NCBI GenBank assembly: GCA_023250955.1
Contig: JAHEZQ010000013.1
Span: forward strand, 1-64,000
From: Melioribacter sp.
GTDB taxonomy: Bacteria; Bacteroidota; Ignavibacteria; Ignavibacteriales; Melioribacteraceae
Direction: 5' to 3'
Length of the DNA: 64,000 bases
Part shown: piece after piece, positions 1 through 64,000 of the stretch
Layout of the letters: each line of letters begins with the position of its first letter
How positions within the stretch are numbered: the stretch's first letter is position 1
Position numbers and translations under genes: made by a program
Notes under the pieces: generated by a model
What the model was told of the DNA's origin: nothing
The model's input: the letters and a program-made list of their open reading frames with translations, nothing else
Database searches by the model: none

Positions 1-166
1 GTCCGTATATGTCGCAGAGATAACTCATTAATTCCATTACTTTGGAATTTTGAAGTCCCTCTTGACGAATACGCTGCATCATTTGGTAATCAATTTTTTC
101 TTGAGACAAAATTTGAATTGTGAAGATTAAAGAGAAGATCACTAACAGTAACTTTTTACTTTTCAT
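1..166 (-). CDS. Secreted M28-family-like metallopeptidase, N-terminal fragment
   Basis: Partial gene running off the left edge of the window. Reading leftwards from the ATG at 166, the first 55 residues are visible. They comprise a Sec signal peptide of about 21 residues (a lysine-rich start, then a Leu/Ile/Phe core ending ILSQ) followed by a mature start with the pattern QRIRQEG...KVMELMSYLCDIYG. That pattern resembles the first helix of exported M28/M20-type aminopeptidases of Bacteroidota. A GGAG ribosome-binding site lies 5 bases before the ATG. The metal-binding and catalytic part lies outside the window, so the family call rests only on the N-terminal pattern and could be wrong. The open frame and signal peptide are secure. 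Confidence 0.55.
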   Translation of the reverse strand, partial: MKSKKLLLVIFSLIFTIQILSQEKIDYQMMQRIRQEGLQNSKVMELMSYLCDIYG

Positions 167-290
167 GATAACTCCGTGCTGAATTGTTAAAGAAAAATTT
201 AAATGAGAACCAAGATTTCTCGTAAAAGTTAAATTAGAGAATATGGAGATTAATCACAGTTAAAAATTGTTAAAATAAATCAGTCATATT

Positions 291-764
291 TCATTTTTGA
301 GAAGCCATGAATTTTTCGATTTGTCTTCGATGTCTTAGAATATGAACGATGGCGTGCTCAAACATCATTTCGATATTGTACATACCCCAATGCGTTTCTT
401 TTTTAGTAGCAGAAATCTCTTCGTCGGTCATTTTTAAGTTCTCTTTTACAACTTCAACAGTAAAGAAAATAAAATTTTCCAATTCATCAATTGCATGCAC
501 AACATTGTAAACATGATAGCTATGATTTACAATTGGCTTTTTTAGAAAATCGCAAATTTGGTCAGCATATCTATAACCTGCGTTTACAACATGTTTCATT
601 ATTGATTGAATTGAACGGCAGTCTTCATCTCTTGTATATGGGTCAGAAATTTTAATAAACTCTTCTTGAGAAATTGTGCTCAATAGATTTTTTAATTCGA
701 GCGCCACACGCTCGTATTCATCCATCAATGCGCCTATTGCACCCGGGCGAAATATTCTTTCCAT
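291..764 (-). CDS. DinB family protein (putative metal-dependent four-helix protein)
   Basis: 157-residue cytoplasmic protein of the DinB/YfiT-like superfamily, whose members are four-helix bundles that often bind a metal through three histidines and include thiol-transferases of low-molecular-weight thiols. Candidate ligands are His58 in the second helix and the HxxxH pair His137/His141 near the C-terminus, followed by an RHRRQIE helix end typical of the family. The ATG follows the metH stop codon with no spacer, so the two genes are almost certainly one minus-strand transcript with translational coupling. The substrate cannot be told from sequence. A role in thiol chemistry is possible but inferred only from the superfamily. 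Confidence 0.75.
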   Translation of the reverse strand: MERIFRPGAIGALMDEYERVALELKNLLSTISQEEFIKISDPYTRDEDCRSIQSIMKHVVNAGYRYADQICDFLKKPIVNHSYHVYNVVHAIDELENFIFFTVEVVKENLKMTDEEISATKKETHWGMYNIEMMFEHAIVHILRHRRQIEKFMASQK

Positions 765-3700
765 TTAACCAATCTCCTCATCATAATTTAAAGTTGGTCT
801 AAGCCATTTTTCGGCTTCCTTCAAACTTATTCCTTTACGTTTACGGTAATCTTCAACTTGATCTTTACCAATCTTTCCAACTGTAAAATATTTTGATTCC
901 TGATGAGCAAAATATAATCCGCAAACAGAAGCTGCAGGATACATAGCTAAACTTTCGGTTAGTTTTATGGAAGTATTTCCTTCAACGTTTAGCAGCTTCC
1001 AAATTTTTAATTTCTCTGTGTGATCAGGTTGAGCCGGATAACCTGGCGCAGGACGGATTCCTAAATATTTTTCAGCGATAAGATCTTTATTGGATAATTT
1101 TTCATCTATTGCATAACCCCAGAAATCCTTCCTCACTTTTTCATGAAGTAATTCTGTAAATGCTTCGGCAAGTCTATCTGCAACAGCTTTTGTCATTATG
1201 GAATTGTAATCATCATGTTGTTTTTCAAATTGTTCAATAATTTTTTCAATTCCTATTCCCGTGGTAACTGCGAACATTCCAATGTAATCTTTAGAACCTT
1301 TTTCTTTAGGGGAAATAAAATCAGATAAAGCAATATTAGGAATTCCGTTTGACTTTATTGATTGCTGACGTATCGTATTTAATGTTTCAAGAATACCTGT
1401 CCGCGATTCATCGGTATATATTTCTATATCGTCTTCTAAAGAGTTGGCGGCAAAAAGTCCGCAAACCCCGTTTGCTTTTAAAAGTTTATTCTGGATTATT
1501 TTATCCAGCAGTAGATTTGCATCATCAAAAATTTTCTTTGCTTCTTTTCCGTAATCAGTGTTATTAAATATCTCAGGATACTTACCTTTTAATTCCCAGG
1601 TTGAAAAGAATGGTGTCCAGTCAATGTAATTACGGATTTCTTCCAGTGAAAAATTTTGTAGAACTTCAATTCCAAGTTTATTCGGTTTTTTAATCCGGTA
1701 GTTTGCCCAATCGATATTGAGTTTATTCTTGCGAGCTTGTTCTATTGTTAGAAAATCTTTTTCAGATTGCTTCTTTGCATGTTCCGATTTTAGTTTTGTG
1801 TATTCTTCTTTGATTTCTTTAGAAAAAACTTTTTTTGTCTCCTTATTTAAAAGACTGCTGACAACACCAACACTTTTCGATGCATCCAGCACGTGCACTG
1901 TTATTCCACTGAATGCCGGAGAAATTCTTACAGCTGTGTGTAATCTTGAAGTTGTAGCACCACCAATAAGAAGCGGCAGATCAATCTTCATCCGTTCCAT
2001 TTCTTTCGCAATATGGACCATCTCATCAAGCGATGGCGTTATTAATCCGCTAAGACCGATTGCATCAACATTTTTCTCAATTGCGGTAGATAAAATTTTA
2101 TCCGATGGAACCATTACTCCAAGATCAATGATATCGTAGTTGTTACATCCGAGAACAACACCTACAATATTTTTTCCGATATCGTGAACATCACCTTTTA
2201 CAGTAGCTAGTAAAATTTTCCCTTTAGCTTTTGTATCTCCGCTTAGTTCTTTTTCTTCTTCTATAAACGGAATTAAATAAGCGACAGCCTTTTTCATGAC
2301 GCGTGCACTTTTTACAACTTGAGGCAAAAACATTTTTCCTGAACCGAACAAATCTCCAACAACATTCATTGCGGACATTAGCGGACCTTCAATTACATCC
2401 AGTGGTTTAGAATATTTTTGTCTAGCTTCCTCAATATCTTGATCAATGTAATCAACAATACCTTTTATTAAAGCGTGTTTTAATCTTTCTTCAATAGAAA
2501 GATTTCTCCAAGCCGCGTCTTCAGTTTCTCTTTTCACATCTTGTGTTACTGTTCCGGCAAACTCAACTAATCTTTCAGTTGCATCAGGTCTTCTATTCAA
2601 TAAAACATCTTCAACTCGTTCAAGTAAGTCTTTCAGGATTTGTTCGTAAACAGCTAGCTGCCCGGCATTCACAATTCCCATGTCCATACCGGCTTCAATT
2701 GCATGATAAAGAAAAGCCGAATGCATTGCTTCTCTAACAAGATCGTTTCCTCGGAATGAAAACGAAACATTGCTAACACCGCCGCTTACTTTTGCAGAAG
2801 GTAAATTTTTCTTTATCCATCTTACTGCTTCAATATAGTTGAGAGCGTATTGATTATGTCCTTCAATTCCAGTAGCGACTGCAAAAATATTTGGATCGAG
2901 AATAATATCTTGCGGTGGAAAACCGACTTCTTCAGTTAAAATTTTATATGCGCGTTCACAAATTGAAATTTTTCTTTCAAGTGTATCAGCTTGCCCTTGT
3001 TCATCAAATGCCATAACAACAACGGCCGCTCCATAACGTAAAATTTTCCGTGCGTGTTCCTTAAATATTTCTTCTCCTTCTTTCATGGAAATTGAATTAA
3101 CAATTCCTTTGCCCTGAAGACATTTCAACCCGGCTTCCAGTACACTCCACTTAGACGAATCAAGCATAATCGGAACTCGTGCAATATCCGGTTCAACTGC
3201 AAGAAGCTTTAAGAACTTTGTCATTGCTTCTTCAGAGTTGATCAATCCCTCGTCCATATTTATATCAAGAATTTGCGCGCCGTTTTCAACTTGTTCTTTT
3301 GCTACAGATAACGCTTCTTCATATTTATTTTCTTTGATGAGCCGTGCGAATTTTCGTGAACCGGTTACGTTTGTGCGTTCGCCAATATTTACAAAATTTG
3401 TGTCGGGTCGAAGTGTAAGCGGTTCAAGTCCGCTTAATCTCAAATATTTTTTCACTTCTGTAATTTTTCTAGGTGGATATTTTTTTGTGATCTCTGCGAA
3501 TGCTTTTATGTGTTCCGGCGTTGTACCACAACATCCTCCAACAATATTTAAGAATCCTTCGCTTGCATATTCTTCTAAAATTTTAGACATGGCTTCAGGA
3601 GATTCATCATAATCGCCGAACTCATTTGGTAAACCGGCATTAGGGTACAAGCTGATAAAAACATTTGCAATCCGCGATAATTCCGAAATGAATGGACGCA

Positions 3701-4457
3701 TTTGTTTTGGCCCAAGCGAACAATTAAGTCCAACACTCAATAAATTTTTTGTATGAGAAATTGAATTCCAAAATGCTTCTGTGTTTTGTCCGGATAAAGT
3801 TCTTCCACTGAGATCTATTATTGATCCGGAAACCATTATCGGAATTTGATTACCGGTTTCTTCGCACAATTCCATAATTCCATAAAGAGCTGCTTTAGCA
3901 TTCAGTGTATCAATCATAGTTTCAACGAGCAAAACATCTGCACCACCATTTATCAGTCCGCGTGCTTGTTCTTTGAATGAAGCTGCCATTTGATCAAATG
4001 TTATGGAGCGGAAACCCGGATCATTTACATCAGGGGAAATTGAAAGAGTTTTGTTTGTTGGTCCAAGAGCGCCGGCAACAAATCTTGGTTTGTCTTTCTT
4101 AGAATACTCGTTTACAACTTCTTTGGCAATTTTTGCTGCTTCAAAATTTATTTCATAAACAAAATTTTCTGTTTTGTAATCTGATTGGGAGATTGAAGTG
4201 CCATTGAAAGTATTGGTCTCAATTATATCGACACCGGCTTCTAAGTATGAACGGTGAATTTTTTTTATTATTTCAGGTTGAGTTAATACAAGAATATCAT
4301 TGTTGCCTTTCAAATCAGCATGATGATCTTTAAAACGGTTACCGCGGAATTGTTCCTCGCTTAACTTGTAGCGTTGAATGAAAACTCCCATTGAACCGTC
4401 AAGGAGTAAGATTCTTTCGGATAAAAGTTTTGAAAATGTTTCAAAGTTGTTATTCAT
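765..4457 (-). CDS. metH: Cobalamin-dependent methionine synthase
   Basis: Transfers a methyl group from 5-methyltetrahydrofolate to homocysteine through cob(I)alamin. All four modules of the full-length enzyme (1230 residues) are present. The homocysteine/zinc module covers about 1-325, with the zinc cysteines Cys246, Cys309 and Cys310. The folate (pterin-binding) module covers about 345-630. The B12 cap and cobalamin module covers about 650-885, with the lower-ligand motif DVHDIGK (His758). The C-terminal activation module covers about 900-1230, with the SAM-binding pattern RxxxGYxxxxxH (Arg1135 to His1146). The gene is followed without spacer by the DinB-family gene. The upstream 131 bases are AT-rich and show no B12 or SAM riboswitch that I could recognise; a weak promoter match is listed separately. 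Confidence 0.97.
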
Positions 4458-4470
4458 TTATCTCATTTCT

Positions 4471-4502
4471 AATAGCTAATCTGATAATTATGACTGATCA
4501 AA
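4471..4502 (-). promoter_or_regulatory. Candidate metH promoter (imperfect TTTG-N20-TAnnTTTG)
   Basis: On the minus strand TTTG (4502-4499) is followed after 20 bases by TAGCTATT (4478-4471), which ends 13 bases before the metH ATG. It matches the Bacteroidota-type consensus at the -33 element and at four of the six fixed positions of the -7 element. The spacing equals that of the three exact matches in this window, but the weaker -7 box makes it tentative. Confidence 0.3.
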
Positions 4503-4588
4503 TAAATCATATGTACCGGAGTTCTATTTTATTTCATTTTTAATAGTGATATATTTTCACTCAAATATAATAAATATTAGAGAAGATA

Positions 4589-5569
4589 ATGATAGTTGTT
4601 ACAGGTGGAGCCGGGTTTATAGGAAGTGCTCTTGTATGGAAGTTAAACAAGTTGGGTCATGATAAGATCATCATAGTTGATGAACTAGGCAAAGATGAGA
4701 AATGGAAAAATCTTAACGGACTTAAGTATTCTGATTTTTACAACAAAGATGATTTTATGGGTTTGATCTTACAGCGTGGTCTGCCTTTCAAAGCAACTGC
4801 TATTCTACATCTTGGAGCATGTTCTTCAACAACAGAAAAAGATGCCGACTTTTTGATGGACAACAATTACCACTACTCACAAGAACTTGCAAAGTATTGT
4901 TTGGAAAACGGTGTTAGATTTATTTATGCATCTTCTGCCGCGACTTATGGTGACGGATCGAACGGATATAACGATGATGAAAATTCTCTAGGCGAATTAA
5001 GACCGTTGAACATGTACGGATATTCAAAATATCTTTTCGATTCTTGGATCAAAAGAAATAGCCTTCTGGATAAAGTAGTTGGATTAAAATATTTCAATGT
5101 GTATGGACCGAATGAATACCATAAAGGCGAAATGAGAAGTGTTGTTCACAAAGCATTTGAACAAGTAAGAGATTTTGGGAAAGTCCGGTTGTTCAAATCT
5201 TACAAATCTGAATATAAAGACGGCGAACAGAAACGTGATTTTATTTATGTGAAAGACGCAGTGGATATGACTCTATATTTTCTCGATCATCAGGATAAGA
5301 ATGGAATTTTTAATATTGGTTCAGGGCATGCTCAAACATGGATCGAACTTGTAAAAGCATTGTTCGATGCAGTGGGTAAACCGGTTAATGTAGAATTTAT
5401 TGATATGCCTGAAGAGATTAGAGAAAAGTATCAATATTTCACCGAAGCAAATTTGAAAAAATTAAGAAATGCCGGTTATGATAAAAATATTTTGAACGTC
5501 CGAGAAGGAGTTACAGATTACGTAAAAAATTATCTCTTAAAAGATATTTATTTAGGAATGAGTAAATAA
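4589..5569 (+). CDS. hldD: ADP-L-glycero-D-manno-heptose 6-epimerase
   Basis: Short-chain dehydrogenase/epimerase that inverts C6 of ADP-D-glycero-D-manno-heptose to give the heptose used in the LPS inner core; cytoplasmic. The 326-residue protein has the N-terminal NAD(P)-binding GGAGFIG loop (residues 6-12), the serine of the triad in ASSAATYG (near 115-116) and the YxxxK pair Tyr143/Lys147. The DELGKDEKW segment and the later FNVYGPNE and RDFIYVKD motifs are specific to the HldD/RfaD group. Its presence implies an LPS-containing outer membrane. No other heptose gene (hldE, gmhA, gmhB) lies nearby. The next gene begins 10 bases after the stop. Confidence 0.93.
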   Translation: MIVVTGGAGFIGSALVWKLNKLGHDKIIIVDELGKDEKWKNLNGLKYSDFYNKDDFMGLILQRGLPFKATAILHLGACSSTTEKDADFLMDNNYHYSQELAKYCLENGVRFIYASSAATYGDGSNGYNDDENSLGELRPLNMYGYSKYLFDSWIKRNSLLDKVVGLKYFNVYGPNEYHKGEMRSVVHKAFEQVRDFGKVRLFKSYKSEYKDGEQKRDFIYVKDAVDMTLYFLDHQDKNGIFNIGSGHAQTWIELVKALFDAVGKPVNVEFIDMPEEIREKYQYFTEANLKKLRNAGYDKNILNVREGVTDYVKNYLLKDIYLGMSK

Positions 5570-5579
5570 TAGGGAAGGC

Positions 5580-5936
5580 ATGCAGCTTGAGACAACAAAA
5601 TCCAGGGGAGAGTTTAGAAAGAGAATTTACTTTTTCACTTTAAAGTTGATTGAGTTTATTGATTCACTTCCCAAGGATAATGTTTCCCAAAGAATAGGCG
5701 ATCAATTATTTGGAAGCGGGACAAGTGTAATAAGTAATTTTATTGAAGCAACCGCCGCATCAACAAAAAAAGAATTAAATAATTACACGATCGCATCTCT
5801 CAAGTATGCTAACGAAACTAAGCTATGGCTGGCTTTGGTCCGTGATAGCAAACGTGCAAAAGCAGAAAAAGTAAAATGGTTCTTAGACGAACTTGACGAT
5901 ATCTCTTCAATTCTTGCTTCTTCAATAAATCATTAA
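5580..5936 (+). CDS. Four-helix bundle protein (23S rRNA intervening-sequence protein family)
   Basis: 118-residue protein of the S23/IVP four-helix-bundle family. The family was first seen encoded inside intervening sequences of 23S rRNA genes but is also common as scattered free-standing genes; its function is not established. Family hallmarks are FRKRIY...LKLIEFIDSLPK at 12-32, the QLFGSGTSVISNFIEA turn at about 44-59, the KKELNNYTIASLKYANETKLWL segment (written here only as landmarks) and a C-terminal ELDDISSILASSI helix. The only in-frame ATG is 5580, directly after a purine-rich GGGAAGG. It sits between hldD and a NUDIX gene with a hairpin repeat right behind it, which suggests insertion as a small cassette. 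Confidence 0.85.
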   Translation: MQLETTKSRGEFRKRIYFFTLKLIEFIDSLPKDNVSQRIGDQLFGSGTSVISNFIEATAASTKKELNNYTIASLKYANETKLWLALVRDSKRAKAEKVKWFLDELDDISSILASSINH

Positions 5937-5944
5937 AATAATCC

Positions 5945-5980
5945 CTCTCCTTCGGACTGACATAAGGTAGGCGGGGAGAG
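5945..5980 (+). repeat. Hairpin repeat following the IVP-family gene
   Basis: CTCTCC at 5945-5950 pairs with GGAGAG at 5975-5980, extended inwards by two G-T pairs, with a loop of about 20 bases. The right arm, GGGGAGAGTT (5973-5982), recurs as an identical 10-mer at 5605-5614 inside the start of the IVP gene, 368 bases upstream. There is no T-tract, so it does not look like a normal terminator. The ribosome-binding AAGG of the NUDIX gene follows at once. Confidence 0.5.
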
Positions 5981-5993
5981 TTAAGGTAAGACA

Positions 5994-6452
5994 ATGCAAT
6001 TAGCAACTCTTTGTTATGTTATAGATAAAGATAAAACTTTAATGCTTCATCGAATAAAAAAGAAAGATGATGTGCACGAAGGAAAGTGGAATGGACTTGG
6101 CGGAAAGTTTGAGCACGGTGAAACTCCCGAGGAATGTGTAATTCGTGAAGTTCAAGAAGAAAGCGGATTGTTGATCAAAAATCCAAAGATGCACGGTTTT
6201 ATAACTTTCCCAATGTTCGATGGGAAAAAAGATTGGTATGTTTTTCTTTTTACTGCAAGAGAGTTCAAAGGAAAATTAATTGATTCGCACGAAGGAAAAC
6301 TGGAATGGATTCCGAACGATCAGCTGCTCAAATTAAATTTATGGGAAGGTGATCAAATATTTATTCCGTGGTTGTTGGAGGATAAATTTTTTTCAGCAAA
6401 GTTTGTTTATGAGAATAAAAATTTTAAAAATTATTCTGTAAAATTTTATTAA
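5994..6452 (+). CDS. NUDIX hydrolase (MutT-like, putative 8-oxo-dGTP diphosphatase)
   Basis: 152-residue cytoplasmic NUDIX enzyme. The complete Nudix box is present at about 36-58: GGKFEHGE, then seven residues, then REVQEESGL, which supplies the glutamates that hold Mg2+ for pyrophosphate hydrolysis. The N-terminal ATLCYVI..DKTLMLHRIKKKDD and the KWNGLGGK lead-in match the MutT/MTH1-like branch annotated as 8-oxo-dGTP diphosphatase, so a role in cleaning oxidised nucleotides is likely but not proven. An AAGG site lies a few bases before the ATG, inside the tail of the hairpin repeat left by the preceding cassette. Confidence 0.85.
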   Translation: MQLATLCYVIDKDKTLMLHRIKKKDDVHEGKWNGLGGKFEHGETPEECVIREVQEESGLLIKNPKMHGFITFPMFDGKKDWYVFLFTAREFKGKLIDSHEGKLEWIPNDQLLKLNLWEGDQIFIPWLLEDKFFSAKFVYENKNFKNYSVKFY

Positions 6453-6495
6453 TAATCTTACCCATTTGTAGATTTCCTTACGGAGTTTCAGATTA

Positions 6496-9138
6496 ATGCG
6501 AACTTTTTTTCAAACTAGCATTTTCCCGAAAGTAATTCCCCCTGCAAAGAAAAATCAATTATCCGGCATTAGTGTTTCCAATCAACTCATAGAGGTATCA
6601 CAACTTAAATATCAAGATGTTTTGGATAATCTTAAAACTTCTCTATTAGGTTTAACAAATGAAGAAGCTGAAATCCGCTTAGAAAACTACGGACCTAATG
6701 TTGTTGTAAAAGAAAAAACGAGTACTTGGATTAAGTTGATTATAGATGCGGTATTGAATCCGCTGGTAATTCTGCTTTCCGTTATTGGAATTGTCTCGAT
6801 ACTTACTCGTGATTATGAAACAGCAATAATAATTTTCATTATGGTTCTTCTCGGTTTGGTGTTGCGTTTTGTTCAAGAATACAAAGCAGATAATGCCGCA
6901 GCTAAATTGAAAGCAATGATTCATGTGACTGCAACAGTAATTAGAGAAGGAACAGAAGAAGAAATTCCTCTATCAAAACTAGTTCCTGGGGATATCGTCA
7001 AATTATCGGCGGGCGATATGATTCCGGCGGATCTTAGAATCTTGTCAAGTAAGGATTTGTTTATCATACAAAGCGCGCTTACCGGTGAGTCAATACCAGT
7101 AGAAAAATTTGAAACAAATGACGATTCTAATTTTAAATCTCCATTAGAAATAAAAAATATTTGTTTTCTCGGAACAAGTGTTGAAAGCGGAAGCGCTACC
7201 GGTATAGTTGTCACAACAGGAGTAAATTCTTATTTAGGAAACATGGCAAGTGCAATTACAACACAGCAAGTTGAGACAAGTTTCGATAGAGGAGTAAAGA
7301 GTTTTACTTGGCTCATGATCAAATTTATGATGGTAATGGTTCCACTAGTTTTTCTGATAAACGGATTAACTAAACACAGCTGGCATGAAGCATTTTTCTT
7401 TGCACTTGCTGTAGCAGTTGGTTTAACTCCTGAAATGTTGCCTATGATAGTAACTGTGTGTTTGTCTAAAGGTGCTATGGCGATGTCTAAGAAAAAAGTA
7501 ATTATGAAACGATTGAATGCAATTCAAAACCTTGGCGCTATGGATGTTCTGTGTACTGATAAAACCGGAACCTTAACTATTGATAAAGTACTTCTAGAAA
7601 AACACTGCGATGTTGTTAGAAAAGATGATGAAGGCGTTCTTCAAATGGCTTATTTGAATAGTTATTTTCAAACCGGATTGAAAAATATTCTTGATAGGGC
7701 AATTCTTGTACATAAAGAAGCCGAAGATGAATTGCACATAAGTAATTACAAAAAGGTTGATGAAATTCCATTTGACTTCTCACGAAAGATTATGTCGGTT
7801 GTAGTAGAAAATCCTAATGGAGTGCATCAGATAATTACAAAAGGAGCTCCTGAAGAAATATTTTCAAGGTGTACACATTTTGAATTAGATGGAGAAATTT
7901 TTCCAATCGAAACAGTTTTAATTTCTGATTTAAAAGAAGAATATAATGACTTGAGTAAAGATGGATTTAGAGTTCTTGCTTTGGCTTATAAAGATTTAGA
8001 AAAGAAAGAAGCTTATAATAAAGATGACGAATCCAATCTTACTCTAACTGGGTACTTAGCTTTTCTTGATCCTCCTAAAGAAACTGCAGGCGCTGCAATT
8101 ATTGCTCTTCAAAATCATGGAATCAGTATCAAAGTTATTACTGGAGATAATGAATTAGTAACGATGAAGGTTTGTAAAGAAGTTGGAATTTCTACAGATA
8201 AAATTTTACTAGGTACCGACACTGAACGGATGACTGATGAAGAATTATCTAATGTTGTAGATGAGACAACAATTTTTGCAAGACATTCACCTTCGCACAA
8301 GCAGAGAATTGTAAAAATATTACAAAAGCGAGGACATACTGTTGGATTCTTAGGCGATGGGATGAACGATGCCCCTGCTCTGCGTGTCGCTGATGTCGGA
8401 ATTTCTGTTGACTCCGCCGTTGATATTGCAAAAGAAACTGCGGATGCAATTCTATTACAAAAAAGTTTAATGGTGCTTGAAGAAGGAGTACAGGAAGGAA
8501 GAAAAGTTTTTGCAAATATTCTAAAGTATGTTCGTATGGGTGCCAGCTCAAATTTTGGAAATATGTTTAGCGTTCTAGGCGCAAGTATTATTCTACCGTT
8601 TTTACCAATGATGCCTATTCAAATTTTAGCTAACAATCTGTTGTATGATTTTTCACAAGTACCTATTCCAACCGATGGTGTTGATCCTGAACTTATTGCA
8701 AAACCAAGGCCTTGGTCAATGGGTGCAATATCAAAATTTATTTTGTTCATTGGTCCAATCAGTTCAATTTTTGATTATGCAACCTTTTTTATTATGCTCT
8801 ATGTTTTTGGATGTTGGGATTTAGGAAAGTCTTCATTGTTTCAAACCGGGTGGTTTGTGGAATCTCTGCTTACACAAACACTTATTATTCATGTTATTAG
8901 GACAAATAAAATACCATTTATTCAAAGCCGTGCAAGTATTCAATTAATTGCCACAACATTTTTGATAATGATAATTGGAATCTGGCTTCCGTTTTCTCCA
9001 TTTGCAAAAGGTTTATCTCTTGTTGCTTTACCGGCATTGTATTGGCCTTTACTTGCCGTGATTTTAATTTCTTATTTGCTTCTTACACAATTTGTAAAGG
9101 TTTCATTGATAAAGAAATTTATTCCAGACGGATTTTAA
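6496..9138 (+). CDS. mgtA: Magnesium-translocating P-type ATPase
   Basis: 880-residue inner-membrane P-type (P3B) ATPase that imports Mg2+. Visible elements are an N-terminal cation-ATPase segment at about 37-70, a first transmembrane pair at about 80-122, the actuator motif TGES (196-199) and a transmembrane pair at about 270-325 with the MgtA/MgtB hallmark LTPEMLPMIVT. Then come the phosphorylated DKTGT (Asp355), the KGAPEE nucleotide-site motif (about 449-454), the hinge GDGMNDAP (620-627) and a C-terminal membrane half. No Mg2+-sensing leader of the known kinds fits in the 43 bases upstream. It stands alone with no accessory MgtC. Confidence 0.95.
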   Translation: MRTFFQTSIFPKVIPPAKKNQLSGISVSNQLIEVSQLKYQDVLDNLKTSLLGLTNEEAEIRLENYGPNVVVKEKTSTWIKLIIDAVLNPLVILLSVIGIVSILTRDYETAIIIFIMVLLGLVLRFVQEYKADNAAAKLKAMIHVTATVIREGTEEEIPLSKLVPGDIVKLSAGDMIPADLRILSSKDLFIIQSALTGESIPVEKFETNDDSNFKSPLEIKNICFLGTSVESGSATGIVVTTGVNSYLGNMASAITTQQVETSFDRGVKSFTWLMIKFMMVMVPLVFLINGLTKHSWHEAFFFALAVAVGLTPEMLPMIVTVCLSKGAMAMSKKKVIMKRLNAIQNLGAMDVLCTDKTGTLTIDKVLLEKHCDVVRKDDEGVLQMAYLNSYFQTGLKNILDRAILVHKEAEDELHISNYKKVDEIPFDFSRKIMSVVVENPNGVHQIITKGAPEEIFSRCTHFELDGEIFPIETVLISDLKEEYNDLSKDGFRVLALAYKDLEKKEAYNKDDESNLTLTGYLAFLDPPKETAGAAIIALQNHGISIKVITGDNELVTMKVCKEVGISTDKILLGTDTERMTDEELSNVVDETTIFARHSPSHKQRIVKILQKRGHTVGFLGDGMNDAPALRVADVGISVDSAVDIAKETADAILLQKSLMVLEEGVQEGRKVFANILKYVRMGASSNFGNMFSVLGASIILPFLPMMPIQILANNLLYDFSQVPIPTDGVDPELIAKPRPWSMGAISKFILFIGPISSIFDYATFFIMLYVFGCWDLGKSSLFQTGWFVESLLTQTLIIHVIRTNKIPFIQSRASIQLIATTFLIMIIGIWLPFSPFAKGLSLVALPALYWPLLAVILISYLLLTQFVKVSLIKKFIPDGF

Positions 9139-9217
9139 CAGAATATTATTATCTAAATTTTATTGGGAGTCAGTAAGGTTTTTAGTAAATATAGTTGTGC
9201 ATAATTCAGGAGTTGAA

Positions 9218-9790
9218 ATGTCTACAAATTCGAACATGAACGAAGAACAAACAACTACCGAAAACTTATTGTATCAGCGTCTAATAATTTTCTTGATTGT
9301 TTTTTCTGTATTGGTAATTGCTGCCTTAAATACACAAAAGAAAATTTTATTCTTATCAGTTCTTGCATTAGGTGTAATAATATGCTGGGTTCTTACATTG
9401 ATAATAATAAGAACTGTCAAAGGCATGAATAAAAAATCCGGAGGAAAATTAATTCTTTTACTGCTTGGATATTTAATCCCGATCTTTTGTTCGTTGTTTT
9501 TAACTATAACATTGGTTGTTGGTTCATTCGGTTTTGTCGATCCATATTTATTTAATGTTGATATAAAACCAGTTCAGTTGGAAAAAAAGGTTGATGAAAT
9601 TAAGAATGAAATAAAGAAACAACTTAAGCCAAAAGAAGATTTAACCTCAAAACATTTTAAAAGTATTGATAGTGTAATAAACAATGATAGTATAACTAGA
9701 GCGAGGGAAAGAAAGAATCTCTTGAAAAAAGGGACTAATAATCAAAATGATTCAAAATATTTTAAAAGTATAGATAAAGTTGTACGATAA
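9218..9790 (+). CDS. Hypothetical membrane protein with duplicated C-terminal motif
   Basis: Unrecognised protein of about 190 residues. I place the start at ATG 9218 because AGGAG lies 5 bases before it; the longer frame from GTG 9197 has no such site. About 20 polar residues precede three or four hydrophobic segments (roughly 20-40, 44-66 and 78-112 of the shortened protein). A charged tail follows in which KHFKSIDSVI and KYFKSIDKVV occur 35 residues apart. That places a hydrophilic, probably helical domain of about 65 residues on one face of the membrane. It follows mgtA by 79 bases on the same strand and may be co-transcribed, but nothing links it to magnesium transport. Confidence 0.6.
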   Translation: MSTNSNMNEEQTTTENLLYQRLIIFLIVFSVLVIAALNTQKKILFLSVLALGVIICWVLTLIIIRTVKGMNKKSGGKLILLLLGYLIPIFCSLFLTITLVVGSFGFVDPYLFNVDIKPVQLEKKVDEIKNEIKKQLKPKEDLTSKHFKSIDSVINNDSITRARERKNLLKKGTNNQNDSKYFKSIDKVVR

Positions 9791-9806
9791 CTTGAATTTC
9801 TTGTAA

Positions 9807-10595
9807 TTAAATTCTTTTTAGGAATCCTTCAATCAAATCATTAACACATCCCGGATTTTCAAGCGGTGACATATGACCAGCGCGTGGAATTACAGCAAAC
9901 TCAGCTCTAGGAATTTTTTCTGACATAGCACGCATAACTAATGGTGGTGTTAATTTATCGAACGAGCCGCAAAGAACAAGAGTAGGAATATTTATTTTGT
10001 GTAAGAAAGAAGTTGTATCTGTCCTGCTCATAATTGCAATGAGAGCGCCTTTAACTCCGAGTTGATCATGTTTATGCGCTTTAAATAATGTTGTTAAAAA
10101 CATTTTTTCCTGTTCTTTTGGAGTTTCTTCTGCAAAACAATTTGTTACAAATTGATCAACAAATTTTATTAATCCTTCTATATTAATTTGATTTATGCTT
10201 GCTGCGCGTTTCAGCTTTGCGGTATCGTCATCGGCTTCGGATTTTGTATCGCATAGTATCAAACCTTTGAATATTTCCATACTTCGTTCTACTGAACGCA
10301 GAGCAATATATCCGCCCATTGAGAGTCCACAAAGAATTGGTCTTTTCAATTTGAGTTCGCTTATAATTGAAAAAAGATCGTTAACATAAGCTTCCATTGT
10401 ATATTGACCGTCACCGACATAACTCTCTCCGAGTCCGCGTACATCATAAGCAACACAGAAATATTTTTCTTTTAGAATATTAATTTGATTTTCCCACATT
10501 GAGCTATCGTATGGAAACCCGTGAATAAAAATAATTGGTTGATTGGTCTGATCACCGAATGTATTAACTGAGAGACTATTAATTGACAATTTCAT
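9807..10595 (-). CDS. Alpha/beta hydrolase
   Basis: 262-residue alpha/beta-hydrolase-fold enzyme without a signal peptide, presumably cytoplasmic. The oxyanion-hole HGFPYD motif is at 25-30, the nucleophile elbow GLSMGG places the serine at residue 92, the acid is Asp213 in GSFDKLTPP, and the catalytic histidine is His241 in RAGHMSPLENP, so the full triad is intact. Length and motif spacing are those of 3-oxoadipate enol-lactonase/haloperoxidase-like esterases. No pathway genes lie nearby, so the substrate is unknown. It converges with the small membrane protein upstream on the plus strand, their stops being 16 bases apart. Confidence 0.85.
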   Translation of the reverse strand: MKLSINSLSVNTFGDQTNQPIIFIHGFPYDSSMWENQINILKEKYFCVAYDVRGLGESYVGDGQYTMEAYVNDLFSIISELKLKRPILCGLSMGGYIALRSVERSMEIFKGLILCDTKSEADDDTAKLKRAASINQINIEGLIKFVDQFVTNCFAEETPKEQEKMFLTTLFKAHKHDQLGVKGALIAIMSRTDTTSFLHKINIPTLVLCGSFDKLTPPLVMRAMSEKIPRAEFAVIPRAGHMSPLENPGCVNDLIEGFLKRI

Positions 10596-10764
10596 ATTCG
10601 CCTTTTTTTATATAACTGAAGAAAATTATTAGTAAGTTTCTTATGGTTTCGGTGTCAAATTTAATCTCTTATTAGTAAGTATCAAAAAATATTAATACTT
10701 ATTTAAACCTTTGCGAAAGGCGGTATGTCAAAATTCCGAAACGAACAAACAAAAGGAACGTAAT

Positions 10765-11496
10765 ATGAAAAGATTCAAATCATTATTATTCATAACAGCT
10801 ATTATTGCTTTACCTTTAATCTATTTTACAGCATGTAGCAATAAGGACCAAGTTAACGAACCTAACCAAATCAATTTCGATTCCCCGCAGTTTGCAGTAA
10901 TTGATTATACCGATCTTATGAATGGTGTTGAAGATGCAACATTGGATAATGATATGACATGCGATAATTCGCTTTATTCATATGGTTTCTTAAGAATGTC
11001 CAGTTTTGTTCAAGGAAATGTTTCTGGTATGATGGGCGGCGGAATGATGTCTGTAGCTGGTGGCGGAACTAATTGGATAACAAGATTTGATTTTGGAAAA
11101 CATCTTGGTTTGTTTTTTAGAAGACTTAATTTAAGTGATCAACAAAAATCCGATTTAAAAGCGCTTATGGTAAAATTTCACGACGATATGAAACCATTAG
11201 TACAGCAGTTTAGAGATGCAAATGCTGATATTATTAAAGCTACAAACATAGCGCGCAAAGCAATTCTTGATCAAGTTAAAGCTGGAACTATGACAAGAGA
11301 AGAAGCTAAAACCGCATTAAAAGATTTGAATGACAGAACCCGTGAACAGATTAAAAACAATCCCGCAACACAAACAATTAAAGAAAGTATGTGTGCTTTA
11401 AGAGCGACTTTGTTTAGTGATATTGCAAGTAAATTGACCGGTGAACAAGTTACAAAATGGGAAACTTTCTCATCAAAAATTCCTAATCCATGTTGA
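10765..11496 (+). CDS. Lipoprotein with Spy/CpxP-like (LTXXQ) helical region
   Basis: 243-residue lipoprotein. The start is ATG 10765, preceded by AAAGGAA; the frame continues upstream to 10711 but without a signal. The signal peptide ends with the lipobox TAC (Cys24). The mature part begins with a Gly/Met-rich stretch (GMMGGGMM near residue 90-100) and is then strongly helical. It contains LSDQQKSDL near 126 and LTGEQVTKW near 229, which resemble the paired LTxxQ motifs of periplasmic Spy/CpxP stress proteins. Those relatives are chaperones or metal-stress sensors; that this protein acts likewise is inference. A strong terminator follows. Confidence 0.65.
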   Translation: MKRFKSLLFITAIIALPLIYFTACSNKDQVNEPNQINFDSPQFAVIDYTDLMNGVEDATLDNDMTCDNSLYSYGFLRMSSFVQGNVSGMMGGGMMSVAGGGTNWITRFDFGKHLGLFFRRLNLSDQQKSDLKALMVKFHDDMKPLVQQFRDANADIIKATNIARKAILDQVKAGTMTREEAKTALKDLNDRTREQIKNNPATQTIKESMCALRATLFSDIASKLTGEQVTKWETFSSKIPNPC

Positions 11497-11515
11497 TGTA
11501 AGATTTTAGAAATTA

Positions 11516-11564
11516 AAAAAGCCCCGACTCTTGATTACACTCGAGATCGGGGCTTTCTTTTCTT
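11516..11564 (+). terminator. Intrinsic terminator, probably bidirectional
   Basis: AAAGCCCCGA at 11518-11527 pairs with TCGGGGCTTT at 11547-11556, followed by a T-rich run on the plus strand and preceded by an A-run that serves as the T-run on the minus strand. It lies between the convergent lipoprotein and DUF5916 genes and can stop both. Confidence 0.85.
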
Positions 11565-11581
11565 CAAACCAAATTATCTTT

Positions 11582-13732
11582 CTAGAAGTAATAGAGATAT
11601 TTAATTTTGAACACAGCAGCTCGTGCTGTAACATCAAGAGTGCTTAATGGATTATTCCTATCATGTGTTTCATTTAATGCTGCATAAATCCAACTCTTCG
11701 GAGAAAACTGGTATGCGAAAAGAGCTCCGATAAAAATTCTTTCCATCCTGCCTGTAGTACGGTCATACAGATTATCTACATAAATAGTAAAGTCCAGATC
11801 ATTAATTGGTGTTAACGAAATAAAAGGTCGCGCGTTATAAATTATATCTTCAATATTTCCATCTGGTTTAACTTCCATCCAAACATTAAACGATGAGCCC
11901 AATTTTAAAACGTCCATGGCATTCCAAGAAAACTGTCCGCCTAAAGTACCGTACGATCCAAGATAGTTTCTATAAAAGTTATAAGTTTTACTATAACTAC
12001 CGTAAAAGTTAGCATTCCACTTTGCTTTATTGATCCATGAACTGTAATCAATTTCGTAGGAATCATATTGAATTCCAGAATCTTTAGACCTGCCCGCTGA
12101 AATATCAATTTCAAATCCGAAGTTTGCTTTCCACTGCATGTTATAAACAAACACAACAGAATGATCGGTATAATTCTCAAATTTTTTGTTAGTTAATGAT
12201 GGACCGGCAAGAATTAATATTTGAGAAATCTCTCCGGTCTTCGGAAGCCATACAGGGCCGGTTATAGCTGTCATTTCAGTTGTTCCTTTCCAGGGTACAA
12301 ATCCAATCTGACTGATATCGAAATTGCTGCCCACATAACGAGTGCGGGCTAACGTAACCCAATCTGATCCGAACTGTGTAAACCCTGCCGAAAAAGCAAA
12401 ATCACCAGTGGAGTTTTTTACGGAACGCGCTAATTGATATGCAAGCTGCCAATCAGATTTTCTTAATGCACCGTCTATATCAATAATTCCATAAGTACTA
12501 TCTGCAGTTTGTTTTCCGACAAACAAAACTCCAAGAGAAGAATTTTCGAAAATCTGTTTCTTGACTCTTCCAGAAAGAAATAATGCCGAAGGTTCTGATG
12601 CGGCATTTCCATTTGCATCGGTAAAATCTTTTTGTGCAGTGCGTGCAGCAAATCCTCCATATTCCCAATCATCCGCTCTACCGAAAACTTTTGAACCAAA
12701 AATAAGGGGAACCTCCGAACCATCGGGTAATATTCTGCCAATCCTTCTGGAATAAAAAAGTTCTAATGGAGAATAAAAACCTGTATTGCGCTGCTTACCG
12801 GACGGCATAAAAATTTCGTTACCTTGAATAAAGAATGGCCTACGTTCATTAAAATAAACTTCGTAGCGGGAAATATTAAATGTATATGGGTCAGCTTCAA
12901 TTTGTGCAAAGTCCGGGTATGCCGTTGCTTGAAAAGTTAACTGCGGCGAAGGATTATAAAAAATATCTATTCCGGCTTTCGGATCAATTTTGTATTTGCC
13001 ATCGCTAAGATAAGTTGCTTTGCCAAATACAACCGGGTATAACTCAAGATTCAAACCTTTGATAGTAGGGTGAAAATCCTCGAACACAAGTTTTCCAAAT
13101 TTAGAAATACGTTGACCTTCATTTTGTTCATATTCGCACCAATAGAGATCTTCGGAATTGATTGGTCTCCACCGATCAAAATCTAATCCCCATGAAGTTA
13201 ATTTTTCATCATACTGAATTGATTTGTATGGAATTTCCATTTCTACAACATAACCCCAATCGTAAATTTTTGCTGCAGAAAACCAAATACCATCCCAGCT
13301 GTAATCACGGTTACGTGCATCATCAAGCAATCGGCAGTCCGCTCTAGCTCCAGCAGCATTAACGGCGAATTTATAAGCGGTTCGTTTATCGCCGAATGTA
13401 TCGAGCATTATCGAGACAATATCTCCAAAACCCTCATCAAGTTTGCTTGTATTCTGCTGAATGTTTTCTTTTTGATCGAAACAAACTATCAGGCAATAAA
13501 TTGAAGTCTCGGTTGTTAATACCTTTGCATAAGTTTTTCTTGTCGGCTCTTTCGCATAATATGGAGCGAGCTGAAAAAAAGTTGTTGCGGAATCGGCTTT
13601 ACTCCAAGCTTCATCTATATAACCGTCAATTTTTATCGGTGTATCAATTTTTTTTAGTTTAAGAATTTTTTCTGTATTTGAAGCTGAAATGAAAATGGGA
13701 AGGAATAATAGAATGGTAAAAAGTTTTTTCAT
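11582..13732 (-). CDS. DUF5916 domain outer-membrane protein with CBM9-like N-terminus
   Basis: 716-residue exported protein. A signal peptide (about 1-19, ending ISAS) is followed by a domain resembling carbohydrate-binding module family 9 at about 25-190, with landmarks IDGYIDEAW and KVLTTETSIYCL. Then comes the long DUF5916 region to the end, which contains NFNERRPFF-type and FYSRRIGR motifs and many alternating amphipathic strands. The C-terminus ends in an aromatic residue (YLYYF), as outer-membrane barrels do. The family is widespread in Bacteroidota and relatives; its function is unknown, though sugar or polymer handling at the surface has been guessed from the CBM9-like part. Single-gene unit by its surroundings. 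Confidence 0.85.
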   Translation of the reverse strand: MKKLFTILLFLPIFISASNTEKILKLKKIDTPIKIDGYIDEAWSKADSATTFFQLAPYYAKEPTRKTYAKVLTTETSIYCLIVCFDQKENIQQNTSKLDEGFGDIVSIMLDTFGDKRTAYKFAVNAAGARADCRLLDDARNRDYSWDGIWFSAAKIYDWGYVVEMEIPYKSIQYDEKLTSWGLDFDRWRPINSEDLYWCEYEQNEGQRISKFGKLVFEDFHPTIKGLNLELYPVVFGKATYLSDGKYKIDPKAGIDIFYNPSPQLTFQATAYPDFAQIEADPYTFNISRYEVYFNERRPFFIQGNEIFMPSGKQRNTGFYSPLELFYSRRIGRILPDGSEVPLIFGSKVFGRADDWEYGGFAARTAQKDFTDANGNAASEPSALFLSGRVKKQIFENSSLGVLFVGKQTADSTYGIIDIDGALRKSDWQLAYQLARSVKNSTGDFAFSAGFTQFGSDWVTLARTRYVGSNFDISQIGFVPWKGTTEMTAITGPVWLPKTGEISQILILAGPSLTNKKFENYTDHSVVFVYNMQWKANFGFEIDISAGRSKDSGIQYDSYEIDYSSWINKAKWNANFYGSYSKTYNFYRNYLGSYGTLGGQFSWNAMDVLKLGSSFNVWMEVKPDGNIEDIIYNARPFISLTPINDLDFTIYVDNLYDRTTGRMERIFIGALFAYQFSPKSWIYAALNETHDRNNPLSTLDVTARAAVFKIKYLYYF

Positions 13733-13832
13733 ATCTCAGCCTTTCGTTTTGTTTTAACTTTAGACGCCATTGTAAATGAAAAGGTTGCAGTATTATTTCC
13801 AAAAAATTTGAATTATAGAGATATTATATCGA

Positions 13833-13864
13833 ATTGACTCTATGATACTTTGTTATTAAGTTTT
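13833..13864 (+). promoter_or_regulatory. Candidate promoter of the GWxTD gene
   Basis: ATTG (13833-13836), 20 bases, then TAAGTTTT (13857-13864), ending 15 bases before the ATG at 13880. It matches three of the four -33 bases and five of the six fixed -7 bases of the TTTG-N20-TAnnTTTG form, with the same spacing as the exact matches elsewhere in the window. Confidence 0.3.
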
Positions 13865-13879
13865 TTACAGGATGATCGA

Positions 13880-16009
13880 ATGAAAAGTGCTATTATATAT
13901 TGTTTATTGAGTTTTATTCTCTTTTTAAATTATTGCATAAAAGGAATAAATCTTAATGGTGATGATCAATCAAAAGAACTTTATAAAAAGGGAATTGAGG
14001 CTATTCATTCCAAAGATACACTTAACGCAGAAAAGTATTTTAAGGAATCAATCCGTGAAAATTCCGATGCTGCCTCATATTACGAACTTGCCAAAATTCA
14101 ATTTAATCATAATACTTTTTATTCAAGAAACCTTGCTTTCGAAAATTCACGTAAGGCTGTTTGGAAAGAGCCAAATAATTTAGAATACAATTATTTTTAC
14201 GCCGAAATCTGTAAAAGTTTTGCACGGTTCACGGCTTTCGATCAATACAAAAAGATTTTAGAATTAGACAGCAACCAAGTTGATGCTTGGTTTAATCTAG
14301 GAGTGTTAAAAGAAAAAGACTTCACCGAGTATAATAATTCTGTCCGTAACGTTGACGGATTTATTGCCCCGCTGCAAGAATATGCCGATGAAGATTTTAA
14401 GGAGGCAGAAAAATATTATCTGAATGCATTGAAGTTAGACACTGTCAATTTTCAGACTATTTTAAAATTAAGTTTGATGTATGATAAAGGAAATAAACCG
14501 AAAAAGGGAATACCTCTTTTACAAAGATTAATTAATATAAATAAAGCTGATAAAGAAATTCATCTCGCACTCGGACTTTTATATTATAAAACTTCAAAGC
14601 TTAAAGAATGTTTTACCGAATATCAGAATGCAATTGAATTGATGTCTGAAAAAGAAAAAGAGGATTTCACTTTTAATTCTGTAAAATCATTACTACAACC
14701 GGCATACGATTATGTTATGAAAGAGATGAGTGATTACGAACTGAGAGATTTTATCGATCTCTATTGGAAAGTTTCCGATCCGCTTTACATTACAGATTAT
14801 AATGAACGGTTGCTAGAACATTATTCACGTGTTGCTTATGCCAATTTAAATTTTAGTGTTCCGTCAATGAAAATTGTTGGATGGAAATCAAATCAAGGTG
14901 AAGTAATTTTACGTTATGGCGAGCCTTTGAATAGAACGAGAATCAGACCTTCGTTGGGTGATAAAGTAAATATGAAAACTGAAGTCTGGGATTATAGCGG
15001 GTTTACACTTGGTTTTACCGATATGGCTCAAAGTGGAAATTTTATTTTTGCAGCACCAGCCGGTGAAAAAGATAAAACTGCACCGCAATTCAGCGGCGAT
15101 TCACAAACTTTTATGAATGATCTTAGGAGTGAATACTTCACTCACTACGAACCTAAATATGAAGGACAAAAATTTGATATAGTTTATGATGTATTACAAT
15201 TTAAGAGCAGCGAGTTGAGAAACCACACTGACTTATATATTGATTACGGATTGAATCCCATTGATAGTTTGATACATAATGGAATACTCAATGTTGAACA
15301 TGATGCCGCATTTTTCTTTTTTAACAATAATTCCGAAGAGCATATAAAAAAGAAAGAACATATCAAATCACTCGGTTCAAAAAATATAGTCAGTACAATA
15401 ACGCACCCGATACTTTACACGAATACTTTGCATGTCCCGGCTATTACTGATTCCGGTTATTACTCTTTGGAAATTTTGAGAAATCTTGATAAGGGAGTAT
15501 CCTCCAACCGAGGAAGAATGGGAATAAAAAAGTTTAGTAATATTCATTTAGATATAAGCGATATTATTCTTGCATCAAGAATTGAAACCGGTCATGAATC
15601 CAAATTCACTATTAATAGAAATAAGATCAGCATATTATCAAATCCAACTAAACAATTTATGAAGGGTGCTTCACCTATTTATGTTTACTACGAACTTTAT
15701 AATTTGAAAAAGAATTCTTCCGGCTTAACTGATTTTGAACAAGAAGTCGAAGTAAAAGAATACTCTGAGGAGAATAAATCCGGATTAGAAAAAACTATTG
15801 GCGATATTGGCAAGTTTTTAGGATTTGGTAAAGGAGAGGGAATTTCTTTTTCTTCAAAATATCAATCCGCAGAAGTTAATCCGCAAATACATTATCAACT
15901 TGATTTATCTAAAGCGAAAACCGGTAAATATTTAATTACTCTAACAGTAACCGATAAGATTGATAATTCAAAAGTCAGTTCACAAACTATAATTGATTGG
16001 ACGAATTGA
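13880..16009 (+). CDS. TPR and GWxTD domain-containing exported protein
   Basis: 709-residue protein from ATG 13880, where AGGATGATCGA supplies the ribosome-binding site; an upstream TTG at 13850 is in frame but unsupported. A hydrophobic N-terminus (about 3-18) should direct export. Residues about 25-250 are a run of tetratricopeptide repeats (KGIEAIHSKDTLNAEKYF, LNAEKYF- and LALGLLYYK-like helices). From about 290 comes the GWxTD region, with the landmark WKVSDPLYITDYNERL...YSRVAYAN and the later beta-rich half (about 520-709) containing YVYYELYNL. GWxTD proteins are common in FCB bacteria and have no proven function. Two hairpins end the unit. Confidence 0.8.
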   Translation: MKSAIIYCLLSFILFLNYCIKGINLNGDDQSKELYKKGIEAIHSKDTLNAEKYFKESIRENSDAASYYELAKIQFNHNTFYSRNLAFENSRKAVWKEPNNLEYNYFYAEICKSFARFTAFDQYKKILELDSNQVDAWFNLGVLKEKDFTEYNNSVRNVDGFIAPLQEYADEDFKEAEKYYLNALKLDTVNFQTILKLSLMYDKGNKPKKGIPLLQRLININKADKEIHLALGLLYYKTSKLKECFTEYQNAIELMSEKEKEDFTFNSVKSLLQPAYDYVMKEMSDYELRDFIDLYWKVSDPLYITDYNERLLEHYSRVAYANLNFSVPSMKIVGWKSNQGEVILRYGEPLNRTRIRPSLGDKVNMKTEVWDYSGFTLGFTDMAQSGNFIFAAPAGEKDKTAPQFSGDSQTFMNDLRSEYFTHYEPKYEGQKFDIVYDVLQFKSSELRNHTDLYIDYGLNPIDSLIHNGILNVEHDAAFFFFNNNSEEHIKKKEHIKSLGSKNIVSTITHPILYTNTLHVPAITDSGYYSLEILRNLDKGVSSNRGRMGIKKFSNIHLDISDIILASRIETGHESKFTINRNKISILSNPTKQFMKGASPIYVYYELYNLKKNSSGLTDFEQEVEVKEYSEENKSGLEKTIGDIGKFLGFGKGEGISFSSKYQSAEVNPQIHYQLDLSKAKTGKYLITLTVTDKIDNSKVSSQTIIDWTN

Positions 16010-16020
16010 TAGAAAGTATT

Positions 16021-16046
16021 TAAACCTATCGAATTTGATAGGTTTA
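16021..16046 (+). terminator. Hairpin after the GWxTD gene
   Basis: TAAACCTATC (16021-16030) and GATAGGTTTA (16037-16046) form a perfect 10-bp stem with a 6-base loop, 11 bases after the stop codon. No T-run follows, so it may protect the mRNA 3' end rather than terminate. Confidence 0.5.
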
Positions 16047-16097
16047 AAATTAGGATTATGAATAAGCTACTAACTTAAAATCACAAATTGTAATTTT

Positions 16098-16134
16098 AAG
16101 AGGTGGTCGCATTTTGCGACCACCTCTTTTTTAT
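16098..16134 (+). terminator. Strong intrinsic terminator
   Basis: A perfect 14-bp stem, AAGAGGTGGTCGCA (16098-16111) with TGCGACCACCTCTT (16115-16128), closes a TTT loop and runs into TTTTTT. It lies between the convergent GWxTD and S41 genes, ten bases from the S41 stop. Confidence 0.9.
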
Positions 16135-16137
16135 ATT

Positions 16138-18366
16138 TTATTTATCATCATTTATTATTTGAATAGCCTTCTCAAGCAATTCATCTCTTCCTTCAATTAT
16201 TCCTTTTATTGTTGGTTTTATTTCTATGTCAGGAACAATTCCTATCCTTTGAGTTTCTCCTCCGTCTGGATAATAAACACCAAGTCCGGTGATCCTTGCT
16301 GTAATACCACCTGGCAAATTAAAATATGAAACATTTCCATCAGCACCGGCAGTAGTGCTTCCTATTACAATTGCTTTAGGTGCTTTCTTAAATATCATGG
16401 TATGAAATTCACCAGCGCTTTGTGTAATCTCGTTAACAATAATTATAATCTTGCCTTTAAAATAATCCAGGTTATTTTTACCGACCGGACGATAGTCTCG
16501 AAAAACAAACATACCTGGTACTTCAAAACTTGTTTGAGAGTACTTGCCAAATTGTATTGGATTTGGCATCAAGTACTCACTCAGCGTAAATGCCAATCCT
16601 CCAAAACGACATCTATGATCTAAGATTATACCTTTACAATTTTGAAAATTCTTCATGATATTAGGCAAATCAGATTCTTTTACGTTCTCCATATATAGAT
16701 ATCCAATGTTGTTGTCAAGCATTCTCCAAGGCTTCTTTTGGATTTTAGTAGTAGTGCTATAATTAATTCCCAACTTGACCCCTTTAACATTATCCGTTTT
16801 CATTTGCCCATGGTGTAGATAAGTAATTGAAACGAATTCGCTATTACTTCTCAAAATATCGTAGGCAATATTTCTAAGTTTTGTCGAATAATTTGAAGCA
16901 ACTGTTATAGGAAGCCTTCTTTCAACAATTTCATCAACGCTTTCTCCGTTAATTTTTTCAATTATATCACCAATTTTAAGTTGAAGAGTTGAATCTGCAC
17001 TGAATTGAATATCTGTAATAACAGCTTTATTTTCTATAAAAGATATTTGACAAGGAACTGCATATTTCCCAAAATAATCTAACATTACGGAATCGAGAAA
17101 TCTATCATTTTCCCGGATGAAGGCGTGAGTGTCATGAATTTTTTCTATCAGTTTAAGAACCGCAATCCGATATTCTAAAGCGTTATTAGATTTCACAAAT
17201 TCCGGTATAAAATCTCGAAGAACCAGTTTCCAATCGTCTTCGATTAAATTTTTATATGGAAAATAATATTGAATTATATTCCAGTAACGGTAAAGAGAAA
17301 GTAGCCTAAAACCAATATCTGGATAGGTCATACTTTCATACGGGTCTTCTCGTTCGAATATCGGATTAAGAGACTTTTCATAATTCAAATAATAATTAAT
17401 TGAAACTCGTTTTGCATTTTTGATCTCTTTCAACTTAACGGGGATATCTTTACCGAGTTCTGATTCATCTTCTGTCCATTTCAGATCGGGCATAAATTTA
17501 ATTTTGCCCTCATCAATTTTAAACAGATTTTGCTTTTCTTTTATTAAACCTAAACTGTTTATCCATTCCGACAATATTTTATTGCGCTCATCTTTTGGAT
17601 TGCATTTTAAAACTTTCGACATTACTCGGAATAATTCATAATCCCAATTAATATCACCTTTTGCAACCGTTGGATGATAGTATTTTAAAAATCCCCAAAC
17701 TATCCCAAGTATTTTCAAATCATTAATCTTTTCTTCAGTAAGTATAAATGCTTCGATTTTTGAACCTTCATCAAATTCATTGTCCTTGTCTGCTTTGTAC
17801 TCTTTAGGTTTTATAGGTTTGCCATCTATTAGAAGATCAAAATCGTCAACCCAAAGTTGTCCGGTACCAGAAAGTAATGCCCCTATGACAATAGTTTTTA
17901 CATTTTTTGAATAAGGTAACTTTACAGAATACATTGCCCAATCTGATGTTCCTTGAATATTTTTTTGCTGCATATTGTCAAACCCCAAACTAACTGAATC
18001 ACCATCGAGTCGAAGCATCAATCCGATAGGACCGTCTCTAACATCTTTCATCTTCATAAATGCTTTCAATTCAATTTCTTTTCCCTCGAATGTTGCTGGA
18101 ATTCGGGAAGCTACACAGCCGAAGTCATCTCTTGTTCTTTTGTCTGGTGATTGAAGGAGAACGGAATTTTTCCCATTATGTTTTACAAATCTGTCAATAC
18201 TAAGATTATAACCGCGTCCCCATTGAAACCAATTATCAGGTAGATTTTGATTGTAGGAAGTTATTATCTCAAAACCAAAATTAAATTCTGAAGTATTTAA
18301 TCCTGCCTGACCAAATGCAACGGATGCAATTATGAAAATTAGAAATGCTAAAAAAGTTTTGTTCAT
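16138..18366 (-). CDS. S41 family (C-terminal processing-like) secreted serine peptidase
   Basis: 742-residue exported protein. The signal peptide (1-19) ends FGQ. Residues about 30-185 look like a jelly-roll/CBM-like accessory domain (FVKHNGKNSVLLQS, LWVDDFDLLIDG). A helical region (about 205-420) is followed by a short PDZ-like loop (LKIGDIIEKINGE, 463-475) and the S41 peptidase fold (about 550-742). The nucleophile is Ser650 in EITQSAGEF, followed by the usual GSTTAGADGN segment. The motif normally read as DLRxNxGG is DHRCRFGG here (583-590), an unusual form. Substrate unknown. AGGA lies before the ATG. Confidence 0.85.
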   Translation of the reverse strand: MNKTFLAFLIFIIASVAFGQAGLNTSEFNFGFEIITSYNQNLPDNWFQWGRGYNLSIDRFVKHNGKNSVLLQSPDKRTRDDFGCVASRIPATFEGKEIELKAFMKMKDVRDGPIGLMLRLDGDSVSLGFDNMQQKNIQGTSDWAMYSVKLPYSKNVKTIVIGALLSGTGQLWVDDFDLLIDGKPIKPKEYKADKDNEFDEGSKIEAFILTEEKINDLKILGIVWGFLKYYHPTVAKGDINWDYELFRVMSKVLKCNPKDERNKILSEWINSLGLIKEKQNLFKIDEGKIKFMPDLKWTEDESELGKDIPVKLKEIKNAKRVSINYYLNYEKSLNPIFEREDPYESMTYPDIGFRLLSLYRYWNIIQYYFPYKNLIEDDWKLVLRDFIPEFVKSNNALEYRIAVLKLIEKIHDTHAFIRENDRFLDSVMLDYFGKYAVPCQISFIENKAVITDIQFSADSTLQLKIGDIIEKINGESVDEIVERRLPITVASNYSTKLRNIAYDILRSNSEFVSITYLHHGQMKTDNVKGVKLGINYSTTTKIQKKPWRMLDNNIGYLYMENVKESDLPNIMKNFQNCKGIILDHRCRFGGLAFTLSEYLMPNPIQFGKYSQTSFEVPGMFVFRDYRPVGKNNLDYFKGKIIIIVNEITQSAGEFHTMIFKKAPKAIVIGSTTAGADGNVSYFNLPGGITARITGLGVYYPDGGETQRIGIVPDIEIKPTIKGIIEGRDELLEKAIQIINDDK

Positions 18367-18718
18367 GGCTATCCTTTTTTAAAAAAGGGTTGTAACTATT
18401 ATAACATTGAAGGATGATATTATGCTAACTTCTTAACTCAATTTCTGTATGGAGTATCTGTATGAAAGTAATTGAGCAAAGGAAATAATAAGTTTTATTA
18501 TATATATAAAGTCTTACGACAAATAATTCGTGAGTGTTTACATGAAAGGATAATTTTAATTTGTGTCCCCATTTCGGGTTTACCTTTGTTGCAATCGCAA
18601 CTTAAAATAAAAATTAATACTAATCAAATAGTAAGAGGTGAGATGCGATAGTAAGGAAAAATCAATAAGCAATTAGCTGATAATTAAAAAATCATCGTGG
18701 GCTAAAAAACATTTAATA
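18367..18718 (+). other. 352-base spacer between two minus-strand genes
   Basis: AT-rich spacer. I see a perfect palindrome, CCTTTTTTAAAAAAGG (18373-18388), in the leader of the S41 gene, a minus-strand TATAAT (18403-18398) without a convincing -35 partner, and a small GTTGC/GCAAC inverted repeat near 18589-18602. I find no open frame with a ribosome-binding site, no tRNA and no recognisable riboswitch. Confidence 0.6.
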
Positions 18719-21142
18719 TCACAATCTTTTCAGAATTACTAAAGTCATATCATCATGCTGAGGATAATTATCCACAAACTTTTTTACTTCCTTAAGAATA
18801 AGATTTAATAAATCTTTTGTAGAAATATTTCTATTGTTCTCTATTAGTTTTATTAATCTTTCTTCTCCGTACAATTCGTGTCTTTCATTCATCGCTTCGG
18901 TAAAGCCGTCTGTGTAAAGAACGAAGATATCTCCGTTGTTCAATGTAATTTCTTCTTCTAAAAGTGTTGAGCTAAACACACTTCCTTCTTCAAGACCAAG
19001 AGCCATACCTTTGCTGAAAAGTAATTTTGTTTTACCGCCATGTTCACTACAAAGAATTCCTGGATTATGTCCTGCACGAGAATAAATAATGTGATTATTG
19101 TTTGTATCAAGAATCGCATAGAACATACTTACAAAAGAATTTTTCTCAATTGTTTTGTAAAGAAGACGGTTAACTTTTCCTAAAACATTTTTTGGAGAAA
19201 CATCTTCTTCCGCATGAGCTTGAAGAATTCCCTTTGTTAAGGTCATATAAATTGCAGCGCCAACACCTTTACCGGAAACATCGCCGATTGCAATTCCTAA
19301 TTTATTTCCGCTAAGTTTTACAAAATCAAAATAGTCTCCGCCTGCTTCAATCGCCGGAATGCTGATTGCAGATATTTCATAACCGGGGATTTTTGGTTCT
19401 TCTTTAGGAAGTAAACTCAACTGAACTTTTGCCGCTATCTCTAATTCTTTTTTTAGCCTTTCCCTTTCAGAAATTCTTTGTATGTGAGAAGGCATGCCGT
19501 AATTCTCAAGAACAAATTCTTGGTTTCTAAATCTGCTAACCAGATAAATAATTGGAGGAATAAAAAATACAATACACACTAATATAAAGTTGAAAGCAAA
19601 AAATGAATTATTGTTTGCATAGAGTACAAATGAATAAGAGATTAGTGACGTATAGAATAGAGTGCTCGCAATTGTAAGCAGATCGAAACGGAAATATAGA
19701 TAAGCCAAAAAACATCCGAATAGAAAATACGAGATCAGATCAACTACAAAATTATTAAGTGAGGGAGGAGTATAAGCTATAGCAATTCCTAAAACAGTTA
19801 CTAATCCGGAAAGTAAAATAGAGATCCATTTCTTTTTCCAACGTTGATAAGAGATATTTACTATAAAGAAAGTAATTGCAATACTTGCCAGAGATGCCTT
19901 TGTGAATGAACCGACAACTACACCAATTGCGGGTAACCACCCATTATATATTTCTCTTAAACTACCTGGTACAATGTAGAGAATACCTTCCGGTTGGTTA
20001 AGTATTATTCCGCCTAAAAGAAAACTTAACGCTATCGCCATTCCGATTATCATTCCTTTCATTAATCCGGTTCCGGAATGAATTGAAAATATATGTCCCT
20101 TTATTAGTGAATCAACTCCTTTAAGTTTTTCAGGCCAGAGTGATCTTGCATAAGACTCACCAACTGTCCAGCTTGCAAAAACAAGTAACGCAATAAAAAA
20201 TTGAAGAATTAAACCGTTAATTAATAGAACAATAATTTTTATAAAAAGGAATGACAAATTACCGACTGAAGCCCCTTGTCCTAAACCGGGCCATATATTT
20301 ATTATTTCAACTAATGATAACAGAAAGTATAAAATAAAAATAGAACGCCCGACATTCACCCAAATTTCACCTTGATGATATTTTTTTAGAAAAAGGAAAT
20401 ATGCGATCATCATTAAGAAAACTACGAAGACAACAGAGATTGTTCCGAAGATTGCATCTGCGACTTTGAAAAATTCTCTTTCTGACTGTGGTACTTCTAA
20501 ATAATAATCGTAATTCCCAACCTGATCGCCCTGAACTTTTGCTGTTATTATTGTTTTAGCATTAAGATCGGGTTCATCTTTTTCCCATCGGAAAGAATAA
20601 TCGGTTCTATTCCTATATTGTTCTTCTTTAGATTCTGCTAATTTAAAATGATTGAACTCATCTCCATATTTTTTGATAAGAAATGAATTAATGAGATAGG
20701 TTGCTTCAATCTTAGTTAAGGACTTTATTTCTATGGTATCGGGAATTTCCCTTTTTAATCCGAATATTGAACCATCTTGTGCGACGTCTATATAATAAGT
20801 AGTCTGTTGAATTTGTTTTGACAAGTTTTGATGAAACATTACAGTCCAACTAAGATTAGTCGGATGTGTTTTCATGTACTCCTTAAAACCTTTGCCGCCT
20901 AATTTTTTTATCAGATAACGTATTTCAATCGGGGAGTTATCTAAGAAAGCTTCAGTAGAAAATCCATTAATGTTTGTGTTTTGTTCAGAAAGAAACTTAG
21001 TAGCAATATCAATTGCTTCGGGGCGGGTAAGTTTCATACTCAAACTGTTGTAAACTCCGAAAGGATATAAAGCTATAATTAGTGCTAGAAGTGCAATACC
21101 GGAGATTAACCAAAATTTGTGGTCTCTGAATGATGCTTTCAT
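18719..21142 (-). CDS. Membrane-anchored SpoIIE/RsbU-type PP2C serine phosphatase
   Basis: 807-residue integral membrane phosphatase. A first transmembrane helix (about 12-33) is followed by an extracytoplasmic sensor-like domain of about 200 residues. A block of roughly eight transmembrane helices (about 235-535), a short coiled linker (RISERERLKKELEIAAKVQ) and the cytoplasmic SpoIIE domain (about 570-807) complete it. The metal-binding aspartates are in GGDYFDF (near 600), DVSGKG (near 620) and TDGFTEA (near 745). Such phosphatases dephosphorylate STAS anti-sigma antagonists in partner-switching. A STAS protein is encoded at 62969, but no RsbW-type kinase is in the window, so pairing is speculation. 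Single-gene unit. Confidence 0.85.
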   Translation of the reverse strand: MKASFRDHKFWLISGIALLALIIALYPFGVYNSLSMKLTRPEAIDIATKFLSEQNTNINGFSTEAFLDNSPIEIRYLIKKLGGKGFKEYMKTHPTNLSWTVMFHQNLSKQIQQTTYYIDVAQDGSIFGLKREIPDTIEIKSLTKIEATYLINSFLIKKYGDEFNHFKLAESKEEQYRNRTDYSFRWEKDEPDLNAKTIITAKVQGDQVGNYDYYLEVPQSEREFFKVADAIFGTISVVFVVFLMMIAYFLFLKKYHQGEIWVNVGRSIFILYFLLSLVEIINIWPGLGQGASVGNLSFLFIKIIVLLINGLILQFFIALLVFASWTVGESYARSLWPEKLKGVDSLIKGHIFSIHSGTGLMKGMIIGMAIALSFLLGGIILNQPEGILYIVPGSLREIYNGWLPAIGVVVGSFTKASLASIAITFFIVNISYQRWKKKWISILLSGLVTVLGIAIAYTPPSLNNFVVDLISYFLFGCFLAYLYFRFDLLTIASTLFYTSLISYSFVLYANNNSFFAFNFILVCIVFFIPPIIYLVSRFRNQEFVLENYGMPSHIQRISERERLKKELEIAAKVQLSLLPKEEPKIPGYEISAISIPAIEAGGDYFDFVKLSGNKLGIAIGDVSGKGVGAAIYMTLTKGILQAHAEEDVSPKNVLGKVNRLLYKTIEKNSFVSMFYAILDTNNNHIIYSRAGHNPGILCSEHGGKTKLLFSKGMALGLEEGSVFSSTLLEEEITLNNGDIFVLYTDGFTEAMNERHELYGEERLIKLIENNRNISTKDLLNLILKEVKKFVDNYPQHDDMTLVILKRL

Positions 21143-21276
21143 TTTATATCCATATTCTTGTTTGTTAAGACGGCTTAAAAATAGAAATGTTTGTAGAGAG
21201 TATCAATTAACACTTTTTCTAAGAGAGAATGAAAAATGTTATATTGCACACTCATAAGAGAAAATTTTCTTTACAA

Positions 21277-23505
21277 ATGACGGAACCCGAAGTAAACATT
21301 AATTTAGCCCGTGAGCATGGATTAACCGATGAAGAATACGGCTGGGTCTGTGAAAGATTAGGCAGAATTCCAACTTTTACTGAGCTTGGTATTTTTAGTG
21401 TTATGTGGAGCGAGCATTGTAGTTACAAAAATTCAATTGCCCTTCTTAAAACTTTACCTCGCAGTGGTGAAAAATTACTTGTTAATGCCGGAGAAGAAAA
21501 TGCGGGATTAGTTGATATCGGGGAAGGATTTGCAATAGCTTTTAAAATAGAGAGCCATAATCATCCGTCTGCTGTAGAACCATATCAAGGTGCAGCTACC
21601 GGTGTTGGCGGAATTCTAAGAGATATTTTCACGATGGGCGCACGTCCGATAGCATGTTTAAATTCATTACGATTTGGTCCTCTAACTGATCCTAGAACGA
21701 GATATCTTTTTGAAGGAGTTGTAAAAGGAATTGGTGATTACGGAAATTGTTTTGGTGTTCCTACAGTAGCCGGAGAAGTTTATTTCGATGAATCTTATAA
21801 AGGTAATCCGCTTATAAATGCAATGGCAATTGGAGTAGTTGATACGAAGCATGTAATATCTGCAACTGCAAAAGGAAATGGTAATCCTGTAATGATAGTT
21901 GGTTCTTCAACTGGAAGAGACGGAATTCACGGTGCAACATTTGCATCGGAAGAAATTTCAGAAAAATCGGAAGCGAAACGCCCATCAGTTCAAGTTGGTG
22001 ATCCATTTACAGAAAAACTTTTGCTTGAAGCTACACTTGAGATTATCAAAGAAGATTTAGTTGTTGGAATACAGGATATGGGAGCGGCAGGAATTTCGTG
22101 TTCAACTTCTGAAATGAGTGCTAAGGGCGAATCAGGAATGATTATAGATCTGAACAAAGTTCCTCTTCGTGAAGATTCTATGACTGCTTATGAGATTATG
22201 CTTTCTGAAAGCCAGGAAAGAATGCTTGTTGTTGCAAAGAAAGGATGTGAAGATAGAGTTAGAGAAATTTTTTCTAAGTGGGATTTGCATTGCGAAACAA
22301 TCGGTCAGGTTACAGACAAAGAAAAAGTAATTATTAATTATCACGGCGAGAAGAAAGCGGAAATTTCACCAATCGAACTTGTGCTTGGCGGTAATGCACC
22401 GGTTTATATTAGAGAAACCGCAGAACCAAAATATCTTGAAGAGACAAGAAAATTTAATTGCAGAGTATTACCTGAGCCGGAAAGTTTAGGAGAAGTATTC
22501 GAAAAAATATTTTCATCACCAAATATTGCATCGAAACGCTGGGTATTTCAGCAGTATGATTCAATGGTTAGAACAAATACAATTGTTGGTCCGGGCTCCG
22601 ATTCAGCAGTGATCTATATAAAAGAAATAAATAAAGCCATAGCTGCAAAAACTGATTGCAACGGAAGATATGTTTATCTAAATCCGAAAGAGGGAACAAA
22701 GATTGCTGTTGCAGAATCTGCACGTAATGTTGTTTGCAGCGGTGCAACTCCTCTTGCAATTACAAACTGTTTGAACTTTGGCAATCCATACAAACCTGAG
22801 ATGTACTGGACTTTTAAAAAAGCTATTGAAGGAATGGGAGAGGCTTGCAGATTTTTCAACACACCTGTAACCGGGGGTAATGTTAGTTTCTATAATGAAA
22901 GCCCAGATACGTCTGTCTACCCAACTCCGGTTATTGGTATGGTGGGACTGATTGAAAAATTAGAAAATATTACAACAGCAGAATTCAAAAAAGAAAATGA
23001 TTTGATCTATCTGCTTGGCGAAGATTACGAAGAAATTGGCGGAAGTGAATATTTAAAATTGATTCACAATTTGGTTACTGGTGAAATACCGCGGATTGAT
23101 CTTCAAACAGAAAAAGATCTTCATAAATTAATTCTTCATCTAATTGATAACGGATTAATTAATTCTGCACACGATATTTCTGACGGCGGAATAATTACTG
23201 CTATTGCTGAAAGCTGTATAATCAATCCGGAAAAAGTATTAGGTGCAAAAGTAAAGCTTCCCATAAAGACACGTGAAGATTTTTCATTTTTCTCCGAATC
23301 GCAATCAAGAGTTATTGTTTCAATTGATCCGCAATCGAAAGAGAAATTTGAAGAAGTAGTTTCGAAAAGTTTTACCCCATTTTTATTACTAGGAAAAGTT
23401 GAAGGAACAAGTCTGAATGTTAATGACCAGTATGGTTTTCCAATTAACCAGTTAATTGATCTTTATTATTCTGCAATTCAAAAGAGAATGGATATTGCGC
23501 ATTAA
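21277..23505 (+). CDS. purL: Phosphoribosylformylglycinamidine synthase subunit PurL
   Basis: ATP-dependent amidation of FGAR to FGAM in purine synthesis; small-type PurL, which works with PurQ and PurS (neither encoded here). From ATG 21277 the protein is 742 residues, the usual size of this type. It opens with [16 protein letters not shown], the family's normal beginning, which is why I prefer it to the in-frame ATG at 21229. Landmarks are [14 protein letters not shown], the [22 protein letters not shown] nucleotide loop (cited in part), [14 protein letters not shown] and, in the second half, GNVSFYNE and AHDISDGG. The YihY-like gene overlaps its end. Confidence 0.95.
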
Positions 23506-24427
23506 GATTTTAAAATCAATCAGTTCTGTAATTTCTTCATTAACCTACAGAAAGATAATTTCTTTTCTCAAACATTATGTTCTCGGACTATTCAAAAAAA
23601 TGGATGAGAACAATACATTCTTTGCGGGTGCAGGGATTTCTTTTTCTCTTTTACTAGGCATGATTCCGTTCTTACTGCTTTTATTTTCAGTTTTAGGAAA
23701 TATTTTTGATCAATCGGTTATTGAATCTCAAGTAAATAATTTTATAGATCAGACAATTCCATATGCAGCCTATGCTAATTATGTAAAACGAATGATAAGT
23801 TCCCGATTACCTGAAGTAATTGAATACAAAACATTAGCCGGGTATGTGGGTGTTATCGGATTGTTGTTTACTTCAACCTGGATATTCAGCAGCATAAGAA
23901 CAATTTTGAATCATATTTATCATGTTAAAATTCAGAAAGGTTATTTGTACGGATTAATACGTGATATTCTTATGGTAATTCTACTAGTCTTCATCATTAC
24001 AATTTTCACCTTTATTGTTCCCGCACTGAATATCATTTACGAGCTAACTAAAAATTATGATTTTGTTCAATCTTATACTCAAAGCTCATTATGGAATATT
24101 CTAGTCTATACAGTATCGTTGGTATTAATGTTCGGATTATTCTTTGCACTCTATTATTTAATTCCTTATGAGCAATTAGGTAAAAAAGTTGCAGCTGTAA
24201 GTGCATTATGGACAACATTGCTTTGGGAAATAGCCCGTAGCGTTTTTGGTTATTATGTTAATAATATATTAAGTACAAATCCGTTGTATGGAGCTTTTGT
24301 TCTAATCATTGCAATTTTATTATGGCTCTTTTATTCTGCATGTTTATTTATTGTTGGAGCCGAGATTGGACAATTATATAGAGAGAGACAAATAAATAAA
24401 ATTATTCGTGCCGGCGGGGATTCTTGA
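23495..24427 (+). CDS. YihY/BrkB (UPF0761) family inner-membrane protein
   Basis: About 310 residues with six predicted transmembrane helices, the standard topology of the YihY family (once mis-annotated as ribonuclease BN). Landmarks are [24 protein letters not shown], the [18 protein letters not shown] loop and a C-terminal [16 protein letters not shown]...GAEIGQLY segment (quoted in pieces). Its role is unsettled. No ATG precedes the first helix in frame; TTG 23495 overlaps the purL stop by 11 bases and gives the usual N-terminal length, so translation is probably coupled to purL. The frame itself extends back to 23456. Confidence 0.8.
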
Positions 24428-24511
24428 ATATAATTCCTACATAAAAAAAACGATTTGAACTTTTTTAGCGTTCAGTTGTAAGATAAAAATATTTTTAAAC
24501 GGAGATTCTTC

Positions 24512-25465
24512 ATGTCAATAAAAATTAATAAACTAAACAGTTTTTTATTACATAGTTCTTTTTTTATTCTTCTATGGTTTGCGTTTAGTATTTCTGAAAG
24601 TAGTTTTGCGCAAGACGTACCTCCTAACACAAAGAAAAAAGGAGATTTCGTATCGCAGGATGCGGTGGAACTAAATAAAATAAAACAACTTAAAGTAAAG
24701 ACACGAATAAAATATGCTGCCAACTATGATTTAAGCGGAAAAATGGTTCCTAAGAAAATTGCAATGAAAGAAGTTTTTAATAAAAAAGGTTTATTGACTC
24801 TGAGAGAAGAATATAATGGAATGGGAAATGTCGTGGCCAAATATTTATTTACTTATGATTCCAAAAATAACCCCATCAAAGCAGAATCAATCGAATCTGA
24901 TGGAAGAACAGCGCTACAAGTATCAAAATATGATTCTCGCGGAAATGAGATTGAAAGAAGTATAAATGAAAAAAGGAGAAATAAAACTGGATCGAAAATG
25001 CTTTTTAAGTATGATAAAGATGACAATTTAATAGAAACAAAAGATTTTAATAATAATAAACTTTCAGATATACTTACTACCACTTATAGCGTCGGTAAAA
25101 GAATCGGTTCAATTGTAAAAGACGAGAAAGGAAATACTCTATTAACAATTACACCTGAATATGATTCTAATGGTAAGTTGATAAAAGAAACTCGAAAAAA
25201 TTCTTCAGTCAATGTTATATACACATATAAATATGATTCTAAAGGAAATCTAATTGAAATGGTTGATGATGAGACAAAACGATATTATAACTATGATGAG
25301 AAAGGTAATGTAACTGAACACAAAATGTATTTACTTGACGGTAGACGTCAATTAAGATTAGTGTTTAAATATGGATCTAATGGTTTACAGAATGAAGTAT
25401 TAAGGTTTGATAACAACGAGAAACCGGTGTTAAACACAAGTTTTGTTTATGAGTACTATAAATAA
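24512..25465 (+). CDS. Exported YD-type repeat protein
   Basis: 317-residue protein with a long signal peptide (about 1-34, ending SSFAQ). The mature part has about seven copies of a short beta repeat of the form Y-D-x-x-G-N-x-x-E (YDSKNNPIKAE, YDSRGNEIERS, YDKDDNLIETK, YDSNGKLIKET, YDSKGNLIEMV, YDEKGNVTEHK), spaced by roughly 20-30 residues. The repeat resembles the YD/RHS repeat in miniature, without the large RHS shell, toxin domain or core motif, so I do not call it an RHS toxin. Probably an elongated beta-sheet protein of the periplasm or surface. GGAG lies before the ATG; a terminator follows. Confidence 0.65.
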   Translation: MSIKINKLNSFLLHSSFFILLWFAFSISESSFAQDVPPNTKKKGDFVSQDAVELNKIKQLKVKTRIKYAANYDLSGKMVPKKIAMKEVFNKKGLLTLREEYNGMGNVVAKYLFTYDSKNNPIKAESIESDGRTALQVSKYDSRGNEIERSINEKRRNKTGSKMLFKYDKDDNLIETKDFNNNKLSDILTTTYSVGKRIGSIVKDEKGNTLLTITPEYDSNGKLIKETRKNSSVNVIYTYKYDSKGNLIEMVDDETKRYYNYDEKGNVTEHKMYLLDGRRQLRLVFKYGSNGLQNEVLRFDNNEKPVLNTSFVYEYYK

Positions 25466-25476
25466 TCTTTAGGAAT

Positions 25477-25513
25477 AAAAATCCGACCGAGAAAACCATC
25501 CGGTCGGATTTTT
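25477..25513 (+). terminator. Intrinsic terminator, bidirectional
   Basis: AAAAATCCGACCG (25477-25489) pairs perfectly with CGGTCGGATTTTT (25501-25513) around an 11-base loop, between the convergent YD-repeat and HEAT-like genes. Confidence 0.9.
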
Positions 25514-25526
25514 AATGCATCGGAAA

Positions 25527-25973
25527 TTAATTTTTAAATGCTAAATCATTTTCGTTTGTAGGGTGTTCACTTAAATATTTTTGATAAAGAAAACCATTAT
25601 AAAACCTTTCACACATTCTTCTTGTCTTTTCACAATCAGCAAATTTTGCTAGACGGCTAACTAAATAAACACCTTGAGCATTACCAATCTTTACAAGAGA
25701 CAATGCAGCAATTACTCTTTCTTCTAGTGTTTTTCCTTCACGAAGAAGCTGCATTAATGGAATAACTGCTTTCTGCGATTTCATTTCACCAAGATTAAAT
25801 GCACAGCTAACACGCAACCCTTCATTATCTGAAGCTAAACCAATTAATCTGTTTAACTCAATAGTTTCATATGTGTTTACTTTTGGTGTGGTCTTATTCA
25901 CTTCCGCGAAAGAAAATCCTGTGAATAGCAAGAAAGAAAGTATAAGTGACGATAAAAATACTTTTGCTTTCAT
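25527..25973 (-). CDS. Small exported HEAT-repeat-like protein
   Basis: 148 residues with a Sec signal peptide (about 1-23, cleavage after FSFA). The mature part is helical, with two short HEAT-like units: LRVSCAFNLGEMKSQKAVIPLMQLL and ERVIAALSLVKIGNAQGVYLVSRL (quoted as landmarks). Two cysteines follow (CEKTRRMC). HEAT repeats serve as protein-binding scaffolds; nothing here shows the partner. An AGAGGATGTC site lies directly before the ATG. Convergent with the YD-repeat gene, sharing its terminator. Confidence 0.65.
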   Translation of the reverse strand: MKAKVFLSSLILSFLLFTGFSFAEVNKTTPKVNTYETIELNRLIGLASDNEGLRVSCAFNLGEMKSQKAVIPLMQLLREGKTLEERVIAALSLVKIGNAQGVYLVSRLAKFADCEKTRRMCERFYNGFLYQKYLSEHPTNENDLAFKN

Positions 25974-26100
25974 GACATCCTCTTTTCTATTTATTTGTTA
26001 ATTAATGTGGCGATCTTTTTCTTTCGCCTTCACACATTAAGACGACAATATTTTTAAAAGGTTGCGCAAAAATTTAAAAACCACATATTCATGCGAGGGC

Positions 26101-26132
26101 AAAAAAAATCCTCAACTAAAATGTTGAGGATT
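26101..26132 (-). terminator. Intrinsic terminator for the small beta-barrel gene
   Basis: Reading the minus strand, AATCCTCAAC and GTTGAGGATT (26132-26123 and 26116-26107) form a 10-bp stem followed by a run of eight Ts (complement of the A-run at 26101-26108). It sits 29 bases past the stop of the 26161-26691 gene. Confidence 0.85.
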
Positions 26133-26160
26133 TGAGAATAAATGTACTATACAAGAAATC

Positions 26161-26691
26161 TCATAATTTCCAATCACATCCAATTTCTAGTGAACCATAT
26201 TTTAATGTTCCGAATCCCATGCGGCCTGATACGGCAAAAGTCGGCGATACCCAGTATCTGCCTCCACCTTGAAATCCCAACCACAATCCACCGTGTGACG
26301 GCGATGGATACATTCCGGAATTATTTCCTTTATATTTTACATAACCGGCATCAAAGGCAAGAACAAGACCCGCCCAAAGATCAATTTTTTCATTAGTTAA
26401 TTTAAAATGATAGTTACCTTGGGCACCTAACAGAAAATCTTTATAACCCCATTCACCACCAACAAATGAATCATTAAATGACCAATAACGGAGAATTCCG
26501 CCAAAACCAACATCACCAAAATCTTTTAAATTAATTCCGTATTCATAATTAAAACCGATTTGTGGAACCGACCCAAGGAAAGATAATCCTATAGATGGAC
26601 CAAGATAATGTTTTCCAACTTCAAATTGTGCATTGGTTATTATCGGAAAAATAATTAGAAATAAAAAAGCTAAGAATTTATTTCTGTTCAT
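26161..26691 (-). CDS. Small outer-membrane beta-barrel-like protein
   Basis: 176-residue exported protein: signal peptide 1-21 (ending ITNAQ), then alternating strands rich in Gly and aromatics (GPSIGLSFLG, GGILRYWSFN, GLVLAFDAGYVKY, GLWLGFQGGGRYW), ending GCDWKL. Size and pattern suit an eight-stranded barrel of the OmpA/OmpW kind, but I recognise no specific family. AGGAG lies before the ATG. It forms its own unit, with a terminator after it and an AT-rich spacer leading to the divergent tRNA. Confidence 0.6.
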   Translation of the reverse strand: MNRNKFLAFLFLIIFPIITNAQFEVGKHYLGPSIGLSFLGSVPQIGFNYEYGINLKDFGDVGFGGILRYWSFNDSFVGGEWGYKDFLLGAQGNYHFKLTNEKIDLWAGLVLAFDAGYVKYKGNNSGMYPSPSHGGLWLGFQGGGRYWVSPTFAVSGRMGFGTLKYGSLEIGCDWKL

Positions 26692-26832
26692 ATCAAACTC
26701 CTAAATAATCGTAAAAAGTATAAACTAAAATTTAACAATAATTAGTTTTAAATTTTTCTTGTTCGGTTGTTCAAATGTAATTCTCTTTTTGTGATCGAAT
26801 TGAATGAGCTGAGCCTATCGACAGATTTTTAT

Positions 26833-26866
26833 CGGTTTTAAACTATTTAAGTAATCTTTAAAACCG
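26833..26866. repeat. Inverted repeat upstream of the tRNA promoter
   Basis: CGGTTTTAAA (26833-26842) and TTTAAAACCG (26857-26866) are perfect inverted 10-mers separated by 14 bases, ending 16 bases before the TTTG of the tRNA-fMet promoter. No T-run follows, so it could be an operator-like site or a chance hairpin. Confidence 0.4.
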
Positions 26867-26881
26867 CTAGTATTAGTGCTA

Positions 26882-26913
26882 TTTGACATTCGGACATTCC
26901 TTAGATATATTTG
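26882..26913 (+). promoter_or_regulatory. Promoter of tRNA-fMet
   Basis: TTTG (26882-26885), 20 bases, then TATATTTG (26906-26913): an exact match to the Bacteroidota vegetative form TTTG-N20-TAnnTTTG. The same bases also give a near-perfect classical sigma-70 promoter, TTGACA (26883-26888), 17 bases, TATATT (26906-26911). The mature tRNA starts 42 bases downstream. Confidence 0.8.
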
Positions 26914-26955
26914 TGCCCCGAGTAAAGAAAAAAAATTTTATACATAAAATTACAT

Positions 26956-27028
<73 letters not shown>

Positions 27029-27033
27029 CAAAG

Positions 27034-27062
27034 AAAAGCCTGATTTAAGATCAGGCTTTTTA
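27034..27062 (+). terminator. Terminator of tRNA-fMet
   Basis: AAAAGCCTGAT (27034-27044) pairs with ATCAGGCTTTT (27050-27060) around a 5-base loop and runs into Ts, six bases after the tRNA. Confidence 0.9.
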
Positions 27063-27148
27063 CATTCTACGAACAACTTCCTATCCCATTAAAACTTGAT
27101 ACTTAACCTTTCATTCACAATATTCGTAACAAAATTATTACAGACAAT

Positions 27149-28861
27149 ATGCTCAAGACGCTTCTCATTAAAGATTATGCACTCATTGAAAACATCGAAG
27201 TTGAATTCGGTAAAGGACTGAATATTATTACGGGTGAAACCGGTGCCGGAAAATCTATCTTAATAGATGCTATGGGATTATTACTCGGTGAGCGGGCATC
27301 TACCGAGGTTGTTAGAAAAGGATCTGAAAAATCTGTTGTAGAAGGTCTATTTGATGTAACGGGGAATAAGAAAGTTCAGCAACTTCTCACGGTGAATGAA
27401 ATTGAATTCAATTCTGAGTTGATCATTAGACGCGAAGTATCCTTAAAAGGAACTAACAGATGTTTTTTGAATGATACACCAGTTACGCTTAATCTAATTA
27501 AAGAAACTGGCGATCTCTTGGTTGATCTTCACGGACAGCATGAGCATCAATCTTTATTACGGGCGGAAACACACATCGAAATGTTGGATGAATTTGCAAA
27601 TCTCGAGGTTAAGTTGAATGAATTTAGATCTTCATCACGGCAACTCTCTGCTTTGTCCAAAGAGTTGCGGGATCTAGTCCAAAAAGAAAATTTATTGAAA
27701 GAGAAAAAAGATTTAATTGAATTTCAGATAAAAGAAATTGATGCTGTTTCACCAAAAGAAGGAGAAGAAGAAAAACTTTCTGATGAATTAAAAATTTTAG
27801 AGAATTCTGAAAAACTTCTTTCACTTACAAATGATATATATAATGCCGTATATGAAAATGAACAGTCCATTCAAGAACAAATTGCAGATATAAAAAATAA
27901 AATTCTGGATCTTTCAAAAATTGATAAATCATTTAATGATAATCTTAATGAAGTTGATTCAATTTTGGCTTCTCTTGCTGATATTTCTTCTTTCATGCGG
28001 GGTTATAAGGACAGAATTGATATTGATCCAAACCGTTTAGAAGAAATAAGAGAACGTCTCGGTTCACTTATCCTGCTTAAGAAAAAATATGGTGGTTCAC
28101 TTAAATCAGTCTTTGAACATCGAGAAAAGATTGGTGCTGAGTTTGAACTTGCCGAAAATTTTTCCATAAAGATTTCTCAACTGGAAAAGAAAATAGATGA
28201 TTCAAGAAAATCGTGTGGCTTACTTGCAAAGAAACTTTCACAAGAAAGAAAAGTTGTTTCGAGTAAAATCAAAAAAGAAATTGAAGACGCGTTAAAGTAT
28301 CTAGGAATTTCTGATTCAATTTTTAAAGTGAAATTAGAAAATGACATTGTCCCAAATACGGCAGAGAATTTTATTATTGTTGACGGGAAAAATTATAAAT
28401 TCAACGAACATGGTTTTGATAACATTGAATTTTTTATTTCGACAAATGTCGGGGAAGATCCTAAACCGCTTGTAAAAGTTGCGTCAGGCGGAGAAGTTTC
28501 ACGTATTATGCTCGGATTAAAATCTATACTTGCAAAAACAGATAAACTACCCATTCTTATTTTTGATGAAATTGATACTGGTGTTAGCGGACGTATTGCG
28601 CAGAAGGTTGGACAGGTTCTAAAATCTCTTGCATCTTATCATCAAATTATTGCCATAACTCATTTACCCCAAATTGCCGGACTTTCAGATTTCCATTATG
28701 CTGTAGAAAAGAAAAAAGCAGTTGACCGAGTAGTTAGTTCGATAAGAATTCTAAAGGGTGAAGAGCGCATTAAAGAAGTTGCAAAATTAATGAGCGGTGA
28801 GAAAGTTACCGAGGCAACTCTTAACGGTGCGCGTGAGCTTATGGGATTATCTAAGAACTAA
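27149..28861 (+). CDS. recN: DNA repair protein RecN
   Basis: 570-residue SMC-like ATPase that acts early in double-strand break repair, on the nucleoid. Walker A GETGAGKS is at 29-36. Long coiled coils cover about 160-375, interrupted in the middle as in other RecN proteins. The ABC signature ASGGEVSRIMLGLK lies near 444-457 and Walker B ILIFDEIDTGVSG near 469-481. The ATG at 27149 begins directly with the conserved LKTLLIKDYALIE strand. No LexA-like box is obvious upstream. The next gene's signal peptide starts 106 bases after the stop. Confidence 0.96.
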   Translation: MLKTLLIKDYALIENIEVEFGKGLNIITGETGAGKSILIDAMGLLLGERASTEVVRKGSEKSVVEGLFDVTGNKKVQQLLTVNEIEFNSELIIRREVSLKGTNRCFLNDTPVTLNLIKETGDLLVDLHGQHEHQSLLRAETHIEMLDEFANLEVKLNEFRSSSRQLSALSKELRDLVQKENLLKEKKDLIEFQIKEIDAVSPKEGEEEKLSDELKILENSEKLLSLTNDIYNAVYENEQSIQEQIADIKNKILDLSKIDKSFNDNLNEVDSILASLADISSFMRGYKDRIDIDPNRLEEIRERLGSLILLKKKYGGSLKSVFEHREKIGAEFELAENFSIKISQLEKKIDDSRKSCGLLAKKLSQERKVVSSKIKKEIEDALKYLGISDSIFKVKLENDIVPNTAENFIIVDGKNYKFNEHGFDNIEFFISTNVGEDPKPLVKVASGGEVSRIMLGLKSILAKTDKLPILIFDEIDTGVSGRIAQKVGQVLKSLASYHQIIAITHLPQIAGLSDFHYAVEKKKAVDRVVSSIRILKGEERIKEVAKLMSGEKVTEATLNGARELMGLSKN

Positions 28862-28967
28862 AAAATGTTTTTTAGCACAATACCATTTTTCCGATAATAT
28901 TCCCTTTGTGATGAAAAATTTGTTCGTTAAATTCATAGCAAAAGAAATCAATAAAAGCGAGGGTTGT

Positions 28968-30029
28968 ATGATTAAAAGAATACTTTCTTTATTTGTTGTG
29001 TGCAGTTTGTTTCTTTCAGTCAATCTGAAAGCACAAAGTTTACAAGAAACTCTTTCCAAATTATCATCTACCGTTGGGGCGCAATATGTTAAACCGGTAA
29101 TTTCAGCATTTGGTTCAAATCTTAATTCAGGCTGGGTTACAAATGCACCATCTGCAAGTAAATTGGAATTTCATCTTGATGTAAAAATTATTGCTATGGG
29201 GTCATTTTTTTCTGATGATGTAAAAAACTTTGTTGAAACAGGCCAGTTCTATTTTTCTCAGGATCAAGCTTCTCAAATTCTTAATAATACGACAGGCCTC
29301 GCGCAAGGATCACCTACCTATGTTTTACTCAGATCTCAACTTCAAAATACTCCAATGAGTGTTACATTTTCCGGTCCGACAATAGTAGGTAAGAAAAATC
29401 AAGATTTAAAAATTCTTTTTCCTGGACAGACTTTTCAAGGATATAATTTACCGGCAACAACTTTCAGTATGTCTGGTGTTAGTGGATTTTTAGATGAACT
29501 TCCGGTTTTACCAACAGCGGCGGCTCAAGTTACTGTCGGTACTCTTTTCGGAACTAATTTTGCATTCCGTTATTTCCCCGATGTAGATATTAAAGATATG
29601 GGTAAATTTAGTTTTTGGGGTGTCGGCTTAATTCACAATCCGGGTGTATGGTTCTCTAATCCAATTCCGGTTGATCTTGGAGTTGGATTTTTTACACAAA
29701 AAATGAAAGTCGGAGATATGTTTGAAAGCACAGCTTCTCAGTTTGGAGTTTATGTCAGTAAAACCTTTGGAGCGATTATTTCTTTTACTCCTTATGCAGG
29801 ATTAACAATTGAATCTTCTAAAACGACTGTTTCATATAATTACCAATCCAATCAAATTGTAAACGGAACTTCAGTTCCACCCGTTAATATTGCCTTTGAA
29901 CTAGAAGGTGAAAATTCTAGTAGTGCAGTAATCGGATTTACCCTTCATCTAGCAGCAATTAATATTAATGCGGATTATAAATTGGCTAAAACTAAAACCG
30001 CAAGTGCTGGCATTTCATTCGGATTATAG
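28968..30029 (+). CDS. Exported beta-rich protein, DUF6588-like
   Basis: 353 residues from ATG 28968, preceded by GCGAGGG; the frame is open further upstream into recN but without a start signal. The signal peptide (1-24) ends LKAQ. The mature protein begins LQETLSKLSSTVGAQYVKPV and is then made of Gly-rich alternating strands to the end (DYKLAKTKTASAGISFGL), like a periplasmic or outer-membrane barrel. The opening matches my recollection of DUF6588 proteins of Bacteroidota. No function is known. A terminator follows 18 bases after the stop. Confidence 0.6.
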   Translation: MIKRILSLFVVCSLFLSVNLKAQSLQETLSKLSSTVGAQYVKPVISAFGSNLNSGWVTNAPSASKLEFHLDVKIIAMGSFFSDDVKNFVETGQFYFSQDQASQILNNTTGLAQGSPTYVLLRSQLQNTPMSVTFSGPTIVGKKNQDLKILFPGQTFQGYNLPATTFSMSGVSGFLDELPVLPTAAAQVTVGTLFGTNFAFRYFPDVDIKDMGKFSFWGVGLIHNPGVWFSNPIPVDLGVGFFTQKMKVGDMFESTASQFGVYVSKTFGAIISFTPYAGLTIESSKTTVSYNYQSNQIVNGTSVPPVNIAFELEGENSSSAVIGFTLHLAAININADYKLAKTKTASAGISFGL

Positions 30030-30047
30030 ACAAAATAATTTTCTACT

Positions 30048-30077
30048 AAAGGGGCTGAACAAGCCCCTTTTCTTTTT
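30048..30077 (+). terminator. Intrinsic terminator
   Basis: AAAGGGGCT (30048-30056) pairs with AGCCCCTTT (30062-30070), followed by TTCTTTTT. It ends the DUF6588-like gene. Confidence 0.85.
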
Positions 30078-30110
30078 GTATTTTCCTACTATGATTTTAT
30101 CGGACTCCCA

Positions 30111-31244
30111 TTGAAAGAAACTGCAATATATATTCATATTCCATTTTGTGATCACAAGTGTATCTACTGCGATTTTTACTCGATCATCTCTTATGATAAT
30201 ATTTCTTCTTACTTAAATTCACTTAAGAAGGAAATTGATTTTTACTCCGCTAAATATTCTGCAGAAAGAAAAATAATTTCCGTTTTTTTTGGCGGAGGGA
30301 CTCCATCTTTTATGGAACCTTATTATATCTCTGAAATTTTACAATACATTAAGAAAAAATTTTCTGTAAATGAGAACACGGAAATAACACTTGAGACAAA
30401 TCCCGGAACAGTAAGTTTAAAAAAGCTAGAAGAGTTTAAAAAAATTGGTATCAACAGGATCAGCGTTGGAATACAATCATTCAATGAGGATGAATTAAAA
30501 TTTCTAACCAGAATACACAACTCGCAAACTGCGATTCAAACAGTTCTCGATTCTGCTGCAGTTGGTTTTGAAAACATAAGCGTTGATTTAATTTTTAATT
30601 TACCCGGACAAACAAAAGAGAAGTGGGAAAAAAATCTTAATCAAGCTGTTGCACTTCCCATTAAACACATCTCTGCGTACAGTTTGATTTTAGAGAAAGG
30701 AACAATTCTTAATAAAATGGTTATTGATGGTAAAGTAAAAATGCAAAATGAAGATTACGATGCAGACCTTTATGAATTCACAATTGATTTTCTTACTCAA
30801 CATGGATTTGAACAATATGAAGTTTCTAACTTTGCAAAAAATGGTTATGAATGCATTCACAACAATGCATATTGGCGATACAAAGATTATCTAAGTTTTG
30901 GTACATCTGCACACTCTTTCGTAAACGGAAAACGTTGGTGGAATTATTCAGCATTGAATTTTTATAATGCGGCAATTGAATCAAAAGGGAATGCAGTGAT
31001 AGGAGAAGAAATTCTTTCCGTGAAAGAAAAATTGAACGAGTATGTTATGCTTGCGCTTCGCAGCAAAGGACTTGATTTGATCGAACTGAAAAAATATTTC
31101 GGTGAAGATTGGCTAATGAAGAACAAAAATTATTTGAATCAACTTGAACAAGAAAAATTCCTTATCAAAAAAAATGAGATGATTAAATTCACACCTAAAG
31201 GTTATGCAGTCTGCGATGAAATACTTACCAAATTTTCTTCTTAA
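30111..31244 (+). CDS. hemW: Radical SAM heme chaperone HemW
   Basis: 377-residue radical SAM protein of the HemW group, which binds and delivers heme and was long mislabelled as oxygen-independent coproporphyrinogen III oxidase. The [4Fe-4S] cluster cysteines are Cys13, Cys17 and Cys20 (CDHKCIYC), so the extra cysteine of true HemN is absent. Other marks are FFGGGTPS (near 60), the GIQSFNEDELKFLTRIH region and the HemW signature HNNAYWRYKDYLSFGTSAHSF (landmarks only). The start is TTG 30111, since the frame opens only there and begins at the first beta strand. Free-standing gene. Confidence 0.92.
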   Translation: MKETAIYIHIPFCDHKCIYCDFYSIISYDNISSYLNSLKKEIDFYSAKYSAERKIISVFFGGGTPSFMEPYYISEILQYIKKKFSVNENTEITLETNPGTVSLKKLEEFKKIGINRISVGIQSFNEDELKFLTRIHNSQTAIQTVLDSAAVGFENISVDLIFNLPGQTKEKWEKNLNQAVALPIKHISAYSLILEKGTILNKMVIDGKVKMQNEDYDADLYEFTIDFLTQHGFEQYEVSNFAKNGYECIHNNAYWRYKDYLSFGTSAHSFVNGKRWWNYSALNFYNAAIESKGNAVIGEEILSVKEKLNEYVMLALRSKGLDLIELKKYFGEDWLMKNKNYLNQLEQEKFLIKKNEMIKFTPKGYAVCDEILTKFSS

Positions 31245-31335
31245 AAAGAGTTCTTGCCTTAATTATCAAATTATTTGAGTTGCGTTTTAGTCTATTGATA
31301 GTAACTTACAATTGGAAATATTTATCGGGGTAGAC

Positions 31336-33897
31336 ATGGATAAGCATTATGTACAAAACACTATTCAAATTTTGTTGCTATTAATTTTATCAATTCTAAT
31401 TTCTTTTGCTGCACTTAATGCACAGACAAAAGAAAAATTGAGTAAATCGCAGCAATCGAATTTATCTACAGTTAAATATTCAAAATTCAACATAAATAAT
31501 ATCTCTACTTTCATTTTTAATAATGGTATAGCAGATGCAGCCCCATATCCGGGTCCCTATTCGGGATTTCAATTTCCGAATGGCTCGGGAAAAATTTGTG
31601 TAACGAATACTGGTTTTCTTTGGGCAGGAAAAGTAGATGATAAAATTTCTTCCGGAGGATCATCCTTTCGCTCAGGTTTAACACCGGGAAAAATTCTTGC
31701 AAACGGATTAGCAGAAGACTCCAATGCACCCAATGTTAGAGTTTATAGAGTGCGGAGAGATTATAAAGATGCTGATCTTCAAAAGGAAGCTGCTGATGAA
31801 GGGAAGACAACTCAAGAGATATTTTCTCAATACGAAAAAGACTGGAATGAATGGCCGGCTATTGATGGCGCACCATATGAGGATAAAAATCTAGATAGTA
31901 TATTCAATCCGCAAATTGATATTCCAGGCGTACCAGGTGCAGATCAAACTTTGTGGTTTGTTGCTAATGATCTTGATTCAAATAAAACAAAAGAACTATT
32001 CGGATCTCTTCCAATGGGAATTGAATTGCAGGTTACGATCTGGGGTTATAACCAGGAAAATTCATTAGGTAATGCTTTGTTCAAACGCTATGTAATTATT
32101 AACAAGAGCAATAAACAATTTACTGATATGCATGTGGGAATTTGGTCGGATATAGATGTTAGCGCTAGAAGAATAGATCTAGCTGGCTGTGATACTACTT
32201 TAAATCTTGGTTACATATTTGGTACCGATTCCGATGATCCCCAATATGAGGAATTCTCACCGGCAGTTGGATTTTCTTTGTTACAAGGTCCAATAGTTTC
32301 TGGAAATAGTAGTGACCAAGCAATTTTTCTTGGCAAAAAAATTAAAGGCAAAAAGAACTTAGGATTTTCGGCATTTGCTTACACAACTAACGGTAATGCT
32401 GGTTTTATGGATCCAAGATTAGGTCAGTACAGTGGAACTATTGAATTAAATAATTTACTACAAGGGAAAAGGTTAACAGGAGAGTTATGGCAAATTCCAG
32501 AGCTGATGGGAGGTGGAACAACAAAGTATCCTCTTTCCGGTGACTATTTAAGAAGAACAGGATTTTATGATGGTGTTCAAACTCCATCCAGTGACAGAAG
32601 AATGTTAATGTCTTCAGGTTCATTCAACATGGCACCTGGTGATACGCAGGAAGTTGTATTTGCTGAATTAGCCGCCGGTGCTGATGGAGGCGCTAATAAT
32701 CTAACTGCTGTTGCTCTTCTAAAATTTAATACTTATAGCTTACGAGGTGCTTATTTCTGGTCACCGCCAATTACAATTAATCAAACAAAACCTATTGTAT
32801 CAGTAACTAACTTTGATGGAGAAATACTTTTAGATTGGGGAGAAGATCTGAATCAGATAAATAAAATTGAAAGCGGGGACTCAATATATAAGTTTGAAGG
32901 TTATAACATTTACCAATTCCCAAGTGCAGATTCAAAATTTAACGAGGCTAAACTTGTTGCTACTTATGATCTTTTTAATGGTATTACTAAAATAGTCTCG
33001 TTTGATTTTAATCCATTAACACAATCATACACTACAACTATCAGATTAAACGGTTCTGATTCGGGAATAAAGAGACACATTTCAATAAAAAATGATCTCT
33101 TCCGAAACCAACCCTTAGTTAATTGGAATGAATATTATTTTGGTGTTACTCAATATTCATATTCAACATCAAATTTGGCCTTAACAAACTACCGTGAATC
33201 CAGTACTAATATATATAAGGCAATTCCCCAGCCAATACAACCGGGTTTAATCAATGAAAAAAATGTAGGTTCCGGCATCAATGTATTTCATCATGCCGGA
33301 TCATTTTCTACTTCAACCGTTACGGCAAGCGTTGTTGATCCCACAAAATTAACAAATAGCGAATATGAAATAACATTTCAGATAAAAAACAACATTCCCT
33401 TTTTTACTGTAAAAAATCTTACTACGGCAAAGACTATTCTTTTTGAGCAGACAATTCCATATCATAAAGAGGATATTCCTCTTGTTGAGGGCGTTCTTTT
33501 AAAAATATTTAACAGTACAAGCCGCCCATTTACTGCGAATGATGTTTATCGTTTTCAAACTATTGGTTCAAGCTTTGATAAAAATATTGAAGAAGAAAGC
33601 TTTGATAAAATAAATGTCTTCCCAAATCCATTTTATGGAACAACTAAAAACGAATTATTCAACTATGATAATTTTATAAATTTCACACATCTCCCTGTGC
33701 GGGCTATTTTCAGAATATTTAATATTGCGGGACAATTAGTAAGGAAGTTTGAAAAAGATTCTTCTGAAAGAATCATTAGATGGGATTTAAAAAATGATAG
33801 TGGTGTAACTTTACCCTCAGGACTCTATATCGCACATATAGAGCTTCCGGATTTCGGTAAAGTGAAAATTCTTAAAATCGCGATTATACAACAGTAA
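31336..33897 (+). CDS. Large exported protein with T9SS type A sorting domain
   Basis: 853 residues from ATG 31336, preceded by CGGGG; an in-frame TTG at 31312 lacks support. The signal peptide (about 1-30) ends LNAQ. The middle is a beta-rich region without a family I can name; it includes DTLWFVANDLD-like and VGIWSDIDVS motifs and a fibronectin-like segment (about 480-560, FDGEILLDWGED). The last 85 residues are a type IX secretion C-terminal domain: NVFPNPFYG, then RIFNIAGQLVRKF, then SGLYIAHIEL and a basic-hydrophobic end. It is therefore likely carried across the outer membrane. Similar ORFs are typical of Ignavibacteria. Confidence 0.8.
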   Translation: MDKHYVQNTIQILLLLILSILISFAALNAQTKEKLSKSQQSNLSTVKYSKFNINNISTFIFNNGIADAAPYPGPYSGFQFPNGSGKICVTNTGFLWAGKVDDKISSGGSSFRSGLTPGKILANGLAEDSNAPNVRVYRVRRDYKDADLQKEAADEGKTTQEIFSQYEKDWNEWPAIDGAPYEDKNLDSIFNPQIDIPGVPGADQTLWFVANDLDSNKTKELFGSLPMGIELQVTIWGYNQENSLGNALFKRYVIINKSNKQFTDMHVGIWSDIDVSARRIDLAGCDTTLNLGYIFGTDSDDPQYEEFSPAVGFSLLQGPIVSGNSSDQAIFLGKKIKGKKNLGFSAFAYTTNGNAGFMDPRLGQYSGTIELNNLLQGKRLTGELWQIPELMGGGTTKYPLSGDYLRRTGFYDGVQTPSSDRRMLMSSGSFNMAPGDTQEVVFAELAAGADGGANNLTAVALLKFNTYSLRGAYFWSPPITINQTKPIVSVTNFDGEILLDWGEDLNQINKIESGDSIYKFEGYNIYQFPSADSKFNEAKLVATYDLFNGITKIVSFDFNPLTQSYTTTIRLNGSDSGIKRHISIKNDLFRNQPLVNWNEYYFGVTQYSYSTSNLALTNYRESSTNIYKAIPQPIQPGLINEKNVGSGINVFHHAGSFSTSTVTASVVDPTKLTNSEYEITFQIKNNIPFFTVKNLTTAKTILFEQTIPYHKEDIPLVEGVLLKIFNSTSRPFTANDVYRFQTIGSSFDKNIEEESFDKINVFPNPFYGTTKNELFNYDNFINFTHLPVRAIFRIFNIAGQLVRKFEKDSSERIIRWDLKNDSGVTLPSGLYIAHIELPDFGKVKILKIAIIQQ

Positions 33898-33981
33898 TTT
33901 ATTTTGAGCATTATTGATAAAATTTTTTCATTTTCAATAGGAAGATTATATTATCTATTGAATAACTGAAGGAAATTAATC

Positions 33982-34713
33982 ATGTACGACAAATTCAAAG
34001 ACATAATTCCCGTATCAATACTTGCCGGAGCCATTCTACTTTCAGTAATTATATTTTCATTTGTTTGGAAATCAACAAAGAATGCCGATCAAACTATTAC
34101 CGTAACCGGCTCAGCAAAAAAAGAAATTGTTTCCGATCTAGGTATTCTTCGCGGGACATTACAATCAGCAAGTTCTGTTAGACAAAATGCTTATCAGGTT
34201 GTTCAACAGCAAATGCCTACAATCTTAAAATATTTGGAATCGCAAGGATTTAAAAAAGATCAAACTGAGGTTTTTGGTATAAATGGTTCCCCGGTTTTTG
34301 AAGTTGCAGAGAATGGTGTGCAAACGCAAAAAATATCTCATTATGTTTACAGCCAGCGCTTCGAAATAAAATCAAATGATGTAAAAAAAATAAAAGAACT
34401 TTCTGTAACACTTAGTTCGCTTGTTGAAAAAGGTTTGGATATAAATGTTGAAGCACCTGAATATCTTTACACAAAACTTGATGACTTGAAAATCGAAGTA
34501 CAAGCTGCTGCATCAAAAAACGCAATGGAACGAGCTGTTAAAATTGCAGAAGCAACCGGCAGAAGTCTTGGTCCGCTTCGTAATGCAAGAATGGGTGTCA
34601 TTCAAATTACTCCGCGCAATTCGAATATGATTTCAGATTACGGAATGAACGATGCGACATCTATCGAAAAGGAAATAACTGCCGTAGTTAGCGCATCATT
34701 TGAGATCAAGTAA
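33982..34713 (+). CDS. SIMPL (DUF541) domain protein
   Basis: 243 residues. One N-terminal transmembrane anchor (about 11-31), then a SIMPL domain (about 38-243) that would sit in the periplasm. Landmarks are ITVTGSAKKEIVSDLGILRGTL, EVFGINGSPVF, YVYSQRFEIKSND and EAPEYLYTKLDDLKIEVQAAASKNAMERA (used as landmarks only). The family is broad (BP26/OMP28-like) with no agreed biochemical role, though members form oligomeric rings. GAAGGAAA precedes the ATG. The rimP promoter begins immediately behind this gene. Confidence 0.85.
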   Translation: MYDKFKDIIPVSILAGAILLSVIIFSFVWKSTKNADQTITVTGSAKKEIVSDLGILRGTLQSASSVRQNAYQVVQQQMPTILKYLESQGFKKDQTEVFGINGSPVFEVAENGVQTQKISHYVYSQRFEIKSNDVKKIKELSVTLSSLVEKGLDINVEAPEYLYTKLDDLKIEVQAAASKNAMERAVKIAEATGRSLGPLRNARMGVIQITPRNSNMISDYGMNDATSIEKEITAVVSASFEIK

Positions 34714-34719
34714 TTCTTT

Positions 34720-34751
34720 TTTGCTATTTCAAGCTATTCTTCCTACCTTTG
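34720..34751 (+). promoter_or_regulatory. Promoter of the rimP-nusA-infB operon
   Basis: TTTG (34720-34723), 20 bases, then TACCTTTG (34744-34751), exact for TTTG-N20-TAnnTTTG. It lies just past the SIMPL stop codon and 44 bases before rimP, the first gene of the operon. Confidence 0.75.
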
Positions 34752-34762
34752 CACTGTCTATT

Positions 34763-34785
34763 TCGCCCCTCGAGGGCGATTTTTA
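34763..34785 (+). promoter_or_regulatory. Leader hairpin before rimP (terminator-like)
   Basis: TCGCCC (34763-34768) pairs with GGGCGA (34774-34779) around CTCGA and is followed by TTTTTA. Because transcription should start about 34757-34760, the hairpin would form at the very 5' end of the operon mRNA, ending about 17 bases before the rimP ATG. It could be a terminator for read-through from the SIMPL gene, an attenuator, or a 5'-end stabiliser. Confidence 0.6.
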
Positions 34786-34795
34786 TTTGTGGAAT

Positions 34796-35242
34796 ATGAA
34801 AAAACAGCAAATTTTCAACAGATTCGAAGAAATTGTTAAAGCCCAAGGCTTTGTTCTTGTTGATTTAGTCATGCGCGGAGATAACCACCTTCGTATTATC
34901 GAAGTATATATAGATAACGAAAAAGGAATCACTACAGTTGACTGTGCTAATGCAAGCCGGATATTGAACGAGGTAATCGAATCTGAAAAACTGATTGATT
35001 CTAATTACCGACTGGATGTTTCTTCACCGGGTGTTGAAAGACCGCTTAAGTTTTTAGTTCAGTATAGTAAGCATATTAACAGGAAATTTGAAATTGAATT
35101 TAAAGATATTGAAGAAATTAAAAAGTTGAATGCAAAATTAATCCGTATAGAAGCTGAAGATCTTTTCTTTACTGAAAAAAACTCAGAGTATAAAATAAAT
35201 TTTAATAACATTATAAAAGCAAAAGTATTAATTAGTTTTTGA
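34796..35242 (+). CDS. rimP: Ribosome maturation factor RimP
   Basis: 148 residues from ATG 34796; the frame extends upstream through the promoter, so the earlier start at 34700 cannot be right. RimP helps assemble the 30S subunit. The N-terminal alpha-beta domain contains GFVLVDLVMRGDNHLRIIEVYID (landmark only) and the conserved DCANASRILNE...YRLDVSSPGVERPLK segment that marks the family. The C-terminal SH3-like barrel (about 82-148) ends the protein. First gene of the rimP-nusA-infB operon; the nusA ATG follows 17 bases after the stop. Confidence 0.92.
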   Translation: MKKQQIFNRFEEIVKAQGFVLVDLVMRGDNHLRIIEVYIDNEKGITTVDCANASRILNEVIESEKLIDSNYRLDVSSPGVERPLKFLVQYSKHINRKFEIEFKDIEEIKKLNAKLIRIEAEDLFFTEKNSEYKINFNNIIKAKVLISF

Positions 35243-35258
35243 TCACACAGGAGTAAAA

Positions 35259-36506
35259 ATGAACACCGAGATAGTAGAATCCTTTGCTCAGATGGTCCGA
35301 GAGAAAAGTCTCGACAAAGATGTTCTTGCAGGAATCATTGAAGAAATTTTTGGAATTATGGTTAAGAAAAAATATGGACTGGAAGCTAAGTATGATGTTG
35401 TTGTGAATATGGATAAAGGCGATATAGAAATATTTCTTGAAAGAACAATTGTTGACACAGTTAATGATCCCGGAACCGAAATAAGCATTAATGAAGTTAA
35501 TGAAAAGGGAAATGCAGATGATCTTGAAGTTGGAGAAGACTTTGTTGAAAAGATCGAATTAAAAGAATTTGGAAGAAGATTAATAAATCTTGCACGCCAA
35601 AGTTTAAACCAAAAAATCCGAGAAATCGAAAAAGAATTGGTTTATAATGAATACAGCGAAATGCTCGGCGAGATTGTTGTCGGAGATATTTATCAGGTTA
35701 GAAGAAACGATGTTCTTATTAATCACAATAAGAATGAACTAATCCTACCGCGTAACGAACAAATTCCAAGAGAGAAATACAGAAAAGGTGATACTATTCG
35801 TGCGGTCATTAAAGATGTTAGAAAAACTCCGAACGGACCGCTTATTGTAATATCACGAGGTGATAATCTTTTCTTAAGAAGATTATTTGAAATCGAAATC
35901 CCGGAAATCTATGACGGAGTAATTGAGATAAAAGGAATTGCACGCGAACCGGGTGAAAGAGCAAAAGTTGCAGTTGAATCAAATGATGCCCGAATAGATG
36001 CGGTTGGAGCTTGCGTCGGAATGAAAGGTGTTCGTATTCATGCAATCGTACGTGAGTTGAACAATGAAAATATTGATGTAATTAATTATACGGATGACTC
36101 AATTGTATTTATTCAAAGATGTCTTGCACCGGCTAAACTAAAGCAAATCGAAATTGATGAAGAAGCTAAAAAATGTATTGTTACAGCGGATAGCGATCAA
36201 GTATCATTAATTGTTGGCCGTAACGGTGTTAACATCCGGCTTGCAATTAAACTCAGCGGTTATGAGATCGAAGTAATCAGACAAGAAAAACCATTTGAAG
36301 AATATGATGAAGATATTGAACTTGTTGAATTAAGAGAAGAATTGGGATCGGAAGTTGTTGATCTCTTGATTAATAACAGATTAGATACTGCACTTGAAGT
36401 CCTTGGTGCCGGTATTGAAAAGTTAAAAGAGATTGAAGGCGTTGACGAAGAAAAGGCTAAACAAATAATTGAAATTCTCGAAAATCAATTTGAAGAAGAA
36501 GAATAA
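35259..36506 (+). CDS. nusA: Transcription termination/antitermination factor NusA
   Basis: 415 residues. An N-terminal RNA-polymerase-binding domain (about 1-130) is followed by an S1 domain (about 135-200, GEIVVGDIYQVRRND). The first KH domain (about 230-300) has GACVGMKGVRIHAIVREL and the second (about 305-365) has IVGRNGVNIRLAIKLSG. A short acidic C-terminal helix-hairpin-helix-like tail (about 370-415) replaces the longer AR repeats of enterobacteria. GGAG lies before the ATG. It modulates pausing, termination and rRNA antitermination. Second gene of the operon. Confidence 0.96.
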   Translation: MNTEIVESFAQMVREKSLDKDVLAGIIEEIFGIMVKKKYGLEAKYDVVVNMDKGDIEIFLERTIVDTVNDPGTEISINEVNEKGNADDLEVGEDFVEKIELKEFGRRLINLARQSLNQKIREIEKELVYNEYSEMLGEIVVGDIYQVRRNDVLINHNKNELILPRNEQIPREKYRKGDTIRAVIKDVRKTPNGPLIVISRGDNLFLRRLFEIEIPEIYDGVIEIKGIAREPGERAKVAVESNDARIDAVGACVGMKGVRIHAIVRELNNENIDVINYTDDSIVFIQRCLAPAKLKQIEIDEEAKKCIVTADSDQVSLIVGRNGVNIRLAIKLSGYEIEVIRQEKPFEEYDEDIELVELREELGSEVVDLLINNRLDTALEVLGAGIEKLKEIEGVDEEKAKQIIEILENQFEEEE

Positions 36507-36535
36507 ACAATTACACAAATACAGGTAATTACAAA

Positions 36536-39160
36536 ATGCCGGATACAGTAAAAGACAAAAAATTACGACTATACAAATTTGCTACTGAGTATAATCTTGC
36601 TACGGAAACTTTAGTTGAATTTTTACAGAAGAAAGGCTACGAAGTAAAATCTCATATGTCTCTGTTGACCGATGAAATGGTGGCGGATATAAAGTCATTT
36701 TTCAAAAAGGATATTGAGAAAGCGGAAAAACATTATAAGAAGATTTCGGAATTTCAGAAAAAGAGAAGTGATCAGGATGAAGCAGAGGCAGCTTTAGAAA
36801 CATCAAAGAAAGTTGCAGAACAAAAACATACCGAAGAAAAGGAAAGCGATCTATTCAAAGAGAAAGAAACTGTTGCAGATCAAGTAGCAACTGTACAAAC
36901 TACTGAAATAGTAGAAACAGTTACAGAAGCTGAACCGGTTGATGAAAAAGTTGAAGAAGTTTTAGAAGAATCAAAATCTTATAAAACAGAAACAGAAATT
37001 GCAATTGAAGGAAGAAGAAAAGGATTAACAATTGTTGGTAAGATGGATCTGAAGGACCGGAGAGAAAAACCGGAAACAGTTCCCTCTACTCCTCAAGTTA
37101 AACCATTAGAAGTTGCCGCTGAAGATAAAGATGCAGATAAAAAAGGCAAAAAGAAAAAGAAAGTTCTAAAGTCGAAGAAAAAAGCTGCCGGTCCCGGTGA
37201 AGGTCCCGAAGAAGTTATAGTTGCTAAGAAGAAAAGAAAAATAAAACGTCTGGAAATTGATAAACGTGAAGTTGAAGATGCAATTAAACGGACTTTACTA
37301 AGCATGGATGAATCTGCAGTTGGAGATAGAGCTTCAATTCGAAAGAGAAAAAGAAAAGAGAAACAGGATATTCAAGATCAGATCCTTCAGCAGAAAGAAT
37401 TAGACAAAACAAAAATTTCAGTAACCGAATACATTGCTGTTAACGAACTTGCAAATCTTATGGGCGTTTCAGTAAGTGATGTAATTTCAAAATGTATTTC
37501 ACTTGGATTGATGGTTTCTATAAATCAACGGCTTGATGTTGAAACAATTACACTTGTTGCTGATGAATTCGGATTTGAAATAGAACTGCAAGCTGCATAT
37601 CAAGCTGATATAGATGCGGACATTCCTGATACAATTGAATCGCTTAAACCACGCCCGCCTGTCGTTACAATTATGGGTCACGTTGATCACGGTAAAACAT
37701 CTTTACTTGATTACATTCGCAGAGCTAATGTTGTTGCAGGTGAAGCCGGCGGAATAACTCAGCACATCGGCGCTTACAAAGTAATTACTGAAGACGGTAA
37801 ACAAATTTCATTTCTCGATACTCCAGGTCACGAAGCATTCACAGCTATGCGTGCACGCGGTGCTAGAGTTACAGATATTGTAGTTTTAGTTGTTGCAGCA
37901 GATGATGCCGTAATGCCTCAAACTGTTGAAGCAATCAATCACGCTCAAGCGGCCGGCGTTCCAATAATAATTGCTATCAATAAAATTGATAAACCGAATT
38001 CTAACATAGAAAAAATCAAACAACAACTTGCTGATAGAAATGTTTTAGTTGAAGAATGGGGCGGAAAATATCAGTGTGTTGAAATCTCGGCCAAATCCGG
38101 AAAGAATGTTGACGTACTTTTAGAAAAAATTGCTCTTGAAGCGGAATTGCTTGAGTTAAAAGCGAACCCGGAAAGATTGGGAAGAGGTACAATCATTGAA
38201 TCTCAGCTTGATAAAGGAAAAGGTGTAACGGCTACGGTTCTTGTTCAAAAAGGTACTGTAAGGATTGGAGATCCGTTCATTGCTGGAGTAGTACACGGAC
38301 GTGTGCGTGCAATGTTTGATGAACGTAGCAAAAAAGTTTTTGAAGCCGGACCATCCACACCGGTACTTGTGCTTGGTTTTGAATCTGCACCTCAAGCAGG
38401 CGATAATTTTACTGTTGCAGAATCTGAAAGAGAAGCGCGAGAAATTAGTTTGAAACGTATGCAGTTGAAACGTGAACAAGATCATCGTCAAGTTCATCAT
38501 ATTACTCTTGATGAAATTGCAAGTCAAATTAGTTATGGCGGATTTAAAGAACTTCCTGTAATAGTTAAAGGTGATGTGGACGGTTCAATTGAAGCATTAT
38601 CGGATTCATTAATGAAATTATCAAATCAAGAAGTTTCGGTTCGTGTTATTCACAAAGGTGTTGGTGCAATTTCAGAAGGTGATGTGCTTTTAGCTGCAGC
38701 ATCGGGAGCTATTATAGTAGGCTTCCACGTTCGTCCAAATACAAATGCAAGAAAACTTGCTGAAGTTGAAAAAGTTGATATCCGTCTCTACAATGTTATT
38801 TATGATGCAATCAACGAAGTAAAATCTGCTCTAGAAGGATTACTCTCGCCTGTTGTATCCGAAGAAGTTGTTGCTACTCTCGAAGTCCGGGATATTTTCA
38901 AAGTTCCTAAAGCAGGAACAGTCGCTGGTTGTTCAGTTCAAGACGGTAAAATTACCAGAGGTAATAAAGTACGGTTGTTCAGAGAAGGAATTGCTGTTTA
39001 CGAAGGTGAGATCAGTTCATTAAGAAGATTCAAAGATGATGTCCGTGAAGTTGAAAAAGGTTACGAATGCGGTCTCAGCATTGCAAACTTTAATGATATT
39101 AAAGTAGGCGATGTTGTTGAAGCTTATAAAATGATCGAAACAAAAAAGAAATTAGAGTAA
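36536..39160 (+). CDS. infB: Translation initiation factor IF-2
   Basis: 874-residue GTPase that brings initiator tRNA to the 30S subunit. There is an IF2-N domain at the start (about 8-55), then a long charged linker (about 60-275) with a lysine block (KGKKKKK, near 201-207), and a second IF2-N domain at about 285-335. The G domain has GHVDHGKT (381-388), DTPGH (about 428-432) and NKID (about 482-485). Domains II-IV follow to the end. The stop codon overlaps the rbfA start (TAATG), so the two are translationally coupled. Confidence 0.97.
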   Translation: MPDTVKDKKLRLYKFATEYNLATETLVEFLQKKGYEVKSHMSLLTDEMVADIKSFFKKDIEKAEKHYKKISEFQKKRSDQDEAEAALETSKKVAEQKHTEEKESDLFKEKETVADQVATVQTTEIVETVTEAEPVDEKVEEVLEESKSYKTETEIAIEGRRKGLTIVGKMDLKDRREKPETVPSTPQVKPLEVAAEDKDADKKGKKKKKVLKSKKKAAGPGEGPEEVIVAKKKRKIKRLEIDKREVEDAIKRTLLSMDESAVGDRASIRKRKRKEKQDIQDQILQQKELDKTKISVTEYIAVNELANLMGVSVSDVISKCISLGLMVSINQRLDVETITLVADEFGFEIELQAAYQADIDADIPDTIESLKPRPPVVTIMGHVDHGKTSLLDYIRRANVVAGEAGGITQHIGAYKVITEDGKQISFLDTPGHEAFTAMRARGARVTDIVVLVVAADDAVMPQTVEAINHAQAAGVPIIIAINKIDKPNSNIEKIKQQLADRNVLVEEWGGKYQCVEISAKSGKNVDVLLEKIALEAELLELKANPERLGRGTIIESQLDKGKGVTATVLVQKGTVRIGDPFIAGVVHGRVRAMFDERSKKVFEAGPSTPVLVLGFESAPQAGDNFTVAESEREAREISLKRMQLKREQDHRQVHHITLDEIASQISYGGFKELPVIVKGDVDGSIEALSDSLMKLSNQEVSVRVIHKGVGAISEGDVLLAAASGAIIVGFHVRPNTNARKLAEVEKVDIRLYNVIYDAINEVKSALEGLLSPVVSEEVVATLEVRDIFKVPKAGTVAGCSVQDGKITRGNKVRLFREGIAVYEGEISSLRRFKDDVREVEKGYECGLSIANFNDIKVGDVVEAYKMIETKKKLE

Positions 39161-39519
39161 TGACTCACAGAATAGATAAAGTTTCAAGTTTGATTAAAGA
39201 AGAATTAAGTTTGATTTTTCTTCACAAAGTTCAGGACCCAAATTTCGGAATGATTACAGTTACGAACGTGAAGCTGAGTCCGGATTTGAAACACACAAAA
39301 GTTTATTTATCAGTTTACGATAAAGAAAAACGTGCTCTAGTCCTGGAAAAAGTAAATGAAATAAAAGGAATGATCAGGTCACAGTTAGCCGGAAGAATTC
39401 AAGTTAGATTTGTTCCTGAGCTTCACTTTTTTATAGATGATACTTTGGACTATGTAGAAAAAATGGAAGATTTGTTTAAGAAAATTCATGAAAGCGATAA
39501 CGAAAAACACGATAGCTGA
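39160..39519 (+). CDS. rbfA: 30S ribosome-binding factor RbfA
   Basis: 119-residue single KH-like domain protein for late 30S maturation and 16S 5'-end processing. Family marks are RIDKVSSLIKEELS at the start, DPNFGMITVTNVKLSPDLKHTKVYLS in the middle and the RFVPELHFFIDDTLD segment near 88-102 (landmarks). The ATG overlaps the infB stop by one base, and the last 32 bases overlap truB in another frame. Confidence 0.95.
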   Translation: MTHRIDKVSSLIKEELSLIFLHKVQDPNFGMITVTNVKLSPDLKHTKVYLSVYDKEKRALVLEKVNEIKGMIRSQLAGRIQVRFVPELHFFIDDTLDYVEKMEDLFKKIHESDNEKHDS

Positions 39520-40216
39520 AATTGATCCGAACTTTGTTGACGGTGAAATTATTCTTTTTGATAAAGCATTGTTAAAAAGTGCGTTCGATTGTGTTTATAG
39601 AGTAAGAGAAACTGTCGGTGTTAAAAAAGTAGGACATGCAGGAACGCTTGATCCAATGGCAACAGGATTGATGATAGTTTGTACCGGAAAAATGACAAAA
39701 AGAATTCCAGAGATTCAAAATCTTGAGAAAACGTATAAAGGTATTATTACTCTTGGAAGAACAACACGTTCATTTGATACAGAAACTGATTTTGATACGA
39801 GAAATAATTTTGATGAAATAACAGAAGATCAAATTTATCAGGTGCGTGATAAATTCACCGGGAAAATATTTCAAACACCACCTATGTATTCTGCCGTTAA
39901 AAGAAACGGTAGATCTTTGTACCGTTTAGCAAGGCGGGGGATTGAAGTAGAACGTGAATTACGTGAAGTTTTTATATCAAAATTCGAAATTGAGAAAATT
40001 GATCTTCCTGACATCCATTTTGAGATAACTTGTTCTAAAGGAACATACATAAGAGTTCTTGCAAGTGAATTTGGCGAACAACTTGGGTGCGGAGCTTATC
40101 TAAAAGAATTACGGCGCACACATATTGGCGAGTTTGATGTTGATGAAGCTTTATCAATTGATGAGTTTAAAGAATTTGCAAAAAATTATTTTATTGCTGA
40201 ATCTGAAATAGCATAA
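39488..40216 (+). CDS. truB: tRNA pseudouridine(55) synthase TruB
   Basis: 242 residues. It makes pseudouridine 55 in the T-loop of tRNAs. The catalytic aspartate is in GHAGTLDPMATG (near residue 57), followed by KTYKGIITLGRTTRSFDTE, the TPPMYSAVKRNGRSLYRLARRGIE thumb region and CSKGTYIRVLASEFGE (landmarks). A C-terminal PUA domain is missing, as in many bacterial forms of this size. The N-terminal motif usually written as DKPxGxTS is DKALLKSAF here, a divergent version. The start lies inside rbfA and the stop overlaps the ribF ATG by one base. Confidence 0.94.
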   Translation: MKAITKNTIAEIDPNFVDGEIILFDKALLKSAFDCVYRVRETVGVKKVGHAGTLDPMATGLMIVCTGKMTKRIPEIQNLEKTYKGIITLGRTTRSFDTETDFDTRNNFDEITEDQIYQVRDKFTGKIFQTPPMYSAVKRNGRSLYRLARRGIEVERELREVFISKFEIEKIDLPDIHFEITCSKGTYIRVLASEFGEQLGCGAYLKELRRTHIGEFDVDEALSIDEFKEFAKNYFIAESEIA

Positions 40217-41145
40217 TGAAAGTTTATACAGATACTTCTGAATTTGTAAAAATAAAAAGTGCGGTTGTAACCGTCGGTTCATTTGACGGTTTACATAACG
40301 GACATATTAAAATTTTTGAGAAAGTTCTTGAACTTTCTAAGAAGAATAACGGGACAAGTTTTGTAATTACTTTTGAACCTCATCCGCGTTCCGTAATCTC
40401 AAAAGATTTTGATTTGAAAATATTAACGTCGCTGGAAGAGAAGAAAGAAGTTCTTAAAAAGATTGGTATTGAAAATTTGATGGTAATAAGCTTTACTAAA
40501 GAATTTTCTCAATTAACTTCCGATGAGTTTATAAAAAAATATCTTATTGAAAAGATTGGCGCATCACATATGGTAATTGGCCATGATCATAAATTTGGTA
40601 AAGATCGTTTGGGTGACGAAAAAAAATTACGTGAGGTTGGAAAGATTTACAATCTGGAAGTAACAGCTGTTCCTCCGGAAATGTTGGATGGAGAAATTAT
40701 TAGCAGTACAAAAATTAGAAATGCACTATTTGCAGGTGATATTGAAAAAGCAGGATTACTGCTTGGAAGAAATTATACATTAGCCGGTATTATTGTTAAA
40801 GGGATGCAGCGCGGCCGTTTGCTTGGATTTCCAACCGCCAACATTCAGCCGGATGATGAAAAAAAAGCGATACCAATGAACGGTGTGTACATTGTAAAAT
40901 GTTTACTTGAAAATGAAACTCATTTTGGAATTATGAATATAGGTTTTAGACCAACATTTGAAAATAAACATGAATTAGTCTCCGAAGTACATATATTAAA
41001 TTTCGACAGAGATATTTACGGAAAATATTTTAAGGTAGAATTTTTGAAACGTCTTCGTAATGAGAAGAAATTTGAAACAAAGGAAGACCTGATTCATCAA
41101 ATTGAAGCGGATAAAAAAGCAGCACAAAAGTTTATAGAAAATTAA
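40216..41145 (+). CDS. ribF: Bifunctional riboflavin kinase/FAD synthetase
   Basis: 309 residues that convert riboflavin to FMN and then FAD. The N-terminal nucleotidyltransferase module (about 14-180) has GSFDGLHNGH and the SSTKIR motif. The C-terminal riboflavin kinase barrel (about 185-309) has GRLLGFPTANI, MNGVYIV and MNIGFRPTF. The ATG overlaps the truB stop (ATAATG). Placement between truB and rpsO is the common arrangement in bacteria. No FMN riboswitch is expected or seen, since the gene lies inside the operon. Confidence 0.96.
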   Translation: MKVYTDTSEFVKIKSAVVTVGSFDGLHNGHIKIFEKVLELSKKNNGTSFVITFEPHPRSVISKDFDLKILTSLEEKKEVLKKIGIENLMVISFTKEFSQLTSDEFIKKYLIEKIGASHMVIGHDHKFGKDRLGDEKKLREVGKIYNLEVTAVPPEMLDGEIISSTKIRNALFAGDIEKAGLLLGRNYTLAGIIVKGMQRGRLLGFPTANIQPDDEKKAIPMNGVYIVKCLLENETHFGIMNIGFRPTFENKHELVSEVHILNFDRDIYGKYFKVEFLKRLRNEKKFETKEDLIHQIEADKKAAQKFIEN

Positions 41146-41158
41146 TTAACTAATGAAT

Positions 41159-41193
41159 CCCGGTTTATCTGCTACAGGCGGATTAATTCTGGG
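41159..41193 (+). promoter_or_regulatory. Possible rpsO leader hairpin
   Basis: ATCTGC (41167-41172) pairs with GCGGAT (41178-41183) around TACAG, with an outer CCCGG/CTGGG helix (41159-41163 and 41189-41193), in the 82-base ribF-rpsO gap. S15 represses its own mRNA in several bacteria through folded leaders; whether this is one is unknown. Confidence 0.3.
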
Positions 41194-41227
41194 GTTTTAT
41201 CGAACAATCAACTTAAGGAGTAACACA

Positions 41228-41497
41228 ATGGCTTTGTCAAAAGAAGAAAAACTTGAGATCATCAAAAAATTCGGTAAAGGAGAAAAAGATAGCGGAACCA
41301 CCGAAGTTCAAATAGCATTATTAACTGCAGAAATAAATCGTCTCACAGGACATTTTGAAGCGCATAAAAAAGATCATGCTTCAAGACGCGGATTGATGCA
41401 GATGGTTGGAAAAAGAAGAAGGCTGCTTGATTATCTAGCAAGTAAAAACATAGAAAAATACCGCAGCATAATTAAAGAATTGAACATAAGAAAGTAA
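41228..41497 (+). CDS. rpsO: 30S ribosomal protein S15
   Basis: 89 residues from ATG 41228, where AAGGAG lies 9 bases upstream; the longer frame from 41153 is leader. S15 binds the central domain of 16S rRNA. All family marks are there: [11 protein letters not shown], the [21 protein letters not shown]-binding loop and the KRRRLLDYL helix. Standard length for the protein. pnp starts 12 bases after the stop, the usual rpsO-pnp order. Confidence 0.97.
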
Positions 41498-41509
41498 TGG
41501 AGTTTCTAA

Positions 41510-43615
41510 ATGGTTTATACCAAAGAAGTACAAATAGGAAAACAAAAATTAATTTTTGAAACAGGAAAACTAGCCAAGCAGGCTAATGGCGCTGTTATGG
41601 TTCGCTATGGCGATACAATGGTTTTAGTTACTGCTGTAGCAGGAGAATTACGACCGGATGTTGATTTCTTTCCGCTCAGCGTTGAGTATAGAGAAAAAGC
41701 ATTTGCGGCAGGAAAAATTCCTGGTGGATTTTTTAAACGCGAGGGAAAACCTACAGATAAAGAAGTTCTTACATCACGATTGATTGACCGTCCGCTTCGT
41801 CCGCTCTTTTCAGATAATTACAGAAATGATACTCAAGTAGCAGCATTCGTTTATTCTTACGACAGCGAAAATGATTCGGATGTAATTGCAGCTTGCGCAG
41901 CTTCGGCAGCACTAACAATTTCAGATATTCCTTTTCTTGAACCAATCGGCGAAGTTAGAGTTGGAAGAATCAACGGCGAGTTCGTTATTAATCCTACACT
42001 TCAAGAACTTGAATTGAGCGATATTGAATTAGTTGTTGCAGGAACAGAAAGTTCGATCATGATGGTTGAAGGTGAAGCAAAAGAATTGAGCGAACAGGTT
42101 ATGCTTGATGCACTTAAATTTGCTCACACAGAAATCAAAAAAATAATTGAAGTTCTGAAAGAACTAAGACAGCTTTGCGGCAAACCTAAAATGGAAGTTG
42201 CTGAAAAGGTTGTTGATCAAAATTTATTTAACGACATATCAGCACTTGCACATGATAAATTCAAAGCGATTGTATCTTCAGTTTTGGCAAAAGAAGAAAG
42301 ATCGGCACAGAACCATACATTAACAGATGAAATTCTTGCTGCTCTTGCTGAAAAATATCCTGAACAAGAATCAGCAATCAAAGAAATTCTTCATGATATG
42401 GAAAAAGATTTGATGCGTAAAAGAATTCTTGATGAAGGATTACGTCTTGATGGAAGAAATACTACTCAGATAAGACCAATAACAATCGAACTTGGAATTC
42501 TACCGCGACCGCATGCAACGGCACTTTTCACACGCGGAGAAACTCAAAGTTTAACCACTTTAACTTTGGGTGCCAAAGGCGATGAACAAATTATTGACGG
42601 ACTTCAACCTGAATATAAAAAACGGTTTCTACTTCATTACAACTTTCCACCATTCAGTGTTGGTGAAACCGGAAGATTTTCTGGTGTTGGAAGAAGAGAA
42701 GTCGGACATGGTAATTTAGCAGAACGCTCACTTAAAAATATTATTCCAGCAGAAGAAAAATTCCCTTACATCGTCCGCTTGAACTCTGATATTCTTGAAT
42801 CGAACGGATCATCATCTATGGCAACTGTTTGTGCAGGCTCTTTAGCATTGATGGAGGGCGGGGTTCCAGTTAAATGTGCTATCGCCGGAATTGCAATGGG
42901 ACTTGTTAAAGAAAAAGAAAAATTTGCAATTCTCTCCGATATACTTGGTAACGAAGATCATCTTGGTGATATGGATTTCAAAGTTGCCGGTTCTGAAAAC
43001 GGAATCACTGGCTTGCAGATGGATATAAAAATTCAGGGCATCTCATACGAGATCATGGAAAAAGCTCTAGCTCAAGCTAAAGAAGGAAGATTACATATTC
43101 TTAAAATCATGAATGAAGCGATCGCGGAAGCAAAGCCAAATATTTCCAACTACGCACCTAGAATTTTTACAACTAAGGTTCCAACAGAAAAAATAGGGGC
43201 TGTAATCGGGCCAGGTGGAAAAGTTATTCAGAAGATGCAGAAAGATTTTTGTGTAGATATTAATATTGAAGACGATGGAACAGTAAGTATAGCAGGACAA
43301 GATGCAACACTTGCCAAAGCTGCAAAAGAATATATTAAACTGCTTGTTTCTGAACCTGAAGTTGGAAAAAATTATACCGGTAAGATTATGAAGATAACAG
43401 ACTTTGGCGCCTTTGTAGAAATTTTACCCGGCACACAAGGACTTCTCCATATTTCACAGATAGATAATAAACGTGTTAATAAGGTAACAGATGTTTTGAA
43501 AGAAGGAGAAATGGTAAAAGTTAAATTGCTCGCCGTAGAAGGCGGTAAGTTCTCTCTTTCTAGAAAAGCATTATTAAATGAATCTATAAGTCAGGATTCA
43601 GAGGAAAAAGAATAG
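41510..43615 (+). CDS. pnp: Polyribonucleotide nucleotidyltransferase (PNPase)
   Basis: 701-residue phosphorolytic 3'-5' exonuclease of the degradosome type. There are two RNase PH-like halves (about 10-230 and 320-545) joined by a helical segment. The second half holds the active-site region FSVGETGRFSGVGRREVGHG and SDILESNGSSSMATVCAGSLA (landmarks). A KH domain follows (about 555-615, GAVIGPGGKVIQKMQ) and then an S1 domain (about 620-690, ITDFGAFVEILPG). Last gene of the rimP operon, followed by a good terminator. Confidence 0.97.
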   Translation: MVYTKEVQIGKQKLIFETGKLAKQANGAVMVRYGDTMVLVTAVAGELRPDVDFFPLSVEYREKAFAAGKIPGGFFKREGKPTDKEVLTSRLIDRPLRPLFSDNYRNDTQVAAFVYSYDSENDSDVIAACAASAALTISDIPFLEPIGEVRVGRINGEFVINPTLQELELSDIELVVAGTESSIMMVEGEAKELSEQVMLDALKFAHTEIKKIIEVLKELRQLCGKPKMEVAEKVVDQNLFNDISALAHDKFKAIVSSVLAKEERSAQNHTLTDEILAALAEKYPEQESAIKEILHDMEKDLMRKRILDEGLRLDGRNTTQIRPITIELGILPRPHATALFTRGETQSLTTLTLGAKGDEQIIDGLQPEYKKRFLLHYNFPPFSVGETGRFSGVGRREVGHGNLAERSLKNIIPAEEKFPYIVRLNSDILESNGSSSMATVCAGSLALMEGGVPVKCAIAGIAMGLVKEKEKFAILSDILGNEDHLGDMDFKVAGSENGITGLQMDIKIQGISYEIMEKALAQAKEGRLHILKIMNEAIAEAKPNISNYAPRIFTTKVPTEKIGAVIGPGGKVIQKMQKDFCVDINIEDDGTVSIAGQDATLAKAAKEYIKLLVSEPEVGKNYTGKIMKITDFGAFVEILPGTQGLLHISQIDNKRVNKVTDVLKEGEMVKVKLLAVEGGKFSLSRKALLNESISQDSEEKE

Positions 43616-43621
43616 TTTAAT

Positions 43622-43656
43622 AAATGAATCCCAATTTATTTGGGATTCATTTTTAT
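43622..43656 (+). terminator. Terminator of the rimP-pnp operon
   Basis: AAATGAATCCCA (43622-43633) pairs with TGGGATTCATTT (43641-43652) around a 7-base loop, then TTATT. Six bases after the pnp stop. Confidence 0.85.
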
Positions 43657-43697
43657 TATACAAAGTGTTTTTTGGAAATTTTAGAAAGAGTTATTAA

Positions 43698-44765
43698 ATG
43701 AAAATCGGAAATCTCGATATAGGCAGAAAACTATTTTTAGCCCCAATGGCTGAGGTTACCGACTCTTCTTTCAGAAAAATATGTAAAGAGCAGCAAGCGG
43801 GTATTACTTTTACTCAGATGGTAAGTGCGGATGGCGTTGTAAAAAATAATTTTGAAACTCTTCGTCATTTCTCATTTAACCGTTCTGAAAAACCGATCGG
43901 TGTTCAAATTTTAGGAAACCATCCGGAAACATTGTTTGAGGCTGTAAAAGAAATTTCTAAAATGAATCCCGACTTAATTGATCTGAATTGCGGTTGTCCC
44001 GTTGATAAAGTTTGTTCTAAAAAAATGGGCGCTGCATTATTAGATGATCCTAAAATACTTTCTAATTTGGTGCGCAAGATGGTGGACGGGTCAAATGGTG
44101 TTCCCATTTCTGTTAAACTTAGGTTAGGAAAAGATAAATCGGCTGTAAATGTTTTGGAAAATGCAAAAGCAGTAGAAGATAACGGCGGTACTTTGATTTT
44201 TGTGCATGCAAGAACACGTGCGGATAAATATGATATGAACGCCGATTGGAGCTGGCTTAAAAAAGTTAAAGAAGCTGTAAATATTCCTGTTGTTGGAAAT
44301 GGATCAATGTTTACACCTCACGATGTTAAAGAAATGATAGATACAACTGGTTGCGATTCCGCCATGATTGCACGCGGTGCATTAGGTAATCCGTTTATAT
44401 TCTCACGTTTTCAAGTCTTAATGGAAAAAGGAATTGATCCGGGAGAACCAGACGCTTTTGTTGTTCGAGACACATTGTTAAGACATATAAAAAATTTGGA
44501 AGAAGAATTTGGCGAACTGCTAGCTTTAGATAAAGCTAAAAAAAATTCAATCTGGTATTTCAAAAATTATACTGGAATTAATTCTCTACTTGAAAAAATA
44601 TTTTCTGTAAAAAAATTGAATACGCTTCGCGAGCTCATTATTGATCATGCGGAAATAATAATGAGTAGTTCCAAAGAAATTCATATTAAGGAAGAGATTC
44701 ACAAAAAATTTCAAAAGAAAGTTCTATTCTGGCTAACCGATCAAAATATTAGCGCGCTTGGATAG
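43698..44765 (+). CDS. dus: tRNA-dihydrouridine synthase
   Basis: 355-residue flavoenzyme (TIM barrel) that reduces uridines in the tRNA D-loop. FMN-binding start FLAPMAEVTDSSFR; catalytic cysteine Cys100 in LNCGCPVDK; SVKLRLG, FVHARTRADKY and MIARGALGNPFIF follow as in DusB-like enzymes. The C-terminal helical RNA-binding domain is about 245-330. It starts 82 bases after pnp behind a terminator, and RNase G follows 18 bases on, so dus-rng probably form their own unit. Confidence 0.93.
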   Translation: MKIGNLDIGRKLFLAPMAEVTDSSFRKICKEQQAGITFTQMVSADGVVKNNFETLRHFSFNRSEKPIGVQILGNHPETLFEAVKEISKMNPDLIDLNCGCPVDKVCSKKMGAALLDDPKILSNLVRKMVDGSNGVPISVKLRLGKDKSAVNVLENAKAVEDNGGTLIFVHARTRADKYDMNADWSWLKKVKEAVNIPVVGNGSMFTPHDVKEMIDTTGCDSAMIARGALGNPFIFSRFQVLMEKGIDPGEPDAFVVRDTLLRHIKNLEEEFGELLALDKAKKNSIWYFKNYTGINSLLEKIFSVKKLNTLRELIIDHAEIIMSSSKEIHIKEEIHKKFQKKVLFWLTDQNISALG

Positions 44766-44783
44766 GAACAAAAAGGTTTTTAA

Positions 44784-46409
44784 ATGAATAAAGAAATTAT
44801 TATTAGTTCTTCAACATCGCAGAACCACGTTGCGATAACTGAAGACGGCAATCTGGTTGATTTCTTTGTAGATCATCCGGAAAAAAGAAGAATGGTGGGA
44901 GACGTATTTTTAGGAAAAGTTGCTAGAGTATTACCCGGTATTCGCGCAGTATTTATAGACATAGGATTAAAGCATGATGCTTTTCTTCATTTTTCTGATA
45001 TTGGCGACCGTACCGATGCATTAAAAGATATGCTTGATGAAGATGAGGAAGCTGATGATGGAACAGATGAAGAAGAAACTGAACCACAAGCACAAACCCA
45101 AGATCAAACTTCTGTTCAAACTCAACCGCAGGAACAAAAACCGGTAAGGGATAAAGATAGACACGAACATCGAGAACAGAGACAAATTCCTAAGCTGCAT
45201 AAAGGGGAATCAATATTAATTCAGATTATTAAAGAGCCAGTTAAAGATAAAGGCGTTAGATGTACTTCGTCTATTTCTATACCTGGAAGATTTTGCGTTT
45301 TACTTCCTCTAGATAATAAAGTTGGTGTTTCAAAGAAGATATATGATTTTAGAGAGCGGAAAAGATTACGAAGAATTGCACGGGGAATAATTCCTTCCAA
45401 TTGCGGATTGATAATTAGAACGGCAGCTAAAGATCAAACTGAAGAAGCGCTTTCCGGTGACTTGAGATATCTTGTAAAGATTTGGGAAGACATGCAGGAA
45501 GATGCAAAGAAACAAGAACCACCAGCACTTTTATATAAAGATCTTAGCACTACAATCAGCGTAATAAGAGATTTGTTCACACCTGATGTATCAAAAGTTT
45601 TTGTTGATTCCAAAAAACTTTATAAAGAAGTACGCAACTATGTTCAGTTCATTCAACCGGGACTTCTTGATAGAATAGAATTATTTAAACAAGATGAACC
45701 GATTTTTGAAGCATTTAAAATTGATGAACAAATCAAAGGTTTGATGGGACGAAAAGTTTCTCTGCCAAGCGGAGGACACATTGTAATAGAACATACGGAA
45801 GCGATGGTTGTTATTGATGTAAACAGCGGACGTTATGCAGCGAAAAAAGAACAAGAACTTAATTCTCTCAAAACGGATTTAGAAGCTTCACGCGAAATTG
45901 TCCGCCAGTTACGTTTGCGTGATATCGGAGGATTAATAGTTGTAGATTTCATAGATCTTGAAGATGAAAAGAATCGTAAAAAGATTTATGATGAACTAAA
46001 GAAAGAATTTAAAAAAGACCGCGCTAAAATTGCAATGCTTCCGATGACAGAATTCGGATTAATGCAAATTACGCGCGAACGAATCCGAGAGAATATTGTT
46101 CAGTCTATGAACGATGCTTGTCCGTATTGTGCTGGCACAGGATTGCTTACTAAGAAATCAAATCTGATTCACGAAATAGAGCATTGGTTAAAACGTTATC
46201 ATGTTGAAGGAAAATCCAAATATTTAACATTAAAAGTTCATCCTTCACTTGGTCTAAAACTCAGAGAAGGATTTATATCCCGACTTACAAAATTTCAATT
46301 AAAATATTTTGTAAAAATAAAACTTCAAGAAGAAGAAAAAATAAATCCTCAGAATTATTATTTCTTAACAACTAAAACAGGTATAGATATAACTAACGAT
46401 TTTAATTAA
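44784..46409 (+). CDS. rng: Ribonuclease G/E family endoribonuclease
   Basis: 541 residues. The RNase G/E catalytic core has an S1 domain (about 38-150), the catalytic metal-binding aspartates in VVIDVNSGRY and IVVDFIDLED (about 350 and 391), and the zinc-link CPYC near 450. The C-terminal degradosome scaffold of RNase E is absent, so this is RNase G-like, for 5'-end-dependent mRNA and rRNA processing. Odd feature: a low-complexity insert of about 50 residues (about 84-134), very rich in Asp/Glu then Gln/Thr then Arg/His, interrupts the S1 domain. Confidence 0.92.
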   Translation: MNKEIIISSSTSQNHVAITEDGNLVDFFVDHPEKRRMVGDVFLGKVARVLPGIRAVFIDIGLKHDAFLHFSDIGDRTDALKDMLDEDEEADDGTDEEETEPQAQTQDQTSVQTQPQEQKPVRDKDRHEHREQRQIPKLHKGESILIQIIKEPVKDKGVRCTSSISIPGRFCVLLPLDNKVGVSKKIYDFRERKRLRRIARGIIPSNCGLIIRTAAKDQTEEALSGDLRYLVKIWEDMQEDAKKQEPPALLYKDLSTTISVIRDLFTPDVSKVFVDSKKLYKEVRNYVQFIQPGLLDRIELFKQDEPIFEAFKIDEQIKGLMGRKVSLPSGGHIVIEHTEAMVVIDVNSGRYAAKKEQELNSLKTDLEASREIVRQLRLRDIGGLIVVDFIDLEDEKNRKKIYDELKKEFKKDRAKIAMLPMTEFGLMQITRERIRENIVQSMNDACPYCAGTGLLTKKSNLIHEIEHWLKRYHVEGKSKYLTLKVHPSLGLKLREGFISRLTKFQLKYFVKIKLQEEEKINPQNYYFLTTKTGIDITNDFN

Positions 46410-46443
46410 GAGAAAATCTTAAGCCGTATAATTAAGATCAAAT

Positions 46444-46475
46444 TTTGTTAATTTTCAGACAACAAATTATTTATT
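46444..46475 (+). promoter_or_regulatory. Candidate promoter before the transaldolase gene
   Basis: TTTG (46444-46447), 20 bases, then TATTTATT (46468-46475), ending 19 bases before the ATG. The -33 element and spacing are exact; the -7 box differs at two fixed positions, as at metH. No hairpin separates it from rng. Confidence 0.35.
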
Positions 46476-46494
46476 AATATAGTAAGAGAATATT

Positions 46495-47139
46495 ATGAAA
46501 TTCTTTATAGATACCGCTAATATAAATGAAATTAAAGAAGCCGCTTCTTATGGTTTGCTGGATGGTGTAACAACAAATCCGTCTTTAGTTGCAAAGGAAG
46601 GAAAAAATTTCCGTGCACTTTTAGATGAAATCATAAAGATAGTAGATGGACCAATAAGTGCAGAAGTTGTTTCAACCGATTATGACGGAATTATGAAGGA
46701 AGCGCATGAACTTGCAAAGATCCATAGAAATATTGTTGTTAAAGTTCCGCTGATCAAAGAAGGAATCAAAGCTGTTAAGTCGTTAAGCGGAGAAGGAATC
46801 AATACAAATGTTACTTTGTGTTTCTCGCCTTCACAAGCATTACTTGCTGCAAAAGCGGGCGCAACTTATATTTCTCCGTTTGTTGGACGATTGGATGATA
46901 TAAGCCACGATGGTATGGAATTAATTCAGCAAATAATCCAGATATACAATAATTATAATTTTAAAACTCAAGTTCTTGTTGCAAGTATTAGACATCCACT
47001 TCACGTTGTTGATGCAGCGCTAATGGGTGCACATGTTGCAACAATGCCGTTTGATGTAATTAATAAATTATTTAAACATCCGCTTACTGATTTGGGTCTT
47101 GAAAAATTCTTAAGTGATTGGAAAAAATTAAATCAATAA
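46495..47139 (+). CDS. Transaldolase (fructose-6-phosphate aldolase-like subfamily)
   Basis: 214-residue small-type transaldolase (TalC/FSA group), a TIM barrel of the pentose phosphate pathway. It starts [12 protein letters not shown], with [14 protein letters not shown] at 23-36, the Schiff-base lysine Lys83 in [10 protein letters not shown] and then [32 protein letters not shown] (landmarks). Whether it acts as a transaldolase or a fructose-6-phosphate aldolase cannot be settled by eye; the short form in this phylum is usually annotated as transaldolase. It opens a long plus-strand gene run. Confidence 0.92.
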
Positions 47140-47144
47140 CTGTT

Positions 47145-48227
47145 ATGAAAAAAACAAAATTTTATTCGATTCATGAAAAACTTGGTGCAAAGATTGTAGA
47201 TTTTGCGGGTTATAGTATGCCTGTACAATATTCTTCTATCATAGCGGAACACAAAGCGGTTCGTACTTCGGTCGGCGTGTTCGATGTTTCCCACATGGGT
47301 GAAGTATTTATTAAGGGTGACAAAGCGTTGGAATTTGTTCAGCACATTACAGTCAACGATGCATCCCTTCTTACAAACGGAAGAGTACAATACTCTGCTA
47401 TGTGTTATCCGGATGGAGGAATAGTAGATGATCTTCTTGTTTATAGAATCAGTGATAAAGAATTTTTGCTTGTTGTTAATGCTTCCAACAAGGATAAAGA
47501 TTTTAATTGGATGAAAGAAAATAATAAGTTTGGTGTTCAAATTGATGATGAGAGCGATGAATATTCTCTTTTGGCCGTACAAGGACCAAATTCGAAAAAC
47601 GTAATTCAAAAAATTTGCAATAAACCTTTGGATTTAGAATACTATCATTTCTTCTTTGCTAAAATTGCAGGGATTGATATGATCATTTCCCGCACAGGAT
47701 ATACCGGCGAACTTGGTTATGAATTATATTTTAAAGGTAATGAATCCGATGCAGAAAAAGTTTGGAATGCATTATTTGAAAATGGTAAAGAATATGATAT
47801 TCAGCCTGTTGGTTTAGGTGCCCGCGATTCTCTTCGTCTGGAAATGGGTTTTTGTTTATACGGAAACGATATTGATCAAACAACAAATACTTTAGAAGCA
47901 GGGCTTGGCTGGATTACCAAATTAAAGAAACAAGAATTTATTTCTAAAGATATTTTGGTAAAAGTAAAAGAAGAAGGTTTGAAAAGAAAATTAGTCCCAA
48001 TTGTTTCCACTGAGAAAGCATTTCCAAGGCATGGTTATGATTTGTCAGTAGATGGAAAAATTGTGGGACATATTACAAGCGGAACAGTAAGTCCAATACT
48101 TGAAAAAGCAATTGCATTGGGTTATGTTGAAATTCAGCATGCTAAAGAAGGTGGCAAAATAAATTTTTTAATTCGGGGCAAGGAAGTACCTGCTATTATT
48201 ACTAAACTACCTTTTGTGAAAAACTAA
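47145..48227 (+). CDS. gcvT: Glycine cleavage system aminomethyltransferase (T protein)
   Basis: 360 residues from ATG 47145, five bases after the transaldolase stop; the longer frame from 47118 overlaps that gene. It transfers the methylene of aminomethylated H protein to tetrahydrofolate, releasing ammonia. Landmarks are KTKFYSIHEKLGAKIVDFAGYSMPVQY, GVFDVSHMGEV, the folate-contacting YTGELGYELYF near 191-202 and the ARDSLRLEMG segment. gcvH and gcvP are not in the window. The comB-like gene starts one base after the stop. Confidence 0.94.
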   Translation: MKKTKFYSIHEKLGAKIVDFAGYSMPVQYSSIIAEHKAVRTSVGVFDVSHMGEVFIKGDKALEFVQHITVNDASLLTNGRVQYSAMCYPDGGIVDDLLVYRISDKEFLLVVNASNKDKDFNWMKENNKFGVQIDDESDEYSLLAVQGPNSKNVIQKICNKPLDLEYYHFFFAKIAGIDMIISRTGYTGELGYELYFKGNESDAEKVWNALFENGKEYDIQPVGLGARDSLRLEMGFCLYGNDIDQTTNTLEAGLGWITKLKKQEFISKDILVKVKEEGLKRKLVPIVSTEKAFPRHGYDLSVDGKIVGHITSGTVSPILEKAIALGYVEIQHAKEGGKINFLIRGKEVPAIITKLPFVKN

Positions 48228-48228
48228 T

Positions 48229-48972
48229 ATGAAAATTAACGTCCATTATACTACTCAACAATTTGATGAACTCTATTTTACAGGAAAAACTTCCGTAGTA
48301 ATTGATGTTCTGCGTGCTTCCACAGTAATAGTTACAGCGTTAAAGAATGGTGCCCGCGAAGTTATTCCGGTTGGTACTGTTGATTTTGCTATGAAGGTTT
48401 CCGGTAACGCATTTGGCGGACAGACAATTCTTGGCGGTGAGCGTAATACCAAAAAGGTTGAAGGATTCAATCTTGGTAATTCTCCATTAGAATATAAACC
48501 GGAAATCGTTTCCGGTAAATCAATTATTCTTTATACAACCAACGGTACTAAAGCAATTGTGAAAACAAAATTTTCGGAAAATCTTTATATCTGTTGTTTC
48601 AATAATTTACCGGCAATTGCTGAACAGCTGTTAAAACTTAATAAAGATGTAGAAATTGTTTGCGGCGGTACAAACGGTAACTTCAATATGGAAGATGCAG
48701 TTTGTGCCGGTAATTTAATTAGTGAACTGCAAAAAGTTGATAAGGCCATTGAAATAGCTGATTCCGGGAGAGCCAGTTTAGTTCTTTATAAATCTTTTGG
48801 AAAAAGTATTGCTAAGATGTTAAAACAAACCGAACATGGTAAGCTGTTGGTCGAAAATGGATTTTTAGCCGACATCAAAGAATGTGCACAGTTTGGAACT
48901 ACAGATATGATTCCGTATTATCTATCGGGTGCTATTAAAAAATTGGATGTAGTTGCACCGCATGAACAATAA
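48229..48972 (+). CDS. 2-phosphosulfolactate phosphatase family protein (ComB)
   Basis: 247 residues of the ComB family, Mg2+-dependent acid phosphatases named from the coenzyme M pathway of methanogens. Family marks are the VVIDVLRASTVIVTALKNGA opening, ILGGERNTKKVEGFNLGNSP and YTTNGTKAI (landmarks), and CGGTNGNFNMEDAVCAG. Homologues occur in many bacteria that make no coenzyme M, so the true substrate here is unknown. It begins one base after gcvT, and ftsK follows after 27 bases. Confidence 0.85.
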   Translation: MKINVHYTTQQFDELYFTGKTSVVIDVLRASTVIVTALKNGAREVIPVGTVDFAMKVSGNAFGGQTILGGERNTKKVEGFNLGNSPLEYKPEIVSGKSIILYTTNGTKAIVKTKFSENLYICCFNNLPAIAEQLLKLNKDVEIVCGGTNGNFNMEDAVCAGNLISELQKVDKAIEIADSGRASLVLYKSFGKSIAKMLKQTEHGKLLVENGFLADIKECAQFGTTDMIPYYLSGAIKKLDVVAPHEQ

Positions 48973-48999
48973 CTTTAACGAACCTAAAATTTCATAAAG

Positions 49000-51471
49000 A
49001 TGCCGAAGAAAAATAAATCAAAAGAAAATTCTTCTTCTTTAGGAGAAAATTTTTTTGTTGTTTCTCCGGAAAAGAAAAAAAAGCTGCTTGGTATATTCTT
49101 AGTTATTCTTGCACTTCTAATTTTTTTAAGCATTCTTACTTACTCAAGATATGATGAATCATATTTCTCTTATAAATTTTTAGACCTCTTTGGATTTGGT
49201 TCTAATCCCGAATTAGCAAATAAAGCTGCTACCACACATAATTGGCTTGGAATTTTAGGTGCATATGTTTCCCATTTCTTAATTCGCTCAACCATCGGTT
49301 ACTTTTCAATAATTTTTCCAGTAATAATGTTTATTTGGGGCTATTCAGTATTACGTAAAGTCAATGAATATAAACTTGCCCTGTACCTTTCCAACTTTTT
49401 AATTGTAATGGGAATTTTACTCTCAACATTTTTCGGTATGATTCAATTTACGCCGGAGATTTCTCTTTTAACTGATTATTATGAGCTATCAGGCAAGATT
49501 GGATTGTTCTTTGGAACAGTAATCAGCAGATTGTTGGGTGGTGTAGGAAGTATAATATTTCTAAGCACAGCTATGTTGGTTACAATGATAATTGCGTTTG
49601 ATTTTAAATTCAGCTCGTTATTGGAATTTCTAAAAGGCCTTTTCAGAAGGGAAGAAACTGATGAAGAAATAAAAATTAAAATTCCTAACGATGAAAAATC
49701 AGATGAAAATCTTTCTAAGATAAAAAATTTACGCGGTGAAAGTAAATTGAGATCTCTGTTTAAGAGCAAAGATGAAGAATTAGATGCAGAAGATGAAATT
49801 ACTGCTGAAACAAAAATTACTATCGTAAAAAAAGATCAACAGGAAAAATTCCCAGAAGCAGCCGAAAAAATTGGTGATCGGCTTAAATCTAAAAAAGCAG
49901 AATTAAAACCGAAGGAAGATGATGAAATTATTCCTGCAGTGGATAAAGATGCTGAAGCTGCTATGCCTGATCAATGGGATGAAAAAATTAATTACACACC
50001 TCCAACTTTAGATCTTTTAATTCCACCCGGCGATGAAGAAATTAAAGTGAACGAAAGCGAATTAAAAAAAAATGCTGCATTGCTTAAAGATAAATTGGCT
50101 TTGTTCGATATTCAAATTGATGATATTACTGTTACTCCGGGACCGGTTGTTACACTTTACGAAATTGTTCCGGCACCGGGAGTAAAGATCAGCCGTATTG
50201 TTAGTTTGGAACATGATATTGCATTAGCATTAGCAGCGCGAGGAATTAGAATTATTGCGCCAATACCTGGTAAAAGTGCAATCGGTGTTGAGATTCCCAA
50301 TGCACACGCTACAATTGTAAGAGCAAGTTCCGTTCTGAAAAAATTAAGCGAATCTAAAGATGAATTACCTATGGCTTTAGGAAAAACAATTTCAGGCGAA
50401 GTATACATTACTGATTTAGCCAAGATGCCTCATATGCTGATTGCCGGTTCAACAGGTTCTGGGAAAAGTGTCGGTATAAATATGATTCTTGCAAGTTTAA
50501 TTTATGCTAAACATCCATCTGATGTAAAATTTGTTATTGTTGATCCTAAGAAGATTGAGCTCTCATTCTATAAAAGGTTAAGTAAACATTTTCTTGCAGT
50601 ATCACCGGATCTTGAAGAAGAAATCATAACAAATCCTTCCAACGCACTTCTTGTTCTTAAAGCTGTAGAATACGAAATGGAAAAACGTTATGATAAACTT
50701 GCTAAGGTTGGAGTTAGAAATATTGTTGACTACAATAAAAAAGTTTTGAATCCGAAATCGAGACCGAAAGACACGGATGAGATGAAATTCCACAAACTTC
50801 CATATATAATTATTGTTATTGATGAGTTGGCTGACCTAATGATTACTTCAGGTAAAGAAGTGGAAGAACCGATTGCTCGTCTTGCTCAGCTTGCACGTGC
50901 TGTCGGAATACATTTGATACTTGCAACGCAGCGGCCTTCTGTTAATGTTATTACCGGTGTGATTAAAGCAAACTTCAGCGCAAGAATGGCTTACCAAGTA
51001 GCAACCAAAATAGATTCAAGAACAATTCTTGATATGAATGGTGCTGAACAACTTTTGGGACAAGGTGATATGTTGTTCTTACCGGGAGGAATGCCTAAGC
51101 CGATCCGTATTCAAAATGCTTTTATTTCTACTGAGGAAGTTGAAAAGTTTACAAATTTCATTTACGTTCAAAAAGGATTTTCGAAAAGATATTTTCTTCC
51201 GTCTTTGTATGATAAAAAGAAAGAAGCGCTTGGTGATTTTCTGAATGATCTTGATCCAATGTTTGAAGACGCTGCAAGAGTGATTGTAAGGCATCAGCAA
51301 GGTTCAGTATCTTTGCTTCAGAGAAGATTAAAATTAGGTTATTCACGTGCGGCTAGAATTGTGGACCAGCTTGAACAAGCTGGAATTGTTGGACCATCGG
51401 AAGGAAGTAAAGCACGTGAAGTTATTGTTGATAGTGAAGAACAATTGGAAACAATATTAAGATCATTATAA
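49000..51471 (+). CDS. ftsK: DNA translocase FtsK/SpoIIIE
   Basis: 823-residue septal DNA pump. Four transmembrane helices lie in about 28-190, followed by a charged linker (about 215-330) and the alpha-beta motor domain. The motor has the hallmark GPVVTLYEIVPAPGVKISRI, Walker A GSTGSGKS (about 482-489) and Walker B IIVIDELADLM (near 608). The C-terminal gamma winged helix (about 755-823, SVSLLQRRLKLGYSRAARIVDQLE) would read KOPS-like DNA signals. lolA starts two bases after the stop, an ftsK-lolA pairing usual in Bacteroidota-related genomes. Confidence 0.96.
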   Translation: MPKKNKSKENSSSLGENFFVVSPEKKKKLLGIFLVILALLIFLSILTYSRYDESYFSYKFLDLFGFGSNPELANKAATTHNWLGILGAYVSHFLIRSTIGYFSIIFPVIMFIWGYSVLRKVNEYKLALYLSNFLIVMGILLSTFFGMIQFTPEISLLTDYYELSGKIGLFFGTVISRLLGGVGSIIFLSTAMLVTMIIAFDFKFSSLLEFLKGLFRREETDEEIKIKIPNDEKSDENLSKIKNLRGESKLRSLFKSKDEELDAEDEITAETKITIVKKDQQEKFPEAAEKIGDRLKSKKAELKPKEDDEIIPAVDKDAEAAMPDQWDEKINYTPPTLDLLIPPGDEEIKVNESELKKNAALLKDKLALFDIQIDDITVTPGPVVTLYEIVPAPGVKISRIVSLEHDIALALAARGIRIIAPIPGKSAIGVEIPNAHATIVRASSVLKKLSESKDELPMALGKTISGEVYITDLAKMPHMLIAGSTGSGKSVGINMILASLIYAKHPSDVKFVIVDPKKIELSFYKRLSKHFLAVSPDLEEEIITNPSNALLVLKAVEYEMEKRYDKLAKVGVRNIVDYNKKVLNPKSRPKDTDEMKFHKLPYIIIVIDELADLMITSGKEVEEPIARLAQLARAVGIHLILATQRPSVNVITGVIKANFSARMAYQVATKIDSRTILDMNGAEQLLGQGDMLFLPGGMPKPIRIQNAFISTEEVEKFTNFIYVQKGFSKRYFLPSLYDKKKEALGDFLNDLDPMFEDAARVIVRHQQGSVSLLQRRLKLGYSRAARIVDQLEQAGIVGPSEGSKAREVIVDSEEQLETILRSL

Positions 51472-51472
51472 A

Positions 51473-52093
51473 ATGAAGACTAAACTAATATTATTTCTCT
51501 TTGTAATATCGTCGCTGATTTTTGCCCAATCAGCAAACGAAGTACTGAAAAAAATCCAGAACAAGTTTAATTCTATAAATAATTTTACGGCCAACTTCTC
51601 GCAAAATTATTTTAACTCGCAAGGTAAAGATGCCGGAAAATCAAACGGAAAATTCTCTTATAAAAGGAAAAATAAATTTATCGTTGAGTCAAAATCTCAA
51701 TTAATTATTTCCGATGGTCAAACAATTTGGAATAACGATAAGAGATTTAACAGAGTAGTTATTAGCAATTTATCTGATGACCCAACATCTTTTTCACTGG
51801 AACAATTTATTTTTGATTATCCGCCGCTTTGTAAATCACGAATAGTTAAAGATGAAACTGTGGCAAGCGGAGAAATTTTAATTGAAATGATTCCGAAGGA
51901 TCAGGATCTTCAATTTAAGATTGTAAAGATTTGGGTTTCTGCAGAGGGAATGGTAAACAAATTAGAAGTTATAGATAGAGGTGAAATGAGATATGCATTT
52001 CAGTTCTCGGAGATTAAAATAAATCAAGATTTACCTGACACAAAATTTACTTTTATTACTCCCAAAGGGATTCAAGTTATTGACCTCAGATAA
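51473..52093 (+). CDS. lolA: Outer-membrane lipoprotein carrier protein LolA
   Basis: 206 residues: signal peptide 1-18 (ending IFAQ), then the LolA fold. Marks are KKIQNKFNSINNFTANFSQNYF (landmark), GKFSYKRKNKFIVES, SDGQTIWNNDKRFNRV and a C-terminal KFTFITPKGIQVIDL strand. It shuttles lipoproteins through the periplasm towards the outer membrane. Several lipoproteins in the window (10765, 54667) would be clients. Start two bases after ftsK; the 3' end overlaps the next gene. Confidence 0.9.
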   Translation: MKTKLILFLFVISSLIFAQSANEVLKKIQNKFNSINNFTANFSQNYFNSQGKDAGKSNGKFSYKRKNKFIVESKSQLIISDGQTIWNNDKRFNRVVISNLSDDPTSFSLEQFIFDYPPLCKSRIVKDETVASGEILIEMIPKDQDLQFKIVKIWVSAEGMVNKLEVIDRGEMRYAFQFSEIKINQDLPDTKFTFITPKGIQVIDLR

Positions 52094-53153
52094 TGTAAAT
52101 AATAATCAACTCGCTAAGGTTGTCGGTTATACTTTTCCAATCCTAATTACAATTTTGTTCCTTTATTTTGCTTTCAGAGGTATAAATCTTAGTGAATCAT
52201 TTTTGATAATTGCAAGATCTGCAATCCTTCCCCTAATACTTTATATAATTGTTTTTTTTCTATCACATCTCGCCAGAGCGATAAGATGGAAATACATAAT
52301 CAATTCTGTAAAGAATGATGTTTCAATGTTTCATCTATTCGGTTCTGTAATGGTAGGTTATGGTGTTAGTTGTGTTGTCCCCAGATTAGGAGAATTATAC
52401 CGCGGATTATTTTTAGGAAAGTGGGAAGGGCTCTCCCGATCAACAATTATTGGTACAATTGTAGTAGAAAGAATTATTGATATTGCAGCATTTGCATTTG
52501 CAGCATTGATTAGTGTAAGCATTTTTCAGGCTAATCTATATGACAAGATAGTTTGGTTAAAAACTTCACTCATCATCGGGTTTTCGCTTATATTTTGTCT
52601 AACATTATTCTTAATCTTTCTGGTAAAATTTCAAGAAATATTTAGAAACGGATTAATAAAAATTTCTAACAAATTATGTGATAAAATAACAAGCCGTGTG
52701 AAATCAATTTTTGATACTCTCTTAAGCGGACTCTCCAGTATAAAGGGAACAAAAAATATTATTTTTATTGTAGTTTGGACAATCCTAATCCTTCTTTTGT
52801 ATGCACTAAATTCTTACGTTGGTTTTTATATTCTTGGATTGGATTCATCCGGCTCTGTTACTTTTAAGATGGCCTGGATTTTAATGACAATTAGCTCTTT
52901 CGGTGTTATGATTCCAACTCCCGGAGGAACAGGGCCCTATCATGCAATTTCAATTTTAGTGCTAACACAATTATTCTTATTCAGCAATGAAATTAGTGCT
53001 GCATATGCCATTCTTACTCACTTTATTAATTATGTATTGTTCATTCTATCCACACTTCTTTTTATTTATATAGTTAATAAACAACGTGAGAAAAAGGGAT
53101 TACAGAAAGAAACATTTCTTTCAGTTTTTAATCTCAATAAGGAAGAAAAATGA
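52080..53153 (+). CDS. Flippase-like (lysylphosphatidylglycerol synthase TM) membrane protein
   Basis: 357 residues with about eight transmembrane helices, of the YbhN/UPF0104 'lysylphosphatidylglycerol synthase TM region' family. Landmarks are LSHLARAIRWKYII, GYGVSCVVPRLGELYRG, GTIVVERIIDIAAF and IPTPGGTGPYHAIS. The catalytic C-terminal domain of MprF is missing, so it may move a lipid rather than modify one. The start is TTG 52080 inside the end of lolA, the only start upstream of the first helix. Its stop overlaps the next ATG (ATGA). Confidence 0.85.
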   Translation: MTSDNVNNNQLAKVVGYTFPILITILFLYFAFRGINLSESFLIIARSAILPLILYIIVFFLSHLARAIRWKYIINSVKNDVSMFHLFGSVMVGYGVSCVVPRLGELYRGLFLGKWEGLSRSTIIGTIVVERIIDIAAFAFAALISVSIFQANLYDKIVWLKTSLIIGFSLIFCLTLFLIFLVKFQEIFRNGLIKISNKLCDKITSRVKSIFDTLLSGLSSIKGTKNIIFIVVWTILILLLYALNSYVGFYILGLDSSGSVTFKMAWILMTISSFGVMIPTPGGTGPYHAISILVLTQLFLFSNEISAAYAILTHFINYVLFILSTLLFIYIVNKQREKKGLQKETFLSVFNLNKEEK

Positions 53154-53791
53154 AACGGTTGATGATTTTATTCTTTGTGTTAGCATCTCTTGGTAAAGTT
53201 AGTGCTCAGTGGGATTTGAATTTTGCTATGGGACTCGATTTTAAATCCTCACCGTCATTTCGAGATTACGTTAATTCGAGTTATGCTTCACCGGGCAATC
53301 AAGTTACAACTTTTAAAAGTTCCGTCGGATTTGAGACTGAAGTTGATTATAAGATTCATGATAACTTTGCAATAGGTATTGAATATAATCTCCAGATAGA
53401 TTCTTACACAGCTCCAATTGGAAACGGCGGCGCTTATGAAATTTCTTATAATCAGCATCGCCCAAGCTTAATCGCATATTATGTGCTTCCCGGGAATGGT
53501 TATCAATTCAAATTTGGTGGCGGGCTTGGTTACAGATATGTTGCACTTAGCGAGAGAGTATTTACAAGTACAAATTATACTGCTTCAGGTGTAGGATTTT
53601 TATTACGGGCAATTGGAAATACATTACTCAGCAAGGATTTTTATGCTTTGATCGGAATTGATCTTAGATATGATCTAGCCGGCGAGTTATCAAATGGAAG
53701 CAAGTCACTTATTAATAATGCATCCGGGGAGAAATTAAATTTGAATTCTATTTCAGTCGGAATTTATTTAGGTATCACTCTAACATTGTAA
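53150..53791 (+). CDS. Outer-membrane beta-barrel protein
   Basis: 213 residues: signal peptide 1-19 (ending KVSAQ), then alternating strands with aromatic and Gly-rich turns (FETEVDYKIHDNFAIGIEYNLQI, GGGLGYRYVALSERVF, NSISVGIYLGITLTL; landmarks). The size suits an eight-stranded barrel of the OmpX/OmpA or porin-like superfamily. No specific function is recognisable. Starts within the ATGA overlap with the flippase-like gene; uppP follows 9 bases after the stop. Confidence 0.7.
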   Translation: MKRLMILFFVLASLGKVSAQWDLNFAMGLDFKSSPSFRDYVNSSYASPGNQVTTFKSSVGFETEVDYKIHDNFAIGIEYNLQIDSYTAPIGNGGAYEISYNQHRPSLIAYYVLPGNGYQFKFGGGLGYRYVALSERVFTSTNYTASGVGFLLRAIGNTLLSKDFYALIGIDLRYDLAGELSNGSKSLINNASGEKLNLNSISVGIYLGITLTL

Positions 53792-53800
53792 AGGATTACA

Positions 53801-54649
53801 TTGAATATAATTGATGCTATAATTCTTGGAATCATACAGGGAATAACAGAATTCCTTCCGATTAGCAGTACAGGTCACTTAACAATTGCTGGAAAATTGA
53901 TGAATCTTATTTCATCTGATCATCCAGAACATTGGACGGCATTTATTGCAGTTATACAACTCGGTACTTTGATTGCTGTCTTGATTTTTTTCCGGAATGA
54001 TTTACTGCTTATTATAAAAGATTTTTTTAGCGATAATCTTTTTCGCAGAAAAAGTTTTAGTGAACAAACAATTAATTCTAAAATGGGATGGTATTTAGTC
54101 ATAGCAACAATTCCTGTTGCTATAATTGGATTAGGATTCAAGCATATCATTGAAGGAGTGTTGACCAAGAATTTATATGTAATAGCTGCTAGTTTTATTA
54201 TTCTTGCTATCATTCTTACTATTGCAGAAAAACTTGGAAAATTTAAACGCGAGACAAAAGATATTAAATGGTACGATGCATTAATAATCGGCATAGCTCA
54301 ATCTTTTGCATTAATACCCGGGTCGTCACGTTCCGGAACAACTATTACAGCCGGATTATTTCTTGGATTGAAAAGAGAAACTGCTGCACGATTCTCTTTT
54401 TTGATGAGCATTCCTGCTGTAGCTGCTAGCGGTCTATTAGAGTTTTATCAATCACTCAAATACATTCATTCTGCCGAAATGATTAATCTTATTGTAGCTA
54501 CAATTTTTTCAGCCCTTGTTGGTTATATTTCGATCGAATTTTTACTTCGGTATTTAAAAAAGAATTCTACTTTTATTTTTATAATATACCGGGTAATTGT
54601 TGGCATCATAATACTGTTGTTATTGAGTAAAGGTATTTTACAACCTTAA
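53801..54649 (+). CDS. uppP: Undecaprenyl-diphosphate phosphatase
   Basis: 282-residue polytopic inner-membrane enzyme (BacA/UppP) that recycles the C55 lipid carrier for peptidoglycan and O-antigen; overexpression gives bacitracin resistance in other species. Both catalytic motifs are intact: GITEFLPISSTGH at 14-26 and PGSSRSGTT at about 171-179. The start is TTG 53801, ten bases after AAGGA, since no ATG precedes the first conserved helix. It lies in an envelope-related stretch with lolA and the flippase-like gene. Confidence 0.95.
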   Translation: MNIIDAIILGIIQGITEFLPISSTGHLTIAGKLMNLISSDHPEHWTAFIAVIQLGTLIAVLIFFRNDLLLIIKDFFSDNLFRRKSFSEQTINSKMGWYLVIATIPVAIIGLGFKHIIEGVLTKNLYVIAASFIILAIILTIAEKLGKFKRETKDIKWYDALIIGIAQSFALIPGSSRSGTTITAGLFLGLKRETAARFSFLMSIPAVAASGLLEFYQSLKYIHSAEMINLIVATIFSALVGYISIEFLLRYLKKNSTFIFIIYRVIVGIIILLLLSKGILQP

Positions 54650-54666
54650 GTATTTGAGGATAATTT

Positions 54667-55284
54667 TTGCGTAAGGTAGTTTTAACAGTTTTAATTACGT
54701 ACTTATTTTTTTCATGTCAAAGACATTATAAAACTATTATTCTTAATAATGAATATAATAAAGGAGTTACCTTGGATACATTAATGAATCTTAAAGACAA
54801 TGAACAACTTGTTGCAAAAATTGAGACCAGTCTTGGTAAAATTGAAATTGAACTGTATGCAAAAGAAGTTCCTAAAACCGTTAAAAATTTTGTTGGTTTA
54901 GCTCTCGAAGGATATTATAATGGCATAATTTTTCACAGAACAATAAAAGATTTTATGATTCAAACAGGAGACTCAACCGGTACAGGTATGGGTGGAAAAA
55001 GTATATATGGAAAAGATTTTGAAGATGAGTTTGTGAATAGTTTGCATCACAATACGCCCGGAATTCTATCAATGGCAAATGCGGGGCCAAATACAAATAG
55101 AAGCCAATTTTTTATAACAGTAGCCCCAACTCTATGGCTCGATAGAAAACACACCATTTTTGGTAAGGTTACTGATGGATTGGATGTTGTTTATCAAATC
55201 AGTAATGTACAAACCGGTCGTGGTGATAAACCGGTAAAAGAAATTGTTATGAAAAATGTTACAATTGAGAAACGCATTTTTTAA
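54667..55284 (+). CDS. Cyclophilin-type peptidyl-prolyl isomerase, lipoprotein
   Basis: 205 residues. A short N-terminal hydrophobic segment ends in the lipobox-like FFSC (Cys17), so it is probably lipid-anchored in the periplasm. The cyclophilin domain (about 50-205) has [25 protein letters not shown] and the [17 protein letters not shown] core; the catalytic arginine is in FHRTI. The start is TTG 54667, with GAGGA about 8 bases before it. It would assist folding of exported proteins. holA follows after six bases. Confidence 0.88.
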
Positions 55285-55290
55285 GAACCA

Positions 55291-56328
55291 ATGGCAAAAA
55301 AAGAATTACCCTCAATAACTGAAATTGCAAAATTTCTTTCTAAGGAAAATATTCTTCCGATTTATTTCTTATGCGGAGAAGATCAGTACACATTAGATCT
55401 TGCAGTTGAGACATTAGAAAAAGCTGTAACACCACACCTTCTCTCGGATTTCGATAAAGAAATCATTTCAGCTGACAAGAATTTAAGTTTAGCACAAATT
55501 TTAGATCTTGCATATTCATTTCCATTTGGCGGAGGTAAGAAGTTAATTATTCTAAAAAACTTTGAAAAATTTGGTGATAAAAAAGAACTTACTGCATATG
55601 TTAACAATCCGTCAGAATCCACGGCACTTATCGTTATTCAATCCGGAAAAATTTCTGATATTTCAAAGGAACCATACTCAAAATTATTAGAGAAAAAAGA
55701 ACTCTTTGAAGCACGTACTGTAACAGGTGAAGAATTAGTTGATTGGGTCGTGAAAAAGAACAGGAAACTTGGAGTAAACTTTTCGCAGGATAATGCAAGG
55801 GCATTGATTGAAATTGTTGGCGAGGATAAATCGCTTCTTGAAATGCAATTCCAAAAGATAGTTGATTACATAAATGGCAGGAATGAAATTACATACGAGG
55901 ATATAAAAAAAATCTCTTCTCCGACTAAAGAATTTTCAATATTTGATTTGCAAGATTCGATTGGAAAAGGTGATAAATCAAGAGCAGTGGAAGTCGCTTA
56001 CAATCTATTAGATGCCGGCGTAGAAATAGTTTTTATAATAAACATGCTAGCAAAATTCGTTCTTACAGTCGCTCAAATCACTGATCTCGTCAGATCAAAA
56101 GTAAATGATAATGAAGCAGTTAAACTGATTGGTGTTAGTTGGGGGTATTATTTTAATTGTAAAAAGGCTAAATATTTAATGTCAGATGAACGTCTTCTTA
56201 ATGCCTCCAGAGCTTTATTAAACGCTGATTTAGCTGTAAAAACTACCAATACGGATAATCGTACTGTTTTATTAATGTTAATTGGTGAAATTTTAGGTGA
56301 GGAAATAACATCAAGTATTGTTTCTTAA
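55291..56328 (+). CDS. holA: DNA polymerase III subunit delta
   Basis: 345 residues, the clamp-loader subunit that opens the sliding clamp. Standard three-domain layout: an N-terminal RecA-like fold without Walker motifs (about 18-140, PIYFLCGEDQYTLDLA, PFGGGKKLIILKN), a lid (about 145-215, NARALIEIVGEDKSLLEMQFQK) and the C-terminal collar (about 215-345, FSIFDLQDSIGKGD). ATG six bases after the cyclophilin stop. The sigma factor gene begins 85 bases later. Confidence 0.92.
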   Translation: MAKKELPSITEIAKFLSKENILPIYFLCGEDQYTLDLAVETLEKAVTPHLLSDFDKEIISADKNLSLAQILDLAYSFPFGGGKKLIILKNFEKFGDKKELTAYVNNPSESTALIVIQSGKISDISKEPYSKLLEKKELFEARTVTGEELVDWVVKKNRKLGVNFSQDNARALIEIVGEDKSLLEMQFQKIVDYINGRNEITYEDIKKISSPTKEFSIFDLQDSIGKGDKSRAVEVAYNLLDAGVEIVFIINMLAKFVLTVAQITDLVRSKVNDNEAVKLIGVSWGYYFNCKKAKYLMSDERLLNASRALLNADLAVKTTNTDNRTVLLMLIGEILGEEITSSIVS

Positions 56329-56413
56329 CCAATTTATTGCATTTTGTTATGGTTAGGCTAAAATTAAATCTAAAATTTTGAAACATTTTTATATAAAAAG
56401 GGTATAATTTTCG

Positions 56414-56998
56414 TTGAATAAGCTCCTGACAGAATTTTCAGATGAAGAATTAATTAAAGAGTATCAGGATAATAACACTCCTGAAGCGTATGATATTTTA
56501 GTTAAACGTTACAAGGACCCTTTAATGAATTTTGTTTATAGGTTTGTTGGTGATCGCGATATTTGTACAGATGTTGTTCAAGATACAATGATAAAGTTTT
56601 ATTTGAATAAAGATTCTTACCGTTCATTTGCAAAATTTTCAACATGGATTTACACAATTGCAGGAAATCTTGCCAAGAATGAATTGAAACGGAGACGAAG
56701 AAGAATTATTTTTTCAATTAATAACAGCGATGACGAAAGATCGCCTCAGATTGAAGACAAAATGTTTTTAGCTCCGGATAAAGCAGCAGATGGTGAAATA
56801 CGCAATGAGATTATTCAAAAAGCTCTATTGAAAGTTAAACCTGTTTATCGTGAGGTTGTAATCTTAAGAGATATACAAGATCTTTCTTACGAAGAAATTT
56901 CTGAAATTACTGGACTTGCGATAGGTACTGTTAAATCGAGAATCAATCGCGGAAGAGCACAATTACAAAAACTTTTGAAACATATCTACAGAGAGTAG
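56414..56998 (+). CDS. RNA polymerase sigma factor, sigma-70 (ECF-like) family
   Basis: 194 residues. Region 2 is at about 20-90, with DILVKRYKDPLMNFVYRFVGD and DVVQDTMIKFY...FSTWIYTIAGNLAKNELKRRRRR (landmarks). Region 4 is at about 130-190, with YREVVILRDIQDLSYEEISEITGLAIGTVKSRINRGR (landmark). No region 1.2 or 3, so an ECF-type factor. The start is TTG 56414; there is no ribosome-binding site close to it. The following gene, three bases after the stop, encodes a single-pass membrane protein that is the likely anti-sigma factor. Confidence 0.9.
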   Translation: MNKLLTEFSDEELIKEYQDNNTPEAYDILVKRYKDPLMNFVYRFVGDRDICTDVVQDTMIKFYLNKDSYRSFAKFSTWIYTIAGNLAKNELKRRRRRIIFSINNSDDERSPQIEDKMFLAPDKAADGEIRNEIIQKALLKVKPVYREVVILRDIQDLSYEEISEITGLAIGTVKSRINRGRAQLQKLLKHIYRE

Positions 56999-57001
56999 CT
57001 T

Positions 57002-57667
57002 ATGAAAAAAATCTACAACGACGAAGAAAACAAATTTTCAAAAATGTTAAAAGATCTCAAGGACTTGCCCAATATTAAAGCACCCGATAATTTTGAGTAC
57101 AATCTATTAACACGTATACAAAATAAAAATTTCGGTACCGTTGAAAAAAGAGAACCTCAATTTAATTGGATAAAATTTCTCGCTCCTTCTGCTGTTGCTG
57201 TTTCGGTAATTATTCTCTTTTTTATTTTTCTTCCATCATCGCAGGAAAATAATAATCAATTATTACAGCAGACCAAACTGCAGGATAACCAATCTGCAGT
57301 TAATAATTCTCCATCTGCTAAGAATGAATTGAATAATCAGCAATCAGTTCCTTCGAACACTAGAATACAGCCCAATTCATCCAGTCTTTTAGGATCGAAT
57401 AATCAAACGGTTAAACCAAGTACACGGTCTCCGTTATATGATTCTAGATCAATCAAACTTGATGATTACATTTCCGGAGCTAATAAAAATCGAAGTAATA
57501 CGAACAGAGGCAATATTGTAAACAACGGTGAAGAATCTTCTCAATATGATGGCTTTGTCGTTTCAGAAAAACCTGATAAAAAAACACTTGAAAGATACCG
57601 TGCAGTTGTAGACTCAATCAAAAAAGCGCAATTGAAAGCCGATTCATTAAAAAAGGTTCAAAAATAA
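57002..57667 (+). CDS. Probable anti-sigma factor, single-pass membrane protein
   Basis: 221 residues with no recognised family. A cytoplasmic N-terminus of about 55 residues (LKDLKDLPNIKAPDNFEYNLLTRIQ, landmark) resembles the short helical start of ECF anti-sigma factors, which typically read 'aP..f...ll..i'. One transmembrane helix (about 59-79) follows. The rest (about 80-221) is a low-complexity Asn/Gln/Ser-rich periplasmic segment ending in a Lys-rich helix (KKAQLKADSLKKVQK). No zinc-binding HxxxCxxC is present. Position three bases after the sigma factor is the main reason for the call. Confidence 0.6.
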   Translation: MKKIYNDEENKFSKMLKDLKDLPNIKAPDNFEYNLLTRIQNKNFGTVEKREPQFNWIKFLAPSAVAVSVIILFFIFLPSSQENNNQLLQQTKLQDNQSAVNNSPSAKNELNNQQSVPSNTRIQPNSSSLLGSNNQTVKPSTRSPLYDSRSIKLDDYISGANKNRSNTNRGNIVNNGEESSQYDGFVVSEKPDKKTLERYRAVVDSIKKAQLKADSLKKVQK

Positions 57668-57688
57668 GCCTTATCTAAGGGTTAGCGG

Positions 57689-57720
57689 TTTGTTTTTTAG
57701 CCCCAGCATAGCTAAATTTG
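57689..57720 (+). promoter_or_regulatory. Promoter of rpmE
   Basis: TTTG (57689-57692), 20 bases, then TAAATTTG (57713-57720): exact TTTG-N20-TAnnTTTG. It ends 30 bases before the rpmE ATG, which has AAGGAAG upstream. Confidence 0.75.
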
Positions 57721-57750
57721 AGCCCAAAATAATCAAGGAAGTTGTAGTAA

Positions 57751-57957
57751 ATGAAAAAAGGTATTCATCCAAATTATAAGAGATGCGAAGTTACTTGTGT
57801 TTGCGGAAATACATTTGTAACACGTTCAACTGTAAGCAGTATTAAGATTGAGCTTTGTTCGAATTGTCATCCTTTCTTTACCGGAAAACAAAAAATTGTA
57901 GATTCAACCGGACGAGTAGAAAGATTCAAGAAAAAATACGGTTTGAAAGAAGCATAA
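57751..57957 (+). CDS. rpmE: 50S ribosomal protein L31, zinc-binding type
   Basis: 68 residues. The zinc ribbon is complete: CVC (Cys16, Cys18) and CSNCHPF, so this is the zinc-containing form rather than the Cys-less paralogue used in zinc shortage. Starts [14 protein letters not shown] and ends [10 protein letters not shown] as the family does. It has its own promoter and terminator, so it is transcribed apart from its neighbours. Confidence 0.97.
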
Positions 57958-57977
57958 ATTTTTCAGCTTTCAGTTAG

Positions 57978-58007
57978 AGGGCTGTATTATCAGCCCTTTT
58001 GCTTTTT
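57978..58007 (+). terminator. Terminator of rpmE
   Basis: AGGGCTG (57978-57984) pairs with CAGCCCT (57991-57997) around a 6-base loop, followed by TTTGCTTTTT. It begins 20 bases after the rpmE stop. Confidence 0.8.
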
Positions 58008-58073
58008 AAATACCCCTCCCGTTTTTCAATTATAGATTAATTAATTTACAAGCACCTAAAATTATTGTTTGAT

Positions 58074-59441
58074 ATGGAACAGAATACAGAATCATTTGAA
58101 CTCAATCTTTATCAAGGCGTTAGAGGACATGCTGTAAAAATCCTAAATCGCATTGATAGAACAGATGCATATCTTGATAAACTCCTCGATATAGAAATAA
58201 AAAATTCCAACCTTTCAGGTCTCGATAAATCATTACTTTTCGAAATTGTTCATGGTGTGACCCGATGGCTTGGTAGAATTGATTGGATACTTAATGGATT
58301 TTATAAAGGTCAATTCTCCAAATGTATTCCAAACGTTAAAAACGCAATGCGTGTGGCTTTATATCAAATTTTATTTCTTGACAAGGTACCTGACTATGCC
58401 GCGGTTAACGAAGCAGTAGATTTTGTTAAAAAACTTCAAGGTCAAAAGCCTGCCGATTTAACTAATGCCGTATTAAGAAATATCATTCGAAGCAAAGATA
58501 TAATTCGTTATCCTGATCCTAATGAAGATATTATTACATACTTCAGTGCTTATTATTCTCATCCTAGTTGGATGGTTAAAAGATGGATCAACAGATATGG
58601 AAAAGATGAAACTGAGAAACTGTTAATTTCGAATAACAATAAACCTTTATTAACTATTCGTGTTAATGGATTAGTTTCTAATTATGAAGAAATGAATTCT
58701 TTACTTAACAGTGTTGAACTGAAATTTACAAATGGGAAATTTTTACCTGAATTCATCCGGTTAAGTGCACTTTCAAATATTACCGATTGGGAATATTTTC
58801 ATAAAGGTTACTTTACAGTTCAAGATGAAAGCACCGGACTGCCGATTAAATTATTAGATGTAAAACCGGGAATGAGAGTTTTGGATTTATGTGCCGCTCC
58901 AGGTGGTAAAACAGCATTCATAGCCGATGTAATGCAAAACTCCGGAGAGATTATTGCTTTAGACAGATTTGAAAGCAGACTTAAAATATTACAGAAGAAT
59001 TTGAGTAGACTACAAGTGACAAATGTAAAAACTATTACAATTGATGCAAATGAATATGAAGATGAGCAGGGATTTGACAGAGTATTAGTGGATGCACCTT
59101 GTTCCGGATTAGGAACATTAACTAAAAAACCCGATCTAAAGTGGAAAAGAGACTTGGGGGATATCAGAAAAATTGTTAATATTCAATACGAGTTACTGAA
59201 AAAAGGCGCATCATTATTAAGAAAAAGCGGTTTCATAGTGTATAGCACATGTACTATTGAACCCGAAGAGAATTTTGAAATCATAAAAAAATTCTTGATG
59301 GATTATCCTAACTTCAAATTGGTTGATCCAGGTGATGCGCTATCAACTGAACTAATAGATGAAAATGGCTGCGTTAGAACTTTACCTCATTTACACGGAC
59401 TTGATGGTTCATTTGCGGCAAAATTAGAAAAGAGTTATTAA
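58074..59441 (+). CDS. rsmB: 16S rRNA (cytosine(967)-C(5))-methyltransferase
   Basis: 455 residues from ATG 58074 (a TTG three codons earlier is the alternative). An N-terminal NusB-like RNA-binding domain (about 10-145, GVTRWLGRIDWILNG, ALYQILFLDKVPDYAAVNEAV) precedes the Rossmann methyltransferase domain. That domain has the SAM loop CAAPGGKT (about 272-279), the DAPCSG motif (about 339-344) and the catalytic cysteine in YSTCTIEPEEN (about 388-398). Standard RsmB architecture. The rodZ-like gene follows after 16 bases and is probably co-transcribed. Confidence 0.94.
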   Translation: MEQNTESFELNLYQGVRGHAVKILNRIDRTDAYLDKLLDIEIKNSNLSGLDKSLLFEIVHGVTRWLGRIDWILNGFYKGQFSKCIPNVKNAMRVALYQILFLDKVPDYAAVNEAVDFVKKLQGQKPADLTNAVLRNIIRSKDIIRYPDPNEDIITYFSAYYSHPSWMVKRWINRYGKDETEKLLISNNNKPLLTIRVNGLVSNYEEMNSLLNSVELKFTNGKFLPEFIRLSALSNITDWEYFHKGYFTVQDESTGLPIKLLDVKPGMRVLDLCAAPGGKTAFIADVMQNSGEIIALDRFESRLKILQKNLSRLQVTNVKTITIDANEYEDEQGFDRVLVDAPCSGLGTLTKKPDLKWKRDLGDIRKIVNIQYELLKKGASLLRKSGFIVYSTCTIEPEENFEIIKKFLMDYPNFKLVDPGDALSTELIDENGCVRTLPHLHGLDGSFAAKLEKSY

Positions 59442-59457
59442 GAATTAAGTTAACTCA

Positions 59458-62362
<2,905 letters not shown>

Positions 62363-62365
62363 AAA

Positions 62366-62896
62366 ATGTTTGAAGGATTAAAAAGAAAGATTGGTCGTTT
62401 TGTTCTAAGAAGGAAATATTTACACAAAAATATAGAACAACTTGTATACAACAACGTCATAAGTAGTGCAAAGAATTTCTTTTTTGTAATGCCTAGTATT
62501 GACAACGATTTTTATCATACACTTGAAATATTAAAATATTATCAAAACCAGAAAAAAGTAATAACATTGTTTTTACCTGAACATAAATACAATTTGATTC
62601 CGGACAAAGAGAAATACAAATTTATTTCTTTTCTTCCGCATCAGGTTACGAGATTCTTTTTGCCTGAGAAAAATCTTATTGCAAGATTAAGAACAAAAGA
62701 ATTTGATGTTGTTATTGATCTAAATCGTTCTGAGAACATTTTTTTTAGCACAATTTCTAATATAGTAAGGTCAAAAATCCGCATTAGTTTTGTGAAAGAG
62801 TTTTCCGAGAACTATTACAATCTTCAAATAGTTGATAAACAAGGTGATTCGGAGACAGCATATAAAAGCTTTCTAAATTACCTTCAAATGTTCTAA
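62366..62896 (+). CDS. Hypothetical protein, resembles half of a GT-9/DUF6913-type fold
   Basis: 176 residues with a basic N-terminus (LKRKIGRFVLRRKYLHK), no signal peptide and a Rossmann-like alternation of strands and helices. The stretch REFDVVIDLNRSENIFFSTISN...KIRISF (approximate; it reads KEFDVVIDLNRS) recalls the strand after helix 3 in glycosyltransferase family 9 and in DUF6913 proteins of Bacteroidota. A family-9 enzyme would have about 330-350 residues and a C-terminal sugar-nucleotide domain, which is missing here. It could be a shortened relative or a different fold. Four bases after ligA, probably same transcript. Confidence 0.5.
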   Translation: MFEGLKRKIGRFVLRRKYLHKNIEQLVYNNVISSAKNFFFVMPSIDNDFYHTLEILKYYQNQKKVITLFLPEHKYNLIPDKEKYKFISFLPHQVTRFFLPEKNLIARLRTKEFDVVIDLNRSENIFFSTISNIVRSKIRISFVKEFSENYYNLQIVDKQGDSETAYKSFLNYLQMF

Positions 62897-62904
62897 TTAA
62901 AAAC

Positions 62905-62936
62905 GTTGGGATTATTTAACCGAATTTGTAGATTAG
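62905..62936 (+). promoter_or_regulatory. Candidate promoter of the STAS gene
   Basis: GTTG (62905-62908), 20 bases, then TAGATTAG (62929-62936), 32 bases before the ATG. Three of four and five of six fixed positions match TTTG-N20-TAnnTTTG. Confidence 0.35.
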
Positions 62937-62968
62937 AGGTAGAAAATTATAATTTATTGTAGTGGAAA

Positions 62969-63328
62969 ATGAGCGAGAATTTCAATTACGAATTAAAAAA
63001 AATAGGCGATAGCGCAATTTTTAAGTTAAATGAAAAGCGTTTTGATGCTTCAATTGCCGGATTTGTAAAAGGTGAATTTACCATACTTCTTCACACTGAA
63101 GATGTAAAAAAACTTATTATTGATCTTTCCGAAGTTGATTATTGCGATAGTTCAGGATTAAGTGCCATTCTTCTTGCTTTTAGAATTCTCCAATCAAACG
63201 AAGGTCATATCCGAATTGCTTCCCCGACAAAGAATGTTAAGACTCTTATTGAAATTTCTCAACTTAATAGAGTTCTTCATGTTTGCAATACCGTAAATGA
63301 AGCAATAAAAGAATTAGAAAATTTATAG
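62969..63328 (+). CDS. STAS domain protein (anti-sigma factor antagonist-like)
   Basis: 119 residues forming one STAS domain. The phosphorylation loop is DYCDSSGLSAIL, with Ser61/Ser62 in the place of the regulatory serine of SpoIIAA/RsbV; helix and strand order match the family to the C-terminal NTVNEAIKELE. Such proteins bind an anti-sigma kinase when dephosphorylated. The kinase is not in the window; a SpoIIE-type phosphatase is at 18719-21142, too far away to claim a pair. Followed by a damaged frame rather than the expected intact gene. Confidence 0.88.
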   Translation: MSENFNYELKKIGDSAIFKLNEKRFDASIAGFVKGEFTILLHTEDVKKLIIDLSEVDYCDSSGLSAILLAFRILQSNEGHIRIASPTKNVKTLIEISQLNRVLHVCNTVNEAIKELENL

Positions 63329-63344
63329 AGATTACTTTTCTTAA

Positions 63345-63574
63345 ATCAATTCTAACAATACCCCCTGCAGAATAAGTGGTGAAAATGTTTAATATAAATC
63401 ATCACAAGAATTTGGCATCAATTATCTACGAAATCATTATTTTTACACAATAGCAGTTGTAATTAATGATTCTTCTCTTATTGAAAAAAAACAGCGGATA
63501 TAGTAACTAAGAGATCGGACAATGAAGATGGTGTTTCCGAATTTTTGAAAATACTTTTTCAAGCAAAAAAATGA
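63345..63574 (+). pseudogene. Possible frame-broken gene between the STAS and 7TM-HD genes
   Basis: Two protein-like segments lie end to end in different frames. The first (63345-63503) reads, after an internal TAA at 63390-63392, YKSSQEFGINYLRNHYFYTI and AVVINDSSLIEKK, then stops at TAG 63501. The second continues in another frame from the A8 tract (63484-63491) as ADIVTKRSDNEDGVSEFLK, and ends KILFQAKK at TGA 63572-63574, one base before the ATG of the next gene. Stop-to-start spacing of one base is what an intact co-transcribed gene would show. I do not recognise the family. A real pseudogene, a sequencing error at the A8 tract, or chance AT-rich reading frames are all possible. Confidence 0.35.
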
Positions 63575-63575
63575 A

Positions 63576-64000
63576 ATGATTAATACTAAAATGAGTGAAA
63601 AACTAAGATCAAGTTTGCGGATTAAATTTGCGATAATTATTCTTACTGCATTTTTGATTGTATTAATGTTCCCCAAAGGCGAATCAATTGAATCTGAAGT
63701 AACAGTTGGCTCCGTTTGGATTCATGAAGATCTTATTTCATCAATTACTTTTGAAATACTGAAAGATCCGAAGACTTATGAAAACGAAAAAATACAAGCC
63801 GCTAAAACGATTTTGCCAATATTTCTTAGAGATGTCAGTTTAGAAAAATTGTATTTGGATTCACTAAGGAATTCAAATTCAATTCTTACAGTAATACTGT
63901 TAAAAAATAACGAGGCTAAGAGTACCAATAAATTACTTAGTGATGAATCTTACACCACACTTTTTAAATTTGTTCACAAGCCAAAATCCTTTACTGGCTC
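63576..64000 (+). CDS. 7TM-HD family protein (PgpH-like), N-terminal fragment
   Basis: Partial gene cut by the right edge; 141 residues visible from ATG 63576 (ATG 63591, five codons later, is equally possible; neither has a clear ribosome-binding site). One transmembrane helix (about 17-31, FAIIILTAFLIVLMFP) is followed by an extracytoplasmic region opening with VTVGSVWIHEDLISSITFEILKD (landmark). That is the beginning of the 7TMR-HDED domain of YqfF/PgpH proteins, which carry seven more helices and a cytoplasmic HD phosphodiesterase for cyclic di-AMP. The HD domain is outside the window, so activity cannot be judged. Confidence 0.75.
   Translation, partial: MINTKMSEKLRSSLRIKFAIIILTAFLIVLMFPKGESIESEVTVGSVWIHEDLISSITFEILKDPKTYENEKIQAAKTILPIFLRDVSLEKLYLDSLRNSNSILTVILLKNNEAKSTNKLLSDESYTTLFKFVHKPKSFTG

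Follow-up and report, generated by a model that had tools for sequence, protein, structure and literature searches.

The vegetative promoters of Bacteroidota, known from Bacteroides and Flavobacterium, combine a TTTG element at -33 with a TAnnTTTG box at -7 and belong to the sigma factor sigma-ABfr. Bayley 2000 and Vingadassalom 2005 are said to be the founding papers on this promoter and its sigma factor. A box of the TAnnTTTG type is reported at 81% of the primary transcription starts in B. thetaiotaomicron (PMC7366714). In Flavobacterium johnsoniae the box is placed at -12 to -5, with probable starts 4-5 bases after it (PMC6847099), and the F. psychrophilum box is given at the same place (PMC9723704). 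A literature search that covered few subscription papers found no paper on Ignavibacteria promoters. Here we consider a window, meaning the whole 64,000-nucleotide stretch of Melioribacter sp. DNA that was analysed, in which three sites are very likely to be vegetative promoters of the Bacteroidota kind that would be read by the short RpoD-like primary sigma factor of the phylum, as judged by sequence comparison. This comparative evidence extends the promoter grammar of Bacteroidia to the little-studied Ignavibacteria, and promoter prediction and reporter design become possible for these mostly uncultured lineages.

Three bipartite sites and their family orthologues

The window holds exactly three matches to TTTG-N20-TAnnTTTG, all on the forward strand and all at the positions and spacing given in the initial annotation, and the units downstream are those it had named. 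The site at 57689-57720 consists of TTTG (57689-57692), N20 and TAAATTTG (57713-57720), and precedes rpmE (57751-57957, forward strand), which encodes a ribosomal protein L31 of 68 amino acids (PF01197, E 2e-33). The site at 34720-34751 (TTTG-N20-TACCTTTG) precedes a forward-strand unit at 34796-39160 made up of rimP (34796-35242), nusA (35259-36506) and infB (36536-39160), whose products are supported by Pfam-type profiles for RimP (below the curated cut-offs), NusA and IF-2. The site at 26882-26913, which can also be read as TTGACA (26883-26888), N17 and TATATTTG (26906-26913), precedes a tRNA-Met at 26956-27029 (forward strand); "fMet" is the earlier label for this tRNA, the ARAGORN evidence being its CAT anticodon. 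Directly upstream of the rpmE promoter lie an alternative sigma factor gene (56414-56998; Sigma70_r2, r4_2) and, between the two, an open reading frame at 57002-57667 without a Pfam match.

The number of matches is by itself borderline, since three N20 matches compare with 0.89 expected and 5 of 100 shuffles reach three. When the spacing is relaxed to N19-21 there are six matches against 2.57 expected, a count reached by 6 of 100 shuffles. Their placement is more telling: although called genes take up 92% of the window, four of the six lie outside them, upstream of a gene or tRNA and on the correct strand (P = 5e-4 for at least four of six). Three of these four had been named before, and the fourth, with an N19 spacer, lies at 10656-10686 on the reverse strand, about 60 bases before an alpha/beta-hydrolase gene (9807-10595). 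The remaining two (24578-24608 and 59020-59050) fall within genes. When the window is scanned with a matrix built from their orthologues, the three sites come out on top, a result that is therefore partly circular. The initial annotation had also seen weaker versions before the metH, transaldolase, GWxTD and STAS genes, and these are not supported. Pfam confirms the identities of metH, the transaldolase and the STAS gene, and the sites before them (4471-4502, reverse; 46444-46475, forward; 62905-62936, forward) are seen at two mismatches only. At that level the window has 203 matches against 240 expected from shuffles, so that they are no evidence on their own. No GWxTD domain was found among the 29 window proteins that were profile-scanned.

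We compared the upstream regions of the three units in the host's family, taking 30 loci per gene from 36 (rpmE), 37 (rimP) and 34 (CAT tRNA) matches in 38 genomes. Since the loci share ancestry, and the host and its close relatives are among them, they are not independent samples. TTG-N19-21-TAnnTTTG was found before rpmE in 13 of 30 loci, before rimP in 12 and before the CAT tRNA in 20, leaving 17, 18 and 10 loci without the exact motif. On the antisense strand of the same loci the counts were 0, 0 and 1, and random pieces of these loci contained the motif in 29 of 1800 cases. The spacer was N20 in 41 of the 45 orthologous bipartite sites, including all 12 at rimP. The distance from the end of the box to the gene was 29-33 bases at rpmE and 43-55 at rimP; at the tRNA it was 12-119 bases, the promoter shifting in position with its motif kept. 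Several family members (for example loci L260-L263) have a diverged L31 with 56-71% identity, encoded in frames of 87-92 codons as against the 68-residue host form.

The sites had been described as a Bacteroidota form used instead of the classical -35/-10. This is right for the second half of the -10 element, where T-8, T-6 and, less strictly, G-5 are distinct, but not for the geometry: TTTG-N20-TA is equivalent to T followed by TTG(ACA)-N17-TA, and the spacing is therefore classical. No TATAAT box is present at any of the three sites. Before the family CAT tRNA, TTGAC-N18-TA picks out 25 sites spread over 24 of the 30 loci, one of them an obvious chance match; they read TTGAC-N18-TATATTT and have T-10 in 23, A-9 in 23, T-8 in 24, T-7 in 24, T-6 in 25 and G-5 in 17. 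The same search found no site upstream of rpmE and a single, un-promoter-like one upstream of rimP. Sites picked by TTG-N20-TA have T-8, T-7 and T-6 in 23 of 28 each and G-5 in 11 of 28 at rpmE, and T-8 in 31, T-7 in 30, T-6 in 25 and G-5 in 14 of 33 at rimP. The predicted tRNA promoters couple a classical -35 element, at the classical distance, with the Bacteroidota box.

Location of the motif in the host genome and across the phylum

In a host sample consisting of the window and loci L081-L100 (464 kb, 14% of the genome), the density of TAnnTTTG was 2.37/kb between divergent genes, 0.63/kb within genes and 0.41/kb (2 sites) between convergent genes. Between tandem genes there were 24 sense boxes (1.27/kb) against 12 antisense (0.64/kb); TATAAT showed no sense bias in the sample (27 sense, 34 antisense). 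The 17.3 kb upstream of divergent genes contained 7 copies of the bipartite TTG-N19-21-TAnnTTTG; the 18.8 kb separating tandem genes contained 4 in sense and one in antisense, and 423 kb inside genes had 31 on both strands. Ten full sites precede genes of varied kinds. The TTG before the box peaks at N20, with 7 of 56 boxes and a further 3 at N19, over a background of 0.025 per position. Expectation maximisation (EM) started from random seeds on host upstream regions gave ATTAttTtTG, equal to the -7 box, as its best-scoring motif, with a Shine-Dalgarno-like motif second. A free bipartite EM on the host gave no decisive answer, returning a number of weak upstream boxes at gaps of 10-17, and the spacing was taken instead from the TTG peak and the orthologues. 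A scan for ribosomal-protein genes by signature motifs turned up 5 genes and proved of no use.

The proposed check by genome-wide density gave a divided answer: there is no excess when location is disregarded, and an excess upstream of genes once it is counted. Over the whole host genome the exact N19-21 pattern was found 100 times against 110 for the reversed pattern, and the bipartite pattern 299 times against 288. Because the bare density ignores location it is an unfair test, and it was set aside as a measure. Of the 100 exact matches, five have a tRNA gene on the same strand no more than 120 bases downstream, against 0.079 expected for the 43 host tRNA genes (P 2e-8); on the opposite strand there are none. 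One exact match, G000:C17:40823-40853 (forward strand), ends just 4 bases before a tRNA gene, which as a promoter would give it almost no leader.

The InfB of the host is closest, at 80% identity in both cases, to those of an Ignavibacteriae MAG and of a MAG labelled Bacteroidetes bacterium, and other Ignavibacteria and Bacteroidetes MAGs come next. Outlying lineages were sampled at 120-260 kb per set. In the positive control, 21 loci assigned to Bacteroidia (19 of them by title), there are 62 sense and 11 antisense boxes; the host signal of 24 to 12 is weaker. In these loci the TTG before the box peaks at both N19 and N20 (13 and 13 of 98 boxes). Twelve loci assigned to Ignavibacteria, 7 from their titles and 5 through InfB similarity alone, have 9 sense boxes and 1 antisense. 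Sense and antisense counts were 9 and 2 in G184, 3 and 0 in G043 and 6 and 2 in G059, and only 7 and 5 in the relative G124. EM seeded with TATAAT converged on gTAttTTTG in two other Ignavibacteria families. On G184 and G124 together, GC-rich motifs outscored the box, which was not the top motif; in families f23 and f33 exact boxes are all but absent. In Chlorobia there were 6 sense and 3 antisense boxes in G052 and G063, and 4 and 2 in G005, with no TTG at N19-20 before them. EM there gave TATnTT, below the top motif, and one of two Chlorobia tRNA units carries TATCTTTG.

The primary sigma factor and the alternative readings

A profile search found two nearly full-length RpoD-like genes in the host, at G000:C27:17756-18607 and G000:C50:25906-26763 (loci L101 and L102), with 269.5 and 254.4 bits, both below the cut-off of 354. 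They are 80% identical, and their open frames of 293 and 287 codons leave no room for region 1.1. A third, weak match of 32.7 bits (L103, G000:C59:128616-128951, reverse strand) lies inside an 822-codon frame. Among 13 sampled genomes of the host's family, 11 have two RpoD-like matches, one has one and one has three, and a relative of the host protein is present in 118 of 118 phylum genomes searched. We aligned two canonical SigA chains taken from the PDB with 69 phylum sequences, among them paralogues and both host proteins. In host numbering, S100I, T101S and T104V distinguish 69 of 69 phylum sequences from SigA, as do T112L, H127N and E130G in 68 each and R113Q in 66, while the helix that reads the -35 element retains its TRER/RQI core. 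The short frames and the region 2.3-3.0 typical of the phylum bear out, by sequence comparison, the claim that the host shares the divergent primary sigma factor of Bacteroidota. The claim that this factor helps to place the lineage has to be given up: the region is equal in all sampled lineages, three Chlorobia sequences being identical to the host in this stretch, and a type that is phylum-wide cannot place the host within the phylum.

We infer which sigma factor reads these sites and where transcription starts. Region 4.2 would read TTG at -35, and the whole TTGACA at the tRNA, with the 20-base gap corresponding to a classical 17-base spacer counted from TTG. Regions 2.3-2.4 would melt the DNA at T-12 A-11. 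Where TATAAT has its second half, the polymerase would favour T-8 T-7 T-6 G-5, and transcription is predicted to begin some 5 to 8 bases beyond the G of the box.

The simplest alternative is that a pattern of low information has matched AT-rich DNA by chance. The borderline count in the window and the lack of a genome-wide excess both fit this, and counting alone is weak evidence. Location and conservation decide the matter: position and spacing are kept across many family genomes with almost nothing in antisense, and the adjacency to tRNA genes exceeds its expectation of 0.079 with five cases. Chance is thus an exceedingly improbable explanation, and the three sites are very probably real promoters. 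They could instead be ordinary sigma-70 promoters, TTGACA-N17-TATATT being a good classical promoter at the tRNA and its TTTG end incidental. The 25 fMet sites carry TTGAC at classical spacing and keep G-5 in only 17, which speaks for this reading, yet 24 have T-8 and all 25 have T-6, whereas TATAAT has A at -8. TTGAC is moreover missing at rpmE and found only once, in un-promoter-like form, at rimP; TATAAT is not biased to the sense strand in this genome, and the host sigma region departs from canonical SigA. We consider this reading highly unlikely.

It is also conceivable that the sites form a special class for translation genes, read by one RpoD paralogue or by another regulator. All three precede translation units, the tRNA and rpmE promoters share a C that is unusual at protein genes, and most sampled members of the host family have two RpoD-like genes. 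The ten full sites before varied genes speak against such a restriction, as do the close similarity of the two host paralogues in region 2.4 (by alignment) and the fact that the box is the general promoter in Bacteroidia, to judge from its share of B. thetaiotaomicron primary starts (PMC7366714). A dedicated class is a very unlikely explanation, and vegetative promoters of the Bacteroidota kind are the reading we adopt.

Start-site bases, translation signals and known systems

The shared C is the fifth base after the G of the box, close to the expected start (57725 at rpmE and 26918 at the tRNA, both forward strand). Among the bipartite sites of the family it is present at fMet in 20 of 20 and at rpmE in 11 of 13. 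Where sites were picked without looking at the box, it is present in 23 of 25 fMet sites (by TTGAC-N18-TA alone) and 18 of 28 rpmE sites. In eleven lineage groups, tRNA units have TAnnTTTG within 120 bases in 18 of 41 cases (antisense 2 of 41), and with the window left out base 5 is C in 13 of 17 of these tRNA promoters. Protein-gene boxes have it in 57 of 305 cases (Fisher 1e-6), or 19 of 68 when TTG is present (Fisher 5e-4). A purine occupies the position in 6% of the tRNA set, 0% of the fMet and rpmE sets and 51% of protein genes. The tRNA promoters have a pyrimidine pair at bases 5-6, C and then mostly C or T, with purines from base 7. The unit of rimP breaks the rule, with C at base 5 in 3 of 12 sites (25%) and a C coming later; in Bacteroidia, the boxes before protein genes carry the C at base 1 (53% of 101). 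Nor is the base a general feature of the host genome, where C is seen after 58 of the 299 bipartite matches and the reversed pattern gives 54; of the five exact matches adjoining host tRNAs it is present in three (contigs C2, C29 and C58) and not in those on C17 and C60.

By the Flavobacterium register, base 5 after the box would be +1. Transcription in B. thetaiotaomicron begins at A in 45% of cases and at G in 41% (PMC7366714); since these are mostly purines, the genes considered here either start with C or have a start shifted to the purines at bases 7-8. A tentative possibility, drawn by analogy, is that tRNA and some growth-linked Bacteroidota promoters form a class of their own with a displaced start, a short-lived open complex and an output set by nucleotides or ppGpp. 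The C-led pyrimidine pair would occupy the normal start and push initiation about 2 bases downstream. The longer stretch from box to start would make the open complex short-lived, and nucleotide levels or ppGpp would set the production of tRNA and ribosomes by means of a sequence unlike that of E. coli rRNA promoters. The latter, such as rrnB P1, are described as having a G+C-rich discriminator; initiation at rrnB P1 is placed nine bases downstream of the -10 element, with the discriminator and start destabilising the open complex (PMC7822876).

Shine-Dalgarno-like words were scored at -17 to -4 against a control position, with start codons from a simple gene caller. They were found in 32% of 380 host genes (control 5%), in 32% in both family relatives and in 27%, 23% and 19% in other Ignavibacteria sets; across the host sample, G184, G124, G043 and G059 the range was 19-32% of genes against 2-11% in controls. 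The values were 19% of 84 genes in G005 (control 1%), 15% in Chlorobiaceae (control 10%) and 6% of 312 genes in Bacteroidia (control 4%). An earlier report gives no detectable Shine-Dalgarno sequence in Bacteroidetes and Chlorobi (PMC3155529). In the host, promoter and sigma factor are changed while Shine-Dalgarno-like sites are still used, so that the two changes are separable; this suggests that the two oddities of Bacteroidota, the promoter and sigma change and the loss of Shine-Dalgarno sites, arose separately.

Compared with the Bacteroidota vegetative system, the host has the same box, a spacing (N20) included in the N19-20 peak of the Bacteroidia loci, and a short sigma factor that lacks room for region 1.1 and has the same region 2.3-3.0. 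It differs from Bacteroidia in its spacing mode of N20, in keeping the whole TTGACA at tRNA promoters and in retaining Shine-Dalgarno-like sites, and from a Flavobacterium species in which six box positions are nearly invariant, in the less strict G-5 of its family's tRNA sites. With canonical sigma-70 promoters (TTGACA-N17-TATAAT) it shares TTG at -35, the 17-base spacer, T-12 A-11 and T-7, and departs from them in T-8, T-6 and G-5 and in having TTGACA at tRNA promoters only. The parallel with E. coli rrnB P1 is put forward as a hypothesis: the host tRNA promoters have a C-containing stretch just before or at the predicted start and purines later, as in rrnB P1, whereas their core boxes and sigma factor differ. 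What the comparison suggests is a signature at the start site that marks tRNA promoters.
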